Shown here in pieces: positions 1 to 64,000 of a DNA stretch of 64,000 bases. The notes beneath the pieces are model-generated. The model made no database searches and was not told the DNA's origin. It worked only from the letters and a program-made list of their open reading frames with translations. The translations under genes and the position numbers were made by a program. Position 1 is the first letter of the stretch, and each line of letters begins with the position of its first letter. This DNA comes from Prochlorococcus sp. AG-402-B19 (lineage in GTDB: Bacteria > Cyanobacteriota > Cyanobacteriia > PCC-6307 > Cyanobiaceae): positions 1 through 64,000 of the forward strand of contig QCHM01000005.1 in assembly GCA_003279615.1 (NCBI GenBank), in the 5' to 3' direction.

Positions 1-1
1 A

Positions 2-109
2 GATATTAATGAAGAAAGTCATATAAATAAAAGAGAGAAGTTATTAGATTTACTAACTGATGCCTTTGAAGAAAATATAAGTATTGACAAATTAATTCAA
101 GAGGTTTAA
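2..109 (+). CDS. 3' end of an unidentified gene (partial)
   Basis: An open frame enters from the left edge and stops with TAA three bases before the ferredoxin ATG. Only the last 35 residues are visible. They are charged and probably helical, ending in DKLIQEV. The close spacing suggests co-transcription with the ferredoxin gene. The family cannot be named from so short a tail. Confidence 0.6.
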   Translation, partial: DINEESHINKREKLLDLLTDAFEENISIDKLIQEV

Positions 110-112
110 AAA

Positions 113-346
113 ATGGAAACCATAAAAATAAACTGGCCTAACAAGAAATCAAGTAATTGCCCTGCAGGAATTGAATGGTTAAAAGCTGCACATGATGCCA
201 ATATCGAAATACCTACTGGTTGTCTTGTAGGAAGTTGCGGGGCATGCGAAATAGAAGTAAATGGAGAAGTAATACGTGCTTGCATCGCTACGGTTCCAGA
301 AAGAAAAGACCTACAAGTTGAATTTTTCAGTGATCCATATTGGTAA
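113..346 (+). CDS. 2Fe-2S ferredoxin-like protein
   Basis: This is a small soluble electron carrier of 77 residues with a beta-grasp 2Fe-2S fold. Cysteines lie at 37, 42, 45 and 57, in the order C-x4-C-x2-C-x11-C. That spacing matches the 2Fe-2S domain of succinate dehydrogenase iron-sulfur subunits; in photosynthetic PetF the fourth cysteine comes much later. It is therefore probably not the main photosynthetic ferredoxin, and its partner is unknown. It starts 3 bases after the preceding gene, so the two are likely co-transcribed. The family is clear, the specific role is not. Confidence 0.85.
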   Translation: METIKINWPNKKSSNCPAGIEWLKAAHDANIEIPTGCLVGSCGACEIEVNGEVIRACIATVPERKDLQVEFFSDPYW

Positions 347-380
347 ACTAAATAATAAAAATGTCTTGCTTTTTGTATTA

Positions 381-1022
381 TCAATAATATTTTTCCGCCC
401 TTCTAATAGCTTTAATAGAACCTTTATAATCACCAACTTTATATTTATCTTCACTTAGTAGTTCTAATTTCCTTATTACTTCTTCTTTCCTTTTTTTGCT
501 AATTACTTTTTTATAGTCTGCGATTAAATCATATTTACTTCTCTTGATTTTTGAAACTTTAATCAATGTTTTATAGCTAGATTCTAGTTCTATTTCCTCA
601 AAAGTACCTAATAGAATATTTTTATAGTCAATCCTCATAGAATCTAGTTCTGAAGTTTTTCCAGTTTCTAATAAGGTAATTTTTTTTGCTTGTCTTTTAT
701 CCTCTATCGCTCCTTTATAATCTAAATTTTGATACTTCGCATTGCTTCTACCATTCAATGATATATCTTTAGATATTTTATTTAAATTTTCTAATTGAAC
801 TTCAAACTCAATTGCTTTTGAGAAGTCATCTATAGCAGATATATAATCTCCTAATTTGTGATTTAAAAATGCACAATTTAGATATGCCAAAGCAATATCG
901 TCCTTCTTTTTTAAAGTATCTATATTCTTTTTAATAGCCTTAATAGCAGCCTCATAATAATCTAAATCAACCAAGTTAATTACTTCATTATAAAAAATTA
1001 GAGACTCATCAAATCTTTTCAT
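381..1022 (-). CDS. TPR-like repeat protein
   Basis: The 213-residue product is all-helical with tetratricopeptide-like units, for example ALAYLNCAFLNHKLGDYISAI near residues 44-64 and YQNLDYKGAIEDKRQA near 96-111. A last partial unit, YKVGDYKGSIKAIRRA, ends the protein. There is no signal peptide and no catalytic domain, so a protein-protein scaffold role is inferred. Lysine content is high, as in many Prochlorococcus TPR proteins. It converges with the ferredoxin gene, 34 bases away. The partner is unknown. Confidence 0.7.
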   Translation of the reverse strand: MKRFDESLIFYNEVINLVDLDYYEAAIKAIKKNIDTLKKKDDIALAYLNCAFLNHKLGDYISAIDDFSKAIEFEVQLENLNKISKDISLNGRSNAKYQNLDYKGAIEDKRQAKKITLLETGKTSELDSMRIDYKNILLGTFEEIELESSYKTLIKVSKIKRSKYDLIADYKKVISKKRKEEVIRKLELLSEDKYKVGDYKGSIKAIRRAEKYY

Positions 1023-2028
1023 ATCATTTTTTCATCTAATTTATTATAAGCATTAAAAAATTTTTTGTTTAAAAGCATTTCATAGCATAGAAACTAATTA
1101 CATTTATTTTTCTCATTAAAAAACCTCCAATACAAAGAATACGTTGAGGATGGGGTGAAAAGTGTTAAAAAGCTTAGCAACGGGAATTTACTAGACAATT
1201 CTTGAGAAATCACAAGATAAACCGCAGAGCACCAAGATTACATTATAAAAATTCTAGTTTCAACCCCATTTTATAAACAAAAAGAAGGAGTTTACAATCA
1301 ATTAATCCGATCAAAGAAATCTTAAAGTTTAAAATAACCTACAAAACTTGGATTATTTATTTGAGATAAATCTAGTTATAGGAAAGATCGTTGCAGAATA
1401 TAATGGATGATATTTTTTATAATTAAGTATTTTATACTCCTAGTTCAAAAAATTCTAAAAGTCTTGCTTCTCAACATTATATTCAAAATATCTTATCCCA
1501 AAAAGCAAAACATACTCCAAAATTCATTCAATTGACTAGGATTTTTTGAATGGTGAAATAATGAAGAACAGGGCTCAAGAATATAGGCAGCAATTCAAGC
1601 AGAGAGGGTGACCCCGGAAGGTGGGACGATATGAGCAGGTCAGAGCAGGTGTGGGCATACTTTTCTCAAACCAGTAAAGAAATCACCCAATAAATCACCT
1701 AACTTTCTTACCTAAAAAATATCTACCAATAAATCAATTTATAGCGATGGTTTCATGAAATGAGCAGATAATATTTCAAGATGAATGGGAAAAGGTAGGT
1801 AAGAATACAAATGAAACCTAACTCTAAATTACTGCATGAAAATCCAATCTTGTAAAAAGAACGCCATATGGAACTGCAAAAGAAAACTTAAAACACAGAG
1901 AGATTTAAAAGTAATAAATGAATCTATTTGAGGCAGTACATTAATAGTTCTTGGAATTAAATACAACAATAAATTAACTGCAAATAGTATATGAGTTATT
2001 ATGAATTTATTATTTTGTATTAATTAAA
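1023..2028. other. Long non-coding stretch with gene-decay traces
   Basis: No convincing gene is present in about 1 kb. On the minus strand a 15-codon frame (1069-1116) follows a strong GGAGG Shine-Dalgarno seven bases before its ATG. It may be a leader peptide upstream of the TPR gene or a gene remnant. On the plus strand a 16-codon frame from 1561 stops at TGA and then stays open to about 1675, which looks like a small gene broken by a nonsense change. The stretch also holds one copy of a repeat that recurs near 3.87 kb. Confidence 0.5.
1646..1705. repeat. Diverged non-coding repeat, copy A
   Basis: The 28 bases at 1646-1673 match 3872-3899 at 26 positions. In both copies the match is followed by short units of the form AATCACCCAA(C/T)AAA and, further on, by GGTAAGAAT. 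The reading frames are not conserved between copies, so this looks like a non-coding or decayed repeat. Boundaries are approximate. Confidence 0.65.
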
Positions 2029-2415
2029 ATGACATATATAAAATCCTTAAAGAATACCTGGGTAAAAGGATTCAATTATAAAGGTAACTCAACTAAAGAA
2101 GAGTTTTTAGAATATTATTCAATACACTATTCAATTATTATTCTCGTAAATATAATTCAACTTTTAGTTACTTCTGTAATCTATAAAACTATGGATTACA
2201 ATTATGGAATCACCTTTGAACTATTTAATGTATTTTCAAAATTAATTGAATTTGTATTCTCTTTATATAAGATAGGGAGCATTATTGTTCAGATTCCATT
2301 ATCAATTCGTTGCTTGAGGAATGCAGGTGCAAAATGGCAATGGACATTTCTAAATATTATTAATCCCATAGGTTGTATTCTAATTTATTTTTTACCGTTA
2401 AAAAGTAAAAGATAA
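2029..2415 (+). CDS. DUF805-family membrane protein
   Basis: The 128-residue product is a small integral membrane protein. It has the DUF805 (YhaH-like) layout: an N-terminal F-x-Y-K-G-N-S-x-x-E-E-F motif near residues 16-28, hydrophobic segments near 33-53 and 70-92, the hallmark IRCLRNAGAKWQW near 93-105, and a final membrane segment. DUF805 proteins have no agreed biochemical function. It lies between non-coding DNA and another small membrane protein gene on the same strand, 53 bases downstream. Confidence 0.75.
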   Translation: MTYIKSLKNTWVKGFNYKGNSTKEEFLEYYSIHYSIIILVNIIQLLVTSVIYKTMDYNYGITFELFNVFSKLIEFVFSLYKIGSIIVQIPLSIRCLRNAGAKWQWTFLNIINPIGCILIYFLPLKSKR

Positions 2416-2468
2416 AACATGAATCAAATAAATTTAATATTGTTAATTATTCAAATAATTATTGACTA

Positions 2469-3014
2469 ATGATTAATGATTATTTAAAATTAAAAAATTT
2501 AAGGATTAAAATGTATGAGCAAAAAAATAAAAATACTAATTCACCAAAAATTAATTTCATAGGATTTATAGTTTTAATTGGTATTTTATTTGCTATAGCA
2601 GATGCTGATCCAACTATTTTTTATTTGACATTTGCAATAATTGGTAGTCTATTTGCTTTATATAGAAGAAAGCAAGCACTTATAAAGAGAGAGGAAGACT
2701 CTTTAGCAAAAATAATACTTAACGATTACTTAATGACTAGGAATGCCACATTATCAATAATATCAATAATTTACACTCTTATTCAAGGAGCCTGCATTTT
2801 TCTATGTCTTTCATTATTAATTGATTCAATAGTTACCGCAATTAAATATCAAAACTTTGGATATACTTTTACTCATTTGGGATGGAGCGTTTTAGTACTT
2901 ATTGGACTTTTATTTTTTAGATTACTGCTTGAAGGATTAACCACTATTATACGTTTTGGAGAAGATTTTTCTCAGTTTAAAGATGATTTCAAAAAATACT
3001 CAAAAAACAAATGA
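2469..3014 (+). CDS. Hypothetical membrane protein
   Basis: I do not recognise this 181-residue protein. It has an N-terminal charged stretch, two hydrophobic segments near residues 28-66, a basic loop (YRRKQALIKREED), two further segments near 94-122 and 132-153, and a charged C-terminal tail rich in Lys and Asp. The tail GEDFSQFKDDFKKY is probably cytoplasmic. It may be co-transcribed with the DUF805 gene upstream. Codon use resembles the AT-rich surroundings. Confidence 0.6.
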   Translation: MINDYLKLKNLRIKMYEQKNKNTNSPKINFIGFIVLIGILFAIADADPTIFYLTFAIIGSLFALYRRKQALIKREEDSLAKIILNDYLMTRNATLSIISIIYTLIQGACIFLCLSLLIDSIVTAIKYQNFGYTFTHLGWSVLVLIGLLFFRLLLEGLTTIIRFGEDFSQFKDDFKKYSKNK

Positions 3015-3099
3015 ATATAAATTTAAAACTAGCTGTATAAATTATAATTATTTTATAAGTACTTAACTAAGTATTTTCTTATTATTTCAATTTTTGGAA

Positions 3100-3705
3100 T
3101 TATACGAATAATAATGAACTAATAATAATTGGTAAAAAAATCAATCCAACAATCATGAAAAATAAATCCCACTTTTTAAATTTAATTTCAGGGATATTTT
3201 CCAATTCTTTAGATAAAATAATAGATTGGTTTGCTTTTATTTGTAATCTAGTTATTTGCCAAGATGATATTGCTAATCCAATAACATTAAGCAAAAATAA
3301 TGAAATATTAATACCAATATCATCACTTACATTATGTCCTCTAAAAAAAACTTCCAATCCATAGAACCAAAATGCCCACCATGGTCCTGTTGCCCAGTTT
3401 TTATATCCAATAATTTTAAGTCTATCCCTTATTCTTCGAGCAATGCCAATAATATAAAAACTTAAAAAGAAACTTGACCAAAATGGGATTATATCTTTAT
3501 CTTTATGATATTTAATTGGAATTTTTATGTTTAGTTTGCTTAATTCAATTGCTCTTCTTTTAAAATGTCTCCAATGACGATAAAACCAAATAAAATGATA
3601 TAAATTACCAGTTATTATTGATAACCAGAAAATCTTTTGAGGACTCTCTGGATAAAACGTTGGTCGAAGTTCTTTAGTGAGTTTATCTAAATCCTCAACT
3701 TTCAT
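3100..3705 (-). CDS. DUF4234-like membrane protein
   Basis: The 201-residue product resembles DUF4234-type membrane proteins in the segment from about residue 19: an aromatic-rich helix reading FWLSIITGNLYHFIWFYRHW, followed by basic residues. Three more hydrophobic helices lie near residues 72-90, 133-150 and 179-200. No catalytic motif is visible. It converges with the upstream membrane gene, leaving about 85 bases between them. The family assignment is tentative and the function unknown. Confidence 0.55.
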   Translation of the reverse strand: MKVEDLDKLTKELRPTFYPESPQKIFWLSIITGNLYHFIWFYRHWRHFKRRAIELSKLNIKIPIKYHKDKDIIPFWSSFFLSFYIIGIARRIRDRLKIIGYKNWATGPWWAFWFYGLEVFFRGHNVSDDIGINISLFLLNVIGLAISSWQITRLQIKANQSIILSKELENIPEIKFKKWDLFFMIVGLIFLPIIISSLLFV

Positions 3706-4315
3706 GAAATTGTGATGGGTGAGTTCATAATTAATTTTAAAGACATAAGTTTCATAGAAATATAAAAATTATTACTAAAAACTTATTTAAGATAATTCAC
3801 CTAAGTGAGGAATTGATATTGGAACAAAAATAATACGGTAAGAGTGAACCAAGAGGTTGGGGCAATCTAGTCAGGTGTGTGAATACTTTTCTCAAACCAA
3901 TTTAGAAAACAACCAACAAACGAAAAATCACCCAACAAAATCACCCAACAATGTATCGGGTAGACATGAGCAGAGTTGGGTAAGAATGGGAACAATAATT
4001 ACTGTCTTTTTCCCTTAAACGCTTATAAAATCAAGAAAACTATAATTTTGAGACGACTTGGGTATATATGGGATCACCTTGGAACATAAAAATACGGAGA
4101 GGGGGCCAGTCGATTTGTGTTCAGGAGGGACGAGGAGGGAACAAAGAGGAATAATAATTAGAAAACGGGTCAAAAATCCAACAACATATCCAACAACAAT
4201 TAATGTCCCACATAAAGATGCCCAATTAATAGAGGCATTAACAATTAAGAATTAAAGTAAAAATTTATAAACTTCATAGCAAATAATTTAAGCATAAAAA
4301 TATTATTTTTTCAAT
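3706..4315. other. Non-coding stretch between small membrane genes
   Basis: About 600 bases without a convincing gene. It contains repeat copy B (3872-3952). A purine-rich segment near 4090-4160 carries several GGAGGGA-like strings and gives an open frame of 65 codons (4058-4255) whose translation looks arbitrary, so I leave it unannotated. I see no RNA gene here. Confidence 0.5.
3872..3952. repeat. Diverged non-coding repeat, copy B
   Basis: This is the second copy of the repeat seen at 1646-1705. The core 3872-3899 differs at 2 of 28 positions. It is followed by two direct AATCACCCAACAA-like units at about 3926-3950 and then TTGGGTAAGAATG near 3975. Both copies have the same orientation and flank the DUF805 to DUF4234 gene group. 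Confidence 0.65.
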
Positions 4316-4627
4316 CTATCTTAGAAGTTTAATCTCCTCGTAAATCTCTTGGGCAATTTTAAGATTTTTAGATTTAACTGCATCACCTGAAAGAAAAGTT
4401 TCAATTAGAGCAACAATAGAAGGTATAAAAGTCCAAACGAATATTGCATATAAAACCCCTATACCTATCTGCCCAAAGTAAAATTTATGAGCACCAAGAC
4501 CTCCAAGAAAGAACGCCAAGAGCGCATAGGTGCTTACTGATTTTTTCTGTCTTTCAAATTTATAACTAAAAACATTTCTTTCATTCTCAGATAATTGTTT
4601 CTGGATTTCTATTATCTTTAGATCCAT
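4316..4627 (-). CDS. TM2 domain membrane protein
   Basis: The 103-residue protein has a charged N-terminal half that may form a short coiled coil and then a TM2 domain. That domain has a first helix with AFFLGGLGAHKFYFGQ (about residues 38-53), a second hydrophobic helix GIGVLYAIFVWTFIPSIVALIE, and a short tail. The G-x-H-x-F-Y-x-G signature is diagnostic of the family. TM2 proteins are small membrane proteins of unsettled function. It sits upstream of tRNA-Ser, as a single-gene unit. Confidence 0.8.
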   Translation of the reverse strand: MDLKIIEIQKQLSENERNVFSYKFERQKKSVSTYALLAFFLGGLGAHKFYFGQIGIGVLYAIFVWTFIPSIVALIETFLSGDAVKSKNLKIAQEIYEEIKLLR

Positions 4628-4778
4628 TAATTTTAATCAAATATAAACTTATACTAATATCATAATCTTATTCAACTAGTCTTTCTAATATTTCTATACT
4701 TAAAGATATAAATGTTAAGAAAATATACACACAAAACAAAAATAATCCTTAGAAAAATCCAAGAAATTATAAAAAATG

Positions 4779-4865
4779 CGGAGAGGGTGGGATTCGAACC
4801 CACGGATAGTTTTATCTATCAAACGATTTCGAGTCGTTCGCTTTCGACCACTCAGCCACCTCTCC
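4779..4865 (-). tRNA. tRNA-Ser(CGA)
   Basis: An 87-nt class II tRNA folds on the minus strand. The acceptor arms GGAGAGG and CCTCTCC pair fully, with discriminator G. The anticodon loop CTCGAAA gives anticodon CGA, reading UCG serine codons. A long variable arm is present and the T-arm contains GGTTCGAAT. The 3' CCA is not encoded. Confidence 0.95.
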
Positions 4866-4938
4866 TTTGAAATAAGTTTAAATGATTCTTCTATTTTCTC
4901 TAAACAGAAAGGGTGTTAAAAATTTTATTATTAATTGT

Positions 4939-5964
4939 TTAATCCCAACCTGCCTTTCTCATAAGATTAATAGCTTTTTTATTATTTGCCCCTAATTGAT
5001 CAATGGTCACATCATCAGGAGTAAATCCTCCAAATTGAGTAACCTCATCCATTTTATTAAAACCAACCAAAGGGTGCTCAAATGTTGGGCCAGCCAACCC
5101 ACTACTCCCTTTTGGAGACGCAAGATACTCAAGGAGTTTAATAGCTTCTTCTTTATTTTCAGCATACTTAGCGATTCCGCCTGCACTTACATTCACATGA
5201 GCAGGATTAGGAGTAAGAACCTTTACTTTTTCAGCCAACCTTTGATCTTTCCTACCATTAACGCCTGCGAGCATTCTTGAAACATAATAGTGATTAACAA
5301 TACCTACACCACACTTACCCTGAGCAACAGCTCTTATAACACCTATATCTCCAGGGAAAAAAGGCTGAGAAATATTTGAAATCATACCTTTTAACCATTC
5401 TTTAGTTCGTGTTTCTCCTTTATTGACAATTTGATTAGCTACTAAAGATTGATTGTATGGACTGCTCCTTTTCCTCACACAAACAAGACCGTCTAAAGAA
5501 GAATTAGCAAGATCTGAATAATCTTTAATTGAATTTATATCGACTTTTTTAGGATTGGCGACCATAACTCTTACCCTTCTTGTCAGGGCATACCATCTTG
5601 CTTGAGGATCTCTATATTCCAATGGAACATTTTTATCTAATTCAGCCGATCTATATGACTGGAGAAGCCCACTTTTTGCTGCATTGCTAATTCGAGCCGC
5701 GTCAACAAGGAGAATCACATCAGCTTTAGAATCTGCTCCTTCCCTTTTCAATCTCTCAACTAGAGAAATGCCTGTAGACTCAATTAATCGAATTTTTATC
5801 CCAGTTTCTTCTGCAAATTTCTTGTATATTTGCTTATCAGTGTTGTAATGCCTGCCTGAATAAATCCTTACTTCTCTTTCAGATGCCTTAACATGATTAA
5901 AACTTGAAGAGACTAAAAGAGTACTAGCTACTAATGAAGAAAAAATACGCTTGATTAAATTCAT
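4939..5964 (-). CDS. futA: Iron(III) ABC transporter substrate-binding protein FutA/IdiA
   Basis: The 341-residue protein captures ferric iron in the periplasm for a FutABC-type importer. An N-terminal signal peptide (Lys-Arg, then a Leu/Val/Ser core ending near VKA) is followed by EVRIYSGRHYNTDKQIYKKF, the family signature whose tyrosine binds iron. Later conserved parts include WYALTRRVRVMVANP, FPGDIGVIRAVAQGKCG and VNHYYVSRML, which supplies further ligand tyrosines. Length is normal. The gene is divergent from a PKHD-type dioxygenase gene across a 149-base intergenic region, fitting shared iron-responsive control. The permease and ATPase genes are not in the window. Confidence 0.93.
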   Translation of the reverse strand: MNLIKRIFSSLVASTLLVSSSFNHVKASEREVRIYSGRHYNTDKQIYKKFAEETGIKIRLIESTGISLVERLKREGADSKADVILLVDAARISNAAKSGLLQSYRSAELDKNVPLEYRDPQARWYALTRRVRVMVANPKKVDINSIKDYSDLANSSLDGLVCVRKRSSPYNQSLVANQIVNKGETRTKEWLKGMISNISQPFFPGDIGVIRAVAQGKCGVGIVNHYYVSRMLAGVNGRKDQRLAEKVKVLTPNPAHVNVSAGGIAKYAENKEEAIKLLEYLASPKGSSGLAGPTFEHPLVGFNKMDEVTQFGGFTPDDVTIDQLGANNKKAINLMRKAGWD

Positions 5965-6039
5965 TAATCTATCTAGGGAAGGGATTAATATATTTACTTA
6001 GACTAGACAATAAGACCAGACTATATTTACCTTGGATAC

Positions 6040-6060
6040 TTTGATACGTATTTAAGTATA
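6040..6060. promoter_or_regulatory. Possible shared control motif, futA/dioxygenase promoter
   Basis: The 10-mer TTTGATACGT at 6040-6049, followed by GTATA six bases later, lies between divergent futA and the dioxygenase gene. The same 10-mer recurs at 8591-8600 upstream of the porin gene, again followed by GTATA. It could be a regulator site. It does not match the Fur consensus that I know. Confidence 0.3.
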
Positions 6061-6113
6061 ATTTGATAGCCTATTTATACTTTAGAATAGAAAAAAAGTA
6101 CTAAATATTTAAC

Positions 6114-6779
6114 ATGGAATATTTAACTCATGCTCTTTTGGAGAGATCAGATGCACTCCAAATAACACAAAAACTAAAAGCTGAGAAATCTTGCTGGGAA
6201 GATGGAAAAAAAACGGCAGGAAGCCATGCAGCAAAAATTAAAAATAATTTCCAACTAGATAAAAAATCAAATATATCTAATGAACTCAAAGATCTTGTTA
6301 TTAATAGAATTCTCTCAAATCCCCTTCTAAAAAGTTTTACATTACCAAGTTTAATTCATGGCGTGATGTTTACAAAATCTCTAGTAGGGAATGGATATGG
6401 CAAACATATTGATAATCCTTACATGCCCTCTGGAAGAAGTGATCTATCTTTTACTGTATTTTTAAACGAACCAGAGGATTATCAAGGCGGTGAATTATGC
6501 ATTGAGACGGTCAATAAAACTGAACAAATAAAATTATCTGCTGGAGAAATGATAATTTATCCAAGCACCCAACTTCATTCAGTAAATGAAGTCAATAAAG
6601 GGGAGCGTTATGTCTGTGTAGGCTGGATTCAAAGCTATATACAAAGTAATGAAGAAAGAAATTATTTATTCGGCCTTGATGCTGGGGCAAAAGGCTTGTT
6701 AGCAAAACATGGAAGATCCGAAGAATTAGATCTAATTTTCCAGGCATATAGCAATCTTTTAAGAAGATTAGGGGACTAA
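6114..6779 (+). CDS. PKHD-type Fe(II)/2-oxoglutarate dioxygenase (PiuC/YbiX-like)
   Basis: The 221-residue protein matches PKHD-type hydroxylases of the PiuC/YbiX group, normally about 225 residues. The iron triad is visible as H98 and D100 in GKHIDN and H155 in TQLHSV. R165 in GERYVCVGW is placed to bind 2-oxoglutarate. The N-terminal W-x-D-G-K-x-T-A-G region is family-typical. These enzymes often sit beside iron-uptake genes, and here it is divergent from futA. The substrate is unknown. Confidence 0.88.
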   Translation: MEYLTHALLERSDALQITQKLKAEKSCWEDGKKTAGSHAAKIKNNFQLDKKSNISNELKDLVINRILSNPLLKSFTLPSLIHGVMFTKSLVGNGYGKHIDNPYMPSGRSDLSFTVFLNEPEDYQGGELCIETVNKTEQIKLSAGEMIIYPSTQLHSVNEVNKGERYVCVGWIQSYIQSNEERNYLFGLDAGAKGLLAKHGRSEELDLIFQAYSNLLRRLGD

Positions 6780-6865
6780 ACGAATCACTTTATACAGCAT
6801 TAGGTAAAAAATGAACTTTCATTAGAAGGTTAGACCGATCAAAATAAATATAAATAAAATCTGAC

Positions 6866-7117
6866 ATGCGAAGTAAAACACCTATCGGAATATTTCTTGC
6901 TGCTGCAGCTGCGTTAGCCACAAATGCAATCATTCCAGACAATTCAATAGCCGGGGATAAACATGAACATAGTGATATGGGTGGTTTAAAGGAATGGACT
7001 ACGGATCAAGAAGCAGATGAGGATGGAAAACTTGACGAAGCTGCTCAAAAAGCAGCTAAAAAAGCAAAAAAAGCTGATATTTGTATCCCTATTGGAGAAG
7101 GAGAAAACTGCTGGTAA
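6866..7117 (+). CDS. Small secreted protein of unknown function
   Basis: The 83-residue product begins with a signal-peptide-like segment (basic start, then an Ala-rich core) and a probable cleavage near SIAGD. The mature part is short and charged, with HEHSDMGG, an acidic patch, an Ala-Lys run near residues 60-70, and a C-terminal CIPIGEGENCW with two cysteines that could form a disulfide. I do not recognise the family. It ends just before a bidirectional terminator shared with the convergent porin gene. Confidence 0.65.
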   Translation: MRSKTPIGIFLAAAAALATNAIIPDNSIAGDKHEHSDMGGLKEWTTDQEADEDGKLDEAAQKAAKKAKKADICIPIGEGENCW

Positions 7118-7174
7118 AAAAGTTTTCAATTATTTTCAAATGCCCTATAAAGGCGCATATGAAAATTTTTCTAT

Positions 7175-7208
7175 AAAAAAAAACGCCCCTTTTATGGGGC
7201 GTTTTTTT
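7175..7208. terminator. Bidirectional rho-independent terminator
   Basis: A 13-bp stem (AAAAAAACGCCCC at 7177-7189 with GGGGCGTTTTTTT at 7196-7208) encloses a 6-nt loop. A and T runs on the two sides let it work in both directions, ending both the small secreted-protein gene and the convergent porin gene. Confidence 0.93.
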
Positions 7209-7224
7209 ATCTAACTATGAAAAA

Positions 7225-8508
7225 TTAGAATTTAAACTCAGTCAAGAGTACACCACCTGTGATGTCATATTCATTACTAGATGTTGATCCAGTATCTGAT
7301 GAACCGAAAATAGCAGGAGTAATACTTACACCATCATTCACTTTGAATGTGTAATAAGCTTCCCAACGGTTGTTATCTTCTTCAGGATCTGATCCACCAC
7401 CTTTTACTTTAGTTGCAGCTTGTGCGGAACCATAAGCAAAACCTGCTCTGTTTCCATCTACAAATAAGTCTTTCCAACCAAGACCTATCATCCAACCTGC
7501 TGTATCTTCAGCTTCACCACTAGTAGCTTCGTCATAACTAGCAAAATCGTAACCTAATTGAACTTCAGGAATAGATCCAGATTCATCAGGTTTCCAGTAG
7601 CCTCTTAAACCATAAGCAGTCATGTCACCACCAGTACAAACAGTATCAGTAGAACTAGTTTCACCTACCAAACCTGTATGGAAGTAGCCGTCGTATCCAT
7701 TACAAGTTGCTGTTGGAGCACTCTTGTTAGCCATAGCAGCTGATACCTGCCACTTAGGTGAGCCATACTCAAGCTTAGTTAGCAAGAAACTTCTTGAATC
7801 ATCACCGCTAATACCCTTCGCGGAATTACCACCATCTTTAGAAGTGTAATTAACGCTTAAGCCGAATCTTCCTTCTGAGGGGTCATCAACCTCTTGAGTC
7901 CATGCAACACCAAAACCAGGGCTTGTGCTTGAACCATAAGCTGAACCATTACCACCTAAAGCAAATTGCTTAGTAACTGGCTTATAGATTGATGGAGCAC
8001 TAGCTAACATGTAGTAGTTCTCAATTTTTGGTCCAACCCAAACTTGCAGAGACTCTCCAACTGGGAATGTATACCAAAGCTTATCAACTTTTAAAGCATC
8101 AGCGTTTCCATTAGCTGCACTTAAATAAGTACCTTGTGATTTGTCTTTGAAATGATCACCTACGTTACCAGTCTTGATTCTTGTATAAAGATTATCCTCA
8201 CCAGTGAAACTTGTATTCAGATTTAACTGATACATATATTCCATGGTCATTTCATCAGTATCAGTCTCAGCATCATCATCAACATAACCGGTGATAAATG
8301 CAGCCTTACCAGTCAAAGTAGTTGTTGAAGAAAACTGACCAGCTTGGATTTCGCCTAGCTGAGCTTCTACGCCATCAACACGGGCTTGAATAACTTCAGA
8401 GCTTATATCTGAATCATTAGATACAGAAGTAATATCTGCATTTGCCGCTAATGGTGCAATTAAGCCCAAAGCAGCAGGAGCAACCAGCAAACGCTGAAAA
8501 AGCTTCAT
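7225..8508 (-). CDS. Outer-membrane porin (Som/OprB-like)
   Basis: The product, 427 residues from the chosen start, is an outer-membrane beta-barrel of the cyanobacterial Som type. It has a signal peptide (MKLFQRLLVAPAALGL to about residue 24), a short Ser/Asp and coiled-coil linker ending EAQLGEIQAGQFSS in place of a full SLH domain, then alternating barrel strands and a terminal LLTEFKF ending in Phe, as outer-membrane sorting expects. The open frame extends five codons upstream, but those codons overlap the Shine-Dalgarno and Yfr1-like site, so the ATG at 8508 is the better start. The solute is not evident; iron or small organic solutes are possible. Confidence 0.9.
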   Translation of the reverse strand: MKLFQRLLVAPAALGLIAPLAANADITSVSNDSDISSEVIQARVDGVEAQLGEIQAGQFSSTTTLTGKAAFITGYVDDDAETDTDEMTMEYMYQLNLNTSFTGEDNLYTRIKTGNVGDHFKDKSQGTYLSAANGNADALKVDKLWYTFPVGESLQVWVGPKIENYYMLASAPSIYKPVTKQFALGGNGSAYGSSTSPGFGVAWTQEVDDPSEGRFGLSVNYTSKDGGNSAKGISGDDSRSFLLTKLEYGSPKWQVSAAMANKSAPTATCNGYDGYFHTGLVGETSSTDTVCTGGDMTAYGLRGYWKPDESGSIPEVQLGYDFASYDEATSGEAEDTAGWMIGLGWKDLFVDGNRAGFAYGSAQAATKVKGGGSDPEEDNNRWEAYYTFKVNDGVSITPAIFGSSDTGSTSSNEYDITGGVLLTEFKF

Positions 8509-8512
8509 TGTG

Positions 8513-8521
8513 TCCTCACAC
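8513..8521 (-). promoter_or_regulatory. Predicted Yfr1 sRNA target site on porin mRNA
   Basis: The porin mRNA reads GUGUGAGGA from 5 to 13 bases upstream of its AUG. This is the exact complement of UCCUCACAC, part of the conserved single-stranded core of the cyanobacterial sRNA Yfr1. Yfr1 is known to repress porin (som) mRNAs in Prochlorococcus by this kind of pairing. The site overlaps the Shine-Dalgarno GAGG, so pairing should block translation initiation. Yfr1 itself is not in the window. Confidence 0.75.
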
Positions 8522-8663
8522 AAAATATTTTCGAATCCATACTAATGTATTCTTTTTGACATTCCAGAATGAGAACTTCTATATGTATCTTTTGATACGT
8601 GAATGTATATTATAAGAACAATTTATAATCAAAAGCTATGACATTGTTACTCAATATTAAAAC

Positions 8664-9533
8664 TTAATCTGCACAAAGAGGGAACCCTAAAGATTCTCTT
8701 TCCTCTAACCAAGCTTCAGCCACATTACGAGCTAAAGTCCTAATCCTTGCAATAATTTTAGTTCTCTCTGTAACAGATATTACTCCTCTAGCTTCTAATA
8801 AATTAAATGAATGACTACACTTAAGAACATAATCAAGACAAGGTGCAGGAAGCTTTTTTGAGATTAATTGACGAGCCTCTTCCTCATAAATATCAAACAG
8901 TTTTCTTAAATTATCTGAATTAGATTCTTCAAAATTATATCTACATTGACCTTTCTCAAAAGGAAGCCAGATATCACCATATTTATTAACTTGGTTCCAA
9001 GAAAGGTCCCATATATTATCAACATTTTGCAAATACATTGCCAATCTCTCAAGACCATAAGTAATCTCAATCGAGACAGGCTTGCAATCAAGACCCCCGC
9101 ATTGCTGAAAATAAGTAAATTGAGTAACTTCCATACCGTCAAGCCAAACCTCCCAACCAACGCCCCAGGCTCCTAAAGTTGGAGATTCCCAATTATCTTC
9201 AACGAACCTAATATCATGGTCCTTCGATGAAATTCCCAAGGCTTCAAGCGAAGACAAATAGATTTCTTGAATACCATCTAATGAAGGTTTGATAAGAACT
9301 TGATATTGAAAATAATGTTGGGCTCTATTGGGGTTGTCACCATACCTACCATCAGTTGGCCTTCTGCAAGGTTCTGGATAAGCAACAGCCCAAGGTTCAG
9401 GGCCAATTGCTCTCAAAAAAGAATGAGGATTCATTGTCCCTGCCCCTTTCTCTATGTCATAAGGCTGGAGCAATAAGCAGCCTCTCTTGCTCCAGAAATT
9501 ATTTAGGGAAGAAATTATATCTTGAAAAAACAC
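8664..9533 (-). CDS. glyQ: Glycyl-tRNA synthetase alpha subunit
   Basis: The 289-residue protein is the alpha chain of the bacterial alpha2beta2 glycyl-tRNA synthetase, which charges tRNA-Gly. The start [25 protein letters not shown] is diagnostic, followed by [19 protein letters not shown], the class II motif 2 region [19 protein letters not shown], and [13 protein letters not shown]. The C-terminal [22 protein letters not shown] is also typical. Length is normal. The beta subunit gene glyS is not nearby, which is common in cyanobacteria. Confidence 0.97.
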
Positions 9534-10108
9534 TAACTTTGCCTCCCATCAATATTGGGTGATGCAAGGATGAGTACATTTTTAGTTAGCTGCTTTAGAG
9601 GGGCGTGCCGTAGAAGAAAATGCAATTATGCGTTCACAATAAATTAATAAAATTCTAATTAGTAATCGCTAAGACTCAAACCAAAAAAGTTGAAACAGAA
9701 AACTTAGGGCTCAGAAATCAAATACCCTCCACATTCGCATAAATTGATTTATCAGAAATTGAGCGCTCAATAAGCATTTATACTCACTTAGTGAAAAAAC
9801 AATATCTACGTGAGAATAGCTTAATAATCTTATTTATAGAATCAAAAAAGCCAATAAATATGAATAAAATTATAATTCTTCAATAAATTTTTATTCATTA
9901 TTATTGAATTTAATAAAATAACCCTATTAGTTACAAATTTACATAAATACAGGCTAATAGTTCATACTAAAAAGATGCTTCAAAAAACTTATAGATCAAT
10001 TTATAAATAAAAAATGAAAAAAAAAGATCAATAGCTATGTTAGTACGTCTGTACCCATTGTTCCGATTCGTCACAAGCCTTATATTTAGCAAGTCAATGG
10101 CATGATCA
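9534..10108. other. AT-rich intergenic stretch before the accessory cassette
   Basis: No convincing gene lies in these 575 bases. A 25-codon frame at 9570-9647 starts after AAGG and carries three cysteines; it is too short to judge. The right end holds the LexA-like operator at 10042-10055. Base composition changes here, from very AT-rich to the clearly GC-richer DUF3102-like gene. Confidence 0.5.
10042..10055 (+). promoter_or_regulatory. LexA-like operator
   Basis: AGTACGTCTGTACC matches the published cyanobacterial LexA-box consensus RGTACNNNDGTWCB at every constrained position. It ends 53 bases before the ATG of the DUF3102-like gene, a usual operator position. This suggests DNA-damage control of the cassette downstream, but binding is not shown. 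Confidence 0.5.
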
Positions 10109-10723
10109 ATGGACTTATCGCCGACAGAGGTGGTCGAACTAGCCAATGTAAGCCTCAACAATGAAGTCACGAAGGGCTTGGTGCCGGCACAGGTAGAGTA
10201 CGTCAAAGAGTCGGTGGTAGAAATAAACGAGGAGCTAAGCTGCGTAGGTCAATCGTTAAGGGCGGTTGCGGCAAATCTTGCTGACATCAAGGGCAATATT
10301 AAGCCTGGCAACTGGAGAGCATTCCTGAAATCAGGAGCGATAAACTGCTCGGAGAGATTTGCAATTGACTTAGTAAGTGCATACACGAATTGGCTGGGAG
10401 GCTCCGACATAAACGACAATCTACTAGCATCATTGACGCCTAGGTCCCTAGCTTTAATGGGCAGCAAGGGAGTCACCGACAAAGAGCGCCAGAAAGTCTT
10501 TAAAGCAGTGGAGAGTGGCGAGAGAATGACCGAAGCCGCAGTAAGAGTACTGGTGAAAGGTAACAAGAAAAAATCAAAGTCAAGTTTTCCTAAAAATGAA
10601 ACCGAGAAAATAAAATCATTAAAAGAGAAGATAGAAGCCTACAAGAAAGTAATCAACAACCTTCAAGACGAAAACAGGAAGCTAAGCAAGTTACTATCTA
10701 ACAGGGAGAAATTGATTCCATAG
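10109..10723 (+). CDS. DUF3102-like protein, putative DNA-associated regulator
   Basis: The 204-residue protein has an all-helical core (about residues 30-150) resembling DUF3102 proteins of plasmids and phages: I-N-E-E-L, then ADIKGNIKPGNWRAFLKSG, and SERFAIDLVSAYTNWL. It ends in a basic linker (GNKKKSKSS) and a C-terminal coiled coil (KIEAYKKVINNLQDENRKLSKLL). A paralog lies at 61.1-61.8 kb beside tRNA-Ala. The first 450 bases are much richer in G and C than the surroundings, a sign of transfer. It sits behind a LexA-like site and leads a run of small genes. A DNA-binding or maintenance role is inferred. Confidence 0.75.
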   Translation: MDLSPTEVVELANVSLNNEVTKGLVPAQVEYVKESVVEINEELSCVGQSLRAVAANLADIKGNIKPGNWRAFLKSGAINCSERFAIDLVSAYTNWLGGSDINDNLLASLTPRSLALMGSKGVTDKERQKVFKAVESGERMTEAAVRVLVKGNKKKSKSSFPKNETEKIKSLKEKIEAYKKVINNLQDENRKLSKLLSNREKLIP

Positions 10724-10766
10724 AATTTAAAACCTATCCTAATCTTATCCAACACAATTCATAAAA

Positions 10767-10943
10767 ATGAACAAAATTGAATCACCAATCAATCAAAGCA
10801 AAGAGAGTAGACTTAAGGATTTAAGAATAAATAATTACAAACATGGGGTCACAAAGAAACTATTAGAAAAATACAAACCTGATAACTCAATAGCTAGAAC
10901 TGACAATTGCAAGAGAAGACACGAACAGAAGAGAGTAGCTTAA
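10767..10943 (+). CDS. Small basic protein of unknown function
   Basis: This 58-codon frame lies 43 bases after the DUF3102-like gene and 6 bases before the next small gene. The product is hydrophilic and basic, with Lys-Arg clusters and a tail CKRRHEQKRVA. There is no signal peptide or membrane segment. The tight same-strand spacing in the cassette is the main support that it is real. The function is unknown; nucleic-acid binding is possible from charge alone. Confidence 0.5.
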   Translation: MNKIESPINQSKESRLKDLRINNYKHGVTKKLLEKYKPDNSIARTDNCKRRHEQKRVA

Positions 10944-10949
10944 GAAACC

Positions 10950-11111
10950 ATGAATAAAAGCTCTATTAATAGAAAAGGATTTATCCACTTATACAATCCT
11001 AGGAAGGAGGGACGGGGGGCGTATGATGTACACTATATAAATGCATACAAAAAGATAGAAAAAACAAAAGATAAGCAAGTAATAATTGACAAAGAGAGGC
11101 ATGCAGCATGA
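10950..11111 (+). CDS. Small protein, translationally coupled to next gene
   Basis: A 53-residue frame starts 6 bases after the previous stop. Its TGA overlaps the ATG of the next gene in ATGA, the usual sign of translational coupling. The product is basic with aromatic residues (FIHLYNP, AYDVHYINAYKKI) and ends in ERHAA. I do not recognise the family. The overlap argues that both frames are translated. Confidence 0.5.
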   Translation: MNKSSINRKGFIHLYNPRKEGRGAYDVHYINAYKKIEKTKDKQVIIDKERHAA

Positions 11112-11428
11112 TTCCATTCTTTAGAACTATTACAGAATTAAAGATATTGACGGAAGCAAGAGATAAACATGATAGAGAAATAGATAGCCACGATCATGGA
11201 CACTTAAATGCAAGAAAAACACAATCAAAGAAATATAATAAATCAAGTAATAGAAAAGTAGTAAAGCTACCTGTAATACCGAAAATTAATAGACAGAAGT
11301 GGATAAAGAGAAAAGAAGCAGTATCAAAATTCTTTGATGAACTAGATTACAATAATCAAATACAATCATCATATGATCTTACATTATTGGAAAGTCAAAA
11401 GAAGTATGATCATCACGATATCGCTTAA
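11108..11428 (+). CDS. Hydrophilic basic protein of unknown function
   Basis: The 106-residue product begins inside the stop of the preceding gene (ATGA overlap). It is rich in His, Lys and Asp, with REIDSHDHGHLN near residues 26-37, a strongly basic middle (SKKYNKSSNRKVVKLPV), and an acidic tail ending HHDIA. The His-Asp cluster could bind metal, but this is speculation. It is followed after two bases by a membrane protein gene, so all belong to one cassette. Confidence 0.6.
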   Translation: MIPFFRTITELKILTEARDKHDREIDSHDHGHLNARKTQSKKYNKSSNRKVVKLPVIPKINRQKWIKRKEAVSKFFDELDYNNQIQSSYDLTLLESQKKYDHHDIA

Positions 11429-11430
11429 TC

Positions 11431-11760
11431 ATGAATAAATATAAATATAGTAAGCTGATTGAACATTTATCATTAACTCTAGTCTTATCGTTCTTCTTTA
11501 TAAAAAATATATATCTGGTATTAATAGGTATTATACTAGCATTATATAAGCTAAATGAAAAATTTCTAAGTAAATTAATGATTTTATTAGAAATAAAAAA
11601 TTTAAAGAAAGAAAATATAATATTAGATACTTCTATAAAAAAAGATAATGAAACTAAAGAGTCGAATAATAAAATTAGAAAACTTAGCCTTGTTGAAACT
11701 ATAGAAGAGACAGGTTTCATCCCAACTGGTCACGACCAAGGAAAAAGAGATGCAGCATAA
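11431..11760 (+). CDS. Small two-helix membrane protein
   Basis: The 109-residue product starts 2 bases after the previous stop. Two hydrophobic helices lie at about residues 11-23 and 26-41, followed by a charged, probably cytoplasmic tail of about 65 residues. The tail ends SLVETIEETGFIPTGHDQGKRDAA. Its last codons resemble those of the 53-residue cassette protein (GCAGCA then stop), so both products end in Ala-Ala. The membrane anchor with a soluble tail suggests it tethers something. The family is not recognised. Confidence 0.6.
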   Translation: MNKYKYSKLIEHLSLTLVLSFFFIKNIYLVLIGIILALYKLNEKFLSKLMILLEIKNLKKENIILDTSIKKDNETKESNNKIRKLSLVETIEETGFIPTGHDQGKRDAA

Positions 11761-11914
11761 TAAGTAAATATATAAAGTATATTTAATATAAGTTATATAT
11801 AAGATAATATTTTGATTAAGGAAATATAAATAAAATAGTTATTACTGATATTTCCAAGTAAGTACTGTACAAAATAATATTATCAAGCTAGTCTAAGATA
11901 TATACACTAACAAA

Positions 11915-12109
11915 ATGAATAACAGGCAAAAAAATATTGAAGATATATTAGTTAAGGGACTATCTCATATTTTAAAAAGAACTATAGAAATTAATCCAAA
12001 GGATCAATTAGCAATTGCCCAAGAATATAAAGAATGGATTAATTGTATTTCAGCCGATGATTTCTCAAAACAGGAGATACTTATAATAGATAAATTTACT
12101 TTTAATTGA
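11915..12109 (+). CDS. Small helical protein, paralog of the 14974-15174 product
   Basis: The 64-residue product contains a central motif I-E-I-N-P-K-D-x5-Q-E-Y-K-E-W-I followed by QEIL. A second gene 3 kb away encodes the same pattern (EINRIDRSVLYQEFKEWI and QEIL), so the two are paralogs. Both are soluble and predicted helical. The function is unknown. It stands alone, about 155 bases after the small-gene cassette, in very AT-rich DNA. Confidence 0.6.
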   Translation: MNNRQKNIEDILVKGLSHILKRTIEINPKDQLAIAQEYKEWINCISADDFSKQEILIIDKFTFN

Positions 12110-12817
12110 TAGATAGAAATTTTAATCTAAAAATATACTAATAAACAAAAATATTAGAATATATTGCATTATATTCTAATATTATATATATATTGTATTA
12201 TCTTCTAACATAGAAATAATCAATATATATATAATCTCGTATTTTAGCTTTATTAAATCTCGAATAATCTAAATTATGAAAACTCACAAACCAGAAGAGG
12301 ATTGACAAAGTTAATACATATGTACTACAATAAAGTGTCTTGATTCAAATGAAGAGTCTTAATTGAGTTAACTGTTTCATAAACATCATTTAATTATCTA
12401 AGCATGCTTAATGAATTGGTTAATACAAGCAGAAGATTCTTCGCATATTTATCCAACCAAATGACTGGAGCATCTAATGACATCTTTAAGCACTTCAAGC
12501 TGGGAATCTGTGACGAACCGAAAGCTTTCAAGCGAACAAGGAATAGGCAGAGAAGTACTCATAACAACCTCTACAAGAGAATTAGTTGAATTTTACTGGA
12601 CAAACCGAAAACGGTTTTCAGGAGGATATAGAGGGTTCCCAGTCGACGTAAGCTAAAAATAAAATTATAGACACTGGATCAAAAAAGATCCCATGCCAAA
12701 TTTACATCCTTGATAGAGAATGATTGATCTAGGCTAAGAATTAGCTTGAAAAAATTGTTTTGAGAACCTAAATATTTACTTTTCAATTACTTTTATTATT
12801 AATTACAAATGAATAAA
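12110..12817. other. AT-rich stretch with one doubtful small frame
   Basis: The left part is extremely AT-rich, with ATATATA tracts around 12180-12240. A 61-codon plus-strand frame (12404-12589) has somewhat higher GC and a basic translation with no recognisable family; it may be a small gene, a remnant or an RNA. A short hairpin CGAAAACGGTTTTCAG lies near 12607. Nothing else is visible. Confidence 0.4.
12404..12589 (+). CDS. Doubtful small basic protein
   Basis: The 61-codon frame starts at ATG and encodes a basic product with RRFFAYLSNQMTGASND and then KRTRNRQRSTHNN. Its GC content is above that of the flanks, which favours some function. No paralog, clear ribosome binding site or neighbour supports it. 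It could equally be part of a non-coding RNA or a decayed gene. Confidence 0.3.
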   Translation: MLNELVNTSRRFFAYLSNQMTGASNDIFKHFKLGICDEPKAFKRTRNRQRSTHNNLYKRIS

Positions 12818-13042
12818 TTAAAGATCATTTTTATCCGATATTCCTTCATATAAATTTGGTGCAAGTATTAAAAATAAAATCCACCAAATAATAATAAAGA
12901 AACCTAATATTGATGTAATAATGAAATTATGAAACAAAATCCAACTAATTATAAGGACTAATGTCCCAAAACCAATAATTGACCAGGGTTGACACCAGTA
13001 TGGTTTTGAATCCCAAAAACTTTCTTTTGAATTTGATTCCAT
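12818..13042 (-). CDS. DUF6737-like small membrane protein
   Basis: The 74-residue protein has the cyanobacterial signature F-W-D-S-K-P-Y-W-C-Q-P-W-S-I near residues 9-22, then two hydrophobic helices (about 23-38 and 42-60), and a short tail containing APNLYEG. The W-D-x-K-P-x-W-C-Q-P-W motif is, as far as I recall, that of the DUF6737 family, conserved in cyanobacteria without an assigned function. It probably sits in a photosynthetic or plasma membrane. It lies on the same strand as the next small gene upstream. Confidence 0.7.
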   Translation of the reverse strand: MESNSKESFWDSKPYWCQPWSIIGFGTLVLIISWILFHNFIITSILGFFIIIWWILFLILAPNLYEGISDKNDL

Positions 13043-13089
13043 TTAAATAAACAAAACTAGCAAAGGTAAGTAATATTTACCGATTTAAA

Positions 13090-13386
13090 TTATTTCTCTT
13101 CTTCAGCAGGTTTCTCTTCTTCAGCAGGTTTCTCTTCTTCAGCAGGTTTCTCTTGAATAGCTTTGATTTCTACAATATCTTCTATTGAAGTATTCGTTTC
13201 ATTTTTTTTTAAAATTTGAGAGACCTCCTTCTCGGGGTCAGAGTCAGAACCCTTTAGTAAAAACTTCAAAACATATCCAAGAGCAACAAACAAAGCGATG
13301 GGAAGTACAAATCCCAAGAGCACTTTGTAAAGAATTACTCCTATGACGATTACTCCAATAGCAATAAGAATGTTTTTGCTGTTCAT
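13090..13386 (-). CDS. Membrane-anchored protein with Glu-rich repeat tail
   Basis: The 98-residue protein has an N-terminal hydrophobic region of two close helices (about residues 5-40), an acidic middle segment (SDSDPEKEVSQIL), and a C-terminal tail in which KPAEEE is repeated three times. The tail is encoded by three 18-base direct repeats. Such repeats can change in number by slippage. It probably sits in the membrane with an exposed acidic tail. The function is unknown. Confidence 0.6.
   Translation of the reverse strand: MNSKNILIAIGVIVIGVILYKVLLGFVLPIALFVALGYVLKFLLKGSDSDPEKEVSQILKKNETNTSIEDIVEIKAIQEKPAEEEKPAEEEKPAEEEK
13093..13152. repeat. 18-base tandem repeat inside a gene
   Basis: Three nearly perfect copies of the unit TCTTCTTCAGCAGGTTTC (plus strand) encode the KPAEEE repeats of the membrane-anchored protein. 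The unit is in frame, so copy-number change would lengthen or shorten the tail without a frameshift. Confidence 0.8.
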
Positions 13387-13501
13387 ATGATCTATTTAAA
13401 CAGGTACTAAATCTAAGCTATTTCTGACCTCTCTTCATCCTGTGGCTTAAACACGATGTCTATTTAAATAATATAGATTAGAAAAACAAATCAAAACATA
13501 G

Positions 13502-13927
13502 ATGATCATTAAGGAAAGAGAACTAAAAAAAATTTTCAATTTGTCTTATGGAGACAGCCCCCCTTCCAAAGTAGAATGGGAAAATCTATATAATAAAAAT
13601 GTTAGATTTATAGACCCTACGCAAGAAAGAAATGGTATTGATGCATATATTGAAGCCCAAGATGGATTGATTAAGAGATGTGATGATATTTATCTGGAAT
13701 CTCATTCAATTGCAATAAATGAAAGAATTGCCTTTGTTGAATGGACAATGGGATTAAAAATAAAAGGAATAGAATTCATATATGATGGCACAACAAGATT
13801 AATATTTGACGAAGAAGGTAAGGTTAAAGAACACAGAGATTATTTTGATTTCTGTTCAGGAACATTTGGTAAAGTTCCAGTCATAGGAGCTTTCTTCCGA
13901 TGGCTATACTCTAGATTTGTTGACTAA
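13502..13927 (+). CDS. SnoaL/NTF2-like domain protein
   Basis: The 141-residue protein fits the SnoaL-like (NTF2 fold) family: an N-terminal helix, then YNKNVRFIDPTQERNGIDAY (about residues 31-50), the strand IAFVEWTMGL, and a barrel strand pair with YDGTTRLIFDEEGKVKEHRDYFD (about 94-116). The W-T-M and H-R-D-Y-F-D parts are typical of cyanobacterial members. The fold can hold small hydrophobic ligands; the actual substrate is unknown. The gene is a single unit between small orphan genes. Confidence 0.7.
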   Translation: MIIKERELKKIFNLSYGDSPPSKVEWENLYNKNVRFIDPTQERNGIDAYIEAQDGLIKRCDDIYLESHSIAINERIAFVEWTMGLKIKGIEFIYDGTTRLIFDEEGKVKEHRDYFDFCSGTFGKVPVIGAFFRWLYSRFVD

Positions 13928-14205
13928 TAATAATTACTTTTAAAACCTAACAAACCTATTTAAAGCAGTTAGTTATATTAATAAAAAAGATTCATGAGGA
14001 TTACTTTTGGCTAAGAGTTAAATCAAAATCATATGAAATTCACATTCACAAACTACAGGAGAAATATATATAAAATTAATAATCTAAATAAAATCAGAGC
14101 AAGACTACTAATTGTAAAGGGATAAAATTATATTTGAAAATTTGAATGCTTACATAAAACAATTTTTTATTAGCTATAACAATAATAGCGCTGCGAAAAG
14201 AACCA

Positions 14206-14568
14206 ATGGGAACATTAGTCGAACTAATCAAAGAAACCTATGACCAAAAAGCATGTTTAGAGATTACCAATAGTGGATGCTCCAATGGAGCCTGCACTAG
14301 ACACAACTATCAAGCAGATACTCTTTTGCTCTATATGAGTTACTCAGATGAAATTATCAAATACACTTCAGATAAACTTGGATATACCTTCCTTTCTAAT
14401 CTTGCTATAGAATTTGGATCACCTCTGAAAAAAGACAAAGATCATGATCAATTATCATGGCAAGATGTAGTATCAGCCTGTCCCAACAAGGACGACTATA
14501 AACATGCACTAGTATGGAAGTTTATAGAATTAGTAGCCAAAGAAAAAAACTTGGAAAATAAACAATAG
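14206..14568 (+). CDS. Conserved-looking hypothetical protein
   Basis: The 120-residue product is soluble, with four cysteines. Three of them form the cluster CLEITNSGCSNGACTRH near residues 17-31, which might bind a metal. The rest is helical (YMSYSDEIIKYTSDKLGYTFLSNLAIEFG), with the C-terminal SWQDVVSACPNKDDYKHALVWKFIELV. I do not recognise the family. There is no signal peptide. Flanking regions are long and AT-rich, so it is probably its own transcription unit. Confidence 0.6.
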   Translation: MGTLVELIKETYDQKACLEITNSGCSNGACTRHNYQADTLLLYMSYSDEIIKYTSDKLGYTFLSNLAIEFGSPLKKDKDHDQLSWQDVVSACPNKDDYKHALVWKFIELVAKEKNLENKQ

Positions 14569-14615
14569 CGAATATTCTGATTAAAAGAGTTCTTAATTAA
14601 GTATTATATATTCTT

Positions 14616-14789
14616 TTAATTTAATATAATAAAATAATCAATTAAAGACTTCATCCAATTAGGGTGAAAAAAATAATATATGAGAAAAAAGAAAATTATT
14701 GCAAAACTTATTCCATAAAATTGAATCTCTATTTCTTCCCAAATATCTTCGATTAAAGTGATGAGTGATTTATTTTTTTCTCTTTTCAT
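14616..14789 (-). CDS. Small single-helix membrane protein
   Basis: This is a 57-residue minus-strand frame starting at ATG. It begins with a basic stretch (MKREKNKSLI), an acidic amphipathic part (IEDIWEEIEI), then one strong hydrophobic helix of Ile, Phe and Leu (about residues 29-41), and HPNWMKSL before a hydrophobic end. The positive-inside layout and membrane helix make chance unlikely, though no homolog is known to me. Confidence 0.45.
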   Translation of the reverse strand: MKREKNKSLITLIEDIWEEIEIQFYGISFAIIFFFLIYYFFHPNWMKSLIDYFIILN

Positions 14790-14973
14790 CAACGAATGGA
14801 TTCTGACTTCATTATAGATTAAAATAATTTTAATAATTAATATCTCAGAAAAAATAATAAGCTTTTAGCTATAATGATTTTTATATAAAATAATTATTAA
14901 GTTTTTCCAAGAAAGACTCAACTAAAAAATACACCTACTAAATTAACTTAATCAAAGAAAGAATGAAAAAAAA

Positions 14974-15174
14974 TTGAAAAACAATCCAACACTTGAAGAA
15001 ATAATTTCAGTCACTCTTAATTGTATATTAATCAGAATGACTGAGATCAACAGAATAGATAGGTCTGTTCTGTATCAAGAATTTAAAGAATGGATTATAA
15101 ATTCTGATGAAAATGATCAGGGTCAAGAAATATTGTGCTTAAGGTACTTACAAAATGATGAAAGAATAAATTAG
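14974..15174 (+). CDS. Small helical protein, paralog of the 11915-12109 product
   Basis: The 66-residue product shares EINxxDxxxxxQEFKEWI and QEIL with the gene at 11.9 kb. The in-frame start is TTG at 14974. An ATG lies just upstream at 14963, but it is separated from TTG by a run of eight A, one more or one fewer than needed in steps of three, so that ATG soon hits a stop. Either TTG is the true start, or the A-run has slipped or is bypassed by slippage. The function is unknown. Confidence 0.5.
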   Translation: MKNNPTLEEIISVTLNCILIRMTEINRIDRSVLYQEFKEWIINSDENDQGQEILCLRYLQNDERIN

Positions 15175-15256
15175 CTAGGCCTGGATTATTTAACAAATTT
15201 GGTTTTGAATCCTCGTTTTCATACAAAAGAGATTAAGATCAAGAAAATCTAGATAA

Positions 15257-15532
15257 ATGTTTGCAACTTTTTTTTCACTAATTTTTTCAACCCTACTTTG
15301 GGTTCAAGTGCCACAGTGGAGCGACAACTGGGCAAAATGCGCTGTTGACGTACCAGATACTGCATGCCACTGGTACATTGTCGCTCCAGACAATACTTTT
15401 GGGAAAGGATTTAATTGGGCTTCTGCTCCTTGGTTTGATGCAAACGGATTAAACGATGTTGCTAAAATTTCGTCTAAAACTGTTGTAGAGAAATTACAAT
15501 CTAGTCAGACGAATCTAAAGACAAATTCATAA
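15257..15532 (+). CDS. Small secreted or membrane-anchored hypothetical protein
   Basis: The 91-residue protein has an N-terminal hydrophobic segment (residues 2-19) that could be a signal or anchor. A Trp-rich part follows: VPQWSDNWAKCAVDVPDTACHWYIVAPDN, with two cysteines, and WASAPWFDANGL. The C-terminal third is polar and Ser/Thr/Asn-rich. I do not recognise a family. Export with one disulfide is plausible. Confidence 0.6.
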   Translation: MFATFFSLIFSTLLWVQVPQWSDNWAKCAVDVPDTACHWYIVAPDNTFGKGFNWASAPWFDANGLNDVAKISSKTVVEKLQSSQTNLKTNS

Positions 15533-15569
15533 TTTATTAGAAGATGAAAAATATAAATTAGAAAACTGA

Positions 15570-16025
15570 CTAATTTCGTATTTCTCCTAATACTCTAAGA
15601 GCTTCATTAACATGAGCAGGTCCATTCAAAAGATCATTAAATATATGCCTAATAACTCCCTTGGAATCAATAATATAAGTAACTCTACCGTCTAGTAAAC
15701 CTAGAACTTTTGGGACACCAAAAGCTTTTCTTAAAGAATTATCAGTGTCACAAAGCAATGGAAATGGCAATTTATTTTTATCAGCAAAAGATCTGTGGCT
15801 TGCTTCATCATCGCCGCTTACACCCCATACTTCGGCCCCAAATAATTTAAAAAGATCATATTTATCTCTAAAACCACAGTTTTCAGCAGTACAACCTGGA
15901 GTATCATCTTTAGGATAAAAAAATAAAACTAATGGCCTACCTTTTGCTTGCTTATTTGTCCTAGAAACACCTAGTTGATCAGAAAGTGAAAAATCAGGTA
16001 TTTGATCACCTAACTTTAAAGACAT
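15570..16025 (-). CDS. bcp: Peroxiredoxin Q/Bcp
   Basis: The 151-residue thiol peroxidase reduces hydrogen peroxide and organic hydroperoxides using thioredoxin. The motif FFYPKDDTPGCTAENCGFRD holds the peroxidatic C45 and resolving C50, the 5-residue spacing of the BCP/PrxQ class. G-V-S-x-D and the conserved C-terminal T-Y-I-I-D strand are present. Length is normal. It converges with nothing close and probably forms its own unit. Assignment is firm. Confidence 0.95.
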   Translation of the reverse strand: MSLKLGDQIPDFSLSDQLGVSRTNKQAKGRPLVLFFYPKDDTPGCTAENCGFRDKYDLFKLFGAEVWGVSGDDEASHRSFADKNKLPFPLLCDTDNSLRKAFGVPKVLGLLDGRVTYIIDSKGVIRHIFNDLLNGPAHVNEALRVLGEIRN

Positions 16026-16170
16026 TTGAAATTTAATGACTGTTAACTTATTATATTAAAAATAAGTGCTTATTGTAGAGAAAAGATTCTAAAAACTAAT
16101 TCATTAGGTTTTAGAGAAAAGATGCCATAGAAATTGTACATTTATTAAGGTAAAAAAATAAGAAATTAAT

Positions 16171-18543
16171 TTGAGTATAATTAAAGTAATCAAAAAAGAA
16201 TCATTGAGTGGTTTCGGGAAAAAGAAGCAGGAGAATAAAGGCTCTTCTAAAAAACTCCTAAGGCTTTCAGAAAAAGATCTGAAAGTAAAATCTATTAACT
16301 ACCATATAAAAGGTAATTTAGAGGAAGCTGAAAAAGGATATATAACCTTCTTAAAGCAAGGATTTTCTGATCCTGATATATTTTCAAATTATGCACTTAT
16401 ATGCGAAGGAAAAGGAGATATAGATAAAGCAATTAAGCTATATGAAAAATGCTCATCAAATTTTCCAAACCATATCTTCTCAAAAATCAATCTGTCTTTT
16501 TTATACTATAAATTTAATAATATAAAAAAAGCAGAAACAATTATTAATGAAGTAATTAAATTAAAGCCAGATATTCCAAGTGGACATAATATTAAAGGAT
16601 TAATTCTAAAAGATTTAAATAAATATATAGAATCTAAAATATCCTTTGAAAAAGCAATTGAATTAGATTCAACTTACCTTGATTCATATATCAATTTAGG
16701 GTTATTAAATAAAGATTATAACAATTATTCTGATGCAGAAAAATATTATCTAAAAGCTTTAGATATAGATAAAAACTCTGCTATCGTACATTTAAATTTA
16801 GGAGCTTGCTATAAAGAAAAACTAGAATTAGATAAGGCAATATTACATACAAAAATAGCAATAAATTTGAACCCTAATTTAGAAAATTCTTATTTAAATC
16901 TTGCAACAATATACGATCTAAAAGGGGACTATATAGAATCACTAAGACTTGCTAAGAAAGAAATTAAAATCAATAAAAACAATGAGTTAGGTTACCAACT
17001 TATAAGTGATTTAGCAAAAAAAATAGATATAAAAATGCTCTCGGGAATAGAAAACAGAGAATTGCTTAAACAATTATTAACTCGAAAGGATATTTCTCAT
17101 CGAGAAATATTCGGAACTATAAATAATATTTTTCCAAATCCTGTATTAAAAAAATTAACGCTTTTAGAAAATGACTTATTTGAAAATAAAGAATTTAATC
17201 TTCTAATAAAAGACCAAGATTTGTTAAAATCGCTTTCTTTACTAATTTTTTGCTCTCCAATATGGGAAAAGTTTTTAGCAAAAATACGCAAACTTATCCT
17301 TATGAGATATACAGAAAAAAGGCAAATTAATAAGAATATTTTTAACTTTATAATCGCACTTGGATCACAATGTTTCCTTAATGAATATGTCTATTATATA
17401 TCTAAAGAAGAAAAGCATAGACTAGAAGAACTTAAAGGATCTATTCATAAGGATAAAAATAATCAAGACTATAAGTTATCTTTAATTTCTTGTTACCAAT
17501 CTCTATTTTCAATTAATAATGAAATTATTAATTTAGATAATTATATATCTAATAATAAAGAGTTTAACAAGTTGCTTGATTTACAATTTAAAGAGATAGT
17601 TGCTGAGCAAAGGATTTCAAATCAAGTAAAAAGTATAGGCGAAATAGATGATTTAATATCTAAAGAAGTTAAAAATCAGTATGAATTAAACCCATACCCT
17701 AGATGGAGATATAATTCATATGCAAAAGAAAAGAAAATAAATTATATATCTGTTATTAAATCTGAGATTTACCCTAATACTATTAATACAAATGAAATCA
17801 AATTAATAGATAAAACACTAAATATACTTATAGCTGGATGTGGAACTGGCATTCAAATACTTGAAGCCTCTAGATATAGCAATTGTGAAATCACAGCAAT
17901 TGATTTAAGCAATTCCAGTATCTCATATGCAAAAAGGAAAGTAGATGAATATGAAATGAATAACATCCATTTTGTACAAATGGACTTGCTTAAATTGAAT
18001 GCATTAAATAAAAAATTTGATTTAATTGAATGTTCAGGTGTTCTTCATCATATGAAAGATCCAAGTAGGGGATTATCTGTGCTGATTGAGTCTTTAAAAC
18101 CAAAAGGATTTTTAAAATTAGGTTTATATAGTAAGTATGCAAGAAAAAAAATACTCGAAGCAAGAAAACTAATTAAAGAAAATGATATAAAACCAAATCT
18201 TGATGAAATCAGAAACTTTCGCAAAAAGGTACTCAATGGTGATATCCAACAATTTAATGAAATAACAACTTGGTCAGACTTCTACTCAACATCAATGTGT
18301 AGGGATCTCTGCTTTCATAGTCAAGAAAAATGTTATTCTCTAATTGAAATTAAGAATATGCTGGAAGAAGCCAATCTGGAATTCCTAGGGTTTACTCTTT
18401 CAAAAGATGTAAAAGATAAATTCCTAATTAATGATAAAAATATAGAATCGTTAACAGATTTAAAGGAATGGGATAAATTTGAAAGGATGAATCTTAATTC
18501 ATTTAGAGAAATGTATCAGTTCTGGACAAGAAAAATCAATTAA
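16171..18543 (+). CDS. TPR-repeat protein with SAM methyltransferase domain
   Basis: The 790-residue protein starts at TTG. Residues about 50-290 hold roughly seven TPR units, for example NYALICEGKGDIDKAIKLYE and SYINLGLLNKDYNNYSDAEKYY. A linker of about 200 residues follows, ending in NQYELNPYPRWRY. A class I methyltransferase domain begins near residue 551 with LNILIAGCGTGIQ, then AIDLS, and LIECSGVLHHMKDPSRGL. This TPR-methyltransferase layout is common in marine picocyanobacteria. The substrate is unknown; a protein or glycan target is inferred from the TPRs. Confidence 0.85.
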   Translation: MSIIKVIKKESLSGFGKKKQENKGSSKKLLRLSEKDLKVKSINYHIKGNLEEAEKGYITFLKQGFSDPDIFSNYALICEGKGDIDKAIKLYEKCSSNFPNHIFSKINLSFLYYKFNNIKKAETIINEVIKLKPDIPSGHNIKGLILKDLNKYIESKISFEKAIELDSTYLDSYINLGLLNKDYNNYSDAEKYYLKALDIDKNSAIVHLNLGACYKEKLELDKAILHTKIAINLNPNLENSYLNLATIYDLKGDYIESLRLAKKEIKINKNNELGYQLISDLAKKIDIKMLSGIENRELLKQLLTRKDISHREIFGTINNIFPNPVLKKLTLLENDLFENKEFNLLIKDQDLLKSLSLLIFCSPIWEKFLAKIRKLILMRYTEKRQINKNIFNFIIALGSQCFLNEYVYYISKEEKHRLEELKGSIHKDKNNQDYKLSLISCYQSLFSINNEIINLDNYISNNKEFNKLLDLQFKEIVAEQRISNQVKSIGEIDDLISKEVKNQYELNPYPRWRYNSYAKEKKINYISVIKSEIYPNTINTNEIKLIDKTLNILIAGCGTGIQILEASRYSNCEITAIDLSNSSISYAKRKVDEYEMNNIHFVQMDLLKLNALNKKFDLIECSGVLHHMKDPSRGLSVLIESLKPKGFLKLGLYSKYARKKILEARKLIKENDIKPNLDEIRNFRKKVLNGDIQQFNEITTWSDFYSTSMCRDLCFHSQEKCYSLIEIKNMLEEANLEFLGFTLSKDVKDKFLINDKNIESLTDLKEWDKFERMNLNSFREMYQFWTRKIN

Positions 18544-18703
18544 ATAGTTGCTCTTCCAATCCTGGAATAAACATTTTGCATAGTGAGAATATAAATAATA
18601 TTGCGAGAATATTACCTAGCATTGCTATTGCAAAGCGTATTCTTAGATCTTTAGCAAATGGTAGTAGATTTTCCCAAAGTTGTAATAACGGTCCGCCTGC
18701 CAT
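18536..18703 (-). CDS. Small single-helix membrane protein
   Basis: A 55-residue frame starts at ATG 18703 and overlaps the end of the convergent TPR-methyltransferase gene by 8 bases. It begins MAGGPLLQLWENLLPFAKDLRIR, an amphipathic start, and then has one hydrophobic helix (about residues 24-41), followed by CKMFIPGLEEQLF. The pattern resembles small thylakoid or plasma membrane subunits, but I cannot name it. Coding character is good. Confidence 0.6.
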   Translation of the reverse strand: MAGGPLLQLWENLLPFAKDLRIRFAIAMLGNILAILFIFSLCKMFIPGLEEQLFN

Positions 18704-18804
18704 TGGATATTAATGTTTAATTACTAATAGCTTACATTGGTACAACCTTATTGGCTACATAAAAAGCAAGATTTAAAGTAAAAATGTTCTATTAATATAT
18801 CATT

Positions 18805-19071
18805 CTAATTTAATTTGCTTCTCATAATAAATAGAAGTATCAACCCTATAAATATTAAGGCTAGAGGGTAAAGGAATACAAATAATAGATCTATTAAGTT
18901 TTCTGGTCTATTAAGAATAAATAAACCTACTATAAAAAGTATTATAGGAAAAAGGATAAGTGACTTTATTAATAGGCCTTCATACCATTTTTTAATCTCA
19001 TTATCTTCATCCAATAAAGCTTCCAATTTATCCTTTAAAACTTCATCATTAAAATCAGACTGCTCACTCAT
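18805..19071 (-). CDS. Small two-helix membrane protein
   Basis: The 88-residue product has an acidic N-terminus (EQSDFNDEVLKDKLEALLDEDNEI), followed by two hydrophobic helices at about residues 30-48 and 57-82. No family motif is visible. The gene lies back to back with the SemiSWEET gene, with a perfect 16-bp palindrome between them. Confidence 0.6.
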   Translation of the reverse strand: MSEQSDFNDEVLKDKLEALLDEDNEIKKWYEGLLIKSLILFPIILFIVGLFILNRPENLIDLLFVFLYPLALIFIGLILLFIMRSKLN

Positions 19072-19104
19072 AATATTTTAATAGTAATACTACTAATGCA
19101 TAGT

Positions 19105-19142
19105 AAAACTATATACTAATTTTTTCATTAGTATATAGTTTT
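19105..19142. repeat. Perfect 16-bp inverted repeat between divergent genes
   Basis: AAAACTATATACTAAT (19105-19120) and ATTAGTATATAGTTTT (19127-19142) are exact reverse complements around a 6-nt TTTTTC spacer. It lies between the starts of two divergent genes, so termination of a coding unit is an unlikely role. It may be an operator, an mRNA 5' hairpin or a small-RNA element. Confidence 0.8.
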
Positions 19143-19170
19143 GATCTATATCCATTCTTATTAAACAACG

Positions 19171-19449
19171 ATGAATCACTTTAGTTATGAAAATTTATTT
19201 GGGTTTTCAGCCGCTTTGCTTACTACTATTGCTTTTTTACCTCAATTATTTAAAACATGGCAAACAAAATCAGCAGAGGATGTATCGTTAATTATGTTGA
19301 TTCTATTTATAACAGGTCTTATTTGTTGGATTATTTACGGATTAAAGATCCATTCAATTCCAATTTTAATTGCAAATATAATTACCTTTATTTTTAATTT
19401 TTCGATTTTAATTTTAAAAACCACTTATAGAAAAAGTATGAAACAATGA
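19171..19449 (+). CDS. SemiSWEET/PQ-loop sugar transporter-like protein
   Basis: The 92-residue protein is a three-helix bundle with the PQ-loop motif: GFSAALLTTIAFLPQLFKTWQTKSAEDVS (about residues 11-39), then LFITGLICWIIYGLKIHSIPILIANIITF. This is the size and layout of bacterial SemiSWEET proteins, which dimerise to carry sugars across the inner membrane. The Pro-Gln of the PQ motif and the conserved W-x-x-Y-G are present. The sugar is unknown. Confidence 0.85.
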   Translation: MNHFSYENLFGFSAALLTTIAFLPQLFKTWQTKSAEDVSLIMLILFITGLICWIIYGLKIHSIPILIANIITFIFNFSILILKTTYRKSMKQ

Positions 19450-19526
19450 AATTCTTTTATATATATTAAATATTTTTTATTAAGTTACGTTTGAAGCTAT
19501 AGTTAATAAAGAATTAATTTAATCAA

Positions 19527-19688
19527 ATGCCTGTAGAAGAACTACAACTTATTGGAAAATCTTTAGCTTTGCATCCTCCTGTAATGATAATCACTCTTGG
19601 TTTATTCATGTACATTAGAGGTAAAGCAATTGCAAGCAGTAACCCAACGAAAAAAGTTACTCCGTTCTTCCCTTTTAGAAACGTTTGA
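19527..19688 (+). CDS. Small membrane protein of unknown function
   Basis: A 53-residue frame starts at ATG 19527. It has one hydrophobic helix (HPPVMIITLGLFMYIRG, about residues 16-32) flanked by a short acidic start and a basic tail ending KKVTPFFPFRNV. The positive tail and single helix resemble small photosynthetic or respiratory membrane subunits. It stands alone downstream of the SemiSWEET gene. Confidence 0.55.
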   Translation: MPVEELQLIGKSLALHPPVMIITLGLFMYIRGKAIASSNPTKKVTPFFPFRNV

Positions 19689-19737
19689 AAATATAATCAA
19701 TAACACTGATTAATTAAAAAATACAAATATTTATTAT

Positions 19738-20172
19738 TTAACCAAAAGGATTAGTTCCTTTAAGTGGTCCTACGAAAAGGAATTCAATAACAGTTCCCAT
19801 TATTGCTACTGGGAAAACCCATATAGACATAAATCTTACTCCCATAAACTTCATACCCCCCCCCTTACCTGAAAAAGCATCTTTTGTCATTGTATAAACA
19901 GTCTCTGTATCACTCACCTCATAGAAATCATTAATACCTGACTCATAAGGCTTAACGAAATCCATTCTATTAATTAAATTCCTAATTTTATTAATAGCTA
20001 CTATTGGCCAAACCCATAAATAAAAGATTCTAGATCCTAATCTATTAGCATCTGATTGTGGATTTCCTAAATCCTTATTGCTATCATCTTTTGGAAAAGA
20101 ATCTTCAATTATCGAAGCTATTGCTTCTTGATCCGTTGTGAAATCAATCACAGTATTTTCGGAATCCATCAA
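19738..20172 (-). CDS. Hypothetical membrane-associated protein
   Basis: The 144-residue product has an acidic soluble N-terminus (TDQEAIASIIEDSFPKDDSNKD), a central FYLWVWPIVAINKIRN hydrophobic patch (about residues 50-65), and a C-terminal pair MGVRFMSIWVFPVAIMGTVIEFLFVGPL. The second Met is an equally good start. The two W-V-(W/F)-P motifs look like an internal duplication. The family is not recognised. It lies downstream of the PsbF-like gene on the same strand but beyond a terminator. Confidence 0.6.
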   Translation of the reverse strand: MMDSENTVIDFTTDQEAIASIIEDSFPKDDSNKDLGNPQSDANRLGSRIFYLWVWPIVAINKIRNLINRMDFVKPYESGINDFYEVSDTETVYTMTKDAFSGKGGGMKFMGVRFMSIWVFPVAIMGTVIEFLFVGPLKGTNPFG

Positions 20173-20275
20173 GAACTTAAATTTTGAATGATTATAAGAT
20201 TAATTCCTTATTTTTGTATTGAAGAAATAATTTAATATTTATTGGTAACAAATATCCAGAAATCGAAAAACATTA

Positions 20276-20306
20276 AAAAAAGACCTAAATAAATTTAGGT
20301 CTTTTT
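20276..20306 (-). terminator. Rho-independent terminator after PsbF-like gene
   Basis: AAAAAGACCTAAAT (20277-20290) pairs exactly with ATTTAGGTCTTTTT (20293-20306). It lies 13 bases after the stop of the minus-strand PsbF-like gene. The A/T runs on both sides would also allow function in the other direction. Confidence 0.85.
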
Positions 20307-20318
20307 AAAAAATTTATT

Positions 20319-20612
20319 TTAAGCGTTTATTACACCACGGCGAATAAATTGCATTGCAAAAATTGCTCCAAGGAAAAATACTGTTGGAATTCCTAATGCG
20401 TTGACTGCCAAGGTTCTAACAGTAAAAACAGGGTAGCCACCAGCAGGTCTACCTTTATCAGCAACGATTGCAGTATCTTCCCAAACTTGCTCGTTCTTAA
20501 TAGTAGGGCCATTATCCCAAACAAATACTCCCCACCTACGTAACCAATAATCAGCAAACGCAAGAGTAAAAATAACTGGAGATAGAACCAGTAATAATTT
20601 AAGTGTGTTCAT
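20319..20612 (-). CDS. PsbF-like (cytochrome b559 beta-like) two-helix protein lacking the heme His
   Basis: From the ATG at 20612 the product has 97 residues. The frame stays open upstream to 20708, but that part looks unlike the rest. Helix 1 is [23 protein letters not shown]. After a hydrophilic loop, the C-terminal 35 residues read [21 protein letters not shown] and [13 protein letters not shown], which closely resembles PsbF. In true PsbF the fourth residue of L-A-V-H is the heme ligand; here it is Asn (codon AAC). It cannot replace PsbF as a heme subunit. A thylakoid or photosystem-associated role is inferred. Confidence 0.7.
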
Positions 20613-20805
20613 CCATCTAGGATATTTATGAGACAAATCCTGGCATATGAGAGCCAAAAAGGCTGAACAAGAAGAAGACCCTAAGGATTCTGTAACAAAT
20701 TGGTCCAAAATTAGAAGCTTTAATAACTCTCTTAGTTGACTCGCAATAGTTCTGATATTGTGGCTTATATGCCTCTTAAAAGGCCTAAATTACTCGGTTA
20801 TGTTT

Positions 20806-21240
20806 ATGGAATTTGGTTTTAAAGAAATCCTTTTTGGACTCGCTGGAGTCAGCATGATTGCTTGGGCGGGGGTAATTGGTCTTTGGCATACGTATATGTT
20901 TCCAAGATTTTTCAAAGAAGATTCCAGTAGAATTAACAGCGTTTCTAAATCAAGCTCTTCTCAGTCAGCTCCAAGCAATAACAACTCCAACAAACCCTGG
21001 TTTATAGATGATGAAGGAGGAAGCCTCACACCAGGATCAGCATTGGGGGCAATTGGTCTAAGTGATAGGGGAAAATACAGTAAAAAATCTTTTGTAGTAG
21101 CTGATTTCAACCCCGTTGAATCTGATTATGGTGTTAACAGGCTTTACACATCGATTTTAATTGGATTAGCAATCAGTACTTTTGTCATAATTTCCTTTGG
21201 GCTTCAAAGTGGATTTGGAATGATGGGACCAACCTTATAA
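20806..21240 (+). CDS. Two-helix membrane protein of unknown function
   Basis: The frame opens upstream at a TTG, but the ATG at 20806 gives a natural start, MEFGFKEILFGLAGVSMIAWAGVIGLW, with one membrane helix. A soluble middle follows, with a low-complexity Ser/Asn stretch (SKSSSSQSAPSNNNSN) and KPWFIDDEGGSLTPGSALGAIGLSDRG. A second helix near the end (LIGLAISTFVIISFGL) completes 144 residues. It is divergent from the PsbF-like gene, which hints at a photosynthetic membrane role, but I do not recognise the family. Confidence 0.65.
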   Translation: MEFGFKEILFGLAGVSMIAWAGVIGLWHTYMFPRFFKEDSSRINSVSKSSSSQSAPSNNNSNKPWFIDDEGGSLTPGSALGAIGLSDRGKYSKKSFVVADFNPVESDYGVNRLYTSILIGLAISTFVIISFGLQSGFGMMGPTL

Positions 21241-21310
21241 ATTTCAAAAACTTAAAATAAAAAATTTTAGAAATACCAAAAAATTTAATTCATAACTAAA
21301 AAAACCTTTT

Positions 21311-21343
21311 CAAGTCAAGCTCAATAAAAGCTTGACTTGTTTT
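21311..21343 (+). terminator. Rho-independent terminator
   Basis: CAAGTCAAGC (21311-21320) pairs exactly with GCTTGACTTG (21330-21339) around a 9-nt loop and is followed by TTTTA. It ends transcription of the two-helix membrane protein gene upstream. Confidence 0.85.
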
Positions 21344-21700
21344 ATTGAAATAAAATTATTTGACGAGAAATGTTTTCAGATAAAGATCTTTGAAAACCAA
21401 GAATCTGACTTATTTTTAAATAATTTCAATCTATTTGATTAAAAACAAATCTCATTAATTTCTTTTTTCGGGAAATTTTGAATCATTTTCTCTACAAACC
21501 CTTTGAGTCACATCGTTTAAGAATGAATAAGATCATCAAAAGTTAAAAAAAATTTTAGTTTCATCGAAACGTGTAAGACTTTTCTTGACTTTTTTATGTA
21601 TCAAAAATCAATATTCAATAGACAAGAAAATTTAAAAAAAACCAAATTCACTCTAAATGTGCAAAGCTGCTTTAAAATATTGTTGATTTTTAATTGTTCC
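21344..21700. other. Upstream region of flavodoxin gene
   Basis: About 350 bases without a gene precede the flavodoxin ATG. The reading frame itself extends back to 21596, but the extra 35 residues do not resemble flavodoxin and are probably untranslated leader. I looked for a Fur-type palindrome and did not find a convincing one. Confidence 0.5.
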
Positions 21701-22216
21701 ATGACTGTAGGAATCTACTTCGCTACAACAACAGGTAAAACCGAAGATATAGCGGAAAGGCTGCACGGCTTACTTGACTCTGCTGAAGGTCCAAAGGATA
21801 TTTCAGATGTCGATGACCTTAGTGAATTAGCTGGACATGATGGGGTTATTTGTGGAATCCCAACATGGAATACTGGTGCTGATTCTGAGAGATCAGGAAC
21901 TGCTTGGGACTCAATCCTTGAAGACATTGGAGAACTAGATCTCAGTGGTAAGAAAGTTGCGATTTTTGGTTTAGGTGATTCTTCTACCTACACCGAAAAC
22001 TACTGCGATGCAATGGAAGAGCTTCATAGATACTTCCAGCAAGCAGGTGCTTCAATGGTTGGATACACCGCAAAGACTGATTACACTTTTGACGAGTCAA
22101 AGAGTGTGGTTGGAGAGCAGTTCTGTGGCTTGCCATTAGACGAAGATAGTGAATCAGACATGACTGATGAAAGGCTTGCCGGATGGGCTGAAAAGCTAAA
22201 AGGTGAAATGTTTTAG
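21701..22216 (+). CDS. isiB: Flavodoxin (long-chain)
   Basis: The 171-residue FMN protein carries electrons from photosystem I in place of ferredoxin when iron is scarce. The start MTVGIYFATTTGKTEDIAERL contains the FMN phosphate loop T9-T-T-G-K-T14. The FMN-contacting loops GIPTWNTGADSERSGTAWD and FGLGDSSTYTENYCDAM are present, and the inserted loop near residues 120-145 marks the long-chain class. GC content is higher than nearby genes, as expected for a highly expressed gene. A terminator follows. Confidence 0.96.
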   Translation: MTVGIYFATTTGKTEDIAERLHGLLDSAEGPKDISDVDDLSELAGHDGVICGIPTWNTGADSERSGTAWDSILEDIGELDLSGKKVAIFGLGDSSTYTENYCDAMEELHRYFQQAGASMVGYTAKTDYTFDESKSVVGEQFCGLPLDEDSESDMTDERLAGWAEKLKGEMF

Positions 22217-22242
22217 TTCAAAGTTGAAAAACTAATTTGTTT

Positions 22243-22278
22243 ATCTTCCTGAGTAAATACTTAGGAAGATTTTTTTTT
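22243..22278 (+). terminator. Rho-independent terminator of isiB
   Basis: ATCTTCCTGAGT pairs with ACTTAGGAAGAT (one mismatch) around an AAAT loop and is followed by eight T. It lies 27 bases after the isiB stop. Confidence 0.9.
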
Positions 22279-22392
22279 AATTTAAATCCTCGCAAAAAAT
22301 CGTAAGCAACTTTTAAAATCTAAAAAAATACATTTCTTACACTAATAAAGGAATAAAACCAAAAAGGACCGAAATATCTTAAGATTTTCTTT

Positions 22393-22632
22393 ATGAACTC
22401 AAATAATTGCTCAGATCAAAACATTTCTATAAGCGTAAACCTCTCTTTAAAAGATGAGACTTTACGAATGCTAATAGAGATGGCAGACGATATGGGGGCG
22501 AGTCTGGAGGATGTTATTAGCTCAATAGCAGAAGACTCGGTAATTGACTTAAAGAGGCTTCAGGATGATCTAGGTATTGTTATTATCCCAGAAAAATGCA
22601 GCAAACAAGACTTAATCAATTCGCTTCAATAA
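22393..22632 (+). CDS. Small ribbon-helix-like protein of unknown function
   Basis: The 79-residue soluble product has a strand-like segment ISISVNLSLKDETLRMLIEMADDMGASLEDVISSIAED. This could be a ribbon-helix-helix type DNA-binding core (strand, then two helices), although basic strand residues are scarce. The C-terminus reads LGIVIIPEKCSKQDLINSLQ. I do not recognise it with confidence. It stands alone between flavodoxin and a glycosyltransferase gene on the opposite strand. Confidence 0.6.
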   Translation: MNSNNCSDQNISISVNLSLKDETLRMLIEMADDMGASLEDVISSIAEDSVIDLKRLQDDLGIVIIPEKCSKQDLINSLQ

Positions 22633-22743
22633 ATTTTTAGTTCTTTTCAGAATAATTTCTTAGCTAAAAAGATATAAAAAAGATATTATTTCTGGCCAAA
22701 AAGTTACTAAAAATGAAATCATAACTAAAACTTTCAATTAATC

Positions 22744-23853
22744 TTACAAGTCTGTACGGAAGTTTTTATTTAAGCCTTTTTTAATCCAATTCTCAACCCG
22801 TTGAGCAAAAACTTTGTTAGAAGCATTTTGCTCAACCCAATCCCTACAATTTCGTCTTTTAATTATTGAGACTGACTTTATAGCTTTTATCATTGCTTTT
22901 ATATCATTTGGTTCTACCAAAAAACCATTTAATCCATCTTGAATTAACTCCCCAGGCCCACCAAGGTCATACCCAATTACAGGAACCCCGCAAGCCATCG
23001 CCTCTACAATAACGTTACCGTAAGCTTCATTCCATTTAGGAGTATTTATAAAAGCTCTACATTCTCCTAATTGCTCTTGAAACTTATTAGTTGGAAGAAA
23101 TCCTTTCCATTCAATAATATCTTTTTTAACATTATTTTCAACTTTTGATGCATATTCTTTGTCTTCAATAAGTCCCCAAACTAATAATTTTTCATCTAGA
23201 TTATTTGCAACTTTTACTGCATCTTCTAATCCTTTTTCTGGAGCGATTCGTCCAGCCCAGCCTAAAGGTCCATTTTGATTATCATTGAATAAATAATTTT
23301 CCATATCAAAGCCATTTCCAACAATAATTGGATCTATATTCAAACAATAGTCTTCAGATTGCCTTTTTGTATGAAAAGCTAATTGCAAAGGAAATAATTG
23401 AGCTATTTGACTAATAATTTCTTTCATTACAAATGATTCAGCCCCCATACTAATTAAATGGAATATTTTGATTTTTTGTATTTTTGTTAACCATAATGGC
23501 AACCAATCATATGCAAAATTAATAACAGCATCAGATTCCTTAGATATAGCTAAATCAATTACAACTTCCCATAGTCTTGGTAAAACACTATTGGAAGGAA
23601 TTAAGACTGGGTCTGTTTTCTTTTGATGCTGCCAACTGGGTTGATCAATTCCATCAATTAATTTTATTTCAAGATTTTCACTTTCAAATGGAACTTTTGA
23701 TCCTTTTGGTGCAACCAAAGTAATTTTGTGACCTAATAAAATTAATCCTTTTATAAGAGAAATAATAGTCAGCTCCACTCCTCCACCTCTTCCGCTCCCT
23801 ATATAACCTATGGGTGTACTTACCAGGATAAGTTTTAATTGCTTATTTATCAC
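22744..23853 (-). CDS. Glycosyltransferase, tetrahydrobiopterin glucosyltransferase-like
   Basis: The protein of about 369 residues is a GT-B glycosyltransferase. The N-terminal STPIGYIGSGRGGGVELTIISL and later GPLGWAGRIAPEKGLEDAV and EAYGNVIVEAMACGVPVIGYDLGGPGELI (donor-binding E-x7-E region) resemble cyanobacterial UDP-glucose:tetrahydrobiopterin glucosyltransferase, which modifies pteridines. The frame opens at TTG 23871. The GTG at 23853 is better placed: it has GAGGAG upstream and avoids overlap with the transporter gene. The exact acceptor is inferred. Confidence 0.8.
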   Translation of the reverse strand: MINKQLKLILVSTPIGYIGSGRGGGVELTIISLIKGLILLGHKITLVAPKGSKVPFESENLEIKLIDGIDQPSWQHQKKTDPVLIPSNSVLPRLWEVVIDLAISKESDAVINFAYDWLPLWLTKIQKIKIFHLISMGAESFVMKEIISQIAQLFPLQLAFHTKRQSEDYCLNIDPIIVGNGFDMENYLFNDNQNGPLGWAGRIAPEKGLEDAVKVANNLDEKLLVWGLIEDKEYASKVENNVKKDIIEWKGFLPTNKFQEQLGECRAFINTPKWNEAYGNVIVEAMACGVPVIGYDLGGPGELIQDGLNGFLVEPNDIKAMIKAIKSVSIIKRRNCRDWVEQNASNKVFAQRVENWIKKGLNKNFRTDL

Positions 23854-23857
23854 TTTA

Positions 23858-24808
23858 TTAAGTCTCCTCAATTAATTTATTATTATTTTTACCTCTCCAA
23901 AATCTTGTTCTTTGACTTACAAATAATACCGAAATTAAAACCAAAGCAACACCAATCCACTGCAAAAAAAATAGCCTCTCACCTAACCAAATTCCACCTG
24001 TAATCAAAGCAAATACCGGTGTTAAAAAAGCAAGCGTACTGAAACTTGTTAATTCTTTACGGCTTGCGAACCAAAAAAACAATCCATAAGCCAGTGCACT
24101 TCCAAACAAACTTGAATAAGACATCAAAGTCCATTCAAGAACTGACCAATCTGGTAATAAAGGCCAATTTTTATCAAATATATGCCAAGCAAGAAGAGGA
24201 ACACTTCCTAATACCATATGCCATCCTGTTACAGCCACAGGATCACTGTTTTTGCAGGCAAATCTAATAAGAACGGTTCCTAAGGCCATAGAGGTTGCAG
24301 CGCATAACATCCAAATTTCACCATGGCTTAAGAAATCACTTCCTGATTCAAACTTGCCAAGTAAAAACCAATTTCCAAGTAATTCAGTAGGTACTCCAAG
24401 ACAAATTATTCCCACCAATCCAAGCACTAAGCCAATCCATCCAATTGGATTTATTGCATCTCCAAACAAAATTCTTGCCAATAAAGCAACCATCAAAGGC
24501 TGGGAATCGATAAGGACCGAACCCAATCCTGCCCCTGTTTCCATTAAACCTTTAGCTAAAAAAATCTGAAATAATGTTGCATCAATGAGAGTAAATACAA
24601 AAAACCACACCAAATCATCTTTTGAAATATTCCAACTCCTCTTTAAGAAAGGAACCGTAGCTAAAACAACTAAGCCTGCTGGCAAAAGCCTTAGTGAAGC
24701 TACAATCTCAGGGCCTGCAGCATTTACCAAAGGTGCCATAGCGGCCATTGACGTTCCCCAAAGAGCGAACGGCAAAATCATCAAAAACCAATTCCAAATC
24801 GAAAACAT
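23858..24808 (-). CDS. EamA/DMT-family transporter
   Basis: The 316-residue inner-membrane protein has ten predicted helices in two EamA repeats. The first runs from FALWGTSMAAMAPLVNAAGPEIVASLRLLPAG to VLGLVGIICLGVP. The second runs from EIWMLCAATSMALGTVLIRF to SVLFVSQRTRF. These are drug/metabolite-type exporters; the substrate is unknown. The gene ends next to the glycosyltransferase start, so both form one operon reading leftward. Upstream it is divergent from sppA with a short spacer. Confidence 0.9.
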   Translation of the reverse strand: MFSIWNWFLMILPFALWGTSMAAMAPLVNAAGPEIVASLRLLPAGLVVLATVPFLKRSWNISKDDLVWFFVFTLIDATLFQIFLAKGLMETGAGLGSVLIDSQPLMVALLARILFGDAINPIGWIGLVLGLVGIICLGVPTELLGNWFLLGKFESGSDFLSHGEIWMLCAATSMALGTVLIRFACKNSDPVAVTGWHMVLGSVPLLAWHIFDKNWPLLPDWSVLEWTLMSYSSLFGSALAYGLFFWFASRKELTSFSTLAFLTPVFALITGGIWLGERLFFLQWIGVALVLISVLFVSQRTRFWRGKNNNKLIEET

Positions 24809-24861
24809 AAGGTCAGAAAGCTATCTCCTTTTTAAGATCAATAAAGTTATGCATAAATTGA

Positions 24862-25671
24862 ATGATTTGGCCCTTGAGCCGTAAATCCAAAAAAAGGATG
24901 GCACGAATCTGTATTGAAGGTCCTATCAATGCCGAAACTCGAAAAAATGTTCTTAAAGCATTAAAGCAAATTGAGGAAAGAGAATTTCCAGCATTATTAC
25001 TTCGCATTGATAGTCCTGGGGGAACAGTTGGTGACAGCCAAGAGATCCATGGTGCTCTCTTGAGGCTTAGAGAGAAAGGTTGTCATGTTGTAGCTAGTTT
25101 TGGCAATATCTCAGCTTCTGGAGGGGTGTATATAGGAGTGGGTGCCGAAAAAATTGTTGCCAATCCAGGAACGATAACAGGATCTATCGGAGTAATTTTA
25201 AGGGGGAACAACCTATCTAAGTTATTAGAAAAAGTTGGCATAAAATTTGAGACTGTAAAAAGTGGAATTTATAAAGATATACTTTCTCCTGACCGATCTT
25301 TATCAACTGAAGAGAGGGCATTACTTCAATCTTTGATTGATAGCAGTTATGAGCAATTTGTTTCAGCAGTTGCTAAAGGAAGGAATCTAAGTCAAGAAGT
25401 TGTTAAGAGTTTTGCAGATGGAAGAGTTTTCACTGGAGAGCAAGCTAAAGAATTTGGACTAGTGGATGAAATTGGTGATGAAAATGATGCCAAATTACTT
25501 GCTATAAAGATTGCAAGCTTAGATGAAAAGACAAAGCCAATTACCTTTGGAAAAACCAAAAAGAAATTACTTGGTCTTTTACCAGGAGGAAAATTAATTC
25601 AAAATCTTTTAGATGTTATAAATCTAGAGTTAGGAGGTAATGGACAAATTCTTTGGTTGTATAAGCCATAA
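24862..25671 (+). CDS. sppA: Signal peptide peptidase SppA (short form)
   Basis: The 269-residue serine protease degrades cleaved signal peptides in the membrane. The start MIWPLSRKSKKRMARICIEG is typical of cyanobacterial short SppA. LLRIDSPGGTVGDSQEI follows, and the catalytic serine lies in NISASGGVYIGVGAEKIVANPGTITGSIGV. The conserved Lys region is near YKDILSPDRSLSTEE. Length fits the 36-kDa-type class. It is closely followed (3 bases) by aroH, so the two are co-transcribed. Confidence 0.95.
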   Translation: MIWPLSRKSKKRMARICIEGPINAETRKNVLKALKQIEEREFPALLLRIDSPGGTVGDSQEIHGALLRLREKGCHVVASFGNISASGGVYIGVGAEKIVANPGTITGSIGVILRGNNLSKLLEKVGIKFETVKSGIYKDILSPDRSLSTEERALLQSLIDSSYEQFVSAVAKGRNLSQEVVKSFADGRVFTGEQAKEFGLVDEIGDENDAKLLAIKIASLDEKTKPITFGKTKKKLLGLLPGGKLIQNLLDVINLELGGNGQILWLYKP

Positions 25672-25674
25672 ACT

Positions 25675-26052
25675 ATGAGATTTCAAAACGAGTTCAATTA
25701 TCTATGTGCATTAAGAGGTGCTACGACTTCCGAACAAAATTCTGTTGAGTCAATCGCTTCGGCTGTGGATGAATTGCTGTCTGAACTAATCTCCAGAAAT
25801 AATTTGATCCCAGATCAAATTATTTCTGTTACTTTCTCCGTGACATCAGATTTAGATGCTTGTTTCCCAGCATCTATTGCAAGAAAAAAAACAGGCTGGG
25901 AAAAAATTGCACTTTTAGACTGCCAACAAATGTTTGTTAAAGACGACTTATCAAAATGTATTCGACTACTTGCATATGTTTCTTTACCTAATGAACAATC
26001 CCCAAAAAATCCTTATCTTAGAAAAGCAAAGAATTTACGACCAGATCGATAA
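25675..26052 (+). CDS. aroH: Chorismate mutase, AroH class
   Basis: The 125-residue enzyme rearranges chorismate to prephenate for phenylalanine and tyrosine synthesis. The AroH-class pattern is clear: LCALRGATTSEQNSVESI at residues 10-27 with the active-site Arg, ISVTFSVTSDLDACFPASIARKKTGWEKIALLDCQQM, and the C-terminal CIRLLAYV. Length is normal for the trimeric AroH fold. It is in an operon with sppA. Firm assignment. Confidence 0.95.
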   Translation: MRFQNEFNYLCALRGATTSEQNSVESIASAVDELLSELISRNNLIPDQIISVTFSVTSDLDACFPASIARKKTGWEKIALLDCQQMFVKDDLSKCIRLLAYVSLPNEQSPKNPYLRKAKNLRPDR

Positions 26053-26147
26053 GTCCAGATTTTTGCAACAACGCATATTATATTTAAATAACTTCATGCA
26101 ATTCACTTGACAATCTTCAAGTGATCAACATTAAAGAAATTCACATC

Positions 26148-26723
26148 ATGCTTAAAAAGCAATCTTTACCAGCCATCAAAAAAGTTTGTTTTATTGGATT
26201 TTCGGCTTTTTTAATTGGTTCTGGAGGTTTTAACTTAATTCCAAAAGCTTCAGCAGGTCCAGGATTTTTTGAATATCAATGGAATCCAGAAGAAGGATAT
26301 AAACAACTTAAATACTATCAAACATCTAATGATAGAGGAGATAGAGCCCGTTATTACTTCTTCCTTAGAGGAAGAGATAGGAAAAAAGATATTATAAAAT
26401 TGACTCTTACAGTACCAGATTATTTTAAAGCAAAAATTAAAACAAAAAATTTAAGTTTATGTAAAGTTCATCAAGGAGGATATTCTTCTAGAACTCGCTG
26501 TCTAGAAAATGTGCCATCTCAAATAAAAGTTAATGATAACCAAACTTCTATCCAAATTTTTCCAGAAAAACCAATTCCTTTGAATAAAGATAATTACGCA
26601 GTGGTAATGAAGGTATTTAACCCTATAAAAAGAGGAATGTTTCAATTTAGAGCTCTTTCCCAGCAAGCTGAGGAGATTCCTATCTCAACATATTTAGGTA
26701 CTTGGAACATACAAGTACAGTGA
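26148..26723 (+). CDS. DUF2808 secreted protein
   Basis: The protein begins most naturally at ATG 26148 with a signal peptide (basic start, hydrophobic core FIGFSAFLIGSGGF, cleavage near ASA-GPG). The mature part fits DUF2808: FFEYQWNPEEGYKQLKYYQ, then RYYFFLRGRDRKKDIIKLTLTVPDYF, and the C-terminal FNPIKRGMFQFRA and GTWNIQV. The family is cyanobacterial and extracytoplasmic, with unknown function. It may precede rpmH transcription but is probably separate. Confidence 0.85.
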   Translation: MLKKQSLPAIKKVCFIGFSAFLIGSGGFNLIPKASAGPGFFEYQWNPEEGYKQLKYYQTSNDRGDRARYYFFLRGRDRKKDIIKLTLTVPDYFKAKIKTKNLSLCKVHQGGYSSRTRCLENVPSQIKVNDNQTSIQIFPEKPIPLNKDNYAVVMKVFNPIKRGMFQFRALSQQAEEIPISTYLGTWNIQVQ

Positions 26724-26772
26724 ACTGATAAATTAACCTTTGTATCTAAATCTAATACGGGCATAAATAGAA

Positions 26773-26910
26773 ATGACAAAAAGGACTTTTGGAGGAACCA
26801 GTAGAAAAAGAAAAAGAGTTTCTGGATTCAGAGTGAGAATGAGATCTCATACTGGAAGAAGAGTTGTCAGAACTCGGAGGAAACGGGGAAGAGCTCGCTT
26901 AACAGTTTGA
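26773..26910 (+). CDS. rpmH: 50S ribosomal protein L34
   Basis: The 45-residue, very basic protein reads [20 protein letters not shown] and continues with [18 protein letters not shown], the L34 signature. It is part of the large ribosomal subunit. It is followed 41 bases later by rnpA, the near-universal rpmH-rnpA pair, with yidC further on. Length is typical. Confidence 0.97.
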
Positions 26911-26951
26911 AAACAGATTTCTAAATATATTTAAACCAAAAGTTCTTAATA

Positions 26952-27338
26952 ATGGTTTTGCCAAAACATATGAGACTCAAAGGTCATAGATGTTTTGACT
27001 TCATTTATAAAGAAGGCTCAAGGTACTATGGATCTTCAATGGTCCTTAGAGTTGCCAAAGCGAATACAAAACTTCTAGTAAAAGGTATTGAATCAGAGAT
27101 TAGGCCTTCAATAAAATGTGCAATATCAATAAGCAATAAAGTAAGCAAAAAATCAGTTACAAGAAATAAGCTTCGACGGTTATTCCACCAACATATGTCA
27201 TTAAGGCTTTCTAATATAACAACTGAAAAAGAAGTTTGGGCTTTTATTTCTTTGAAACCTTCTTGCATGAAAAATCCATCAAGCACCCTTCTTAGAGAAT
27301 GTGACAAACTATTCGTTAAGGCCGGACTAACAAAATGA
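26952..27338 (+). CDS. rnpA: Ribonuclease P protein component
   Basis: The 128-residue basic protein helps RNase P RNA remove tRNA 5' leaders. The start LPKHMRLKGHRCFDFIYKEGSRYYGSSMVLRV and the RNR-type motif KKSVTRNKLRRLFHQ (about residues 70-84) are diagnostic. It overlaps the next gene by four bases (ATGA), so the two are translationally coupled. It sits in the conserved rpmH-rnpA-PH-yidC order. Confidence 0.96.
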   Translation: MVLPKHMRLKGHRCFDFIYKEGSRYYGSSMVLRVAKANTKLLVKGIESEIRPSIKCAISISNKVSKKSVTRNKLRRLFHQHMSLRLSNITTEKEVWAFISLKPSCMKNPSSTLLRECDKLFVKAGLTK

Positions 27339-27745
27339 CTATCAGTTCCAATGAAGACATTTTTTACGATGGAGGACCTGCAAGAGGTGATCTAATAATA
27401 AATTTGATGGCAGGAATAACATTAATTGGTCTCCCTTTCACCTTTGGAGCCCTGGTTAGGGCCCTATGGGTTAGATACAAAATTACAACTCGTAGAATAT
27501 CCGTAACTGGTGGTTGGCTTGGTCGTGATAAGACTCAAGTTGTATATAGTCAAATCTCTGAGATCAGAGCCATTCCAAGAGGTTTAGGGTCATATGGTGA
27601 TATGGTTCTTGTCTTGAAAGATGGAGCTCGACTTGAAATGAGATCAATTCCCAATTTTCGCAAAACCGAGAGTTATATATTAGAAAAAATAAAAAATACA
27701 ACTTCCATTAGAGTTGATAAAAATGTTCAAGGTTTTTCAAACTAA
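27335..27745 (+). CDS. Bacterial PH-domain (YdbS-like) membrane protein
   Basis: The 136-residue protein has a membrane-embedded hairpin (IINLMAGITLIGLPFTFGALVRALW, about residues 22-46), followed by a bacterial PH (bPH2) domain: YKITTRRISVTGGWLGRDKTQVVYSQISEIRAIP. It is coupled to rnpA by a 4-base overlap and precedes yidC, an arrangement conserved in cyanobacteria. A role near membrane protein insertion is inferred from context only. Confidence 0.88.
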   Translation: MTISSNEDIFYDGGPARGDLIINLMAGITLIGLPFTFGALVRALWVRYKITTRRISVTGGWLGRDKTQVVYSQISEIRAIPRGLGSYGDMVLVLKDGARLEMRSIPNFRKTESYILEKIKNTTSIRVDKNVQGFSN

Positions 27746-27828
27746 TGAGCCCTCACAAAAATGTGAGACAAGAACACATCTTCTAAGGCAAACTGGCCTA
27801 ACAACCTCAATCTTTATCCAATAAAACC

Positions 27829-28977
27829 GTGATCGGGTACATCTCAGACAATCTACTTATCCCGATCCTAGATTTTTTCTACGGATTAGTTCCTAGTTAT
27901 GGACTAGCGATTGTCGCATTAACCATAGTTATTCGCCTAGCACTTTTCCCTCTCAGCGCAGGTTCTATAAGAAGCGCAAGAAGGATGAAGATTGCCCAGC
28001 CTGTGATGCAAAAAAGACAGGCTGAAATCAAAAGTCGCTATGCAAGCAATCCTCAAAAGCAACAAGAAGAATTAGGCAAATTAATGGGAGAATTCGGCAG
28101 TCCATTGGCTGGATGCCTCCCTCTACTTGTTCAGATGCCTATTCTGTTTGCTTTATTTGCAACTTTAAGGGGGTCACCTTTTGCTGATGTCCCTTATTTA
28201 GTCAATCTGAAAGTACTTCCATCAGATCAGATTGCAGCTATAGAACCCAAACCTTTTAAGACAGCTAAACATTCAATTTTTATAACTGAAAAGAATCATT
28301 TTCCTGTTATTGCAACTCTTCCAGGTGGAACAAAAATCGGTTCTGGAGAGACTGTCAAAATCAACTTGCAAACGTTGAATGGAGAATCCTACGTCAATGA
28401 ATTAAAGAAATATGAAGATGGGTCAAAGTTTTCTCCCACATGGAAAGTCACTAAAGGGGAAGAAATTCTAAAAGTATCCTCTGATGGGACTGTAAATGCA
28501 CTTAATCCCGGAGATGCGACTGTAGAAGCAAAGATTCCTGGTTTAGCAGCTAAAAGTGGTTTTTTGTTTATTAAAGCTCTTGGAAATGTAGGTTTTTATG
28601 TTGATGGTGCAATTCATTGGGATATTGCCATACTCGTTGCAAGTTTTGGTTTAACACTTGTAATTTCTCAGGTCCTCTCAGGTAGAGGAATGCCAGTGAA
28701 CAAGCAACAATCAACTGCGAACAAAATCACCCCAGTAATGATAACTGGAATGTTTTTATTCTTCCCTTTACCTGCTGGTGTTCTGCTTTATATGGTTATC
28801 GCTAATATTTTTCAAGGGTTACAAACCTTTCTCCTTAGCAGAGAATCTTTACCCGAGAATTTACAAAAAATTCTTGATGACCAACTAAAGCAACAGGATA
28901 AGCCTTCTGTTGCTGTAAGTGCAGAAGTAATTTCCGATTCAGATAGATTACCTTTTGAACCAAAGAGCAATAAATAA
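27829..28977 (+). CDS. yidC: Membrane protein insertase YidC/Alb3
   Basis: The 382-residue protein inserts membrane proteins into the plasma and thylakoid membranes. It starts at GTG. Helix 1 ([38 protein letters not shown]) carries the conserved hydrophilic-groove Arg near residue 31. [30 protein letters not shown]-like sequence is present, as are the later helices near [30 protein letters not shown] soluble insert (about residues 140-255) between helices is longer than in Alb3, as in other picocyanobacteria. Confidence 0.95.
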
Positions 28978-29036
28978 TTTATTTGAAAAGACCTATCATA
29001 AAAATCCAGAGATAACTAAGATTAAATTAATAAATT

Positions 29037-30515
29037 ATGTCTAATTGGAATGAACAACTTGATCTATTAATTAGAGCAAGAACTCCAATTATTTGGATTA
29101 GGAGTAATGAAGAAGAAAGAGTTGAAAACCTTTTAAAAAATTCAACTAAAAGGCTTTCTCCTAGAAGGCTAGCGACTTGGGATTATATAAATGGAATAAG
29201 TAATATTCTTAATTCAAATAATCTTGGTTCTAGGCAGCCAATGGCTGTTCTTGAATGGCTTAAAAAACTGGATAATAGTTCTCCTACGATCCTTCTCTTA
29301 AAAGATTTTCACCATTTCTGTGAGGATCCAGGCATTATAAGAATGCTAAAAAATTTAACTATTTTTCTTCGTTCAAAGCCTCACTCAATAATTATTAGTT
29401 CTGGATTATGGAGCCCTTCAAATGATTTAGAAGAAGACCTAACTATTCTTGATCTGCCATTACCTAAAGAGAATGAAATTAAGACACTTTTATCAAATAT
29501 TGCAGAAGCTAGTAATTCTCAATTAGAAGAGTTTGTCTTAAAGGAACTAACAAATGCATGTAGCGGTTTAAGTGAATCCAGGATTCGAAAAGTAGCCGCT
29601 AGAGCTCTTGCTCAAAGAGGTCGAATTGGTAAAGAAGATTTAATAGAAGTTTTAGAAGAAAAACGACAATCTATTGCTAGAAGCGAGGTACTTGAATATT
29701 GCAAAACAAATAAATCGCCTAATGATGTTGGTGGTTTACAAATTTTGAAAGATTGGTTAAAACAAAGAAAACAAGCTTTTTCAGAAGAAGCAAAAGATTT
29801 TGGATTACCTTTACCTAAAGGGGTTTTGCTAGTCGGTCCTCAAGGTACAGGAAAATCTTTAGTAGCAAAAGCAATAGCAAATAGTTGGTCTATGCCCTTA
29901 CTAAGACTTGATGTAGGAAGGTTATTTGCTGGTCTTGTAGGAGCCAGTGAAGCGCGAACAAGAGAAACCATTCAACGCGCCGAAGCCATGTCCCCCTGCA
30001 TTTTATGGATTGACGAAATTGACAAAGCTTTTGGTGGCGATGGAAGAAGTGACGGTGGAACAAGTCAAAGAGTTCTTGCCAATATTCTTACTTGGATGTC
30101 AGAAAAGACTTCTTCTGTTTTCCTTGTGGCAACTGCAAATAGCATAGATAAGCTACCTGCTGAGCTACTAAGAAAAGGAAGATTTGATGAGATCTTTATG
30201 CTTGAATTACCTACTAAAAATGAAAGGCATAGCATTCTTGAACTTCATCTTCAAAAAAGAAGACCTAATTTGAAAATTGATTTAACCGCAGCTGTTGATA
30301 GAACAGAAGGATTCTCCGGTGCAGAATTAGAACAATCAGTCATAGAGGCAATGTATTTTGCATTTGCAGAAAAAAGAGAGCTTCTTGAAAGTGATCTAAT
30401 ACTCGCTACAAATCAGTTAGTTCCTCTTTCTAGAACTGCAAGAGAACAGCTTGAATCTTTAAAAGAATGGGCTTCAAGCGGAAGAGCAAGAGCCTCCTCG
30501 CCTAAACTTTTTTAA
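29037..30515 (+). CDS. ycf46: Ycf46-like AAA ATPase
   Basis: The 492-residue ATPase matches Ycf46 of cyanobacteria and plastids. The N-terminal LDLLIRARTPIIWIRSNEEERV is typical. The AAA core follows with Walker A GPQGTGKS (G267 to S274), Walker B ILWIDEIDKAF (about 322-332), sensor 1 VFLVATANS, and R-K-G-R-F-D-E-I. Unlike FtsH it has no membrane helices and no zinc protease domain. The exact role is not settled; a link to CO2 or photosynthesis regulation has been proposed for homologs. Confidence 0.9.
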   Translation: MSNWNEQLDLLIRARTPIIWIRSNEEERVENLLKNSTKRLSPRRLATWDYINGISNILNSNNLGSRQPMAVLEWLKKLDNSSPTILLLKDFHHFCEDPGIIRMLKNLTIFLRSKPHSIIISSGLWSPSNDLEEDLTILDLPLPKENEIKTLLSNIAEASNSQLEEFVLKELTNACSGLSESRIRKVAARALAQRGRIGKEDLIEVLEEKRQSIARSEVLEYCKTNKSPNDVGGLQILKDWLKQRKQAFSEEAKDFGLPLPKGVLLVGPQGTGKSLVAKAIANSWSMPLLRLDVGRLFAGLVGASEARTRETIQRAEAMSPCILWIDEIDKAFGGDGRSDGGTSQRVLANILTWMSEKTSSVFLVATANSIDKLPAELLRKGRFDEIFMLELPTKNERHSILELHLQKRRPNLKIDLTAAVDRTEGFSGAELEQSVIEAMYFAFAEKRELLESDLILATNQLVPLSRTAREQLESLKEWASSGRARASSPKLF

Positions 30516-30640
30516 AAACTTTCCCTATTTTTAGTTTTAAGTAATTCAAAAAAAAATTCTTAATTTAGAGGCAATTTACAAATCTGATTATTTTTAGGAA
30601 CAACAAACGATTAGGCTAAAAGGACTTCACGATTCAAATA

Positions 30641-31921
30641 GTGATAGACCAGCGAATACTAAGAGAAAATCCTAAATTAATTGAGGAAGGGCTTAAATTA
30701 AGAGGAATGAATATTGATTTAGATCCTCTTCAGAAATGTTGTAAAGATCTCAGGGAACTGGAAGAAAAAAGAAATAGCTTACAAGCCCAGGGGAATTCAA
30801 TTGGCAAAGAAGTTGGACAAAAAATTAAAGAAGGCCTTTCACAAAGCTCTGAAGAGATTTCAAACCTTCGCATTAAAGGGAATCAAATAAAAAAACAAGT
30901 TGGGATTATTGAAGAGGAAGAGAAATTGATATCACAAAAATTAAATGCACAAATGCTTTGCATACCTAACCTTCCTGATGAAAATCCTCTTAAAGGAAGA
31001 GACGAAAAAGATAACAAGGAAATTAGGAGATGGGGTGAACCAGTTTCAGGAAAAAGTTTTAAAGAACATTGGGAAATTGCTAATCAATTAAAACTATGGG
31101 ATAGCGAAAGATCATCAATAATAGCGAAAAGTAGATTTGTGACCCTTTTCAACCAAGCTGCAAAACTTGAAAGATCACTAATAAATTTCATGCTTGACTT
31201 ACATGTAAAAAAAGGATATTTAGAAGTTCTTCCTCCAGCACTTGTTAACACAGCTAGTCTTACAGGGTCAGGGCAACTTCCGAAATTCGCAGAAGAGAGT
31301 TTTCGATGTTCAGATGATGATTTGTGGCTTACTCCAACAGCTGAAGTCCCTCTAACTTCTCTCCATCGAGGTGAGATTATCTCCAAAGATTTGCTCCCTT
31401 TAAAATACGTTGCTTATAGTCCTTGTTTCAGAAGAGAAGCTGGAAGTTATGGAAGGGATACAAGAGGCTTAATAAGGCTCCATCAATTTAATAAAGTTGA
31501 ACTGTATTGGTTTTCCGATCCAGAGAAATCAGAAGAAGCTTTAGACAAAATCACTTCTGATGCAGAATCAGTTTTAAAAGAGCTCGAATTACCTTATAGA
31601 GTAATTCAGCTTTGCACAGGAGATTTAGGTTTCTCTGCAAAAAAAACTTATGATCTTGAAGTTTGGCTACCAGGTGCAGATGCCTTCAGAGAAATATCTA
31701 GTTGCAGCAATTGCGGAGACTTTCAAGCCAGACGTTCCTCTATACGAACAAAAGATAAAAATAAAAAAAATATACTTTTGCACACCTTAAATGGCAGTGG
31801 ACTGGCGATAGGTAGGACTATGGCTGCGATTTTGGAAAATGGTCAACAAGCTGATGGAAGTATCAATTTACCAAAAGCCTTAATACCTTACTTCGGTTCG
31901 AACAAATTAAAGCCAGAATAA
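30641..31921 (+). CDS. serS: Seryl-tRNA synthetase
   Basis: The 426-residue enzyme charges tRNA-Ser. It starts at GTG with MIDQRILRENPKLIEEGLKLRG, has the N-terminal coiled-coil arm (about residues 30-105), and then the class II core: LTGSGQLPKFAEESF, LTPTAEVPLTSLHRGE, CFRREAGSYGRDTRGLIRLHQF (motif 2), and LNGSGLAIGRTMAAILENGQ (motif 3). The length is normal. A tRNA-Ser gene occurs elsewhere in the window. Confidence 0.97.
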   Translation: MIDQRILRENPKLIEEGLKLRGMNIDLDPLQKCCKDLRELEEKRNSLQAQGNSIGKEVGQKIKEGLSQSSEEISNLRIKGNQIKKQVGIIEEEEKLISQKLNAQMLCIPNLPDENPLKGRDEKDNKEIRRWGEPVSGKSFKEHWEIANQLKLWDSERSSIIAKSRFVTLFNQAAKLERSLINFMLDLHVKKGYLEVLPPALVNTASLTGSGQLPKFAEESFRCSDDDLWLTPTAEVPLTSLHRGEIISKDLLPLKYVAYSPCFRREAGSYGRDTRGLIRLHQFNKVELYWFSDPEKSEEALDKITSDAESVLKELELPYRVIQLCTGDLGFSAKKTYDLEVWLPGADAFREISSCSNCGDFQARRSSIRTKDKNKKNILLHTLNGSGLAIGRTMAAILENGQQADGSINLPKALIPYFGSNKLKPE

Positions 31922-31940
31922 CCCAATCAAAATCTAATTA

Positions 31941-33023
31941 ATGAACGTTCTTTTATCGATAGCTGTACTTGGCCTTCTAATTTTTTTCCATGAGGCTGGT
32001 CATTTTTTAGCTGCCATACTTCAAAAAATTAAAGTCAGTGGTTTTTCAATTGGTTTTGGGCCAGCTGTTTTGCAAAAAGAAATAAATGGAATTACTTATT
32101 CAATTAGATCTCTTCCTTTAGGTGGATTCGTCTCTTTCCCTGATGAAGAAACAGATTCATTGGTTAAGCCCAATGATCCTGACCTTTTAAAAAACAAACC
32201 AATACATCAAAGAGCAATAGTTATTTCAGCAGGAGTAGTAGCAAATTTATTATTAGCTTGGGTAGTACTTATTGGTCAAGCAAGCTTTGTTGGAATTCCT
32301 AATCAACCCGAGCCAGGTGTAATAATCATGGGAATTCAGCCAGATGAGCCTGCTTTTAGATCAGGACTCGTTGCTGGTGATCGAATAATGAGCGTAAACG
32401 GTCAAAAACTTGGTAGTGGGAAAGAGGGGATAATGAATTTAGTAAATATTATTCAGAAATCATCTGGGAAAGAATTACTTTTCCAAAGAGTTAATGAATA
32501 TGAAACCAATACAATTTCAATAACTCCTGCTGATAATGAAGGAAATGGAAGGATAGGAGCTCAATTACAACCAAATCTTCCAAATGAATTAACTAAAGCA
32601 AAGAATATTAGTGAAATATTTAATAGTTCAAATACACAATTTTATGAATTACTCAGCAAAACAGTTATTGGCTATAAAAGTTTGATTACTAATTTTTCTG
32701 CAACTGCTCAGCAGTTAAGTGGACCAGTAAAAATTGTTGAAATTGGAGCTCAGCTTTCAGAACAAGGAGGTTCAGGACTTGTACTTTTTTCTGCATTAGT
32801 TTCAATTAATCTTGCTGTTCTGAACTCATTACCTTTACCACTTCTAGATGGTGGACAATTAGTTCTTCTTATTTTGGAGAGTATAAGAGGTAAGCCAGTA
32901 CCAGAAAAAATTCAATTAGCTTTTATGCAATCAGGATTTGTTTTGCTTGTTGGGCTTAGTGTGGTTTTAATAATTCGAGATACGACTCAACTTTCCTTAG
33001 TTCAGGAATTGGTTCATAGATAA
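31941..33023 (+). CDS. rseP: Site-2 protease RseP
   Basis: The 360-residue intramembrane zinc metalloprotease cleaves membrane-anchored regulators. The first helix carries the active site FFHEAGH (H17, E18, H21). A PDZ domain follows (about residues 120-195, GIQPDEPAFRSGLVAGDRIMSVNG). The second zinc-ligand motif N-S-L-P-L-P-L-L-D-G lies near the C-terminus. It follows serS by 19 bases and probably shares its transcript. Confidence 0.95.
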   Translation: MNVLLSIAVLGLLIFFHEAGHFLAAILQKIKVSGFSIGFGPAVLQKEINGITYSIRSLPLGGFVSFPDEETDSLVKPNDPDLLKNKPIHQRAIVISAGVVANLLLAWVVLIGQASFVGIPNQPEPGVIIMGIQPDEPAFRSGLVAGDRIMSVNGQKLGSGKEGIMNLVNIIQKSSGKELLFQRVNEYETNTISITPADNEGNGRIGAQLQPNLPNELTKAKNISEIFNSSNTQFYELLSKTVIGYKSLITNFSATAQQLSGPVKIVEIGAQLSEQGGSGLVLFSALVSINLAVLNSLPLPLLDGGQLVLLILESIRGKPVPEKIQLAFMQSGFVLLVGLSVVLIIRDTTQLSLVQELVHR

Positions 33024-33151
33024 TTAAATTTAATCTGGAAGGCACTTAATTAAATTCAAGAAAATTTTTTGAGAATAAATTCCATCTCATGTCTTAAAAC
33101 AATCATTCCAGGAGTTAAAATGTTGTTAATACAAGTCAAATAAGCCCCTGA

Positions 33152-33454
33152 ATGGCCAAAAAGTCAATGATAGCGCGTGATGTAAAGCGCAAAAAACTCG
33201 TAGAAAGATACGCAGCTAAGCGTAAAAATCTTATTGATGCTTTTAAATCAGCCAAGGACCCTATGGAAAGATTAGAAATCCATAGAAAGATTCAAGCTTT
33301 ACCCAGAAATTGCGCACCAAATAGAATTAGGAATCGTTGTTGGGCAACTGGTAAACCAAGAGGAGTTTATAGAGATTTTGGCCTTTGCAGAAATCAACTC
33401 AGATCAAGAGCTCATAACGGGGAATTGCCTGGAGTTGTAAAATCAAGTTGGTAA
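33152..33454 (+). CDS. rpsN: 30S ribosomal protein S14
   Basis: The 100-residue basic protein belongs to the small ribosomal subunit. It begins [20 protein letters not shown] and ends [16 protein letters not shown]. It is the long, zinc-free S14 form: [25 protein letters not shown] has no C-x-x-C pairs. A strong terminator follows. Assignment is firm. Confidence 0.97.
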
Positions 33455-33483
33455 AAACTAACAGACAATTCAAATACACTTAA

Positions 33484-33518
33484 GAAGTGGGGATGATTAT
33501 ATTTCCCACTTTTTTTTA
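33484..33518 (+). terminator. Rho-independent terminator of rpsN
   Basis: AAGTGGG (33485-33491) pairs with CCCACTT (33505-33511) and is followed by a run of T. It lies about 30 bases after rpsN and before pnp. Confidence 0.85.
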
Positions 33519-33638
33519 GTTTTATCTTTTTACTAATTGTGGTAAATGTTTCCTCTAAGAAACAAATCTATCGAAATTTTTACTCAATTAGTCCCATTAA
33601 GTGTAAGAATGTCTAAAGACAAAAAGCTATAAAGGCAC

Positions 33639-35807
33639 GTGCAAGGTCAGACAAAATCCGTTTCCTTCGATGGTAGAGAGATAAAGCTCACTACAGGGAG
33701 ATTTGCTCCACAGGCTGGTGGTTCAGTATTGATTGAATGTGGGGACACCTCCGTTCTCGTAACAGCAACAAAATCAACGGGACGAGAAGGAATTGATTTC
33801 CTCCCCTTGATGTGTGAATACGAGGAAAGACTTTATGCAGCTGGAAGGATTCCAGGAAGTTTCATGCGTCGTGAAGGTCGTCCTCCTGAGAGAGCGACTT
33901 TGATTTCAAGACTTATTGATCGTCCAATGAGACCCCTTTTCCCTGGTTGGATGAGAGACGATATTCAAATAGTTGCTACCTGTCTATCCTTAGACGAAAG
34001 AGTTCCTGCAGATGTTCTAGCAGTAACAGGAGCTTCAATGGCAACATTGTTAGCAGGCATCCCTTTCCAAGGTCCTATGGCTGCTGTTCGAGTAGGGCTT
34101 TTGGGAGATGACTTTGTTCTAAACCCAAGTTATAGAGAAATCGAAAGAGGTGACCTTGACCTAGTTGTCGCAGGAACTCCAGACGGTGTAGTAATGGTTG
34201 AAGCTGGGGCTAATCAACTTTCAGAGCAAGACGTTATTGAAGCTATTGATTTTGGTTATGAAGCTATTACAGAATTAATTAATGCTCAGAAAGAAGTTTT
34301 AAAAGAATCAGGAATCAAGCAAGAGATGCCTGAAGAGCCTCCAGTAGATGACACAATTTCAAACTATTTAGATAAAAATTGTACAAAATCAATCAGTGAA
34401 GTTCTCAAAAACTTCGAGCAAACAAAAGAAGAAAGAGATAACAAAATTGAAGAAATCAAGATCAATATTTCTTCAAAAATAGATGGACTAAAAGAAGATA
34501 ATGCTGTTAAAAAATCACTTTCTTCAAATAGCAAGCTTTTAGAAAATAGTTATAAAGCTTTAACCAAAAAGTTAATGCGAGATCAGATAATCAAAGAAGG
34601 TAAAAGGGTCGATGGTAGAGAATTAAATGAAGTAAGAAAAATTGAGGCTGCCGCAGCCGTTTTACCTAATAGAGTCCATGGATCAGCTCTATTTCAAAGA
34701 GGATTAACTCAGGTCCTTTCTACAGCGACACTAGGTACTCCAAGCGATGCTCAAGAAATGGATGATCTAAACCCTAATACTGATAAAACCTACATACATC
34801 ACTACAATTTTCCACCTTATTCAGTTGGAGAAACTAGGCCAATGAGAACTCCTGGCAGAAGAGAAATTGGTCATGGAGCTTTAGCCGAAAGGGCATTAAT
34901 CCCTGTTTTACCAGCAAAAGATACTTTCCCTTATGTTCTAAGAGTTGTAAGTGAAGTCTTGAGTTCAAATGGCTCAACTTCTATGGCTTCAGTATGTGGC
35001 AGTACTCTAGCTCTTATGGATGCTGGAGTCCCTTTAAAAGCTCCTGTAGGTGGAGCAGCAATGGGGCTCATAAAAGAAGGAAAAGAAGTCAAAATATTGA
35101 CTGATATTCAAGGAATTGAAGACTTCCTTGGTGATATGGATTTCAAAGTTGCAGGGACAGAGAAAGGAATTACAGCATTACAAATGGATATGAAGATCAC
35201 TGGTCTTCCAATAGAAACAATTGGAGAAGCTATTAATCAAGCTCTTCCTGCGAGGACTCATATATTGGGGAAAATGTTAGAAGCTATTGAAACACCCAAA
35301 GAAAGTCTTTCTCCCCATGCTCCAAGATTATTAAGTTTTAGAATTGACCCTGAGCTAATTGGAACTGTAATAGGTCCAGGTGGCAGAACTATAAAAGGTA
35401 TTACAGAAAGAACAAATACAAAAATCGATATTGAAGATGGTGGAATAGTAACTATCGCTTCCCATGATGGGGCGGCGGCAGAAGAAGCTCAGAGAATTAT
35501 CGAAGGTTTAACAAGAAAAGTACATGAAGGGGAAATTTTCTCAGGTTCAATTACAAGAATAATTCCAATAGGAGCATTTGTAGAAATCCTGCCTGGCAAA
35601 GAAGGAATGATCCACATTTCTCAATTATCTGAAGCAAGAGTAGAAAAAGTTGAAGATGTTGTAAAAGTTGGAGACCAAGTAACTGTAAGAGTAAGAGAAA
35701 TAGATAATCGTGGTCGTATTAATTTGAGTTTAAGAGGAGTTCCCCAAAATGGTGGCATGAACAATTACCCCGAGCCCACTCCAACCCCAGTAGCCCCTCT
35801 TACTTAA
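33639..35807 (+). CDS. pnp: Polyribonucleotide nucleotidyltransferase
   Basis: The 722-residue exoribonuclease degrades RNA 3' to 5' with phosphate. It starts at GTG. Two RNase PH domains are seen: one from [33 protein letters not shown], one from [24 protein letters not shown] helical linker joins them. A KH domain ([25 protein letters not shown]) and an S1 domain ([28 protein letters not shown]) complete the protein. Length and order are standard. Confidence 0.98.
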
Positions 35808-35810
35808 TAA

Positions 35811-36725
35811 TTAGACAAAATATTCATCTGTTTCTAAAGAGAAAAACTCCATAGCTTTTTTACAAATCTGTTGATGTGATTTGCCATGGCTTGCTATTAA
35901 ACAACCTGATTGAGAAAAAGTTGGATTCATATAAATTAAATTTCTTCCATCTGCATGCGAGAAAACTCCCCCAGCAGCTTCAATGAGTGCACTTGGAGCA
36001 GCCATGTCCCAATCCTTTGGGGATGTTTTTCCAGATAGAGAGATATATACATCTGACTCTCCTCTCAAAATTGATGCAATTTTGCAGCCAACACTGCCTA
36101 TTTTTTTTGTTTCAGCAAAGCACAAACTTGAAAGAAGATTTGAAAGTTTTTTTTGTTGATGATTTTTGCTTGAAACGAGAACTAATTCAGATATTTCTTC
36201 TCTTTCACTAAAAGAAATAGGATATTTTTTACCATCACGTTTTTCATACCATGCACCACTTCCAATAATTCCAAACCAAAGCTCATTTCTTTCAGGGATC
36301 AAAACTACCCCGATTTTTGGCTTTTGTTTATATGCCAAAGCAATATGAACTGCATAGTTTTTAGATCCTTGAAGAAAATCTTTCGTTCCATCAAGTGGAT
36401 CAAGAATCCAACACCAATCTTTTTTGAAATTCTCAATACCATATTTTTTTTCCTTAGAGGTTTCTTCACTTAAAATATCCCATTCTCTATAAATAAGATT
36501 ATCCTTCAACCCAGAGATTAATAGCTCATTAACTGCCATATCAGCGGCTGAGACAGGGCCATCTCCTCCTTCTTCTACGGTTAATGATTTTGGGAATCCA
36601 TATGGAGGTTCTTGTCCTCGCGCATACGCTCTCAAAACATCTGCAGCAGCCCAGCTAAGCTTTCTAAGTTCATCCAATAAAGTCGTTAACTCGACATCCT
36701 CAGGCACTACAAGCTCAATTGGCAT
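35811..36725 (-). CDS. cysQ: 3'(2'),5'-bisphosphate nucleotidase (CysQ family)
   Basis: The protein of about 304 residues belongs to the inositol-monophosphatase superfamily. CysQ removes the 3' phosphate from PAP or PAPS, a by-product of sulfation and sulfate assimilation. Metal-binding motifs are SEETSKE, WILDPLDGTKDFLQG and WDMAAPSALIEAAGG. The frame extends four codons further, but that would overlap rsmI's start; the ATG at 36725 avoids this. It lies head to head with rsmI. A sulfotransferase gene elsewhere in the window would generate PAP for it to clear. Confidence 0.93.
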   Translation of the reverse strand: MPIELVVPEDVELTTLLDELRKLSWAAADVLRAYARGQEPPYGFPKSLTVEEGGDGPVSAADMAVNELLISGLKDNLIYREWDILSEETSKEKKYGIENFKKDWCWILDPLDGTKDFLQGSKNYAVHIALAYKQKPKIGVVLIPERNELWFGIIGSGAWYEKRDGKKYPISFSEREEISELVLVSSKNHQQKKLSNLLSSLCFAETKKIGSVGCKIASILRGESDVYISLSGKTSPKDWDMAAPSALIEAAGGVFSHADGRNLIYMNPTFSQSGCLIASHGKSHQQICKKAMEFFSLETDEYFV

Positions 36726-36726
36726 A

Positions 36727-37614
36727 ATGGAATTCATTGATGATAAACAACAGTCTCCACAAGACAGATCAGAACCTTCCCCAGGAACTCTTTACCTGGT
36801 AGGGACACCAATAGGTAACCTAGGTGACTTATCTCCAAGGGCAAATTCTATTCTCAAGAATGTATCACTAATAGCTTGTGAAGATACTAGAAGGAGTGGG
36901 CAACTAATTAAAAGGATAGGATCTAGTGTCCCTCTTCTTAGTTATCACAAACATAATTTAAAAAGTCGGCAATCTCAATTATTAGAAATGTTAAAAAGCA
37001 ATCGAAGTATTGCTCTAATTAGTGATGCTGGATTACCAGGAATAAATGATCCTGGAGAAGAACTTGTACGAGCGGCAAGGTCAAATAATTTTAAAATAAT
37101 TTGTATTCCTGGACCCTGTGCAGCAACCACAGCATTAGTAATAAGTGGCTTACCATCGGAAAGATTCTGTTTTGAAGGTTTTCTTCCTAAAAAACAAAGT
37201 GCTAGGGAAAAGCGTTTAGAAGATATTTCTAAGGAAAAGAGAACAACTGTAATCTATGAATCACCTCATCAATTAGTTAGACTGTTAGAAGATTTATCTC
37301 TAAAATGCGGAAAAGATCGTCCTATTCAAATCTCGAGGGAACTTACAAAAAGATATGAAGAGTCCATCGGTAAAACAATAGAAGAGGTTTTAAAACATTT
37401 CATTATAAACAAGCCAAAGGGTGAGTTCACAATTGTTTTGGGTGGTAATAATAAAAAAGAAGATAAAATAAGTGAGTCAGAAGCATTAAATAAGCTTAAT
37501 AAATTAATCCAAGAAGGAGAAAAATCTAATATCGCTGCACGAAAAATCGCAGAGGAATCAGGTTATAAAAAAAATTGGCTTTATTCCAAATTACATAACA
37601 AACTTGACAAATAA
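36727..37614 (+). CDS. rsmI: 16S rRNA 2'-O-methyltransferase RsmI
   Basis: The 295-residue enzyme methylates the 2'-O of C1402 in 16S rRNA. TP-methylase signatures are present: GTLYLVGTPIGNLGDLSPRA, IACEDTRRSGQL, ALISDAGLPGINDPGEELV, and SGLPSERFCFEGFLPKK. The C-terminal KGEFTIVLGG and a small helical tail complete it. The start lies a single base from the divergent cysQ start, so the two promoters must overlap the genes. Confidence 0.96.
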   Translation: MEFIDDKQQSPQDRSEPSPGTLYLVGTPIGNLGDLSPRANSILKNVSLIACEDTRRSGQLIKRIGSSVPLLSYHKHNLKSRQSQLLEMLKSNRSIALISDAGLPGINDPGEELVRAARSNNFKIICIPGPCAATTALVISGLPSERFCFEGFLPKKQSAREKRLEDISKEKRTTVIYESPHQLVRLLEDLSLKCGKDRPIQISRELTKRYEESIGKTIEEVLKHFIINKPKGEFTIVLGGNNKKEDKISESEALNKLNKLIQEGEKSNIAARKIAEESGYKKNWLYSKLHNKLDK

Positions 37615-37668
37615 GCTTTTTGCCTTAAAGCTAATTAAAAGATTATTTTTAATTACAAAACTTTCTAA

Positions 37669-37893
37669 ATGTTTTTTAAATTAAAACTTTTAACATTCAA
37701 TATAGCCTCAGCAATATTACTGATTTTCTTCCTTTGCCTTGGATCACAAAATTTAAGTAAGAAACATAGTCTAAATTTTTTAACAACCAAAACTGTAGCT
37801 CTTCCAATTGGATTTTTAGTAGGGACTTCCTTTACTTTAGGTGTTATATCTGGAGGACTAACTTCAGTATTAATGATCAGAAAAAATGATTGA
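37669..37893 (+). CDS. LapA/DUF1049-like membrane protein
   Basis: The 74-residue product has two hydrophobic helices, at about residues 10-24 and 44-68. The pattern, helix, short strand-like N-F-L-T-T, then V-A-L-P-I-G-F-L-V-G-T-S-F-T-L-G-V-I-S-G, resembles LapA (DUF1049) proteins of the envelope. It is on the same strand as rsmI, 54 bases later. Function is unknown. Confidence 0.6.
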   Translation: MFFKLKLLTFNIASAILLIFFLCLGSQNLSKKHSLNFLTTKTVALPIGFLVGTSFTLGVISGGLTSVLMIRKND

Positions 37894-37897
37894 AAAA

Positions 37898-38668
37898 TTA
37901 ATTATCCAAAGCAATTATAGAATCTTCAATTATTAGTCTAGTAATTCCCTTTGAAAGCAAATAAGATTTAGATACTTCAAAAACATATGTATTAGGTATC
38001 TTAATAACACGTTGGTTTCTTGAACAACTTCTTTTTGCCGTACGTTGATTGGAGAATAAAAGAATTGCATTTCTTTTTAATTCATTCTCCGGTAAGAAAC
38101 TCCACTCAGGCAAATCAGAGATAGATTTTATTTCTAGCTCAACTTTTTTATCTACAAGCATATAAACACTGTCAGGCAAGATTTCTTGATTACTTATCTC
38201 AAATTCTGCTTTTTTCTTATCTTGATTAAAATCAAAATCAGAAATCAGAGGTTCTATTAACTCGAAGTTAGTATCCATAGTCTGATTATGTATTTCACGA
38301 TCTTGATTTTTATCATATATATTTTGAGACCCAAACTCCGCAAAAGAATTTTCCTTACTATTTATAGCAACCATTTTATCAACTTCAGAAGTATCAAGCT
38401 TATCCTCTAATTCAAGATTTAAATTTCTCTTGTTTTCTATTAAATTTTTCTGATCAATCAATTTTATTTTTCCATTACCAAGCTTTGATCTTTTTTTCTT
38501 TAATAATTTATATTCATCATCTGATAATAAGGTTTTTACTGTTCTATTAATAGTATTCGTAGTGCAACTATATTTTTCTGCTAAGAAGTTAGTATTTTCT
38601 CCAGCCCTATAGAATGAAAGGATTTCAGCTTTTTGAGTATTGGTCAATCTTCTAGAAATCATTTCCAT
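37898..38668 (-). CDS. Helix-turn-helix protein of unknown target
   Basis: The 256-residue protein has an N-terminal helix-turn-helix (about residues 7-48): TNTQKAEILSFYRAGENTNFLAEKYSCTTNTINRTVKTLL, of the transposase/Hin-like type. A long acidic, low-complexity middle follows. The C-terminus (about 195-256) is structured, with NQRVIKIPNTYVFEVSKSYLLSKGITRLIIEDSII. It is likely a DNA-binding regulator. A perfect 11-bp inverted repeat just upstream of its start could be its own operator. It converges with the LapA-like gene. Confidence 0.65.
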   Translation of the reverse strand: MEMISRRLTNTQKAEILSFYRAGENTNFLAEKYSCTTNTINRTVKTLLSDDEYKLLKKKRSKLGNGKIKLIDQKNLIENKRNLNLELEDKLDTSEVDKMVAINSKENSFAEFGSQNIYDKNQDREIHNQTMDTNFELIEPLISDFDFNQDKKKAEFEISNQEILPDSVYMLVDKKVELEIKSISDLPEWSFLPENELKRNAILLFSNQRTAKRSCSRNQRVIKIPNTYVFEVSKSYLLSKGITRLIIEDSIIALDN

Positions 38669-38675
38669 CTCATAT

Positions 38676-38705
38676 AACCTCTTAACAATAAGACGTTAAG
38701 AGGTT
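38676..38705. repeat. Perfect 11-bp inverted repeat upstream of HTH gene
   Basis: AACCTCTTAAC (38676-38686) and GTTAAGAGGTT (38695-38705) are exact reverse complements with an 8-nt spacer. The pair starts 8 bases before the HTH gene ATG at 38668, so it is either an operator for autoregulation or a 5' mRNA hairpin that covers the ribosome binding site. Confidence 0.75.
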
Positions 38706-39188
38706 AATAAGCTCTTTATTTAAATATATAAAGACAAATAGTATAGAATAGTAAGATTTAAAGAAATATAAGGCGATTAAAGTTTTAAAGCAAAAAGTCT
38801 AAACCCAATTGCCTTAAAGGACAGAATAGTTTTTTAATCAGAATTTTAAAAAATATTTATATACTAATTACAATTAAAATACTTATATAAATATTTTAAC
38901 AGAGTATATCTTGAACCCGAACAACTCTGAAAGAAATTAATTACACCTTTAAACAATACAATATAAAGAAAGAAAGAATTATCAAGTCAGCCAGCAAGAT
39001 AGGTTTTAACAGACTTTTGATTGGCTTCAATTGGCCTAAGTTTGTCTAAGGCTGGATCTGAAGCTGAAATAAGCAAAGAAGCCTTAAGGAAAAGGAGCCA
39101 ATACCTAATTCCCAAGTATTTGCCAGAGAGAGTAATAACTTAAAATCTATATTTGAAAAAAAATACGACTATTTCTTTAGCAAGAAAG

Positions 39189-39323
39189 ATGATTTATATT
39201 TCTATTGAAATTGCAATAGATCCAAGAGCAAGGACAAAAACAATAAATATTGTTCTGGATAAAAGACAAAAGTTTAATAAGAATAACTTTACTTGGCGAG
39301 AACTAAACAAAAGAGCAGGATAA
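39189..39323 (+). CDS. Possible small basic protein
   Basis: A 44-codon frame from ATG encodes MIYISIEIAIDPRARTKTIN, then a basic Lys/Asn-rich second half ending NKRAG. A GAAAG motif lies just before the start. There is no family match that I know. The hairpin at 39345-39371, 22 bases later, could belong to it, but it lacks a T-run. Uncertain. Confidence 0.3.
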   Translation: MIYISIEIAIDPRARTKTINIVLDKRQKFNKNNFTWRELNKRAG

Positions 39324-39344
39324 GTTAAAGGATCAAGAAACTGG

Positions 39345-39371
39345 CAGATACATCAATCATTGATGTATCTG
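39345..39371. repeat. 12-bp stem hairpin upstream of tRNA-Arg
   Basis: CAGATACATCAA and TTGATGTATCTG are exact reverse complements around a TCA loop. No T-run follows, so a terminator role is doubtful. It lies about 100 bases upstream of tRNA-Arg. Confidence 0.7.
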
Positions 39372-39474
39372 AATGAAGTTTTCCTCTTGAAGATGGTTAC
39401 GTGACTATGTAGTCTTGAATAGTTGATTTTTGTTGTTAGGTCTTATCTGCGACCAAATGTTCAAAAATCGCTCT

Positions 39475-39548
<74 letters not shown>

Positions 39549-39963
39549 TAATCAGAAAAAACTATGGCTCAGGAACTGAATGCCTAGTTTTTTTAATCCA
39601 TTTCAAATCAATAGAAGCTTTTTAAGTATTTAATTTGAAATCACCTAGATCACATATCGACAAGCATCAAGCTAACGAAAAGTGATGAAAAATTAGTAAT
39701 GATTGTTATATTTAAAAATCAATAACTATTTCATAAAATCAGAACTTTGATTAAAGAATAAAGACTACAATCGATATATCATAAGGGTTGTTAACAATAA
39801 AAGCTTTAGAGAGATAAAAAATATATAACTAATTAGTTCGAGTTTGAAAAGATTATTTTCTAGTATTTATCATCATGAACAAATCCAAGTCAAACACTTT
39901 TTAAATAAAAAACTTGCAAACCTATATAATTTAGTAAAATAAGAATATACGTTATTCAAAGGC
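39549..39963. other. Intergenic stretch between tRNA-Arg and export gene
   Basis: About 415 AT-rich bases, no gene seen. The promoter of the Wza-like gene should lie in the right half. There is no obvious copy of the tRNA 3' end, which an integrated element would leave. Confidence 0.5.
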
Positions 39964-41187
39964 ATGAAAAGATTAAAAGCAAATCAGTTAACATGTCTTT
40001 TATTGATTAACATTATTGGATTTGCTTTTACCGACAACATTGTAAAAGCTGTAGACCTAGAGGTTGTTAAAGAGAAACGAAACACAATAGAAGCTTCTTA
40101 TTTAGACACAAGGAATGAACTTCAAGATTATATATTAGATACTGGTGATAGCTTGTATATTGAATTTAAGAATTTACCTGCTTTGTCTAAGGTATATACC
40201 ATTGATGCACAGGGGGAAATATATTTAAAAAAGGTAAGGGAAACTTTTGTTAGAGGTCTAACTGTTGAAGAGCTAACTGATTTATTACAAAAACGATATT
40301 CGGAATTTTTAATTTCGCCTGAGATTCATATTCAAATTGCAAAGTTTAAACCTATTAAAGTTTCAGTTCAAGGTGAAGTTCGAAGACCTGGCTTGATAAT
40401 TTTTGATTCATTTCTTCCATCTAATAAGTTGGACTATTTAGAAACTAATAAAAGTTCAAATATAACTTCCAAATCTCTGACTGAAATATCTGATGGTTCT
40501 CAAAATACAAGTATAAATGCACAGCAATCTAATCTATCCTTATTTGCAGCTAAAGGTTCAAGTAATTATGTAACTACAATTTCAAATGCAATTAACAACG
40601 TAGGAGGTTTAACTTCCTATAGTGATATATCAAGCATACAAATAATTAGAGATGTTCCTTTAGGCAAAGGTGGAGGCAAGAAAAAAGCAATAATTGATTT
40701 TACGTCTTATCTCAAATCTATAGATAAAACAAACGATATAAGACTTTTTGATGGAGATATAATTTTAATTCCACGTCTTAAAGAAAGAAATAAGAACATA
40801 GTTCGTCTTTCTATACTGTCTGGATTATCTCCGCGTTTTATAAACGTAAACGTAACAGGCAAAATAGAAAGTCCTGGAAAGGTATCTATTCCATTAGAGG
40901 GAAGTCTATCCGATGCTATGAACTTAACTGGTCCAAAGAAACCCCTTGCAGGCAAAGTGTTTTTAATTAGATATAATAAAGATGGATCTTTAATCAGAAA
41001 AAATATAAATTACTCAGCAAATGCAGCTGAAGGTTCTCCTAAAAATCCTAAATTATTAGAGGGTGATTTGATAACAGTAAAAAACAGTATTTTAGGAAGA
41101 TCATCAGGAACTATTAATGCTTTAACGGCCCCTTTAACAGGAATTTATTCCACTAAACTATTATTTGAAGCATTCAGCGGAAATTAA
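39964..41187 (+). CDS. Polysaccharide export protein (Wza-like, SLBB)
   Basis: The 407-residue protein has an N-terminal signal peptide (to about residue 30), a polysaccharide-export domain (LDTGDSLYIEF through EIHIQIAKFKPIKVSVQGEVRRPG, about residues 58-145), and SLBB domains (ISNAINNVGGLTSYSDISSIQIIRD; INVNVTGKIESPGKVSIPLEGSLSDAMNLTGPKKPL). It forms the periplasm-to-outer-membrane exit for surface polysaccharide. No lipobox cysteine is visible. It begins the polysaccharide region and pairs functionally with the convergent Wzz-like gene. Confidence 0.9.
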   Translation: MKRLKANQLTCLLLINIIGFAFTDNIVKAVDLEVVKEKRNTIEASYLDTRNELQDYILDTGDSLYIEFKNLPALSKVYTIDAQGEIYLKKVRETFVRGLTVEELTDLLQKRYSEFLISPEIHIQIAKFKPIKVSVQGEVRRPGLIIFDSFLPSNKLDYLETNKSSNITSKSLTEISDGSQNTSINAQQSNLSLFAAKGSSNYVTTISNAINNVGGLTSYSDISSIQIIRDVPLGKGGGKKKAIIDFTSYLKSIDKTNDIRLFDGDIILIPRLKERNKNIVRLSILSGLSPRFINVNVTGKIESPGKVSIPLEGSLSDAMNLTGPKKPLAGKVFLIRYNKDGSLIRKNINYSANAAEGSPKNPKLLEGDLITVKNSILGRSSGTINALTAPLTGIYSTKLLFEAFSGN

Positions 41188-41373
41188 AATAGGAATTTCA
41201 GACATTTTAATGATATTATTTGTAAATAAAGATCTAATATTCTTAACTAATAATCAATTAAATAAAATACTAAATTGATAAGAATTATAATAATCTATAT
41301 TGAAAAGTTTTAATCAAGTAATTAATAAATAAACTCAATAAGTTATTGTTAGATGCTTTAGAAAATGAAGCTT

Positions 41374-43101
41374 CTATATTTTGTATTCAGGATCTATATA
41401 TAGCCATCCAATAACAGAAATATTATTCAATTTAAATAGTTGCTGAATATTATCTAGCTGAATCCTTTTTATAAATCCTGGTGAAGTTATAAGTATTACA
41501 TTAGAAATAGTTCTAATGTCTTCTATATTATCATATATTTTAATATTACTTCTATTAATTAAATATTCCTCAAATTTTGAATAAAAAGCATTAATTTCCT
41601 TTGGCAATTCTTTGCTAGGAATGAAAAAAGCTGTCGAATTATTATCAGAAAAATATTTTTGCACTATAAAATCAGCTGTAAGATTTAAGCTTGAAACAGA
41701 GTTAATTGAAAGCTGCTTTAAGAGTGGAAATGGAAGATATTTTTTAAAATCATCTATATGAAATATTAAACCAGATTTAAAATCATAGAATAAAGATAAA
41801 AAAGCACCAATTAATGAACCGCCAAATAATCCTAATAAGATTAAATTAAGTTTTTGAGGTGAAACTGGTTTGCTTTTTAAAGTAGGTTCCGAAATAAGCT
41901 CCCATGGCTTTTCCTCCCTATAAGACTCAAGCCTCAATAAATGTATTTCACCTTCTAATTGATTAAGTGTCTGAGAATCACGAGCTGCTATTCTTAGTAA
42001 TTCTTTATATTTACTAATTACACCATCTGGTCTTTTTGTACTAGCTAAAATAGCTTTCTGGTTGATTATCTTGGCCTGCAAGTAACCTTTAGTCATTCTT
42101 CTGAGAGTTTTAATAAGTGTTTCCTTTTCTAGCAAAAGTGAAGTGATTTCAATATTATCTTCTTTGTATACTGAACGTAGAAAAGATAATTCTTCTTCTA
42201 ATTTTCTCAATCTATTTGGTAATCCTAACTTCTTAACTTCAGGTAATGTACTGCCTAAATACATTAATGCCTCAGAGTCTTCTCCAAGAGAATTAAACTG
42301 TAAAAGTTGTTCTTCTAGGTATTGAATAGAGTTTCGAGCTAAAACCTCTTCCTCTTCAATTTTTAATAAATAACTAGAAAATTTATTTTCATCTTCCATT
42401 GTATTATTAAATGGAGTTAATCGATGTAAAATAGAAAAATCTTCGACATCTTTAATAGAAATCACACTTTTAGTCCTATAAATATTAATTTGTTTATCTA
42501 AATAATCTATAGCTCTAGCAAGTCCTGAATCCCTTTCTTCGGATGAATATTCCTGATACTGATTAGATATCAATTTTATTACTGGAATAACTAATTCTTT
42601 ATCTTTATCTTTATAAGATAAATTCAATACTGAAGTTCCATCTTCAAGTTCAATCTGTAATCTTCTTTTCCAATTATCAAACTTAAGTCCTTCTACTTCA
42701 ACTCCTTTTTTAGATCTATATTGCTTGACGAAATCAAATACCGGATTTAATACATATGGAGATTCTAGGATTTTCACTTCTGTTTCTAAATTTTTTGAAT
42801 CACTACCTTTTCCAGTTGATCCAATAAATTGACTGATCGCAGGATTATTCAATAAATCAAGATTCATCTTAGAGAACTGATCGCTGTCTTTTGATAAGAC
42901 AATTTGAAAGTTTCCCTCCCAAGTTGGACTTTTAAGAAAAGAATAAACTATTGATAGAGAAACAGTAGCAAATGTAGTTAGAAAGAAAATCTTTTTTTTT
43001 CTAACTATTGACTGAAAAATCTTTACTAAATCAATTTCATCAATGTTTTCCTTAGATGAATTGTTAATTGGATAGTTAGTATTATTGCTATTAGTATTCA
43101 T
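41374..43101 (-). CDS. Wzz/GumC-like chain-length protein with degenerate kinase-like tail
   Basis: The 575-residue inner-membrane protein has the Wzz domain: EIDLVKIFQSIVRKKKIFFLTTFATVSLSIVYSFLKSP (helix 1 about 38-56). A long coiled-coil periplasmic region follows, then the P-rich KSKPVSPQKLNLILLGLFGGSLIGAFLSLFYDF helix near residue 420. The remaining 140 residues look like the end of a BY-kinase domain (VILITSPGFIKRIQLDNIQQ), but no Walker A is visible. It probably sets polymer length with the Wza-like protein. Confidence 0.85.
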   Translation of the reverse strand: MNTNSNNTNYPINNSSKENIDEIDLVKIFQSIVRKKKIFFLTTFATVSLSIVYSFLKSPTWEGNFQIVLSKDSDQFSKMNLDLLNNPAISQFIGSTGKGSDSKNLETEVKILESPYVLNPVFDFVKQYRSKKGVEVEGLKFDNWKRRLQIELEDGTSVLNLSYKDKDKELVIPVIKLISNQYQEYSSEERDSGLARAIDYLDKQINIYRTKSVISIKDVEDFSILHRLTPFNNTMEDENKFSSYLLKIEEEEVLARNSIQYLEEQLLQFNSLGEDSEALMYLGSTLPEVKKLGLPNRLRKLEEELSFLRSVYKEDNIEITSLLLEKETLIKTLRRMTKGYLQAKIINQKAILASTKRPDGVISKYKELLRIAARDSQTLNQLEGEIHLLRLESYREEKPWELISEPTLKSKPVSPQKLNLILLGLFGGSLIGAFLSLFYDFKSGLIFHIDDFKKYLPFPLLKQLSINSVSSLNLTADFIVQKYFSDNNSTAFFIPSKELPKEINAFYSKFEEYLINRSNIKIYDNIEDIRTISNVILITSPGFIKRIQLDNIQQLFKLNNISVIGWLYIDPEYKI

Positions 43102-43506
43102 TGTTAAATAAATCTTCTGATAATCATAGTTTTTTAATGCTCATATAAATAAAAACATATATTAGTTTATTTATATGTTTTTCTTGTTCCTTCAGGATCT
43201 CCTAAAGTAGTTTATTTTATTATATGTTTATAATTTACAAAAATCAAGATCACAAGCAACCTTCATTAAGATTTCCATCATTACAAAAATCTCTAGTTCC
43301 AATTTTATAAATGTCAGTTGATTATTTACTTTGACATCTTTAAATTAAATTGCAATCTACCCAGAAATTAAAGCATAAACTGATTTAATCTCCTAGATCT
43401 CTTCTTATTAAAAGTGAAGCGCCAAACTTATGCTTTTGAATACTTGAGGATTATATTATTACTTTTTAGTAATAAATTTCATGTAAACCCATAAATTAAA
43501 TATCTA
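43102..43506. other. Intergenic stretch upstream of the Wzz-like gene
   Basis: About 400 bases with no gene. It holds an AT-rich hairpin at 43151-43182 that may end the leftward heptose operon, and the promoter of the Wzz-like gene. Confidence 0.45.
43151..43182 (-). terminator. Possible AT-rich terminator
   Basis: AAAAACATATA (43151-43161) pairs exactly with TATATGTTTTT (43172-43182). It lies downstream of the leftward heptose operon and before the next leftward gene. The stem is AT-rich and weak, so this is uncertain. Confidence 0.4.
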
Positions 43507-44460
43507 TTATCTATATATTCTAGATTGATCTTCTGAAAGATATTTAACAGTTGATTTAATAGCTTCTTTAATAGGAATTTTTGGCTCCCAACCTAAGAAT
43601 TTTGCTTTTGAAATATCCAAGTGAACTATAGGAGAATCACCAATCCAGCCTCTTTTTCCACCTTGAAAAAGCAACTTGACATCTGACAGATTAAGCTCCT
43701 TTAATACAATCGCAGCAAGTTCCTTTACTGTAATAAATTCATTATGTCCTAGATTATATATTTGAATTTTTTGATTATTGGACTTAGTGAGATCTATAAC
43801 GCCCCTAATACCATCTCTTACGTCTAAATAAGATTTTTTTTGTAACCCATCGCCTAATATTTCTAATTCCCGTTTATTTTTCATCAGTTTTTTATAGAAA
43901 TCATATATCACTCCATGAGAATAACCTTCTCCAACCCAAGATACAAATCTGAAAATTGTCACTGAAAAATCACCGTATTCGGAATAAGCTTGTAAATAAG
44001 ATTCTCCAGCTAACTTACTAGCTCCATAGACAGATGTTTGTAGGGTATGACAAGTTTCAGGAGTAGGAAAAACTTCTGGCTCTCCATAAACAGTTGCACT
44101 ACTAGCGAATGCTATTTTTCTGATCTTGTGTAGCCTTGAATAATCACATATAGATTTGGTGACTACAACATTTTCTAAAAAATCAATTGACCTATTGTTG
44201 ATTCCTCCTCTTACATCTGCATTAGCAGATAAATGAAATAAAGTATCTACATCATTTATTTTTGGCCAATCTAAAGGGTCGCATTTTAAATCAATATTAT
44301 AAAAAAATAATGATGAATTAGCTAAGTCCAAATTTCGAATGTTACCACTTGATAAATTATCAAATACATGCACAACATTATTTTTTGTCTTAAGAAGATC
44401 ATTAACTATATTTGCCCCTATAAAGCCTGCTCCGCCCGTAACTATATAATTTTTTTTCAT
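43507..44460 (-). CDS. NAD-dependent sugar epimerase/dehydratase
   Basis: The 317-residue protein is an extended short-chain dehydrogenase of the UDP-glucose 4-epimerase type. It has the NAD motif TGGAGFIG (residues 8-15), FDNLSSG, HLSANADVRGG, the catalytic S-S-A-T-V-Y-G and Y-G-A-S-K (YxxxK), and the C-terminal LGWEPKIPIKEAI. It is the last gene of the leftward heptose operon, overlapping the glycosyltransferase upstream by 4 bases. In this context it may epimerise a nucleotide sugar, such as GDP-heptose; that is inference. Confidence 0.85.
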   Translation of the reverse strand: MKKNYIVTGGAGFIGANIVNDLLKTKNNVVHVFDNLSSGNIRNLDLANSSLFFYNIDLKCDPLDWPKINDVDTLFHLSANADVRGGINNRSIDFLENVVVTKSICDYSRLHKIRKIAFASSATVYGEPEVFPTPETCHTLQTSVYGASKLAGESYLQAYSEYGDFSVTIFRFVSWVGEGYSHGVIYDFYKKLMKNKRELEILGDGLQKKSYLDVRDGIRGVIDLTKSNNQKIQIYNLGHNEFITVKELAAIVLKELNLSDVKLLFQGGKRGWIGDSPIVHLDISKAKFLGWEPKIPIKEAIKSTVKYLSEDQSRIYR

Positions 44461-45440
44461 TTTAGAAAATTAGATTTTTTATTACTTCTATTGAAATAGC
44501 ACAAAAGTGCCTTTAAAAAACCAATTATCCAATTTAATTGACATATTAATGCTAAAAAAGGGATGTAAAATGATCTTTTACTTGTCTTATAAAAAAGCTC
44601 AGAACAATAATCATAAATTATAAGAGCAATCAAAAAAGAAAAAGAAGAAAGATATAAATTATATAATGCAATCAAAAAGTTAATAGAGATAAAGCATAAA
44701 ATAATAATTAGATATCGGGATTTACTATGTAAATCACCAGTGGATAATATTGTATTGGCTCTACATAATCCATAATTAAAAAACAATCTAAATATTAAAC
44801 TAATAGTTCCCCTTACAACATAGTGTGGGCGAATAGATTTATCAAGCCAAGGCTCATATCCTTTATTAATAAAGTCAACTGCAATCTGAGAATCCTCGGA
44901 AATCAAGTTAATACCTTCTCGATATTTAATTTTCTTTAATAAATCAGTATTAAAACAACCTAAATATATTGAAGAGCAATATCCTGTATAATTAATATTT
45001 CTATGTCTCGGATAACCAAATATATATGACCTTTGCATTATCTCTGAACAAATCATTGCCTCTTTAGTATTATTCTCAGGCAAATTATTAGGAGCACCAC
45101 CTACAAATACCATCCGTTTATTGGCAGAAAGTATAGCTAAAGATTTTTCGGCATAATCACTTGGGAATCTAGATCTAGAATCAAATCTTATGCTATTAGG
45201 ATAGCTAATTTCATCTATAGCTAAGTTTAGTGCATCAATTCGCGATAAATCCTTATTTAAAACTTTTAATTTGATATCTTCTTCACCGATAATTGACATA
45301 AGTACAGGTTTTATCAAGTCACCGCCAGAATTGACCAGTATGATTTCAGAGGGTTTAATACTTTGAGCTACAAGTGTTAAAAAACATTTTTTTAAATGTG
45401 AATAATCTTTATAACATGTACCAAAGAAAGAATAGTTCAT
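44457..45440 (-). CDS. Family 2 glycosyltransferase
   Basis: The 327-residue protein has an N-terminal GT-A domain: FLTLVAQSIKPSEIILVNSGGD, then IRFDSRSRFPSDYAEKSLAIL in place of the usual D-x-D (about residues 78-98), and EGINLISEDSQIAVDFI. Two or three hydrophobic helices near the C-terminus (LIIILCFISINFLIALYNLYL) anchor it to the membrane. It overlaps both neighbours by 4 bases (ATGA-type). It probably adds one sugar of the heptose-containing unit. Confidence 0.85.
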   Translation of the reverse strand: MNYSFFGTCYKDYSHLKKCFLTLVAQSIKPSEIILVNSGGDLIKPVLMSIIGEEDIKLKVLNKDLSRIDALNLAIDEISYPNSIRFDSRSRFPSDYAEKSLAILSANKRMVFVGGAPNNLPENNTKEAMICSEIMQRSYIFGYPRHRNINYTGYCSSIYLGCFNTDLLKKIKYREGINLISEDSQIAVDFINKGYEPWLDKSIRPHYVVRGTISLIFRLFFNYGLCRANTILSTGDLHSKSRYLIIILCFISINFLIALYNLYLSSFSFLIALIIYDYCSELFYKTSKRSFYIPFLALICQLNWIIGFLKALLCYFNRSNKKSNFLK

Positions 45441-46681
45441 AAATCCTGAACAAAATTAAAATCACATCCTGCATTCTCTGCACATTCTCTATCCCTTTCG
45501 GAATCTCCTATAAAAAGTGAATTAGATAAATCTATATTTTTATAATATGATGCTTCTATCAACATTCCTGGCTTAGGCTTCCTACAAAAACAATCATATT
45601 TTAAAACCTTTATCTCATCATTAAAACCGCCATGAGGATGATGAGGGCAAAAAATAATATCATCAATTAATAAATTTAACTTTCTACATTCATAAATTAA
45701 TGTAGAATGAATTTTGTTTAGCTCATACAAAGTTAATCTACCCATTGAAACCTGAGGCTGATTAGTAACTACTATTATAGTAGAAAAGTTCTTAGATAAA
45801 GATGATAACTTGAGAATATTGTCTTTTAAAATAACCATTTCAGACAAAGAGCATATATATTGTTTTTCACCACATTCAATCAAAGTATTATCTCGGTCAA
45901 GAAACAATGCTGTTTGTCTATTAATATATGATTTCGAGTCTAATAAATTATTTCTTATATCATCTTCAACTTTATTTAATCTATTCGGTGTTCCCATATC
46001 ATGAATATATTCAGAAGTATTGTAAGAAAAAACTCTTATTTTTTTATTAAATGCTTTAGAAACTAAATGAGAAAATATAGATGAATTCTTTATATTATCA
46101 GGAGGATCTATATCATTAAGAATAGTTTTTTTTATAAGTGAAATACCCGAATTACCTAGAAAAGCTTTTGAAGCATTTTCTATATTACATTTTTCCTTAA
46201 AAAATAACTTGTCGACTAAAGATCCATTTACAACCGAAACCAAGTCTGAGTCCTCTGGATGAGAAGATGGATGTGTAACTAAAGTCAAGCATGAATCTAG
46301 ATCATTGTGAAATTTGAATAATCTAGAAAGATCAAGAGAAAAAATAAGGTCACCATTAATAAACAAAAAATCATCATCTAACTTTTCTTTTAGATGCCAA
46401 AGAGCACCACATTCTCCTAGTGGTTCCTCCTCCTTAAAAATATTAAAGTCTACGTTATGCTTTTCTTTAATTATATTTAACTCGTTTATTATTAAATCCT
46501 CCTTATAGGAAATGGTAACAGCTATATCAACAATATTATTTCTACTTAGTTGTTGACAACATCTTTCCAGAGTACTTATACCCTGAACAGGAAACAGTGG
46601 TTTAGGAAGTCCTTTAGTAATTTCATTAAGCCTTGTACCTTTACCACCAATAGCAATTACAGCTTTAATTTTATGATTCAT
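45437..46681 (-). CDS. Fused heptose-1-P guanylyltransferase and heptose bisphosphate phosphatase
   Basis: The 414-residue protein joins two enzymes of GDP-D-glycero-alpha-D-manno-heptose synthesis. Residues about 1-235 are a nucleotidyltransferase (IGGKGTRLNEITKGLPKPLF at 11-30; FINGDLIF), like HddC. Residues about 255-414 are a GmhB-type HAD phosphatase: FLDRDNTLI with nucleophile D262 and D264, and a zinc loop with C-P-H-H-P-H-G-G and C-F-C-R-K-P-K-P-G-M. The fusion puts two consecutive steps in one chain. It overlaps the glycosyltransferase gene by 4 bases. Confidence 0.85.
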   Translation of the reverse strand: MNHKIKAVIAIGGKGTRLNEITKGLPKPLFPVQGISTLERCCQQLSRNNIVDIAVTISYKEDLIINELNIIKEKHNVDFNIFKEEEPLGECGALWHLKEKLDDDFLFINGDLIFSLDLSRLFKFHNDLDSCLTLVTHPSSHPEDSDLVSVVNGSLVDKLFFKEKCNIENASKAFLGNSGISLIKKTILNDIDPPDNIKNSSIFSHLVSKAFNKKIRVFSYNTSEYIHDMGTPNRLNKVEDDIRNNLLDSKSYINRQTALFLDRDNTLIECGEKQYICSLSEMVILKDNILKLSSLSKNFSTIIVVTNQPQVSMGRLTLYELNKIHSTLIYECRKLNLLIDDIIFCPHHPHGGFNDEIKVLKYDCFCRKPKPGMLIEASYYKNIDLSNSLFIGDSERDRECAENAGCDFNFVQDL

Positions 46682-46687
46682 AAATAA

Positions 46688-47677
46688 TTAAAAGCTGGTT
46701 ACTTCGATTCCATTTTCCGACATAGTAGCCTTAAAAAAATTATCAATTCCAAGAGCATTAAACTCTTTTTTTAATACCTCTTCAGAGATCTTGGAACTTA
46801 AAAGAAAATAACCACCTGATCCTGCTCCTAGCAATCGTATCCAATTATTAGGAATCGTATTGATTTTTTCATATTGTTCATTAAGTGAGTTATCCATTAC
46901 ATTAGTCATTTTTTTCTTTATTAACCAGGTATTCCTAATAGAATTATGAAGCTCAGACTCAATATGATTTTCATCAGTTGAATTCAAATTAAGGAATGAT
47001 TCTGTAATTTCTCTTATTTCTAAAAGATTTCTAGGTGTCTCAGGATCCTCTTTTATAGAGGAAAGTACATTATCAGCTGAACGTGTTTTAGAGCTAGGTA
47101 TCAAATATAAATCACTTATCACTCTATTTATAACATTCAAAGTATTTACCGATAAACTTAATTTAGAAACTCCTGCATTGGGTAAAAACTTAAAAGCAGA
47201 AATTCCACCACTAGCACTAATAAACTGATCTTGTCTTCCAATAGGTTTTCCCAATCTATTTATCTCAATTTCAGAAGCAAGTTGAGCTAATTCATAAGGA
47301 TTATTCTTTATTCCCTGACTTGCTTTTAATACAGCCAAAAATGAAATCAAAAAAGATGATGAACCTCCTAAACCAGAACCCCCACTGGCAAAACCATATG
47401 AACTCATTTCTATCATTTTATTATAATTTGTTATCAACAAAGCTTCTCTTATTAAAGAGTGGGCAATATTATCTACATCACAATATTCTTCTCGAGTCGA
47501 ATAATTAAGAACCCCCCTAAGTGAATTAGGAGGTAAGTTATTAATAACACTGTAGGAAAATTGATTAAGAGAATAACCAACAGAATAACCAAAGCCATAT
47601 TGATTAACAAACCAATCAAGATCAGTACCTCCACCAAGAAGTGATATCCTATATGGCGATTTCCCAATGTATATCAT
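46688..47677 (-). CDS. hddA: D-glycero-alpha-D-manno-heptose 7-phosphate kinase (HddA-like)
   Basis: The 329-residue GHMP kinase has the N-terminal substrate motif SPYRISLLGGGTDLDWF (residues 7-23), the ATP loop GSGLGGSSS (100-108), EINRLGKPIGRQDQF, and GAGSGGYFLL near the C-terminus. HddA phosphorylates heptose 7-phosphate at C1. It lies between gmhA (4-base overlap) and the fused enzyme, which completes the set of steps, so the substrate assignment is well supported by context. Confidence 0.9.
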   Translation of the reverse strand: MIYIGKSPYRISLLGGGTDLDWFVNQYGFGYSVGYSLNQFSYSVINNLPPNSLRGVLNYSTREEYCDVDNIAHSLIREALLITNYNKMIEMSSYGFASGGSGLGGSSSFLISFLAVLKASQGIKNNPYELAQLASEIEINRLGKPIGRQDQFISASGGISAFKFLPNAGVSKLSLSVNTLNVINRVISDLYLIPSSKTRSADNVLSSIKEDPETPRNLLEIREITESFLNLNSTDENHIESELHNSIRNTWLIKKKMTNVMDNSLNEQYEKINTIPNNWIRLLGAGSGGYFLLSSKISEEVLKKEFNALGIDNFFKATMSENGIEVTSF

Positions 47678-48300
47678 GCCACAACATCCTCAATAGTTCT
47701 TTTATTGTATTTAGCAATTCTTTCGTTTATAGTATCATCATTTTTAATGCATTCGTTATATAAAAACTGCTTAATATAATGGAAAATAGATAATTGACAA
47801 TCTTCTGCGATTTCCATATCATTGTAATTTATATGAATAGGAATATCAACAATTTCTTTCAATCTTCCTCCATTATAAGCCGTAACTGCGACTTGCTTAA
47901 TACCGACTTTTTTCGCTTCCATTGCAGCTTTTACAAGGTTAACAGAATTACCACTACCAGATAAATATACAATTAGATCTTTTTTATTTATAGTTCTACC
48001 AATTAATAATTGATATACTTGACTAAAGTCAAGATCATTTGATGCAGCTGTTAAATAAGAAATATTTTCAATAGGGCAAGATAATTTTAGGGATGTTCCC
48101 AGCAAGGCAAAAGTTTTTTGATAATCACCTACTATATGTTGTGCATTAGAAGCACTTCCTCCATTCCCAATAAAGAAAATTTGAGATTTTCCATTTAAAC
48201 GCTCTAAAAATTCTTTTTTTAATAGATCTATATTGGTCTGTTCAATAGTTTCTAATGCTACAATTAATTTTTCTGCATATTTAGAAAACAAAACTACCAC
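47674..48300 (-). CDS. gmhA: Sedoheptulose 7-phosphate isomerase GmhA
   Basis: The 208-residue SIS-domain enzyme converts sedoheptulose 7-phosphate to D-glycero-D-manno-heptose 7-phosphate, the first heptose step. The signature FFIGNGGSASNAQHIVGDYQKTF (about residues 37-59) and the later YLSGSGNSVNLVKAAMEAKKVG are clear, and the C-terminal AEDCQLSIFHYIKQFL carries conserved His/Glu. Length is normal. It is the first gene of a five-gene leftward operon with 4-base overlaps. Confidence 0.92.
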   Translation of the reverse strand: MVVLFSKYAEKLIVALETIEQTNIDLLKKEFLERLNGKSQIFFIGNGGSASNAQHIVGDYQKTFALLGTSLKLSCPIENISYLTAASNDLDFSQVYQLLIGRTINKKDLIVYLSGSGNSVNLVKAAMEAKKVGIKQVAVTAYNGGRLKEIVDIPIHINYNDMEIAEDCQLSIFHYIKQFLYNECIKNDDTINERIAKYNKRTIEDVVA

Positions 48301-48350
48301 CTTAGTTTATACAGTCAATATTAACACATATAAAAATTCGATACAAACAA

Positions 48351-49184
48351 TCAATAGATGTCAGATTGAAAATCCTCAAGAAAATTTGCACAAGTAATAA
48401 TTAGGCCTGAATCATTAAGTCCTGAAATATGGTCGAATAGCTTCTTATCTAAATTATAGATACCTTTTGTCAGAGAATGAAACTCATTATCCTCAATACT
48501 CTCTTTTTCAATTTTGTCTTTAGAATTTGTTATATTAATACGTGAAAAGTTCTCGTTATTTTTCTTTAAAAGTATATCGTCTAAATATTCTATAGATGAA
48601 ATATTTAATCTGAAATCCATAGGCAAACAATAATCATCAATTATTTGTTTTACTAAATAGGTAATAGGGGTGATATGTTTATCAAATTTTGATAAAGGAA
48701 AAGGTTTATTTAAAAAATCATCTTGAAGTATAAATTCACCTATATAAGAACAAAATTCCTTGAATGATGAACTCGATGAGACTCTTTTACCTATGCCAGC
48801 ATAATTGACTATATTACTTTCCAAAAAGTATCCGAAAGGAAACTCCTTTTTATTTAAAACCTTTTGCTGATAAACAGAGTACAATCTAGACAAAGGATCT
48901 CGGACAATTAATCGGATAGGCTTATTAGAATTAATTATTCTATCTCTTTTAGTAGATAATGAAATAGTATGTACAGGCCGCCACTTAGAATATCTATGAA
49001 TTACTTTATATCTATTTGAAGAAAGAGATATAAAATGCTTAATTGAACTAGATCCAACCTTGGGGATATCAAAAAAAAATTCATTGTTTAATTCAAGAAT
49101 ACCTACATTATCAAGAAAGAAGGATTGATATAAAACCTTATCTAGGAAAAGTATTTTTTCAATTGAATTTAAAAATATATTCAT
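48351..49184 (-). CDS. Sulfotransferase-family protein
   Basis: The 277-residue protein has the PAPS-binding motifs of carbohydrate sulfotransferases: FFFDIPKVGSSSIKHFI, where PKVGSSS (residues 41-47) acts as the 5'-phosphosulfate loop, and LIVRDPLSRLYSVYQ as the 3'-phosphate motif (about 92-106). It probably sulfates a sugar of the surface glycan. The PAP produced would be cleared by CysQ, which is also in the window. It is 51 bases upstream of gmhA and may be in the same operon. Confidence 0.8.
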   Translation of the reverse strand: MNIFLNSIEKILFLDKVLYQSFFLDNVGILELNNEFFFDIPKVGSSSIKHFISLSSNRYKVIHRYSKWRPVHTISLSTKRDRIINSNKPIRLIVRDPLSRLYSVYQQKVLNKKEFPFGYFLESNIVNYAGIGKRVSSSSSFKEFCSYIGEFILQDDFLNKPFPLSKFDKHITPITYLVKQIIDDYCLPMDFRLNISSIEYLDDILLKKNNENFSRINITNSKDKIEKESIEDNEFHSLTKGIYNLDKKLFDHISGLNDSGLIITCANFLEDFQSDIY

Positions 49185-49236
49185 TAGACAAATGCAAGAT
49201 ATAAATTATATTATAGTTATTCAATAGAATATGTAA

Positions 49237-49935
49237 ATGAACAATATTGATGCAGTCCTAATGGTTGGGCCTAAAGAATTGATACCAAAGAAAACATATG
49301 GTTCATGGGAAAAATACTATAAAAATCTTTTTTATACAAAGCAAGAAAGAATTGACAATGTTAATTCAACATGGGTTCAAGAACTAAAAGTTTGCATAAA
49401 GAAAACTACAAGTGAATTTATATTAATATCACCATATGATTTTATTTGTTTGGCAGCTATACCGCCAGGTTTTATAAATTCCTTAAAAAATTTAAATGCA
49501 GATTATTGCAGGTTGGTTCTAAGACCTGGAGTAAAAACAAAAACAAAAGGTATTATGTTTGAAAATCATGAATTATTTAAACTAGAATTAAATAATGACT
49601 ATTCGATAAATCTTCAGCCATCAATATGGCGAAGTGGATACATTTATAAAATACTATCTAATAGCGAAATAGAAAAATTAAGCATATGGGAGTTTGACAG
49701 ATTTCTATACAAATACCTAACCAAGAATCAAATTAAAAATTCATATGTTTCTAGTTTTAAGAAAAGAATACTAAGCTCACATTACGTCAAAAAAGGTAAG
49801 CAGTTTAGGAACTTTGATCATAAATCAAGCACATTATACCCTTCTAGTATTAAAGAAATTCTTGAATACAATATAAAACTAGAAATACAAAAGAAATTAG
49901 ATTTTATAATACATAAAATAAATACGATATTTTAA
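49237..49935 (+). CDS. Putative glycosyltransferase-like protein
   Basis: The 232-residue soluble protein resembles short GT-A-like proteins of glycan loci. The pattern TTSEFILISPYDFICLAAIPP near residues 62-84 stands where a sugar donor D-x-D usually is, and SINLQPSIWRSGYIYKIL (about 125-142) resembles the 'LQAAIW' segment of such enzymes. The tail is basic and helical. There is no signal peptide. The class is inferred from motifs and the location among glycan genes. Confidence 0.5.
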   Translation: MNNIDAVLMVGPKELIPKKTYGSWEKYYKNLFYTKQERIDNVNSTWVQELKVCIKKTTSEFILISPYDFICLAAIPPGFINSLKNLNADYCRLVLRPGVKTKTKGIMFENHELFKLELNNDYSINLQPSIWRSGYIYKILSNSEIEKLSIWEFDRFLYKYLTKNQIKNSYVSSFKKRILSSHYVKKGKQFRNFDHKSSTLYPSSIKEILEYNIKLEIQKKLDFIIHKINTIF

Positions 49936-49953
49936 ATCAGTATAAATTCATAG

Positions 49954-51090
49954 CTATATGTTCTTTTTATTAATGCATAGTACTAAATAAGACATAGGTA
50001 TTTGAATTGTTAATAATTGTCTTGTGATTTCTTGAACTCTGAGACCAACAAGAAAAGAAGTTAATAAAAGGGCATAAAGATATTTATTTTGAAAGATATC
50101 GGAAATAATATTTTTATTTACTCTAATAATCCTATTAGACCAAAAGATCATTCTATATATACCTAGAACAGAAAGAGGGATCAAAGATACCCTATAAAAA
50201 GTACTAATACTAAAAAGATTAGTTATATTAAATAAATTCAATATTGACATAGGGAATGGAACAGAAAGAGTATAAGGTAATGACAAAAGTCTTTCAAACA
50301 AAGAAACATCTATACTAGATTTACGGTTACCAAAAGAAGTCAAAGTTGAAAAAAGATCGCCTCCAAATAAATTATATATATGATATATTAATAAAATAAT
50401 TATTATAATTAAAAAATAAAAGGCTAAAGAATAGTACTTGATTTTTTTACGAAAAATTAGCTCAGCCAATTGTAAACCAATAATTATTGAAAGCATTATC
50501 GCAAACAGACCTGGCCTGCCTAAAACAACGGAAGCAGTGGATACAAAAACCAAGTATAGCCTTATTAAATCAGCAAAAAAATGCTTGTATGATTGACCAA
50601 AAAAACCTGAGAATCTTCTACCATTAGCCAAGTAGCTATAAAATACAAGACAAAAGATAGTAGGTATTTCTTTGTTAACTGTTACTGCAATTGTAGACAA
50701 ATAAGGAATTATTAGTAAATTCCATTTCCAATCTAATTTATCTGATATTAATCGATAAATCTCAAAAATAGTTATAATATTAAACAATATTATAGCATAA
50801 GGAATAATATTATTAGGTAGGCCAATTAAACGTGGTAAAAATATTAAAGTCTCTAACATCTGCCCACCATGGTAAAAGAATAATGACCTTCCTTCGACTA
50901 TTGATCTCTCGTATTTTGCCGTATCGTCAAGATAATCAATCTTAAACTTAGTGAATTTTCCTTTATCTATTAGGTCATAGTCTCGTAAATCTAAAGAATA
51001 AATCAAATCAGAATAAAAATATCTATATACAAAGCAGAAAAGAAAGAACACACATAATAGAATAAATGCTTTTTTGTCAAATTTAATCAT
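49954..51090 (-). CDS. Polytopic membrane protein, putative Wzy-like polymerase
   Basis: The 378-residue protein has about ten hydrophobic helices. Periplasmic loops near the start (LDLRDYDLIDKGKFTKFKIDYLDD) and SYLANGRRFSGFFGQSYKH separate helix groups, and TVNKEIPTIFCLVFYSY and VVLGRPGLFAIMLSIIIG resemble EpsG/Wzy-type polymerases. No strict motif exists for Wzy proteins. Location in a locus with initiating transferase, Wzz-like and Wza-like genes favours a polysaccharide polymerase. It converges with the preceding gene, 18 bases away. Confidence 0.55.
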   Translation of the reverse strand: MIKFDKKAFILLCVFFLFCFVYRYFYSDLIYSLDLRDYDLIDKGKFTKFKIDYLDDTAKYERSIVEGRSLFFYHGGQMLETLIFLPRLIGLPNNIIPYAIILFNIITIFEIYRLISDKLDWKWNLLIIPYLSTIAVTVNKEIPTIFCLVFYSYLANGRRFSGFFGQSYKHFFADLIRLYLVFVSTASVVLGRPGLFAIMLSIIIGLQLAELIFRKKIKYYSLAFYFLIIIIILLIYHIYNLFGGDLFSTLTSFGNRKSSIDVSLFERLLSLPYTLSVPFPMSILNLFNITNLFSISTFYRVSLIPLSVLGIYRMIFWSNRIIRVNKNIISDIFQNKYLYALLLTSFLVGLRVQEITRQLLTIQIPMSYLVLCINKKNI

Positions 51091-51228
51091 TTCTTGAGTT
51101 CTTTATTGTTATTATAAAGCTGAGCAAGAGAAATAATCATGTTCTATCAAATCTCTTTGATAATTAAATAAGAATCTATCAATATATTTATAGACATGTT
51201 AATATACATATTCAATCTTTTGTGAGAA

Positions 51229-52014
51229 ATGACTTATATATTCGTTTTATCTTTATTATCACTAAGTATCGTCTACTGGTTTGAGTCCTTGGGTTTTCTA
51301 TTTAGATCCGCAGGATTTAAATGTAATAATCCTGTGACTGGTTATAGCCTACAAAACAGTCTTGGCTTCGCCTCAAGATTCTTCGTTTTACTTTTTTCTC
51401 CAGTATTTGCTTTTCTTGCTGATACAAAAAATATAGATTTAAGTATTGCTATATTAGTTATTTTTTACTTATGCATAATATCTTTACTATATATTAATTT
51501 ATCTTTAGAAAAAGAAATTGTTAATATTCTAAGTAGAGTCGTAAAGCAAGTAATGAATGGCTCCAATCTATTGAGTGCTATATATCATGAAAAAATACTT
51601 ATAGACATTTTCAAACTTCCAATCTTAATTTTCAAAAAGAAAGGCAAGATTGTTAATTCAAATTCCAAAATAGATCTATCTGTCTTAACAAGTATAGAAA
51701 GAAGGTTTGCGAAACGACATTTATCAATTTATTCTTACACATATATACCTTTCTATTCCTGTTGGTCATTGATTTCAGTAATGATTATGCAAGTTCCAAG
51801 TAAACCTGCTTTCTTTATTTCAATGTCTACTTTCTTGACCTTATCTAATACTATTTATCAAAGCGTATATTTCGATCCTTGGATAAGTCAATATTCAAAC
51901 AATCCAGAATTAAGTTGCAATATTTATACTTTACTACAAAGAAAAAAACTTATTAGCTCATTTTATTCATTTATAATTTGTCTTGGAATACTAATTATAT
52001 TTAATTACTTCTAA
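51229..52014 (+). CDS. Amj-like (DUF2837) membrane protein, possible glycolipid flippase
   Basis: The 261-residue protein has about six helices. The N-terminal WFESLGFLFRSAGFKCNNPVTGYSLQNSLGFASR and the later STFLTLSNTIYQSVYFDPWIS resemble Amj, the lipid II flippase that can replace MurJ in Bacillus. No MATE/Wzx-type flippase is visible in the surface locus, so this protein is a candidate for moving the lipid-linked repeat unit across the membrane. Similarity is judged by eye. It is flanked by the Wzy-like and fcl genes, both facing away from it. Confidence 0.5.
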   Translation: MTYIFVLSLLSLSIVYWFESLGFLFRSAGFKCNNPVTGYSLQNSLGFASRFFVLLFSPVFAFLADTKNIDLSIAILVIFYLCIISLLYINLSLEKEIVNILSRVVKQVMNGSNLLSAIYHEKILIDIFKLPILIFKKKGKIVNSNSKIDLSVLTSIERRFAKRHLSIYSYTYIPFYSCWSLISVMIMQVPSKPAFFISMSTFLTLSNTIYQSVYFDPWISQYSNNPELSCNIYTLLQRKKLISSFYSFIICLGILIIFNYF

Positions 52015-52034
52015 TAATAATTTTAAGTCTTAAA

Positions 52035-53009
52035 TCAAAGTCTTATGGAACCACTATCTAATCTAGAAATATAATCATTTATCGTAAGCTCTATACCTTT
52101 ATTAATATTAATTTTTGGTTTCCAACCTAACTTTAATATTTTCGTTATGTCTAATAATTTTTTTGGCGTTCCATCAGGTTTACTTTTATCCCATAAGATA
52201 TCCCCTTCGAATTTAGTAGCTTTTGAAATTTTACTAGCCAATTTTTTAATTGTTAGATCCGAGCCAGTTCCTACATTAAGAATTGCTGTCTCAATTTTCT
52301 TAGGTGACCAGCTTTCAAGTACAAATACAGTAGCATCACCTAAATCATCTACGTGTAAAAATTCTCTTTCAGGGCTACCGCTACCCCAGCATGTAACATG
52401 CGAATGATTATTTTCTTTCGCCTCAATAAATCTACGAATCAAAGCAGCCATAACATGGCTATTTATTAAATGGTAATTATCTCCTGGGCCATATAAATTT
52501 GTGGGCATAAGACTTATTGCATCAAATCCATATTGATTTCTTAATGCGGAGCATAGTTTGATACCAGAAATCTTTGCAATAGCATAAGCTTCATTTGTTT
52601 TCTCTAATTCACCTCTTAATAAATAATCCTCTTTAATAGGCTGGGGAGATGATCTTGGATAAATGCAACTACTACCTAAAAATAGAAGTCTACGAGTTTT
52701 ATTTTTCCAAGCTGATTCTATTACATTAATTTGGATCTTTAAATTCTCTAATAAAAATTCTGTAGGGAAAGAATTATTTGCATAAATACCGCCAACTTTT
52801 GCAGCTGCCATAATAACAACATCAGGTTTATTTTTCCTAAACCACATATCAACTGCTAAAGAATCAGTTAAATCAAGATCAGATTTATTAATAGTTAAAA
52901 TTCTTGTATAGTTATTTCTTTTTAATGCCCTACAAATTGCACTTCCAACCATACCATTATGACCAGCAACAAAAATGCTAAAGTCTTTTTCAATAAGGGG
53001 GGATTTCAT
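52035..53009 (-). CDS. fcl: GDP-L-fucose synthase
   Basis: The 324-residue enzyme epimerises and reduces GDP-4-keto-6-deoxymannose to GDP-L-fucose with NADPH. It shows GHNGMVGSAICRAL (NADP motif, about 16-29), AAKVGGIYANN, LFLGSSCIYP, YAIAKISG (YxxxK), PTNLYGPGDNYH and the C-terminal LGWKPKININKGI. Length is normal. It follows gmd by 38 bases in the same leftward operon, so it takes the Gmd product directly. Confidence 0.95.
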   Translation of the reverse strand: MKSPLIEKDFSIFVAGHNGMVGSAICRALKRNNYTRILTINKSDLDLTDSLAVDMWFRKNKPDVVIMAAAKVGGIYANNSFPTEFLLENLKIQINVIESAWKNKTRRLLFLGSSCIYPRSSPQPIKEDYLLRGELEKTNEAYAIAKISGIKLCSALRNQYGFDAISLMPTNLYGPGDNYHLINSHVMAALIRRFIEAKENNHSHVTCWGSGSPEREFLHVDDLGDATVFVLESWSPKKIETAILNVGTGSDLTIKKLASKISKATKFEGDILWDKSKPDGTPKKLLDITKILKLGWKPKININKGIELTINDYISRLDSGSIRL

Positions 53010-53047
53010 TTATTTAAGCTTACTTAATCTCATAAGAAATTTTTTTG

Positions 53048-54145
53048 TCAACAAGAGTCATTGGAATTCTCTTTATGTTCTTTCATAATCAATTCAAGAG
53101 TTGCTTCTTTCTTGTCAGAAATAACCATTTCTTCAATAAGTTTATCTAATTCGATTTTTGGTTTCCAACCTAATTCTTCTTGAGCTTTTATAGCATTTCC
53201 AAGAAGAGAATCGACCTCAGTTGGTCTAAAATATCTTGGGTCAATTTTAATAACTACTTTGTTATTATCCAATCTTCTACCAATCTCATCTATTCCTTCT
53301 CCTTCCCAAGAAATACCACCCCATCCTAATTTTTCTGCTGTGATTTCTATAAATCTTCTTACTGATTCTTGTTTATTAGTAGCAATAACAAAATCTTCAG
53401 GTTGATTTTGCTGAAGCATTAACCATTGCATTTCAACATAATCTTTTGCATGCCCCCAATCTCTGAGTGAATCAATATTTCCCATATATAAAAAGTTTTC
53501 CAAACCAACTTCTATCCTTGATAAACCTCTTGTTATTTTTCTAGTGACAAAAGTCTCCCCCCTTCTTGGAGACTCATGATTAAACAAAATCCCATTACAT
53601 GCAAACATTCCATAAGATTCTCTATAGTTAATAGTTATCCAATATGCATAAAGCTTTGCCACTGCATATGGAGATCTAGGATAAAAAGGAGTGGACTCAC
53701 TCTGAGGGATTTCTTGAACCTTCCCAAAGAGCTCAGAAGTGGAAGCTTGATAGATTCGAGTCTTCTTAATAAAATTCAATGCTCTTACTGCTTCTAATAT
53801 TCTCAAAGTACCCAAAGCATCACAATTAGCCGTATATTCAGGTGCTTCAAAGCTAACAGCAACATGACTTTGGGCACCTAAGTTGTAAATTTCATCTGGT
53901 TGTATTTTTTGGATTAAATTAAAAATATTAGTACTGTCCGTTAAATCTCCATAATGTAAATTAAAACAAGAATCTTCTATATGAGGATCTTGATAAAGGT
54001 GATCAATTCTAGAAGTATTGAAACTGCTTGAGCGCCTCTTTATCCCATGAACCACATATCCCTTACCGAGTAAAAATTCGGCCAAATAGCTGCCGTCCTG
54101 ACCTGTAATACCTGTTATTAAAGCGGTTTTTCTTAAATTATTCAT
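53048..54145 (-). CDS. gmd: GDP-mannose 4,6-dehydratase
   Basis: The 365-residue enzyme dehydrates GDP-D-mannose to GDP-4-keto-6-deoxy-D-mannose, precursor of GDP-fucose and related sugars. It has [76 protein letters not shown] (YxxxK) and [19 protein letters not shown]. Length is normal. It is directly adjacent to the sugar-phosphate transferase gene (no gap) and upstream of fcl. Confidence 0.97.
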
Positions 54146-55495
54146 TTATTTAGATAAAGCACCTTCTGCATTAAAAACCAATCTAATTGTTTTAAAAAGT
54201 ATAATTAAGTCCAGCCAAAAAGAAAAATTCTTTAAATAAAAGACATCATAACTTAATTTATTAAAGGAATCTTGAATCGATGCTCCATAAGGGTAATTAA
54301 CCTGAGCCCATCCACTTAATCCAGGTTTAACAAGATACCTAATTGAATAAAAAGGAATAACCTTTTTAAGTTCATTATCTATTTCTTGTCTTTCTGGCCT
54401 GGGACCTATCAAACTCATTTCACCACTAAGAACTGAAATCAACTGAGGTAATTCATCTATTCTAGTCAATCTTAACCAATAACCAACTCTAGTAATTCTT
54501 GAGTCATCTCTGGATGACCATTGTGGTCCACATTCCTCAGCATTTTTTCTCATTGACCTCAATTTAAAGATACGTATAACCTTCCCGTAAATAGAACTTC
54601 TTTCTTGTGAATAGAAGACAGGAAAACCATCTTCCAAATAGATCAAAATGGATGCTATTAAAACCAAAGGGGATGTTATTATTAATAAAAATAAACTTAA
54701 AATTATATCTCCTAATCTTTTTATGCGTAATTGATAGGAAAATTTATTTCTAATTACATTTAGACCTATTGCATCAATATTTCCTATAATGTCAGTTGGA
54801 ATTCTCTGAAAGTATAATTCAAACCAATCAATTAAAGATAAAATTATAATTCCTTTCTTTTGCAAGTTTAATATATTCATAAATTCATCTTCTGGAATAT
54901 CTATTTTATCGGAAATAATGATCCCAGTTGAATCAACTATATTTATTTCGGTGAAGTTACTTTTACAAATAGTAACTAATGATGAAGAATTATCAAGACT
55001 ATTATTGAGATACTTCTCATCTTCTTCAGTACCAATCAAGGTCCAATTTTCTACTTTTTTTATACCATAGTGATTAATGATCTTTATAAATAACAAAACA
55101 ACAAAGCTTGCGATTGAAACAAATAAGTTAAAAGAAAGAAGAAACTTTAAATAATAAGTGAAATCTAAATCTAATTTCCTTATGTTTTCTCCTGCTAAAT
55201 CAAAAATTAATATATTAAGAATAGGAAAAGTTAAGCTAGATATTAAGATGATTTTCAAGAAATCCTTCAAACAATTTATAACAGTTATCTTTTTAACATC
55301 TAGCTTATATCTGCCAAAAACATACCCAATACCAACCCAAGAAATAAACAGCAGTTCAAGAACGAAAGAAAAATCTGGATAATCTCTAAAATACCAGAAA
55401 AATATCAAGTTAAATATACAATTAAAAATTATAAAGTCTAGAAAAAATACTCCTAAAACTCTTTTCTTTGAGAAGAAAAAAGGATTACTAGACAT
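54146..55495 (-). CDS. Polyprenyl-phosphate sugar-phosphate transferase (WbaP/WcaJ-like)
   Basis: The 449-residue inner-membrane enzyme starts lipid-linked repeat-unit synthesis by adding a sugar phosphate to undecaprenyl phosphate. Four hydrophobic helices fill the N-terminal half, then a CoA-binding-like fold. The C-terminal bacterial sugar transferase domain has KRLGDIILSLFLLIITSPLVLI, then QERSSIYGKVIRIFKLRSM, RLTRIDELPQLISVLSGEMSLIGPRPER and YLVKPGLSGWAQVNYPYG. The specific sugar is not evident. It is the first gene of a three-gene operon with gmd and fcl. Confidence 0.93.
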   Translation of the reverse strand: MSSNPFFFSKKRVLGVFFLDFIIFNCIFNLIFFWYFRDYPDFSFVLELLFISWVGIGYVFGRYKLDVKKITVINCLKDFLKIILISSLTFPILNILIFDLAGENIRKLDLDFTYYLKFLLSFNLFVSIASFVVLLFIKIINHYGIKKVENWTLIGTEEDEKYLNNSLDNSSSLVTICKSNFTEINIVDSTGIIISDKIDIPEDEFMNILNLQKKGIIILSLIDWFELYFQRIPTDIIGNIDAIGLNVIRNKFSYQLRIKRLGDIILSLFLLIITSPLVLIASILIYLEDGFPVFYSQERSSIYGKVIRIFKLRSMRKNAEECGPQWSSRDDSRITRVGYWLRLTRIDELPQLISVLSGEMSLIGPRPERQEIDNELKKVIPFYSIRYLVKPGLSGWAQVNYPYGASIQDSFNKLSYDVFYLKNFSFWLDLIILFKTIRLVFNAEGALSK

Positions 55496-55645
55496 TTGAC
55501 TTGTAATTGATTTAGTTTAAGCATCGAGCTGTTAACTCAATGTTTTTAATAATAGCATTCTCAGAACCCAAAAGGAATATATAATCTACATTTAATATAT
55601 GAAGATGAAAGATTATGATATTATTTAAATGAATAATTTTAATTT

Positions 55646-56578
55646 ATGCACTTCTTCTCAGTATGTACATTTAAAAAAGCAAGATACATACCAATAAACT
55701 GTAGAGAATTGAATAAGCTTTATGGATCTCATAATTACTCTGTTATAGTTCCTACGAATGAAGTTGAGCAATTTAACTTACTATACAATCAATTAAATTT
55801 AGAATATATAAATGTTATCGATGAGTCAGATTATATCTCTCTAAAAGAATTCAAGTCTATTTATCAAAGTCTAATCGACTCAATGAATATAATAGATACA
55901 AATCAAAGATTGATTGGTTGGTATTACCAACAAGTACTAAAGCTTTCACACGTTTTCTATACTTCTCAATCAGAAGGAGTAATAATGATAGATGCAGATA
56001 CAATTTTATTAAGAAAAATTAGCTTTTTTGAAAAAAGTAATTCTATTGTATTTAAAGCTTTATATGAAAATAATTTATTTTACAAACTTTCTTGTATAGA
56101 GATATTAGGCAGTGTAGTCGAACCATGGTTCTCTTCAACTGTTCAAATCTTCTCTATAACTCCTGATGAGTCCTTTTTTTTACAAGACTCATTAAATAAT
56201 TTCTTGAACAAAAAAAATGAAAGTATAGGCTCTTGGCTTTCGAAAATCATTTTAACAAATACTATTAATAAAAATCAATCAATCAATCGGCCATATATCA
56301 GTGAGCAAGATCTAATTGGGACATCAAAACTTCAACAAGGTGCAAAAAAAATAAAATCATTACCATTCCTTAGATCAGGAGTGATTGGTGAAATGAATGA
56401 TTGGCAGATGAAATTTGCTTCCTTAATTGGTTATTCCTATGTTACCTATGAAGAATGGATACTTAAAAAAGCAAAAATGAATAATATTGACTTTGTCATT
56501 GCTATCATTATAAATATCCCTTTTATTCATAAGTTACTGAAAAAAACGAGGAAGCTATTATTCAATAAAAATCTTTAA
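55646..56578 (+). CDS. DUF6492-like glycosyltransferase
   Basis: The 310-residue protein resembles DUF6492 glycan proteins. FFSVCTFKKARYIPINCREL stands at the N-terminus, LIGWYYQQVLKLSHVF (about residues 98-113) and MIDADTILLRK (about 121-131, a D-A-D that could bind metal and nucleotide) follow. The C-terminus is hydrophobic-basic and may bind membrane. It is a single gene, divergent from the transferase operon, at the start of a run of rightward glycan-modifying genes. Confidence 0.65.
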   Translation: MHFFSVCTFKKARYIPINCRELNKLYGSHNYSVIVPTNEVEQFNLLYNQLNLEYINVIDESDYISLKEFKSIYQSLIDSMNIIDTNQRLIGWYYQQVLKLSHVFYTSQSEGVIMIDADTILLRKISFFEKSNSIVFKALYENNLFYKLSCIEILGSVVEPWFSSTVQIFSITPDESFFLQDSLNNFLNKKNESIGSWLSKIILTNTINKNQSINRPYISEQDLIGTSKLQQGAKKIKSLPFLRSGVIGEMNDWQMKFASLIGYSYVTYEEWILKKAKMNNIDFVIAIIINIPFIHKLLKKTRKLLFNKNL

Positions 56579-56689
56579 TCAGCTACAGAAACAACATGTC
56601 TATAAAATTTTTATTACTAAAATCAAACTAATAGCTCTCTTTTTTTTACTTGTGATGAACTATATTTAAAATAAAAAAAACCAAATAAA

Positions 56690-57916
56690 ATGTCCAGAAG
56701 CAACTGCAGAATTAGCAAGTCTGATGATCTCATAACGGTATGTGATTTAGGAGTCCATTCCATGTGTGGATTTTTTCCTGACAACCAGGAAGAAAATTTA
56801 GAACAGGGTAGTCTAGCTTTGGGATGGTCTCCAACTAGTGGCCTTCTTCAACTCATAGAAGAAAGAGATATATCTTCTATGTATGGAGATAACTACGGTT
56901 ATAGATCAGGCTTGAACGCTTCAATGGTTGAGCACCTGAGAAATAAAGTTAAATATTTAACGACACTTGCAAGACTCCCGAAAGAGGCATGTTGTTTAGA
57001 TATTGGAAGTAACGACGGAACACTTCTATCTTTTTATGATAAAAATAATATTAGAATTGGAATTGATCCAACCATAAAGAAATATGCAAATTATTACGAA
57101 AAAGGAATAGTTAAAGTGCCAGATTTTTTTAACCATAGCTCCTTTATGAAAGCATCAAATAATAAAAAGGCGGATATAATAACCTCAATTTCAATGTTTT
57201 ACGATCTTCCAGATCCCAACGATTTTGTCGAAAATATTGCTAACAGTCTATCTCAAAATGGTATTTGGAATTTAGAGCAAAGCTATATGCCCAGCATGCT
57301 TAGAACAAATTCTTATGACACAGTTTGTCATGAGCATCTCGAGTATTACTCACTAATAGTTATTAAAAATCTACTTGAAAATAACAAGTTAAGAATTGTA
57401 GATGTTGTTTTTAATAGAATTAATGGTGGAAGTTTTTCTATTACAGCCTGTCATCAAGATTCTAATTACACAAGTAATAATACAATTATAAATTGGATGC
57501 TTTCACAAGAAAAGCGAATGGGGTTGGATACTCCAACACCTTATAGAGAGTTTGAAAATCGTGCATATTCTCATAGATCAGATTTAAAGGAACTAATTAC
57601 ATCGATTAATCGCTCAGGATCTAAAATCGCAGGTTATGGAGCCTCAACAAAAGGCAATGTAATTTTACAATTCTGCCAAATAAATTCGGAAAATATATTT
57701 GGAATTGCAGAGGTAAATGAAGATAAATTCAATAAGTTTTGCCCTGGTTCTAAAATACCAATAGCTAGTGAACGAGAAATTAAAAATGAAAATCCAGATT
57801 ACATGCTTGTATTACCTTGGCATTTTAGAGAAGGTATTGTAAAAAGAGAACAAGATTATTTAATGAAAGGAGGAAAACTAATTTTCCCACTACCAGAAAT
57901 AGAAATAGTTGGCTAA
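56690..57916 (+). CDS. NDP-sugar C-methyltransferase-like enzyme
   Basis: The 408-residue SAM enzyme matches deoxysugar C-methyltransferases (TylC3/TcaB9-like). A Cys-bearing N-terminal region (C6, C18, C26; a partial zinc-binding motif) is followed by motif I CCLDIGSNDGTLLSF (about residues 102-116), QSYMPSMLRTNSYDTVCHEHLEYYS with the catalytic H-x-H/Y-Y pattern, and a C-terminal domain with GYGASTKGNVILQF. It would add a branch methyl to a keto-sugar, fitting the nearby dehydratase products. It overlaps the next gene by one base. Confidence 0.85.
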   Translation: MSRSNCRISKSDDLITVCDLGVHSMCGFFPDNQEENLEQGSLALGWSPTSGLLQLIEERDISSMYGDNYGYRSGLNASMVEHLRNKVKYLTTLARLPKEACCLDIGSNDGTLLSFYDKNNIRIGIDPTIKKYANYYEKGIVKVPDFFNHSSFMKASNNKKADIITSISMFYDLPDPNDFVENIANSLSQNGIWNLEQSYMPSMLRTNSYDTVCHEHLEYYSLIVIKNLLENNKLRIVDVVFNRINGGSFSITACHQDSNYTSNNTIINWMLSQEKRMGLDTPTPYREFENRAYSHRSDLKELITSINRSGSKIAGYGASTKGNVILQFCQINSENIFGIAEVNEDKFNKFCPGSKIPIASEREIKNENPDYMLVLPWHFREGIVKREQDYLMKGGKLIFPLPEIEIVG

Positions 57917-58893
57917 TGAAAATTTTTTATATTTTTGGAGCTAATGGACAAGATGGGAAATTAACCAAATATTCACTTCAAGAAAAATATAAAGAATGTA
58001 CTCTTGTATTATTCTCCAGGAATTTCGTTAGAATTGAATCATCAAAAAATAAACTAATAGAACAGAAAATAACCAGCCAAAATGAATATTTAAATATTAT
58101 ATCGGAAATCTTAGTACTATATAAACCTGATCTAATTTTTTATTATGCAGCAGTTCATTATTCCTCTTTTGAGAAACAAAATAAAACTAAGGATAGTGAA
58201 ATGTCATTTACAAATTATCTACTTCCTATTCATATAATTAATGAATCAAGCAAATTTAAAAAGAAACCTAGAATACTTTATACTTCATCATCATTAATAT
58301 TTGGATCAACAGAGAATTCCCCTCAAAATGAATTAACAAAAAGAAAGCCAATATGCGATTATTCAAAGCAAAAACACTTCACAGAACAAATTCTTATAAA
58401 TTTAGGTAAATCCTTAGGAATAAATGTATTTATAGCAATATTATATAATCATGAATCTATATATAGAAAAAGTAAATTTTTCTCTAAAAAAGTGATAAAA
58501 TTTTGCTCAAATTGCTTCAATAATAATTTAAGCATTGATTATATTGGCATCAATGGAAAATTAGAGTTATTCAACCCAGATTCAATAATAGATATGGGGT
58601 ATGCTCCTGAATTTGTTGAGTATTTAATAAAATTAATTCTAACAAACAAACCAGGCTCATATATAATTTCTACAGCTATAGGTATAACGGTAAAAGATTT
58701 TGTTAATGAAGTACTAGAATTATATAAACTAGATAAAAACTTTATAGAGTTCAATAAAACTACTCCTAGATATAATGCGAAGTTAATAGGTAATCATAAT
58801 AAAATTAAAAAACTATTAGGGTCTGCGCCAATTTTACACAGTAAAAATCTTGTAAAGAAATTATGCCAAGATTATGAAAATTGTATTAAATAA
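57916..58893 (+). CDS. NAD-dependent epimerase/dehydratase, Gmd-like
   Basis: The 325-residue protein is a short-chain dehydrogenase-fold sugar enzyme. FGANGQDGKLTKYSL (about residues 7-21) is close to the Gmd motif G-x-T-G-Q-D-G, SSSLIFGSTENSP, YSKQKHFTE (YxxxK) and AILYNHESIYRKS follow. It is more divergent than the gmd gene in the window, so its substrate may be another nucleotide sugar. Its start overlaps the stop of the C-methyltransferase by one base, indicating coordinated production. Confidence 0.75.
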   Translation: MKIFYIFGANGQDGKLTKYSLQEKYKECTLVLFSRNFVRIESSKNKLIEQKITSQNEYLNIISEILVLYKPDLIFYYAAVHYSSFEKQNKTKDSEMSFTNYLLPIHIINESSKFKKKPRILYTSSSLIFGSTENSPQNELTKRKPICDYSKQKHFTEQILINLGKSLGINVFIAILYNHESIYRKSKFFSKKVIKFCSNCFNNNLSIDYIGINGKLELFNPDSIIDMGYAPEFVEYLIKLILTNKPGSYIISTAIGITVKDFVNEVLELYKLDKNFIEFNKTTPRYNAKLIGNHNKIKKLLGSAPILHSKNLVKKLCQDYENCIK

Positions 58894-58949
58894 AACTATA
58901 ACTTGACTAGAATAAAGAAAATTGATATATATTTAGGTTTAAAATAGTT

Positions 58950-59746
58950 ATGAAAAAATTAAAATCTTATTTAAAGAAAGTAGTCAATTTTAGTCTTAGT
59001 TTAACACCTATTACTCAAGACTTCTTAAGAATTCTAAGTAAATTGATTAATTTAGCGCAAGGAAAAGGTTGGGGTTCATCGACCATCAGGCAAGAAATCA
59101 AAGCATGCTTAAAACTACTAAACAGAACTCCAAGGATTTTTATAGATGTTGGAGCAAATAAAGGTCTTTATAGTATTGAAATCAAAAAATTATATCCGGC
59201 CTAGAAATGCATATCTTTAAACCATCTAAACTTAACTGTAAAATACTTGTTGAGAAATTATCTGAAAATAAAGAAACTTACATAAATTCATTAGCACTTG
59301 CAGAAAAAGCAGAAAAAAGATCCTTATATTCTGATCATGAAGGATCAGGGAATGCGTCCCTCACAAAAAGAAATTTAGATCACTTTTCAATTAATTTCAA
59401 TTTTAGTGAAGAGATAAATACCATAAGATTTGACGAATACTGGGAAAAATATAATAAATTAGAGAATATAGATTATGTAAAAATTGATGTAGAAGGCCAT
59501 GAACTTTCTGTATTAAAAGGATTTGGAGACTATTTATTTAAAACAAAAATCATACAATTTGAATTTGGTGGTTGTAATATTGATACTAGAAGCTTTTTTC
59601 AAGATTTCTGGTATTTTTTCCAGGAGAAAGGCTTTAAAATTTTCAGAATAACCCCAAAGGGGCCAAAACTCATAAAAAAATATTCAGAATATGATGAGTT
59701 TTTTGTCACGACAAACTATATTGCTGTCAATCAAAATATATATTAA
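58950..59746 (+). pseudogene. FkbM-family methyltransferase, frameshifted
   Basis: Two adjacent frames together make one FkbM methyltransferase. The first (58950-59204) ends FIDVGANKGLYSIEIKKLYPA and stops at TAG 59202. The second (59207-59746) continues MHIFKPSKLN, then NIDYVKIDVEGHELSVLKGF and the C-terminal part. In a normal FkbM these join as LYP-x-x-E-M-H-I-F-(E/K)-P. One missing base near 59195-59203 would explain the break. It is either a real recent inactivation or a sequencing error. An intact enzyme would O-methylate a sugar. Confidence 0.8.
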
Positions 59747-59770
59747 AAAATTAGTCAAAATATTCATATT

Positions 59771-60277
59771 ATGTTCTTAAAATCCAGTGAGTTTGAAAAT
59801 ATTGTAAGCAAAGCTCCTCTAATATCAATAGATTTATGTATTATAAAAAAAGATAAAATCCTATTAGGCAAAAGAAAAAATCCGCCCGCCAAAAATTACT
59901 TTTTTGTTCCTGGAGGACGAATCCTTAAGAATGAATCAAAAGAGAAAGCCTTTAAGAGAATTTTAAAATCAGAGTTAGGGATAGTTATAAGTGGAGAAGC
60001 TTTAAATACAGTTGAAGAAATAGGTAGTTATGAACATTTTTATAAAGAAAATTTTTTAGGTAATACTAATTTTGGAACTCATTATATTGTTTTAGCTTAT
60101 TTAGTTCCATTCGAATCTTTTTCAAAAAAATCAGATGACTTTATAAAAAGCCAGCACTCTGAATACATATGGCATAATACCAATGATAAAACGAATGAAA
60201 ATATTAATATACATTATTACACTATAAACTATTTAAATAATCATAAGCTTAATAATTATTGTAGCAAATATGCCTAA
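59771..60277 (+). CDS. GDP-mannose mannosyl hydrolase-like Nudix enzyme
   Basis: The 168-residue protein starts FLKSSEFENIVSKAPLISIDLCII and has the shortened Nudix box of GDP-mannose mannosyl hydrolases: PGGRILKNESKEKAFKRILKSELG (about residues 48-70), lacking one residue relative to normal Nudix enzymes. HFYKENFLGNTNFGTHYIVLAY follows. These enzymes cleave GDP-mannose or GDP-hexoses to sugar and GDP and occur in GDP-fucose loci. It follows the broken FkbM gene by 24 bases. It could tune the GDP-mannose pool. Confidence 0.8.
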   Translation: MFLKSSEFENIVSKAPLISIDLCIIKKDKILLGKRKNPPAKNYFFVPGGRILKNESKEKAFKRILKSELGIVISGEALNTVEEIGSYEHFYKENFLGNTNFGTHYIVLAYLVPFESFSKKSDDFIKSQHSEYIWHNTNDKTNENINIHYYTINYLNNHKLNNYCSKYA

Positions 60278-60333
60278 GAAACATCATTTATTTTTACATC
60301 ATTTATGATATAAAAACATACTTAATAATTTCA

Positions 60334-60972
60334 ATGTATAGCAAACTAAAAAAATTAAAAAATAGATTTTTTCTAATATTTATTTTTAGTATTATTTCTT
60401 TTAGTGTAGCTATTTGTTTAAATCAATTTAGAGGATACCCTTATCAAATGATGTTTGATGATATTGCAGCTGCTAGGGGTAAATATACAGGAATTTTAGC
60501 AGGTTTATTTTCAAATATCGGATTATTTTTATTGAGTGCAACAGCCGGCATTAGCTGTCTTACTTTAAATATAGTAAATAAAAAACATTTAGAGATTATA
60601 AGATTTTATTTTTTTACATTTATCTTTTCCTTCATACTTCTTCTTGATGATGCTTACCTTCTACATGAAAAAGTCCTACCTGAAATTGGTATTCCAGAAA
60701 TACTGATATTTATTTGTTATTTCTTATATGGATTTTATGGATTAACTACTAATTTTAAATTCATTTCAAATTCTTCATGGAAAATTTTACTATTAGCTAA
60801 TTTGTTTTTTTCTATATCATTTTTCTGTGATTTGGGTTTAAGCAATAAGATTGAATATGAAATATTGATTTTTATAGAAGATTTAGCAAAATTAACTGGT
60901 ATCTTTAGCTGGTTAATATATATATTTGATACTTCTATTTTAGTTTTAAATACAAAGAATATTACCAAATAG
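60334..60972 (+). CDS. Six-helix membrane protein of unknown function
   Basis: The 212-residue protein has about six hydrophobic helices. A loop with LNQFRGYPYQMMFDDIAAARGKYTGILAGLFSNIG (about residues 29-63) and LLDDAYLLHEKVLPEIGIPE (about 107-126) carry most charged residues, including a D-D-A-Y and His-Glu pair that could be catalytic or metal-binding. I do not recognise the family. It is the last gene of the rightward glycan run. Confidence 0.6.
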   Translation: MYSKLKKLKNRFFLIFIFSIISFSVAICLNQFRGYPYQMMFDDIAAARGKYTGILAGLFSNIGLFLLSATAGISCLTLNIVNKKHLEIIRFYFFTFIFSFILLLDDAYLLHEKVLPEIGIPEILIFICYFLYGFYGLTTNFKFISNSSWKILLLANLFFSISFFCDLGLSNKIEYEILIFIEDLAKLTGIFSWLIYIFDTSILVLNTKNITK

Positions 60973-61119
60973 ACTTCTGCGAATATCCTCTATTAAAATT
61001 AATTTAATTTTGCTAATAAAGCCAAATAAACTCAAACGGCTTACACACTCAATGCTATAAAGTTTCAAAACAAGAGATAGGGATAGTTTAATTCCTTACC
61101 TTGGATTTTAAACTTTTAA

Positions 61120-61800
61120 TTAGCTGTTATTTAAATCGAATTTGTATTTAAATAATTTTTCTTCTAATACTCTAATTTTTTTCTTGAGCTGAATATTTTC
61201 AATAAAAAGTGTGTTAAACTTTTCAATCTTTTCTTCATCAGGAATTTTATCTGCAGTTGATTTTGCTTTTTCAATTAATTCATCAATAGTTTTTTGTTTT
61301 TGCCTAGGCTTTCTAAGGAAACAAGATAGATCGACTTCTGTAAAGTTGTTTTCTTTATTTAAATGCTTTTCTATTTTAAGCCTTAAAGAGGGTTCAACTT
61401 TTCCAATCTTTGCCAAGGTTCTTGCTGAAACTTGAGTTAAAGCAGCTTCTGGTATAGAACTATTTTCTAACCAGTTTTCATAGGCCGAAGCTAAATCTCT
61501 TGCGACTCTTCCAGGCACGACTAAAGCACCTGAATCAGTCAATTCAACCCAGTTCTTATTCCTAACTAAATTCTTTGCTTGAGACAATAATTTGGCTACT
61601 TGAAGAATAGATTTTCCTGCTTTTTCTAATTCCTTATTTGTCTCATTTATTTTTACTGATAATTCTATTTCTGTTCTTTTTTCTAATCCGAACTTTCTTA
61701 CTAAAATTGAGTTATTAAATTTATCTAATTTGCCGTCATTCATAAACTTGCAACTCTCAACTCTAACATAATAACTAGCAAATTTAGAATAGCTAGCCAT
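61120..61800 (-). CDS. DUF3102-like protein beside tRNA-Ala
   Basis: From the ATG at 61800 the product has 226 residues; the frame opens ten codons earlier at TTG 61830, which lies inside a palindrome. An ATG at 61743 is also possible. The core INETNKELEKAGKSILQVAK, then NKNWVELTDSGALVVPGRVARDLASAYENWL and SARTLAKIG, aligns with the DUF3102-like product at 10.1 kb (KPGNWRAFLKSG ... FAIDLVSAYTNWL ... TPRSLALMG). A basic linker and a C-terminal coiled coil (FIENIQLKKKIRVLEEKLFKY) are shared. It lies just downstream of tRNA-Ala, where integrated elements keep such genes. Confidence 0.75.
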   Translation of the reverse strand: MASYSKFASYYVRVESCKFMNDGKLDKFNNSILVRKFGLEKRTEIELSVKINETNKELEKAGKSILQVAKLLSQAKNLVRNKNWVELTDSGALVVPGRVARDLASAYENWLENSSIPEAALTQVSARTLAKIGKVEPSLRLKIEKHLNKENNFTEVDLSCFLRKPRQKQKTIDELIEKAKSTADKIPDEEKIEKFNTLFIENIQLKKKIRVLEEKLFKYKFDLNNS

Positions 61801-61812
61801 CAAGCCTTGAGT

Positions 61813-61831
61813 TTTGGACGATTCGTCCAAA
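61813..61831. repeat. Palindrome TTTGGACGATTCGTCCAAA
   Basis: Nine-base arms TTTGGACGA (61813-61821) and TCGTCCAAA (61823-61831) are exact reverse complements about a single central base. The pair ends 12 bases upstream of the ATG at 61800 of the DUF3102-like gene, fitting an operator. Two copies of TGCACTAA lie further upstream, at 61868-61875 and 61880-61887. Confidence 0.75.
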
Positions 61832-61960
61832 TTGAAGCTTTAGCGTTATAAATCTGTATGAATAAAATGCACTAACTTTTGCACTAAATTTATTTGAGGC
61901 GGGATTTAAGACCTTTGAGATTAAAGCTGCAATCCATTTTGTACCAATACTTTTGAAGAA

Positions 61961-62033
61961 TGGAGCCAAGCGGACTCGAACCGCTGACCCCCTGCATGCC
62001 ATGCAGGTGCTCTACCAACTGAGCTATGGCCCC
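61961..62033 (-). tRNA. tRNA-Ala(GGC)
   Basis: A 73-nt cloverleaf on the minus strand has acceptor arms GGGGCCA and TGGCTCC (one G-U pair) with discriminator A. The anticodon loop ATGGCAT between CCTGC and GCAGG gives anticodon GGC. The T-arm has GGTTCGAGT. CCA is not encoded. Confidence 0.95.
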
Positions 62034-62480
62034 AAAGAGTGAAAGACAGTTATATCAATCAATCTAAAGACTTCTCTGGTAACTGCCTTGATTACTATAG
62101 TACTTAATAGCGTTTGATGAATCAATTCTGCACCTTAATATGAACTAGAGGATATTAAGTTTTAGCAATCTTTATAGTGCTAATTCTAATACATTCCACA
62201 CTACTTAAAAAGTCATGTTGTTAGTGGTAACTTGTTGAAGTGAGACAAAGAAAAGGAAGGCTTTTAAAAGAGCTTATTTTATATATTTAACTGGCAAAAG
62301 AATTGTGTTCTTATTGGATTTAAACTTTAATGCATATAATTAAGACTAACTTTCAAGTTCTGTTAAGTAACTTTTAGAAATTATGCGAGAAAAAATGTTA
62401 AAGTATCACAAGCATTAACTTGTATTAATTAGTTAAAAATTACACAATTGATGGGAAAGATGAACAAACAAATCAAAGCT
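62034..62480. other. Intergenic stretch right of tRNA-Ala
   Basis: About 450 AT-rich bases with no gene, RNA or clear repeat. A 36-base plus-strand frame at 62383 is too short to support. It contains the tRNA-Ala promoter near its left end. Confidence 0.5.
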
Positions 62481-63422
62481 TTATTTATTTAATATTTTAT
62501 GAACTAATTTTTTAAAAAACAAGCGAGGAGTAGCTAAATCTATTCCTAATTTGAAATATAAGAATTTATCTATTTTCTTACCAGTATCAATAAATAAAGA
62601 AGATGGGATCATATAAAAACAATATAATCCAATTTGAAATAATTCTTTCAATGGAAGTTGATATATTTTGGTAGGCGGATTACTTATTCCTATATTGCTT
62701 GATCCCGACCCTAAGTAATGCATTACGCTGAAATCTTGAGGTATAAAAGAAATATCAACAATAATTTTTTCATTCAAAGCTTTACCCTCCTCAATCATTT
62801 GAAACCATAAAGCATCTAATTTATTCATTTTCACAGCAACATGCTGATGATAAATATCTTGTCTAAAAATGACCATATCTCCTTTATTAGCAGCAATCTT
62901 TATTACTTTTTTATTATCTTCCCAAGTCTTAATTTCTGATTTTGTTGGTTTTGCTATTTTCCTCTCTTTATTATGAAATACATTCTCCGCAACCCAAAAG
63001 GTTCTATCCTCTAGATCGTCTTCAAGATAAAGAATACAATTAATACCTTTTGACTCATCTGTCTCAAAGGTTACAGGATTGACGTTATCAGCATGCCAAG
63101 TAAAAAGGGGAGCTTTATTATTTATTGAATAACTTCTAATACATTTCAAGATAGGTTCTTTACCTAAAAAATTTGAAGCCAATTCTCTTAAGTTTTTATC
63201 AATAACAACATCAACTGCATCTTTAGAACAAGCCAACACATTTGTATTGAATTTGGTTAAACCTAAAAGTGTTGTCTGGGGCTTATTTGAATTCAATGAG
63301 AATTTTTTATAACGTAAAGTTTCCCTAATTCTTTCACATGAGTTGTTTTCGCACACACTTGGGATGATTCCCCAACCTTTTTCTTTTAATTGTGTTAATG
63401 CTTTATTATACTTTTCTTGCAT
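62481..63422 (-). CDS. Putative Fe(II)/2OG dioxygenase (phytanoyl-CoA dioxygenase-like)
   Basis: The 313-residue protein looks like a phytanoyl-CoA dioxygenase-type enzyme. FTWHADNVNP carries the H110-x-D112 iron ligands, GINCILYLEDDLEDRTFWVAENVFH follows as barrel strands, and GDMVIFRQDIYHQHVAVKMNKLDALWFQ holds the distal histidine (H192 or H194) and a barrel strand. A basic hydrophobic C-terminus, KKLVHKILNK, is unusual. Assignment rests on the HxD...H pattern. The substrate is unknown; a glycan or lipid target is possible given the neighbouring surface region. Confidence 0.6.
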   Translation of the reverse strand: MQEKYNKALTQLKEKGWGIIPSVCENNSCERIRETLRYKKFSLNSNKPQTTLLGLTKFNTNVLACSKDAVDVVIDKNLRELASNFLGKEPILKCIRSYSINNKAPLFTWHADNVNPVTFETDESKGINCILYLEDDLEDRTFWVAENVFHNKERKIAKPTKSEIKTWEDNKKVIKIAANKGDMVIFRQDIYHQHVAVKMNKLDALWFQMIEEGKALNEKIIVDISFIPQDFSVMHYLGSGSSNIGISNPPTKIYQLPLKELFQIGLYCFYMIPSSLFIDTGKKIDKFLYFKLGIDLATPRLFFKKLVHKILNK

Positions 63423-64000
63423 AATCCAAAAAATAATTAAGAAACTATAATTTTCAAATCATAGCCTACATTCCTTTTATTTAAGTTTTAATGGTAACAA
63501 CCTGTACCTAAACTCTTAGCATTACTAGTAATTCCCCTTACATAGAATTCGATTCAAGGCTTCTGAGAAATTTAAAAAATCACCTATTTTACTTGACGCC
63601 ACTTAATAGAGGTTAGTAAGCAATTATGCAAAATGATGCTATACGGCACGGTAAAAATAACTACATAGGATCTGGTAAAGAATGATACAAAATCATGCAC
63701 TCCTAAATACCCTCAAGCTTGAAAATGGAGATGGATACTCAGTTCAGGGAAGAAAAATAAGAGGAAATAAAAAAACAAGTAATTTATCGTTTAAAAGATG
63801 CTATTGGAATGAGAATTATCGTTGAGCAGTCTTCCCACCCTATGACTGGAATAGTCAAAACCAAAGTAAGATTATCTTCGCCATTGAAGATCTAAATAGC
63901 GTTGTTGATAAAAGAAATATATGAAGAATGGTGGAAATGAGAAGGCATATTTAAACAAGGCGCAAGTGAATTTTTTATAGGTGCAATGCAGCTGTAAATA
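63423..64000 (+). pseudogene. Decayed reading frame at window end, possible integrase remnant
   Basis: A 47-codon frame (63682-63825) reads MIQNHALLNTLKLENGDGYS and ends KRCYWNENYR at TGA. It stays open beyond the stop with FPPYDWNSQNQSKIIFAIED up to TGA 63919-63921. A shift then gives KEIYEEWWK and FKQGASEFFIGAMQL. The pieces read like one protein broken by a stop and a frameshift. The 'Y-x-W ... A-I-E-D-L' layout resembles the N-terminal part of tyrosine recombinases, but this is a guess. The rest of the stretch (63423-63681) holds nothing recognisable. Confidence 0.4.

Follow-up and report, generated by a model that had tools for sequence, protein, structure and literature searches.

A conserved five-gene operon behind a LexA-type box in an LLI-like Prochlorococcus genus, with small proteins whose C-termini resemble the tmRNA tag

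Do five tightly packed genes behind a LexA-like operator in Prochlorococcus sp. AG-402-B19 form a damage-controlled accessory cassette of foreign origin, or are they a settled part of the genome in which they lie? The former had been suggested by a sequence-only reading of the first 64,000 nucleotides of contig QCHM01000005.1 (hereafter the window). The gene order between positions 10042 and 11760, the gaps of 43 (A/B), 6 (B/C) and 2 (D/E) bases, the ATGA overlap of C and D and the step in GC content were all as that reading had described, and its 14-mer AGTACGTCTGTACC is present 53 bases ahead of the start codon of gene A (Table 1). GC content is 0.448 in A, 0.322 in B, 0.340 in C, 0.289 in D and 0.235 in E, compared with 0.310 for the window. 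A scan of the region found no terminator at the operon end.

Table 1. Positions of the features of the locus and of the second A-like gene in the window
Feature	Position	Strand	Description
LexA-type box AGTACGTCTGTACC	10042-10055	+	Box start 67 bases before the A start codon; 53 bases clear before ATG 10109
Inverted repeat TTGTTCCGATTCGTCACAA	10058-10076	+	19 bp, after the LexA-type box; proposed operator for A
Proposed promoter	10058-10086	+	-35 TTGTTC 10058-10063, 17-base spacer, -10 TATATT 10081-10086; conserved in 28 orthologs
Gene A	10109-10723	+	204 aa; DUF3102-like fold (model), C-terminal coiled coil; proposed autorepressor
Gene B	10767-10943	+	58 aa, basic; C-terminal RVA
Gene C	10950-11111	+	53 aa; motif LYNPxxEGxGxYDxxYIN; C-terminal AA
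Gene D	11108-11428	+	106 aa; C-terminal DIA; ATGA overlap with gene C
Gene E	11431-11760	+	109 aa; N-terminal hydrophobic segment; C-terminal DAA
Gene F	11915-12109	+	64 aa; adjacent conserved gene with own conserved upstream elements
Second promoter TTGACA-18-TACAAT	12302-12331	+	LexA-type box AATACATATGTACT (12313-12326) between the hexamers; best of 17 promoter-like matches
Gene G	12477-12656	+	59 aa (STRELVEFYWTNRKRFSGGYRGFP); proposed second LexA-controlled gene
A paralog	61120-61830	-	33% identity, E 6.8e-14; exact GGACGAATCGTCC at 61816-61828

The box is the sole match to RGTACNNNDGTWCB in the window, where 0.08 would be expected; since at least one match also arose in 7 of 100 shuffled sequences, the single site was only suggestive and called for comparison with relatives. 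When the upstream regions of 28 orthologs were aligned at the start codon of A, a TAC-N4-GTA box (TACNNNNGTA) stood at exactly -67 in 27 of them, and the order in the alignment was the box, then TTGTTCCGATTCGTCACAAG, then TATATT. Mean column identity over the 28 regions is 0.87 in the box, 0.94 from -53 to -30, 0.75 from there down to the start codon and 0.47-0.49 further upstream. By this comparison the box is lifted above chance. The exact fit to the cyanobacterial LexA consensus claimed earlier holds for the window's own site, whereas the strict consensus is found in only 10 of the 28 orthologs; the other 18 depart from it, and most orthologs carry GTAT instead of GTAC as the second half-site. 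A box of the same class, GGTACATATGTATT, stands before the lexA gene of the window's genome (locus L134; lexA was recognised by eye). For NATL2A, Li et al. (2010, PMC3091678) give the lexA site as AGGACGAATGTACT and the recA box as CGTACGTCTGTACT, the latter having GTACGTCTGTAC in common with the window's box. What had been called a LexA-like operator thus appears as a LexA-type box within the promoter, conserved at a fixed position among orthologs and of the same class as the lexA box, as expected for a member of a LexA regulon.

The promoter downstream of the box is proposed from conservation and spacing, because TTGTTC fits only three of the six positions of TTGACA and is a poor sigma-70 match; a consensus promoter scan did not return this site, and the 17 promoter-like matches in the region did not exceed the 19.2 found in shuffled sequence. 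For the inverted repeat we used TTGTNNCGAWTCGNNACAA, a pattern that was drawn from the A-promoter site itself and that occurs without mismatch once per genome in eight of eight genomes, always at the A promoter; with up to two mismatches, its counts in these genomes are like those of a reversed control. The symmetry of the repeat is not above chance (8.5, p 0.40), and it lies two mismatches from the GACGA/TCGTC consensus (p 0.21).

A full-length A ortholog with 82-88% identity was found in 27 other genomes, so that together with the window's own it is present in 28 of the 41 genomes of the genus, in 13 of the 17 with a completeness of 90% or more and in all seven that are 99-100% complete (G001-G007). 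Nine of the 13 genomes without A are less than 80% complete; the other four, at least 90% complete, were checked, and their absences reflect a site missing from the assembly, since two have no glyQ match and the contigs of the other two break off 162 and 164 bases from the glyQ start. A search of relatives for the same gene order, as the sequence-only reading had proposed, recovered the five genes together: A-B-C-D occurs in this order in 28 of 28 loci and E in 27, the remaining contig ending first. Among 400 genomes of the family, full-length D occurs only in the 28 that carry A; other matches to D are only partial, none stronger than E 5.6e-4, and an SGQRKRYLRS motif is present in at least two. 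Upstream of the operator, glyQ (identified by eye) lies 474 to 5204 bases away in 21 of 28 sources, the longer gaps holding varied genes; three of the remaining sources have no match to the operator expression and four have no glyQ in reach, some genomes being counted twice. In genome G003 glyQ is about 9 kb off, and the interval contains an integrase that passes the Pfam cut-off, a T7-like RNA polymerase (Pfam, 1.5e-36) and an A-paralog operon. A further A paralog closely precedes the operon in G032.

An accessory cassette of recent foreign origin is unsupported and was rejected, given the fixed place of the operon next to glyQ throughout its genus; on this comparative evidence, A to E are a fixed operon of one LLI-like Prochlorococcus genus and not a patchy cassette. 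Nor does the locus fit an integrase-bearing mobile element, the operon having no integrase of its own and the four checked absences lacking the site itself. The high GC content of A is kept at 0.410-0.469 in the 28 orthologs and is therefore a persistent trait, not a sign of recent arrival. Median pairwise pN/pS is 0.10 for A, 0.63 for B, 0.31 for C and 0.38 for D (28 orthologs each) and 0.54 for E (27 orthologs); judged by these ratios, the five open reading frames behave as genes under purifying selection.

Database searches placed none of the proteins in a known system. In Pfam, no family reached the cut-off for A, with no match to DUF3102 (PF11300), and B to E had no match; no toxin or antitoxin family was matched by A to E in Pfam or PHROG, which together with the five-gene layout argues against a toxin-antitoxin pair of known family. 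The anti-phage defence models of PADLOC returned no family for A to G and two homologs. The best PHROG match of A is a family of unknown function (E 6.6e-4), and 7 of 40 members of the A family match PF11300 weakly (best 0.0066), the window's protein not being among them. An AlphaFold2 model of A built with 40 homologs (pLDDT 84.6) predicts a long helix, a helical domain and a C-terminal coiled coil. When this model was compared with BFVD by Foldseek, the first-ranked match was a DUF3102 protein (E 6.1e-6, probability 1.00, TM 0.49), and 4 of the 10 best viral fold matches, the first included, bear that name; a fold search of the PDB gave nothing at E 0.001 or below. On the strength of the model, A has a DUF3102-like fold, and with its basic product (pI 9.3) it agrees with the DNA-associated first protein anticipated from the sequence; A may bind the inverted repeat. 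No phage match was obtained by tblastn for the window's A, a D ortholog (L004) or the A homologs of L092 and L122, and neither tblastn of the L092 homolog against plasmids nor a scan of IMG/VR viral contigs with A8 and A9 gave a match.

The downstream products were also as foreseen: three of them are basic like A, and the fourth has a hydrophobic segment, that of E reaching a hydropathy maximum of 2.35 from residue 17. Their C-termini form a recurring pattern. Gene C ends in AA in 25 of 28 orthologs and in VA in the other 3, so that all 28 fit [AVILM]A; the same pattern ends D in 28 of 28 (DVA in most, AA in 1), E in 20 of 27 (AA in 15, with 7 lacking such an end) and B in 17 of 28, with 11 lacking it. 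No A ortholog among the 28 has a C-terminal A. The tail codons of D and E vary synonymously among orthologs. The tmRNA tag ANNIVSFSRQTAPVAA, found in five of five relatives, ends in PVAA; a search of the incomplete draft genome to which the window belongs gave no tmRNA. In other bacteria, recognition of the ssrA tag end by ClpXP is established. Since the -VA/-AA ends of B to E resemble the -VAA end of the tag, these proteins may act only briefly, their tails being read, by analogy, by ClpXP-type proteases. D orthologs further carry DSGQRKRYIRS, a motif common to other small open reading frames; D is weakly linked to a membrane protein of L094 (8e-5), and B shows a weak resemblance to a 55-aa frame that follows the A paralog of L093 (1.8e-4).

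Of 400 family genomes, 42 have A-like genes according to a profile built from 20 homologs; 28 of these genomes belong to the genus of the window, and the window itself has an A paralog (Table 1). A 53% homolog, L159, is among 21 loci from Prochlorococcus single-cell genomes and assemblies. Non-main loci were divided into a first set of 16, the source of the ideas on box, palindrome and -AA ends, and a held-out set of ten fetched later, in which L119 and L120 are almost the same sequence and L125 is placed at the end of its contig. LexA-type boxes with p < 0.05 occur in 9 of 16 loci of the first set (that of L099 inside the open frame) and in 1 of 10 held-out loci, so the strong boxes did not replicate; in 8 of the 16 first-set loci, the best palindrome match follows the box at a distance of 18-24 bases. 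The palindrome GACGA-N-TCGTC with at most one mismatch was found in 9 of 16 and 4 of 10 loci, respectively, and consensus-free symmetry with p < 0.05 in 4 of 16 and 4 of 10. A promoters were left in the controls of the box and palindrome-match test and taken out of those for consensus-free symmetry.

The C-terminal pattern, in turn, recurred in the held-out loci. AA ends are present in 10 of 33 open reading frames downstream of A homologs in the first set and in 5 of 19 in the held-out set, against a background of 1 in 280 short, 0 in 187 long and 0 in 31 opposite-strand frames; the main-operon orthologs, as one evolutionary unit, were left out of both test and background. Fisher p is 3e-6 for the held-out set and 4e-10 for the first set, which as the discovery set is no test, and both values are too small because the frames of one locus cluster, three of the five held-out AA cases lying in L122. 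The looser [AVILM]A end was found in 10 of 33 and 7 of 19 frames (background 9 of 280), at least one such end being present in 7 of 16 first-set and 5 of 10 held-out loci (12 of the 26 non-main loci). The small proteins after A homologs belong to several sequence families that recur in different combinations. Five neighbouring proteins were tested as recombinases: those of L091 and L124 score above the Pfam cut-off, those of L094 and L101 match weakly and that of L096 does not match. A tRNA scan of 14 loci placed one A homolog (L103) next to tRNA-Ala. Collectively, the main operon looks like a domesticated member of these A-homolog modules, some of which lie on integrase-bearing elements.

Downstream of E, gene F is recognisable in 26 of 28 loci, since the frame in L029 is not F-like and L018 has no F. 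Membership of F in the operon was rejected because of its own conserved TTTACA...TATACA-like elements, and by this sequence evidence F is probably outside it; its structure prediction was poor (pLDDT 63.5) and was set aside. Gene G was found in 20 of 28 sources and its box in 19, which correspond to 18 and 17 genomes since two genomes are counted twice; the L106 ortholog of G has no Pfam family. In eight genomes, RGTACNNNNGTAYY is not enriched genome-wide over a reversed control, and single matches elsewhere are therefore not to be trusted. The window's genome has 16 distinct RGTACNNNNGTAYY sites, two of them at the present locus, and ten of the remaining 14 were inspected. One stands before lexA, two before small frames ending in DAA (L133) and EVA (L135), one before a DUF1651 frame with another end (L128) and one before a disrupted copy of the L135 gene (L127); two are inside genes (L126 and L131) and three have no clear placement. 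Eight of the ten are thus not closely before an intact frame ending in AA or VA. In this genome, two DUF1651 genes have a LexA-type box next to them.

We propose, with roughly even confidence, that this fixed operon of an LLI-like Prochlorococcus yields a pulse of proteins with intrinsic degrons, released by LexA and autoregulated by A. DNA damage would lead to cleavage of LexA and free the box, whereupon RNA polymerase would start at the adjacent promoter and A to E would be made. A would then bind the inverted repeat across the -35 element and spacer and shut its own promoter, while B, C, D and E would be short-acting, their -VA/-AA termini being read by ClpXP-type proteases. Small basic and membrane-bound effectors would thereby appear in a short burst during damage. 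In marine Synechococcus, treatment with mitomycin C induces recA, lexA and umuC as well as many genes on islands (PMC3744912), which makes LexA control of such loci plausible; a box is no proof of induction, since the same report found significant upregulation for only 15 of 27 and 10 of 46 genes in front of which a box had been predicted. More tentatively, and with less than even confidence, picocyanobacteria and mobile elements may share "pulse cassettes" composed of a DUF3102 autorepressor, often a LexA box, and swappable small proteins with ssrA-like tails, release and proteolysis timing the damage response, one such cassette having become fixed in the SOS regulon of the LLI-like genus.

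Several other readings were weighed against this one. The module might respond to phages or other elements and guard the glyQ-operon hot spot or the cell, with A in a role similar to that of an immunity repressor and the small proteins directed at the invader, which we consider unlikely. Fixation across a genus is unusual for defence genes and speaks against it, although the gap between glyQ and the operon does take up varied genes, in G003 the integrase, T7-like RNA polymerase and A-paralog operon and in G032 an A paralog. These same two genomes hold both the operon and an A-paralog module, so that any exclusion is incomplete, and PADLOC found no family for A to G. In favour of this reading, DUF1651 genes respond to cyanophage infection (PMC5490813), and two of them lie beside LexA-type boxes in the window's genome. 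Should the box be read by a regulator other than LexA, which seems quite improbable, the departure of 18 of 28 orthologs from the strict consensus and the lack of genome-wide enrichment of the pattern would find an explanation; the GTACGTCTGTAC shared with the NATL2A recA box (PMC3091678) and the same-class box before lexA in the window's genome point to LexA, even though Li et al. give a different site, AGGACGAATGTACT, for lexA of NATL2A.

The tails, too, could have another meaning. Tsp/CtpA-type proteases also read non-polar C-terminal tails, and the -AA/-VA ends, instead of being degrons, might be tails that dock to a PDZ-type protease or partner, or might simply result from gene overlap; we see only a small chance of this. 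Overlap could account for C, which runs into the next gene (GCATGA). As a general by-product it was rejected, since only C overlaps its successor while D and E, overlapping no gene at their ends, keep the tail with synonymous codons; the sharing of the tail by several different small-protein families at other loci also counts against this reading. The least probable reading, which we regard as very unlikely, is that of a relic, the control region of an old element kept without doing anything for the host. The integrase-bearing elements around some relatives and the weak constraint on B (pN/pS 0.63) would fit a relic, whereas the pN/pS of 0.10 for A and a promoter and operator conserved where their flanks are not speak against one.

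SulA, YneA and SidA are SOS-induced, short-lived small proteins, and the pulse of degron-bearing proteins proposed here resembles them in LexA control, small size, the presence of one membrane protein and a proposed short life; it differs in having four proteins in one operon, a putative autoregulator, terminal -AA/-VA and no Pfam match for B to E. Tycheposons and integrase-bearing islands of picocyanobacteria find a parallel in the integrases near A homologs (L091 and L124, weakly L094 and L101) and in L103 beside tRNA-Ala, the main operon differing in that it is fixed and carries no integrase. Anti-CRISPR loci with Aca repressors combine a conserved DNA-binding protein with changing small proteins, a likeness of architecture only (putative DNA-binding protein, palindrome and changing small proteins); here, in contrast, the regulator is the first gene, a LexA-type box is present and no phage or viral contig matched. 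With DUF3102 proteins (PF11300) of phages and bacteria, A has its fold in common, yet the window's protein lacks a Pfam match and heads an operon with a LexA-type box. The cyanobacterial LexA regulon of Li et al. (2010, PMC3091678) agrees in box class, promoter position and the NATL recA box; the sections of that paper drawn on here name no such operon, and most orthologs differ in their GTAT second half-site. No description of an A-E operon was found in the literature searched, most subscription journals lying outside that search, and the DUF3102 literature searched gave nothing on this subject.

For streamlined marine cyanobacteria, most knowledge of LexA regulons comes from box predictions. 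What the present locus adds is a fixed and constrained operon, together with an adjacent second LexA-boxed gene, for whose proteins the libraries searched gave no described family. The terminal -AA rule can serve as a key in the search for more such modules, and it allows one to test simply whether degrons that time the damage response are encoded by bacteria and their elements.

Paralogs of A, the DUF3102-like protein encoded by the five-gene operon, were found both in an element of locus L091, where an A-paralog operon is accompanied by an integrase and a T7-like RNA polymerase, and in the window itself, where the paralog adjoins a tRNA-Ala-like sequence recognised by eye (approximately 61961-62028). 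Weak paralogs of the adjacent 64-aa gene F are present in the window (14974-15174) as well as in L093 and L094, and they also occur in the vicinity of A paralogs. In L117 and L123, long inverted repeats of about 40 bases or more, as judged by eye, surround the palindrome position upstream of A.

Downstream of the operon, the window carries a second LexA-boxed promoter followed by a conserved ORF of 59 to 64 aa (12302-12656), which belongs to no known family. Elsewhere in the same genome (L128, L133, L135 and L127), LexA-type boxes adjoin two DUF1651 genes and a 94-aa gene; the product of the latter ends in CPEVA, and the copy in L127 has a disrupted frame. In L105, the small frame sharing a motif with gene D adjoins an ORF with a GIA end.

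Coordinates of the additional features
Feature	Locus	Position	Strand	Remark
Element	L091	4500-13100		In the glyQ/operon gap
A paralog	Window	61120-61830	(-)	Exact GGACGAATCGTCC palindrome at 61816-61828, start of paralog
58-aa open frame	L105	2977-3153		SGQRKRYLRSL motif in common with gene D; C-terminal end AIA
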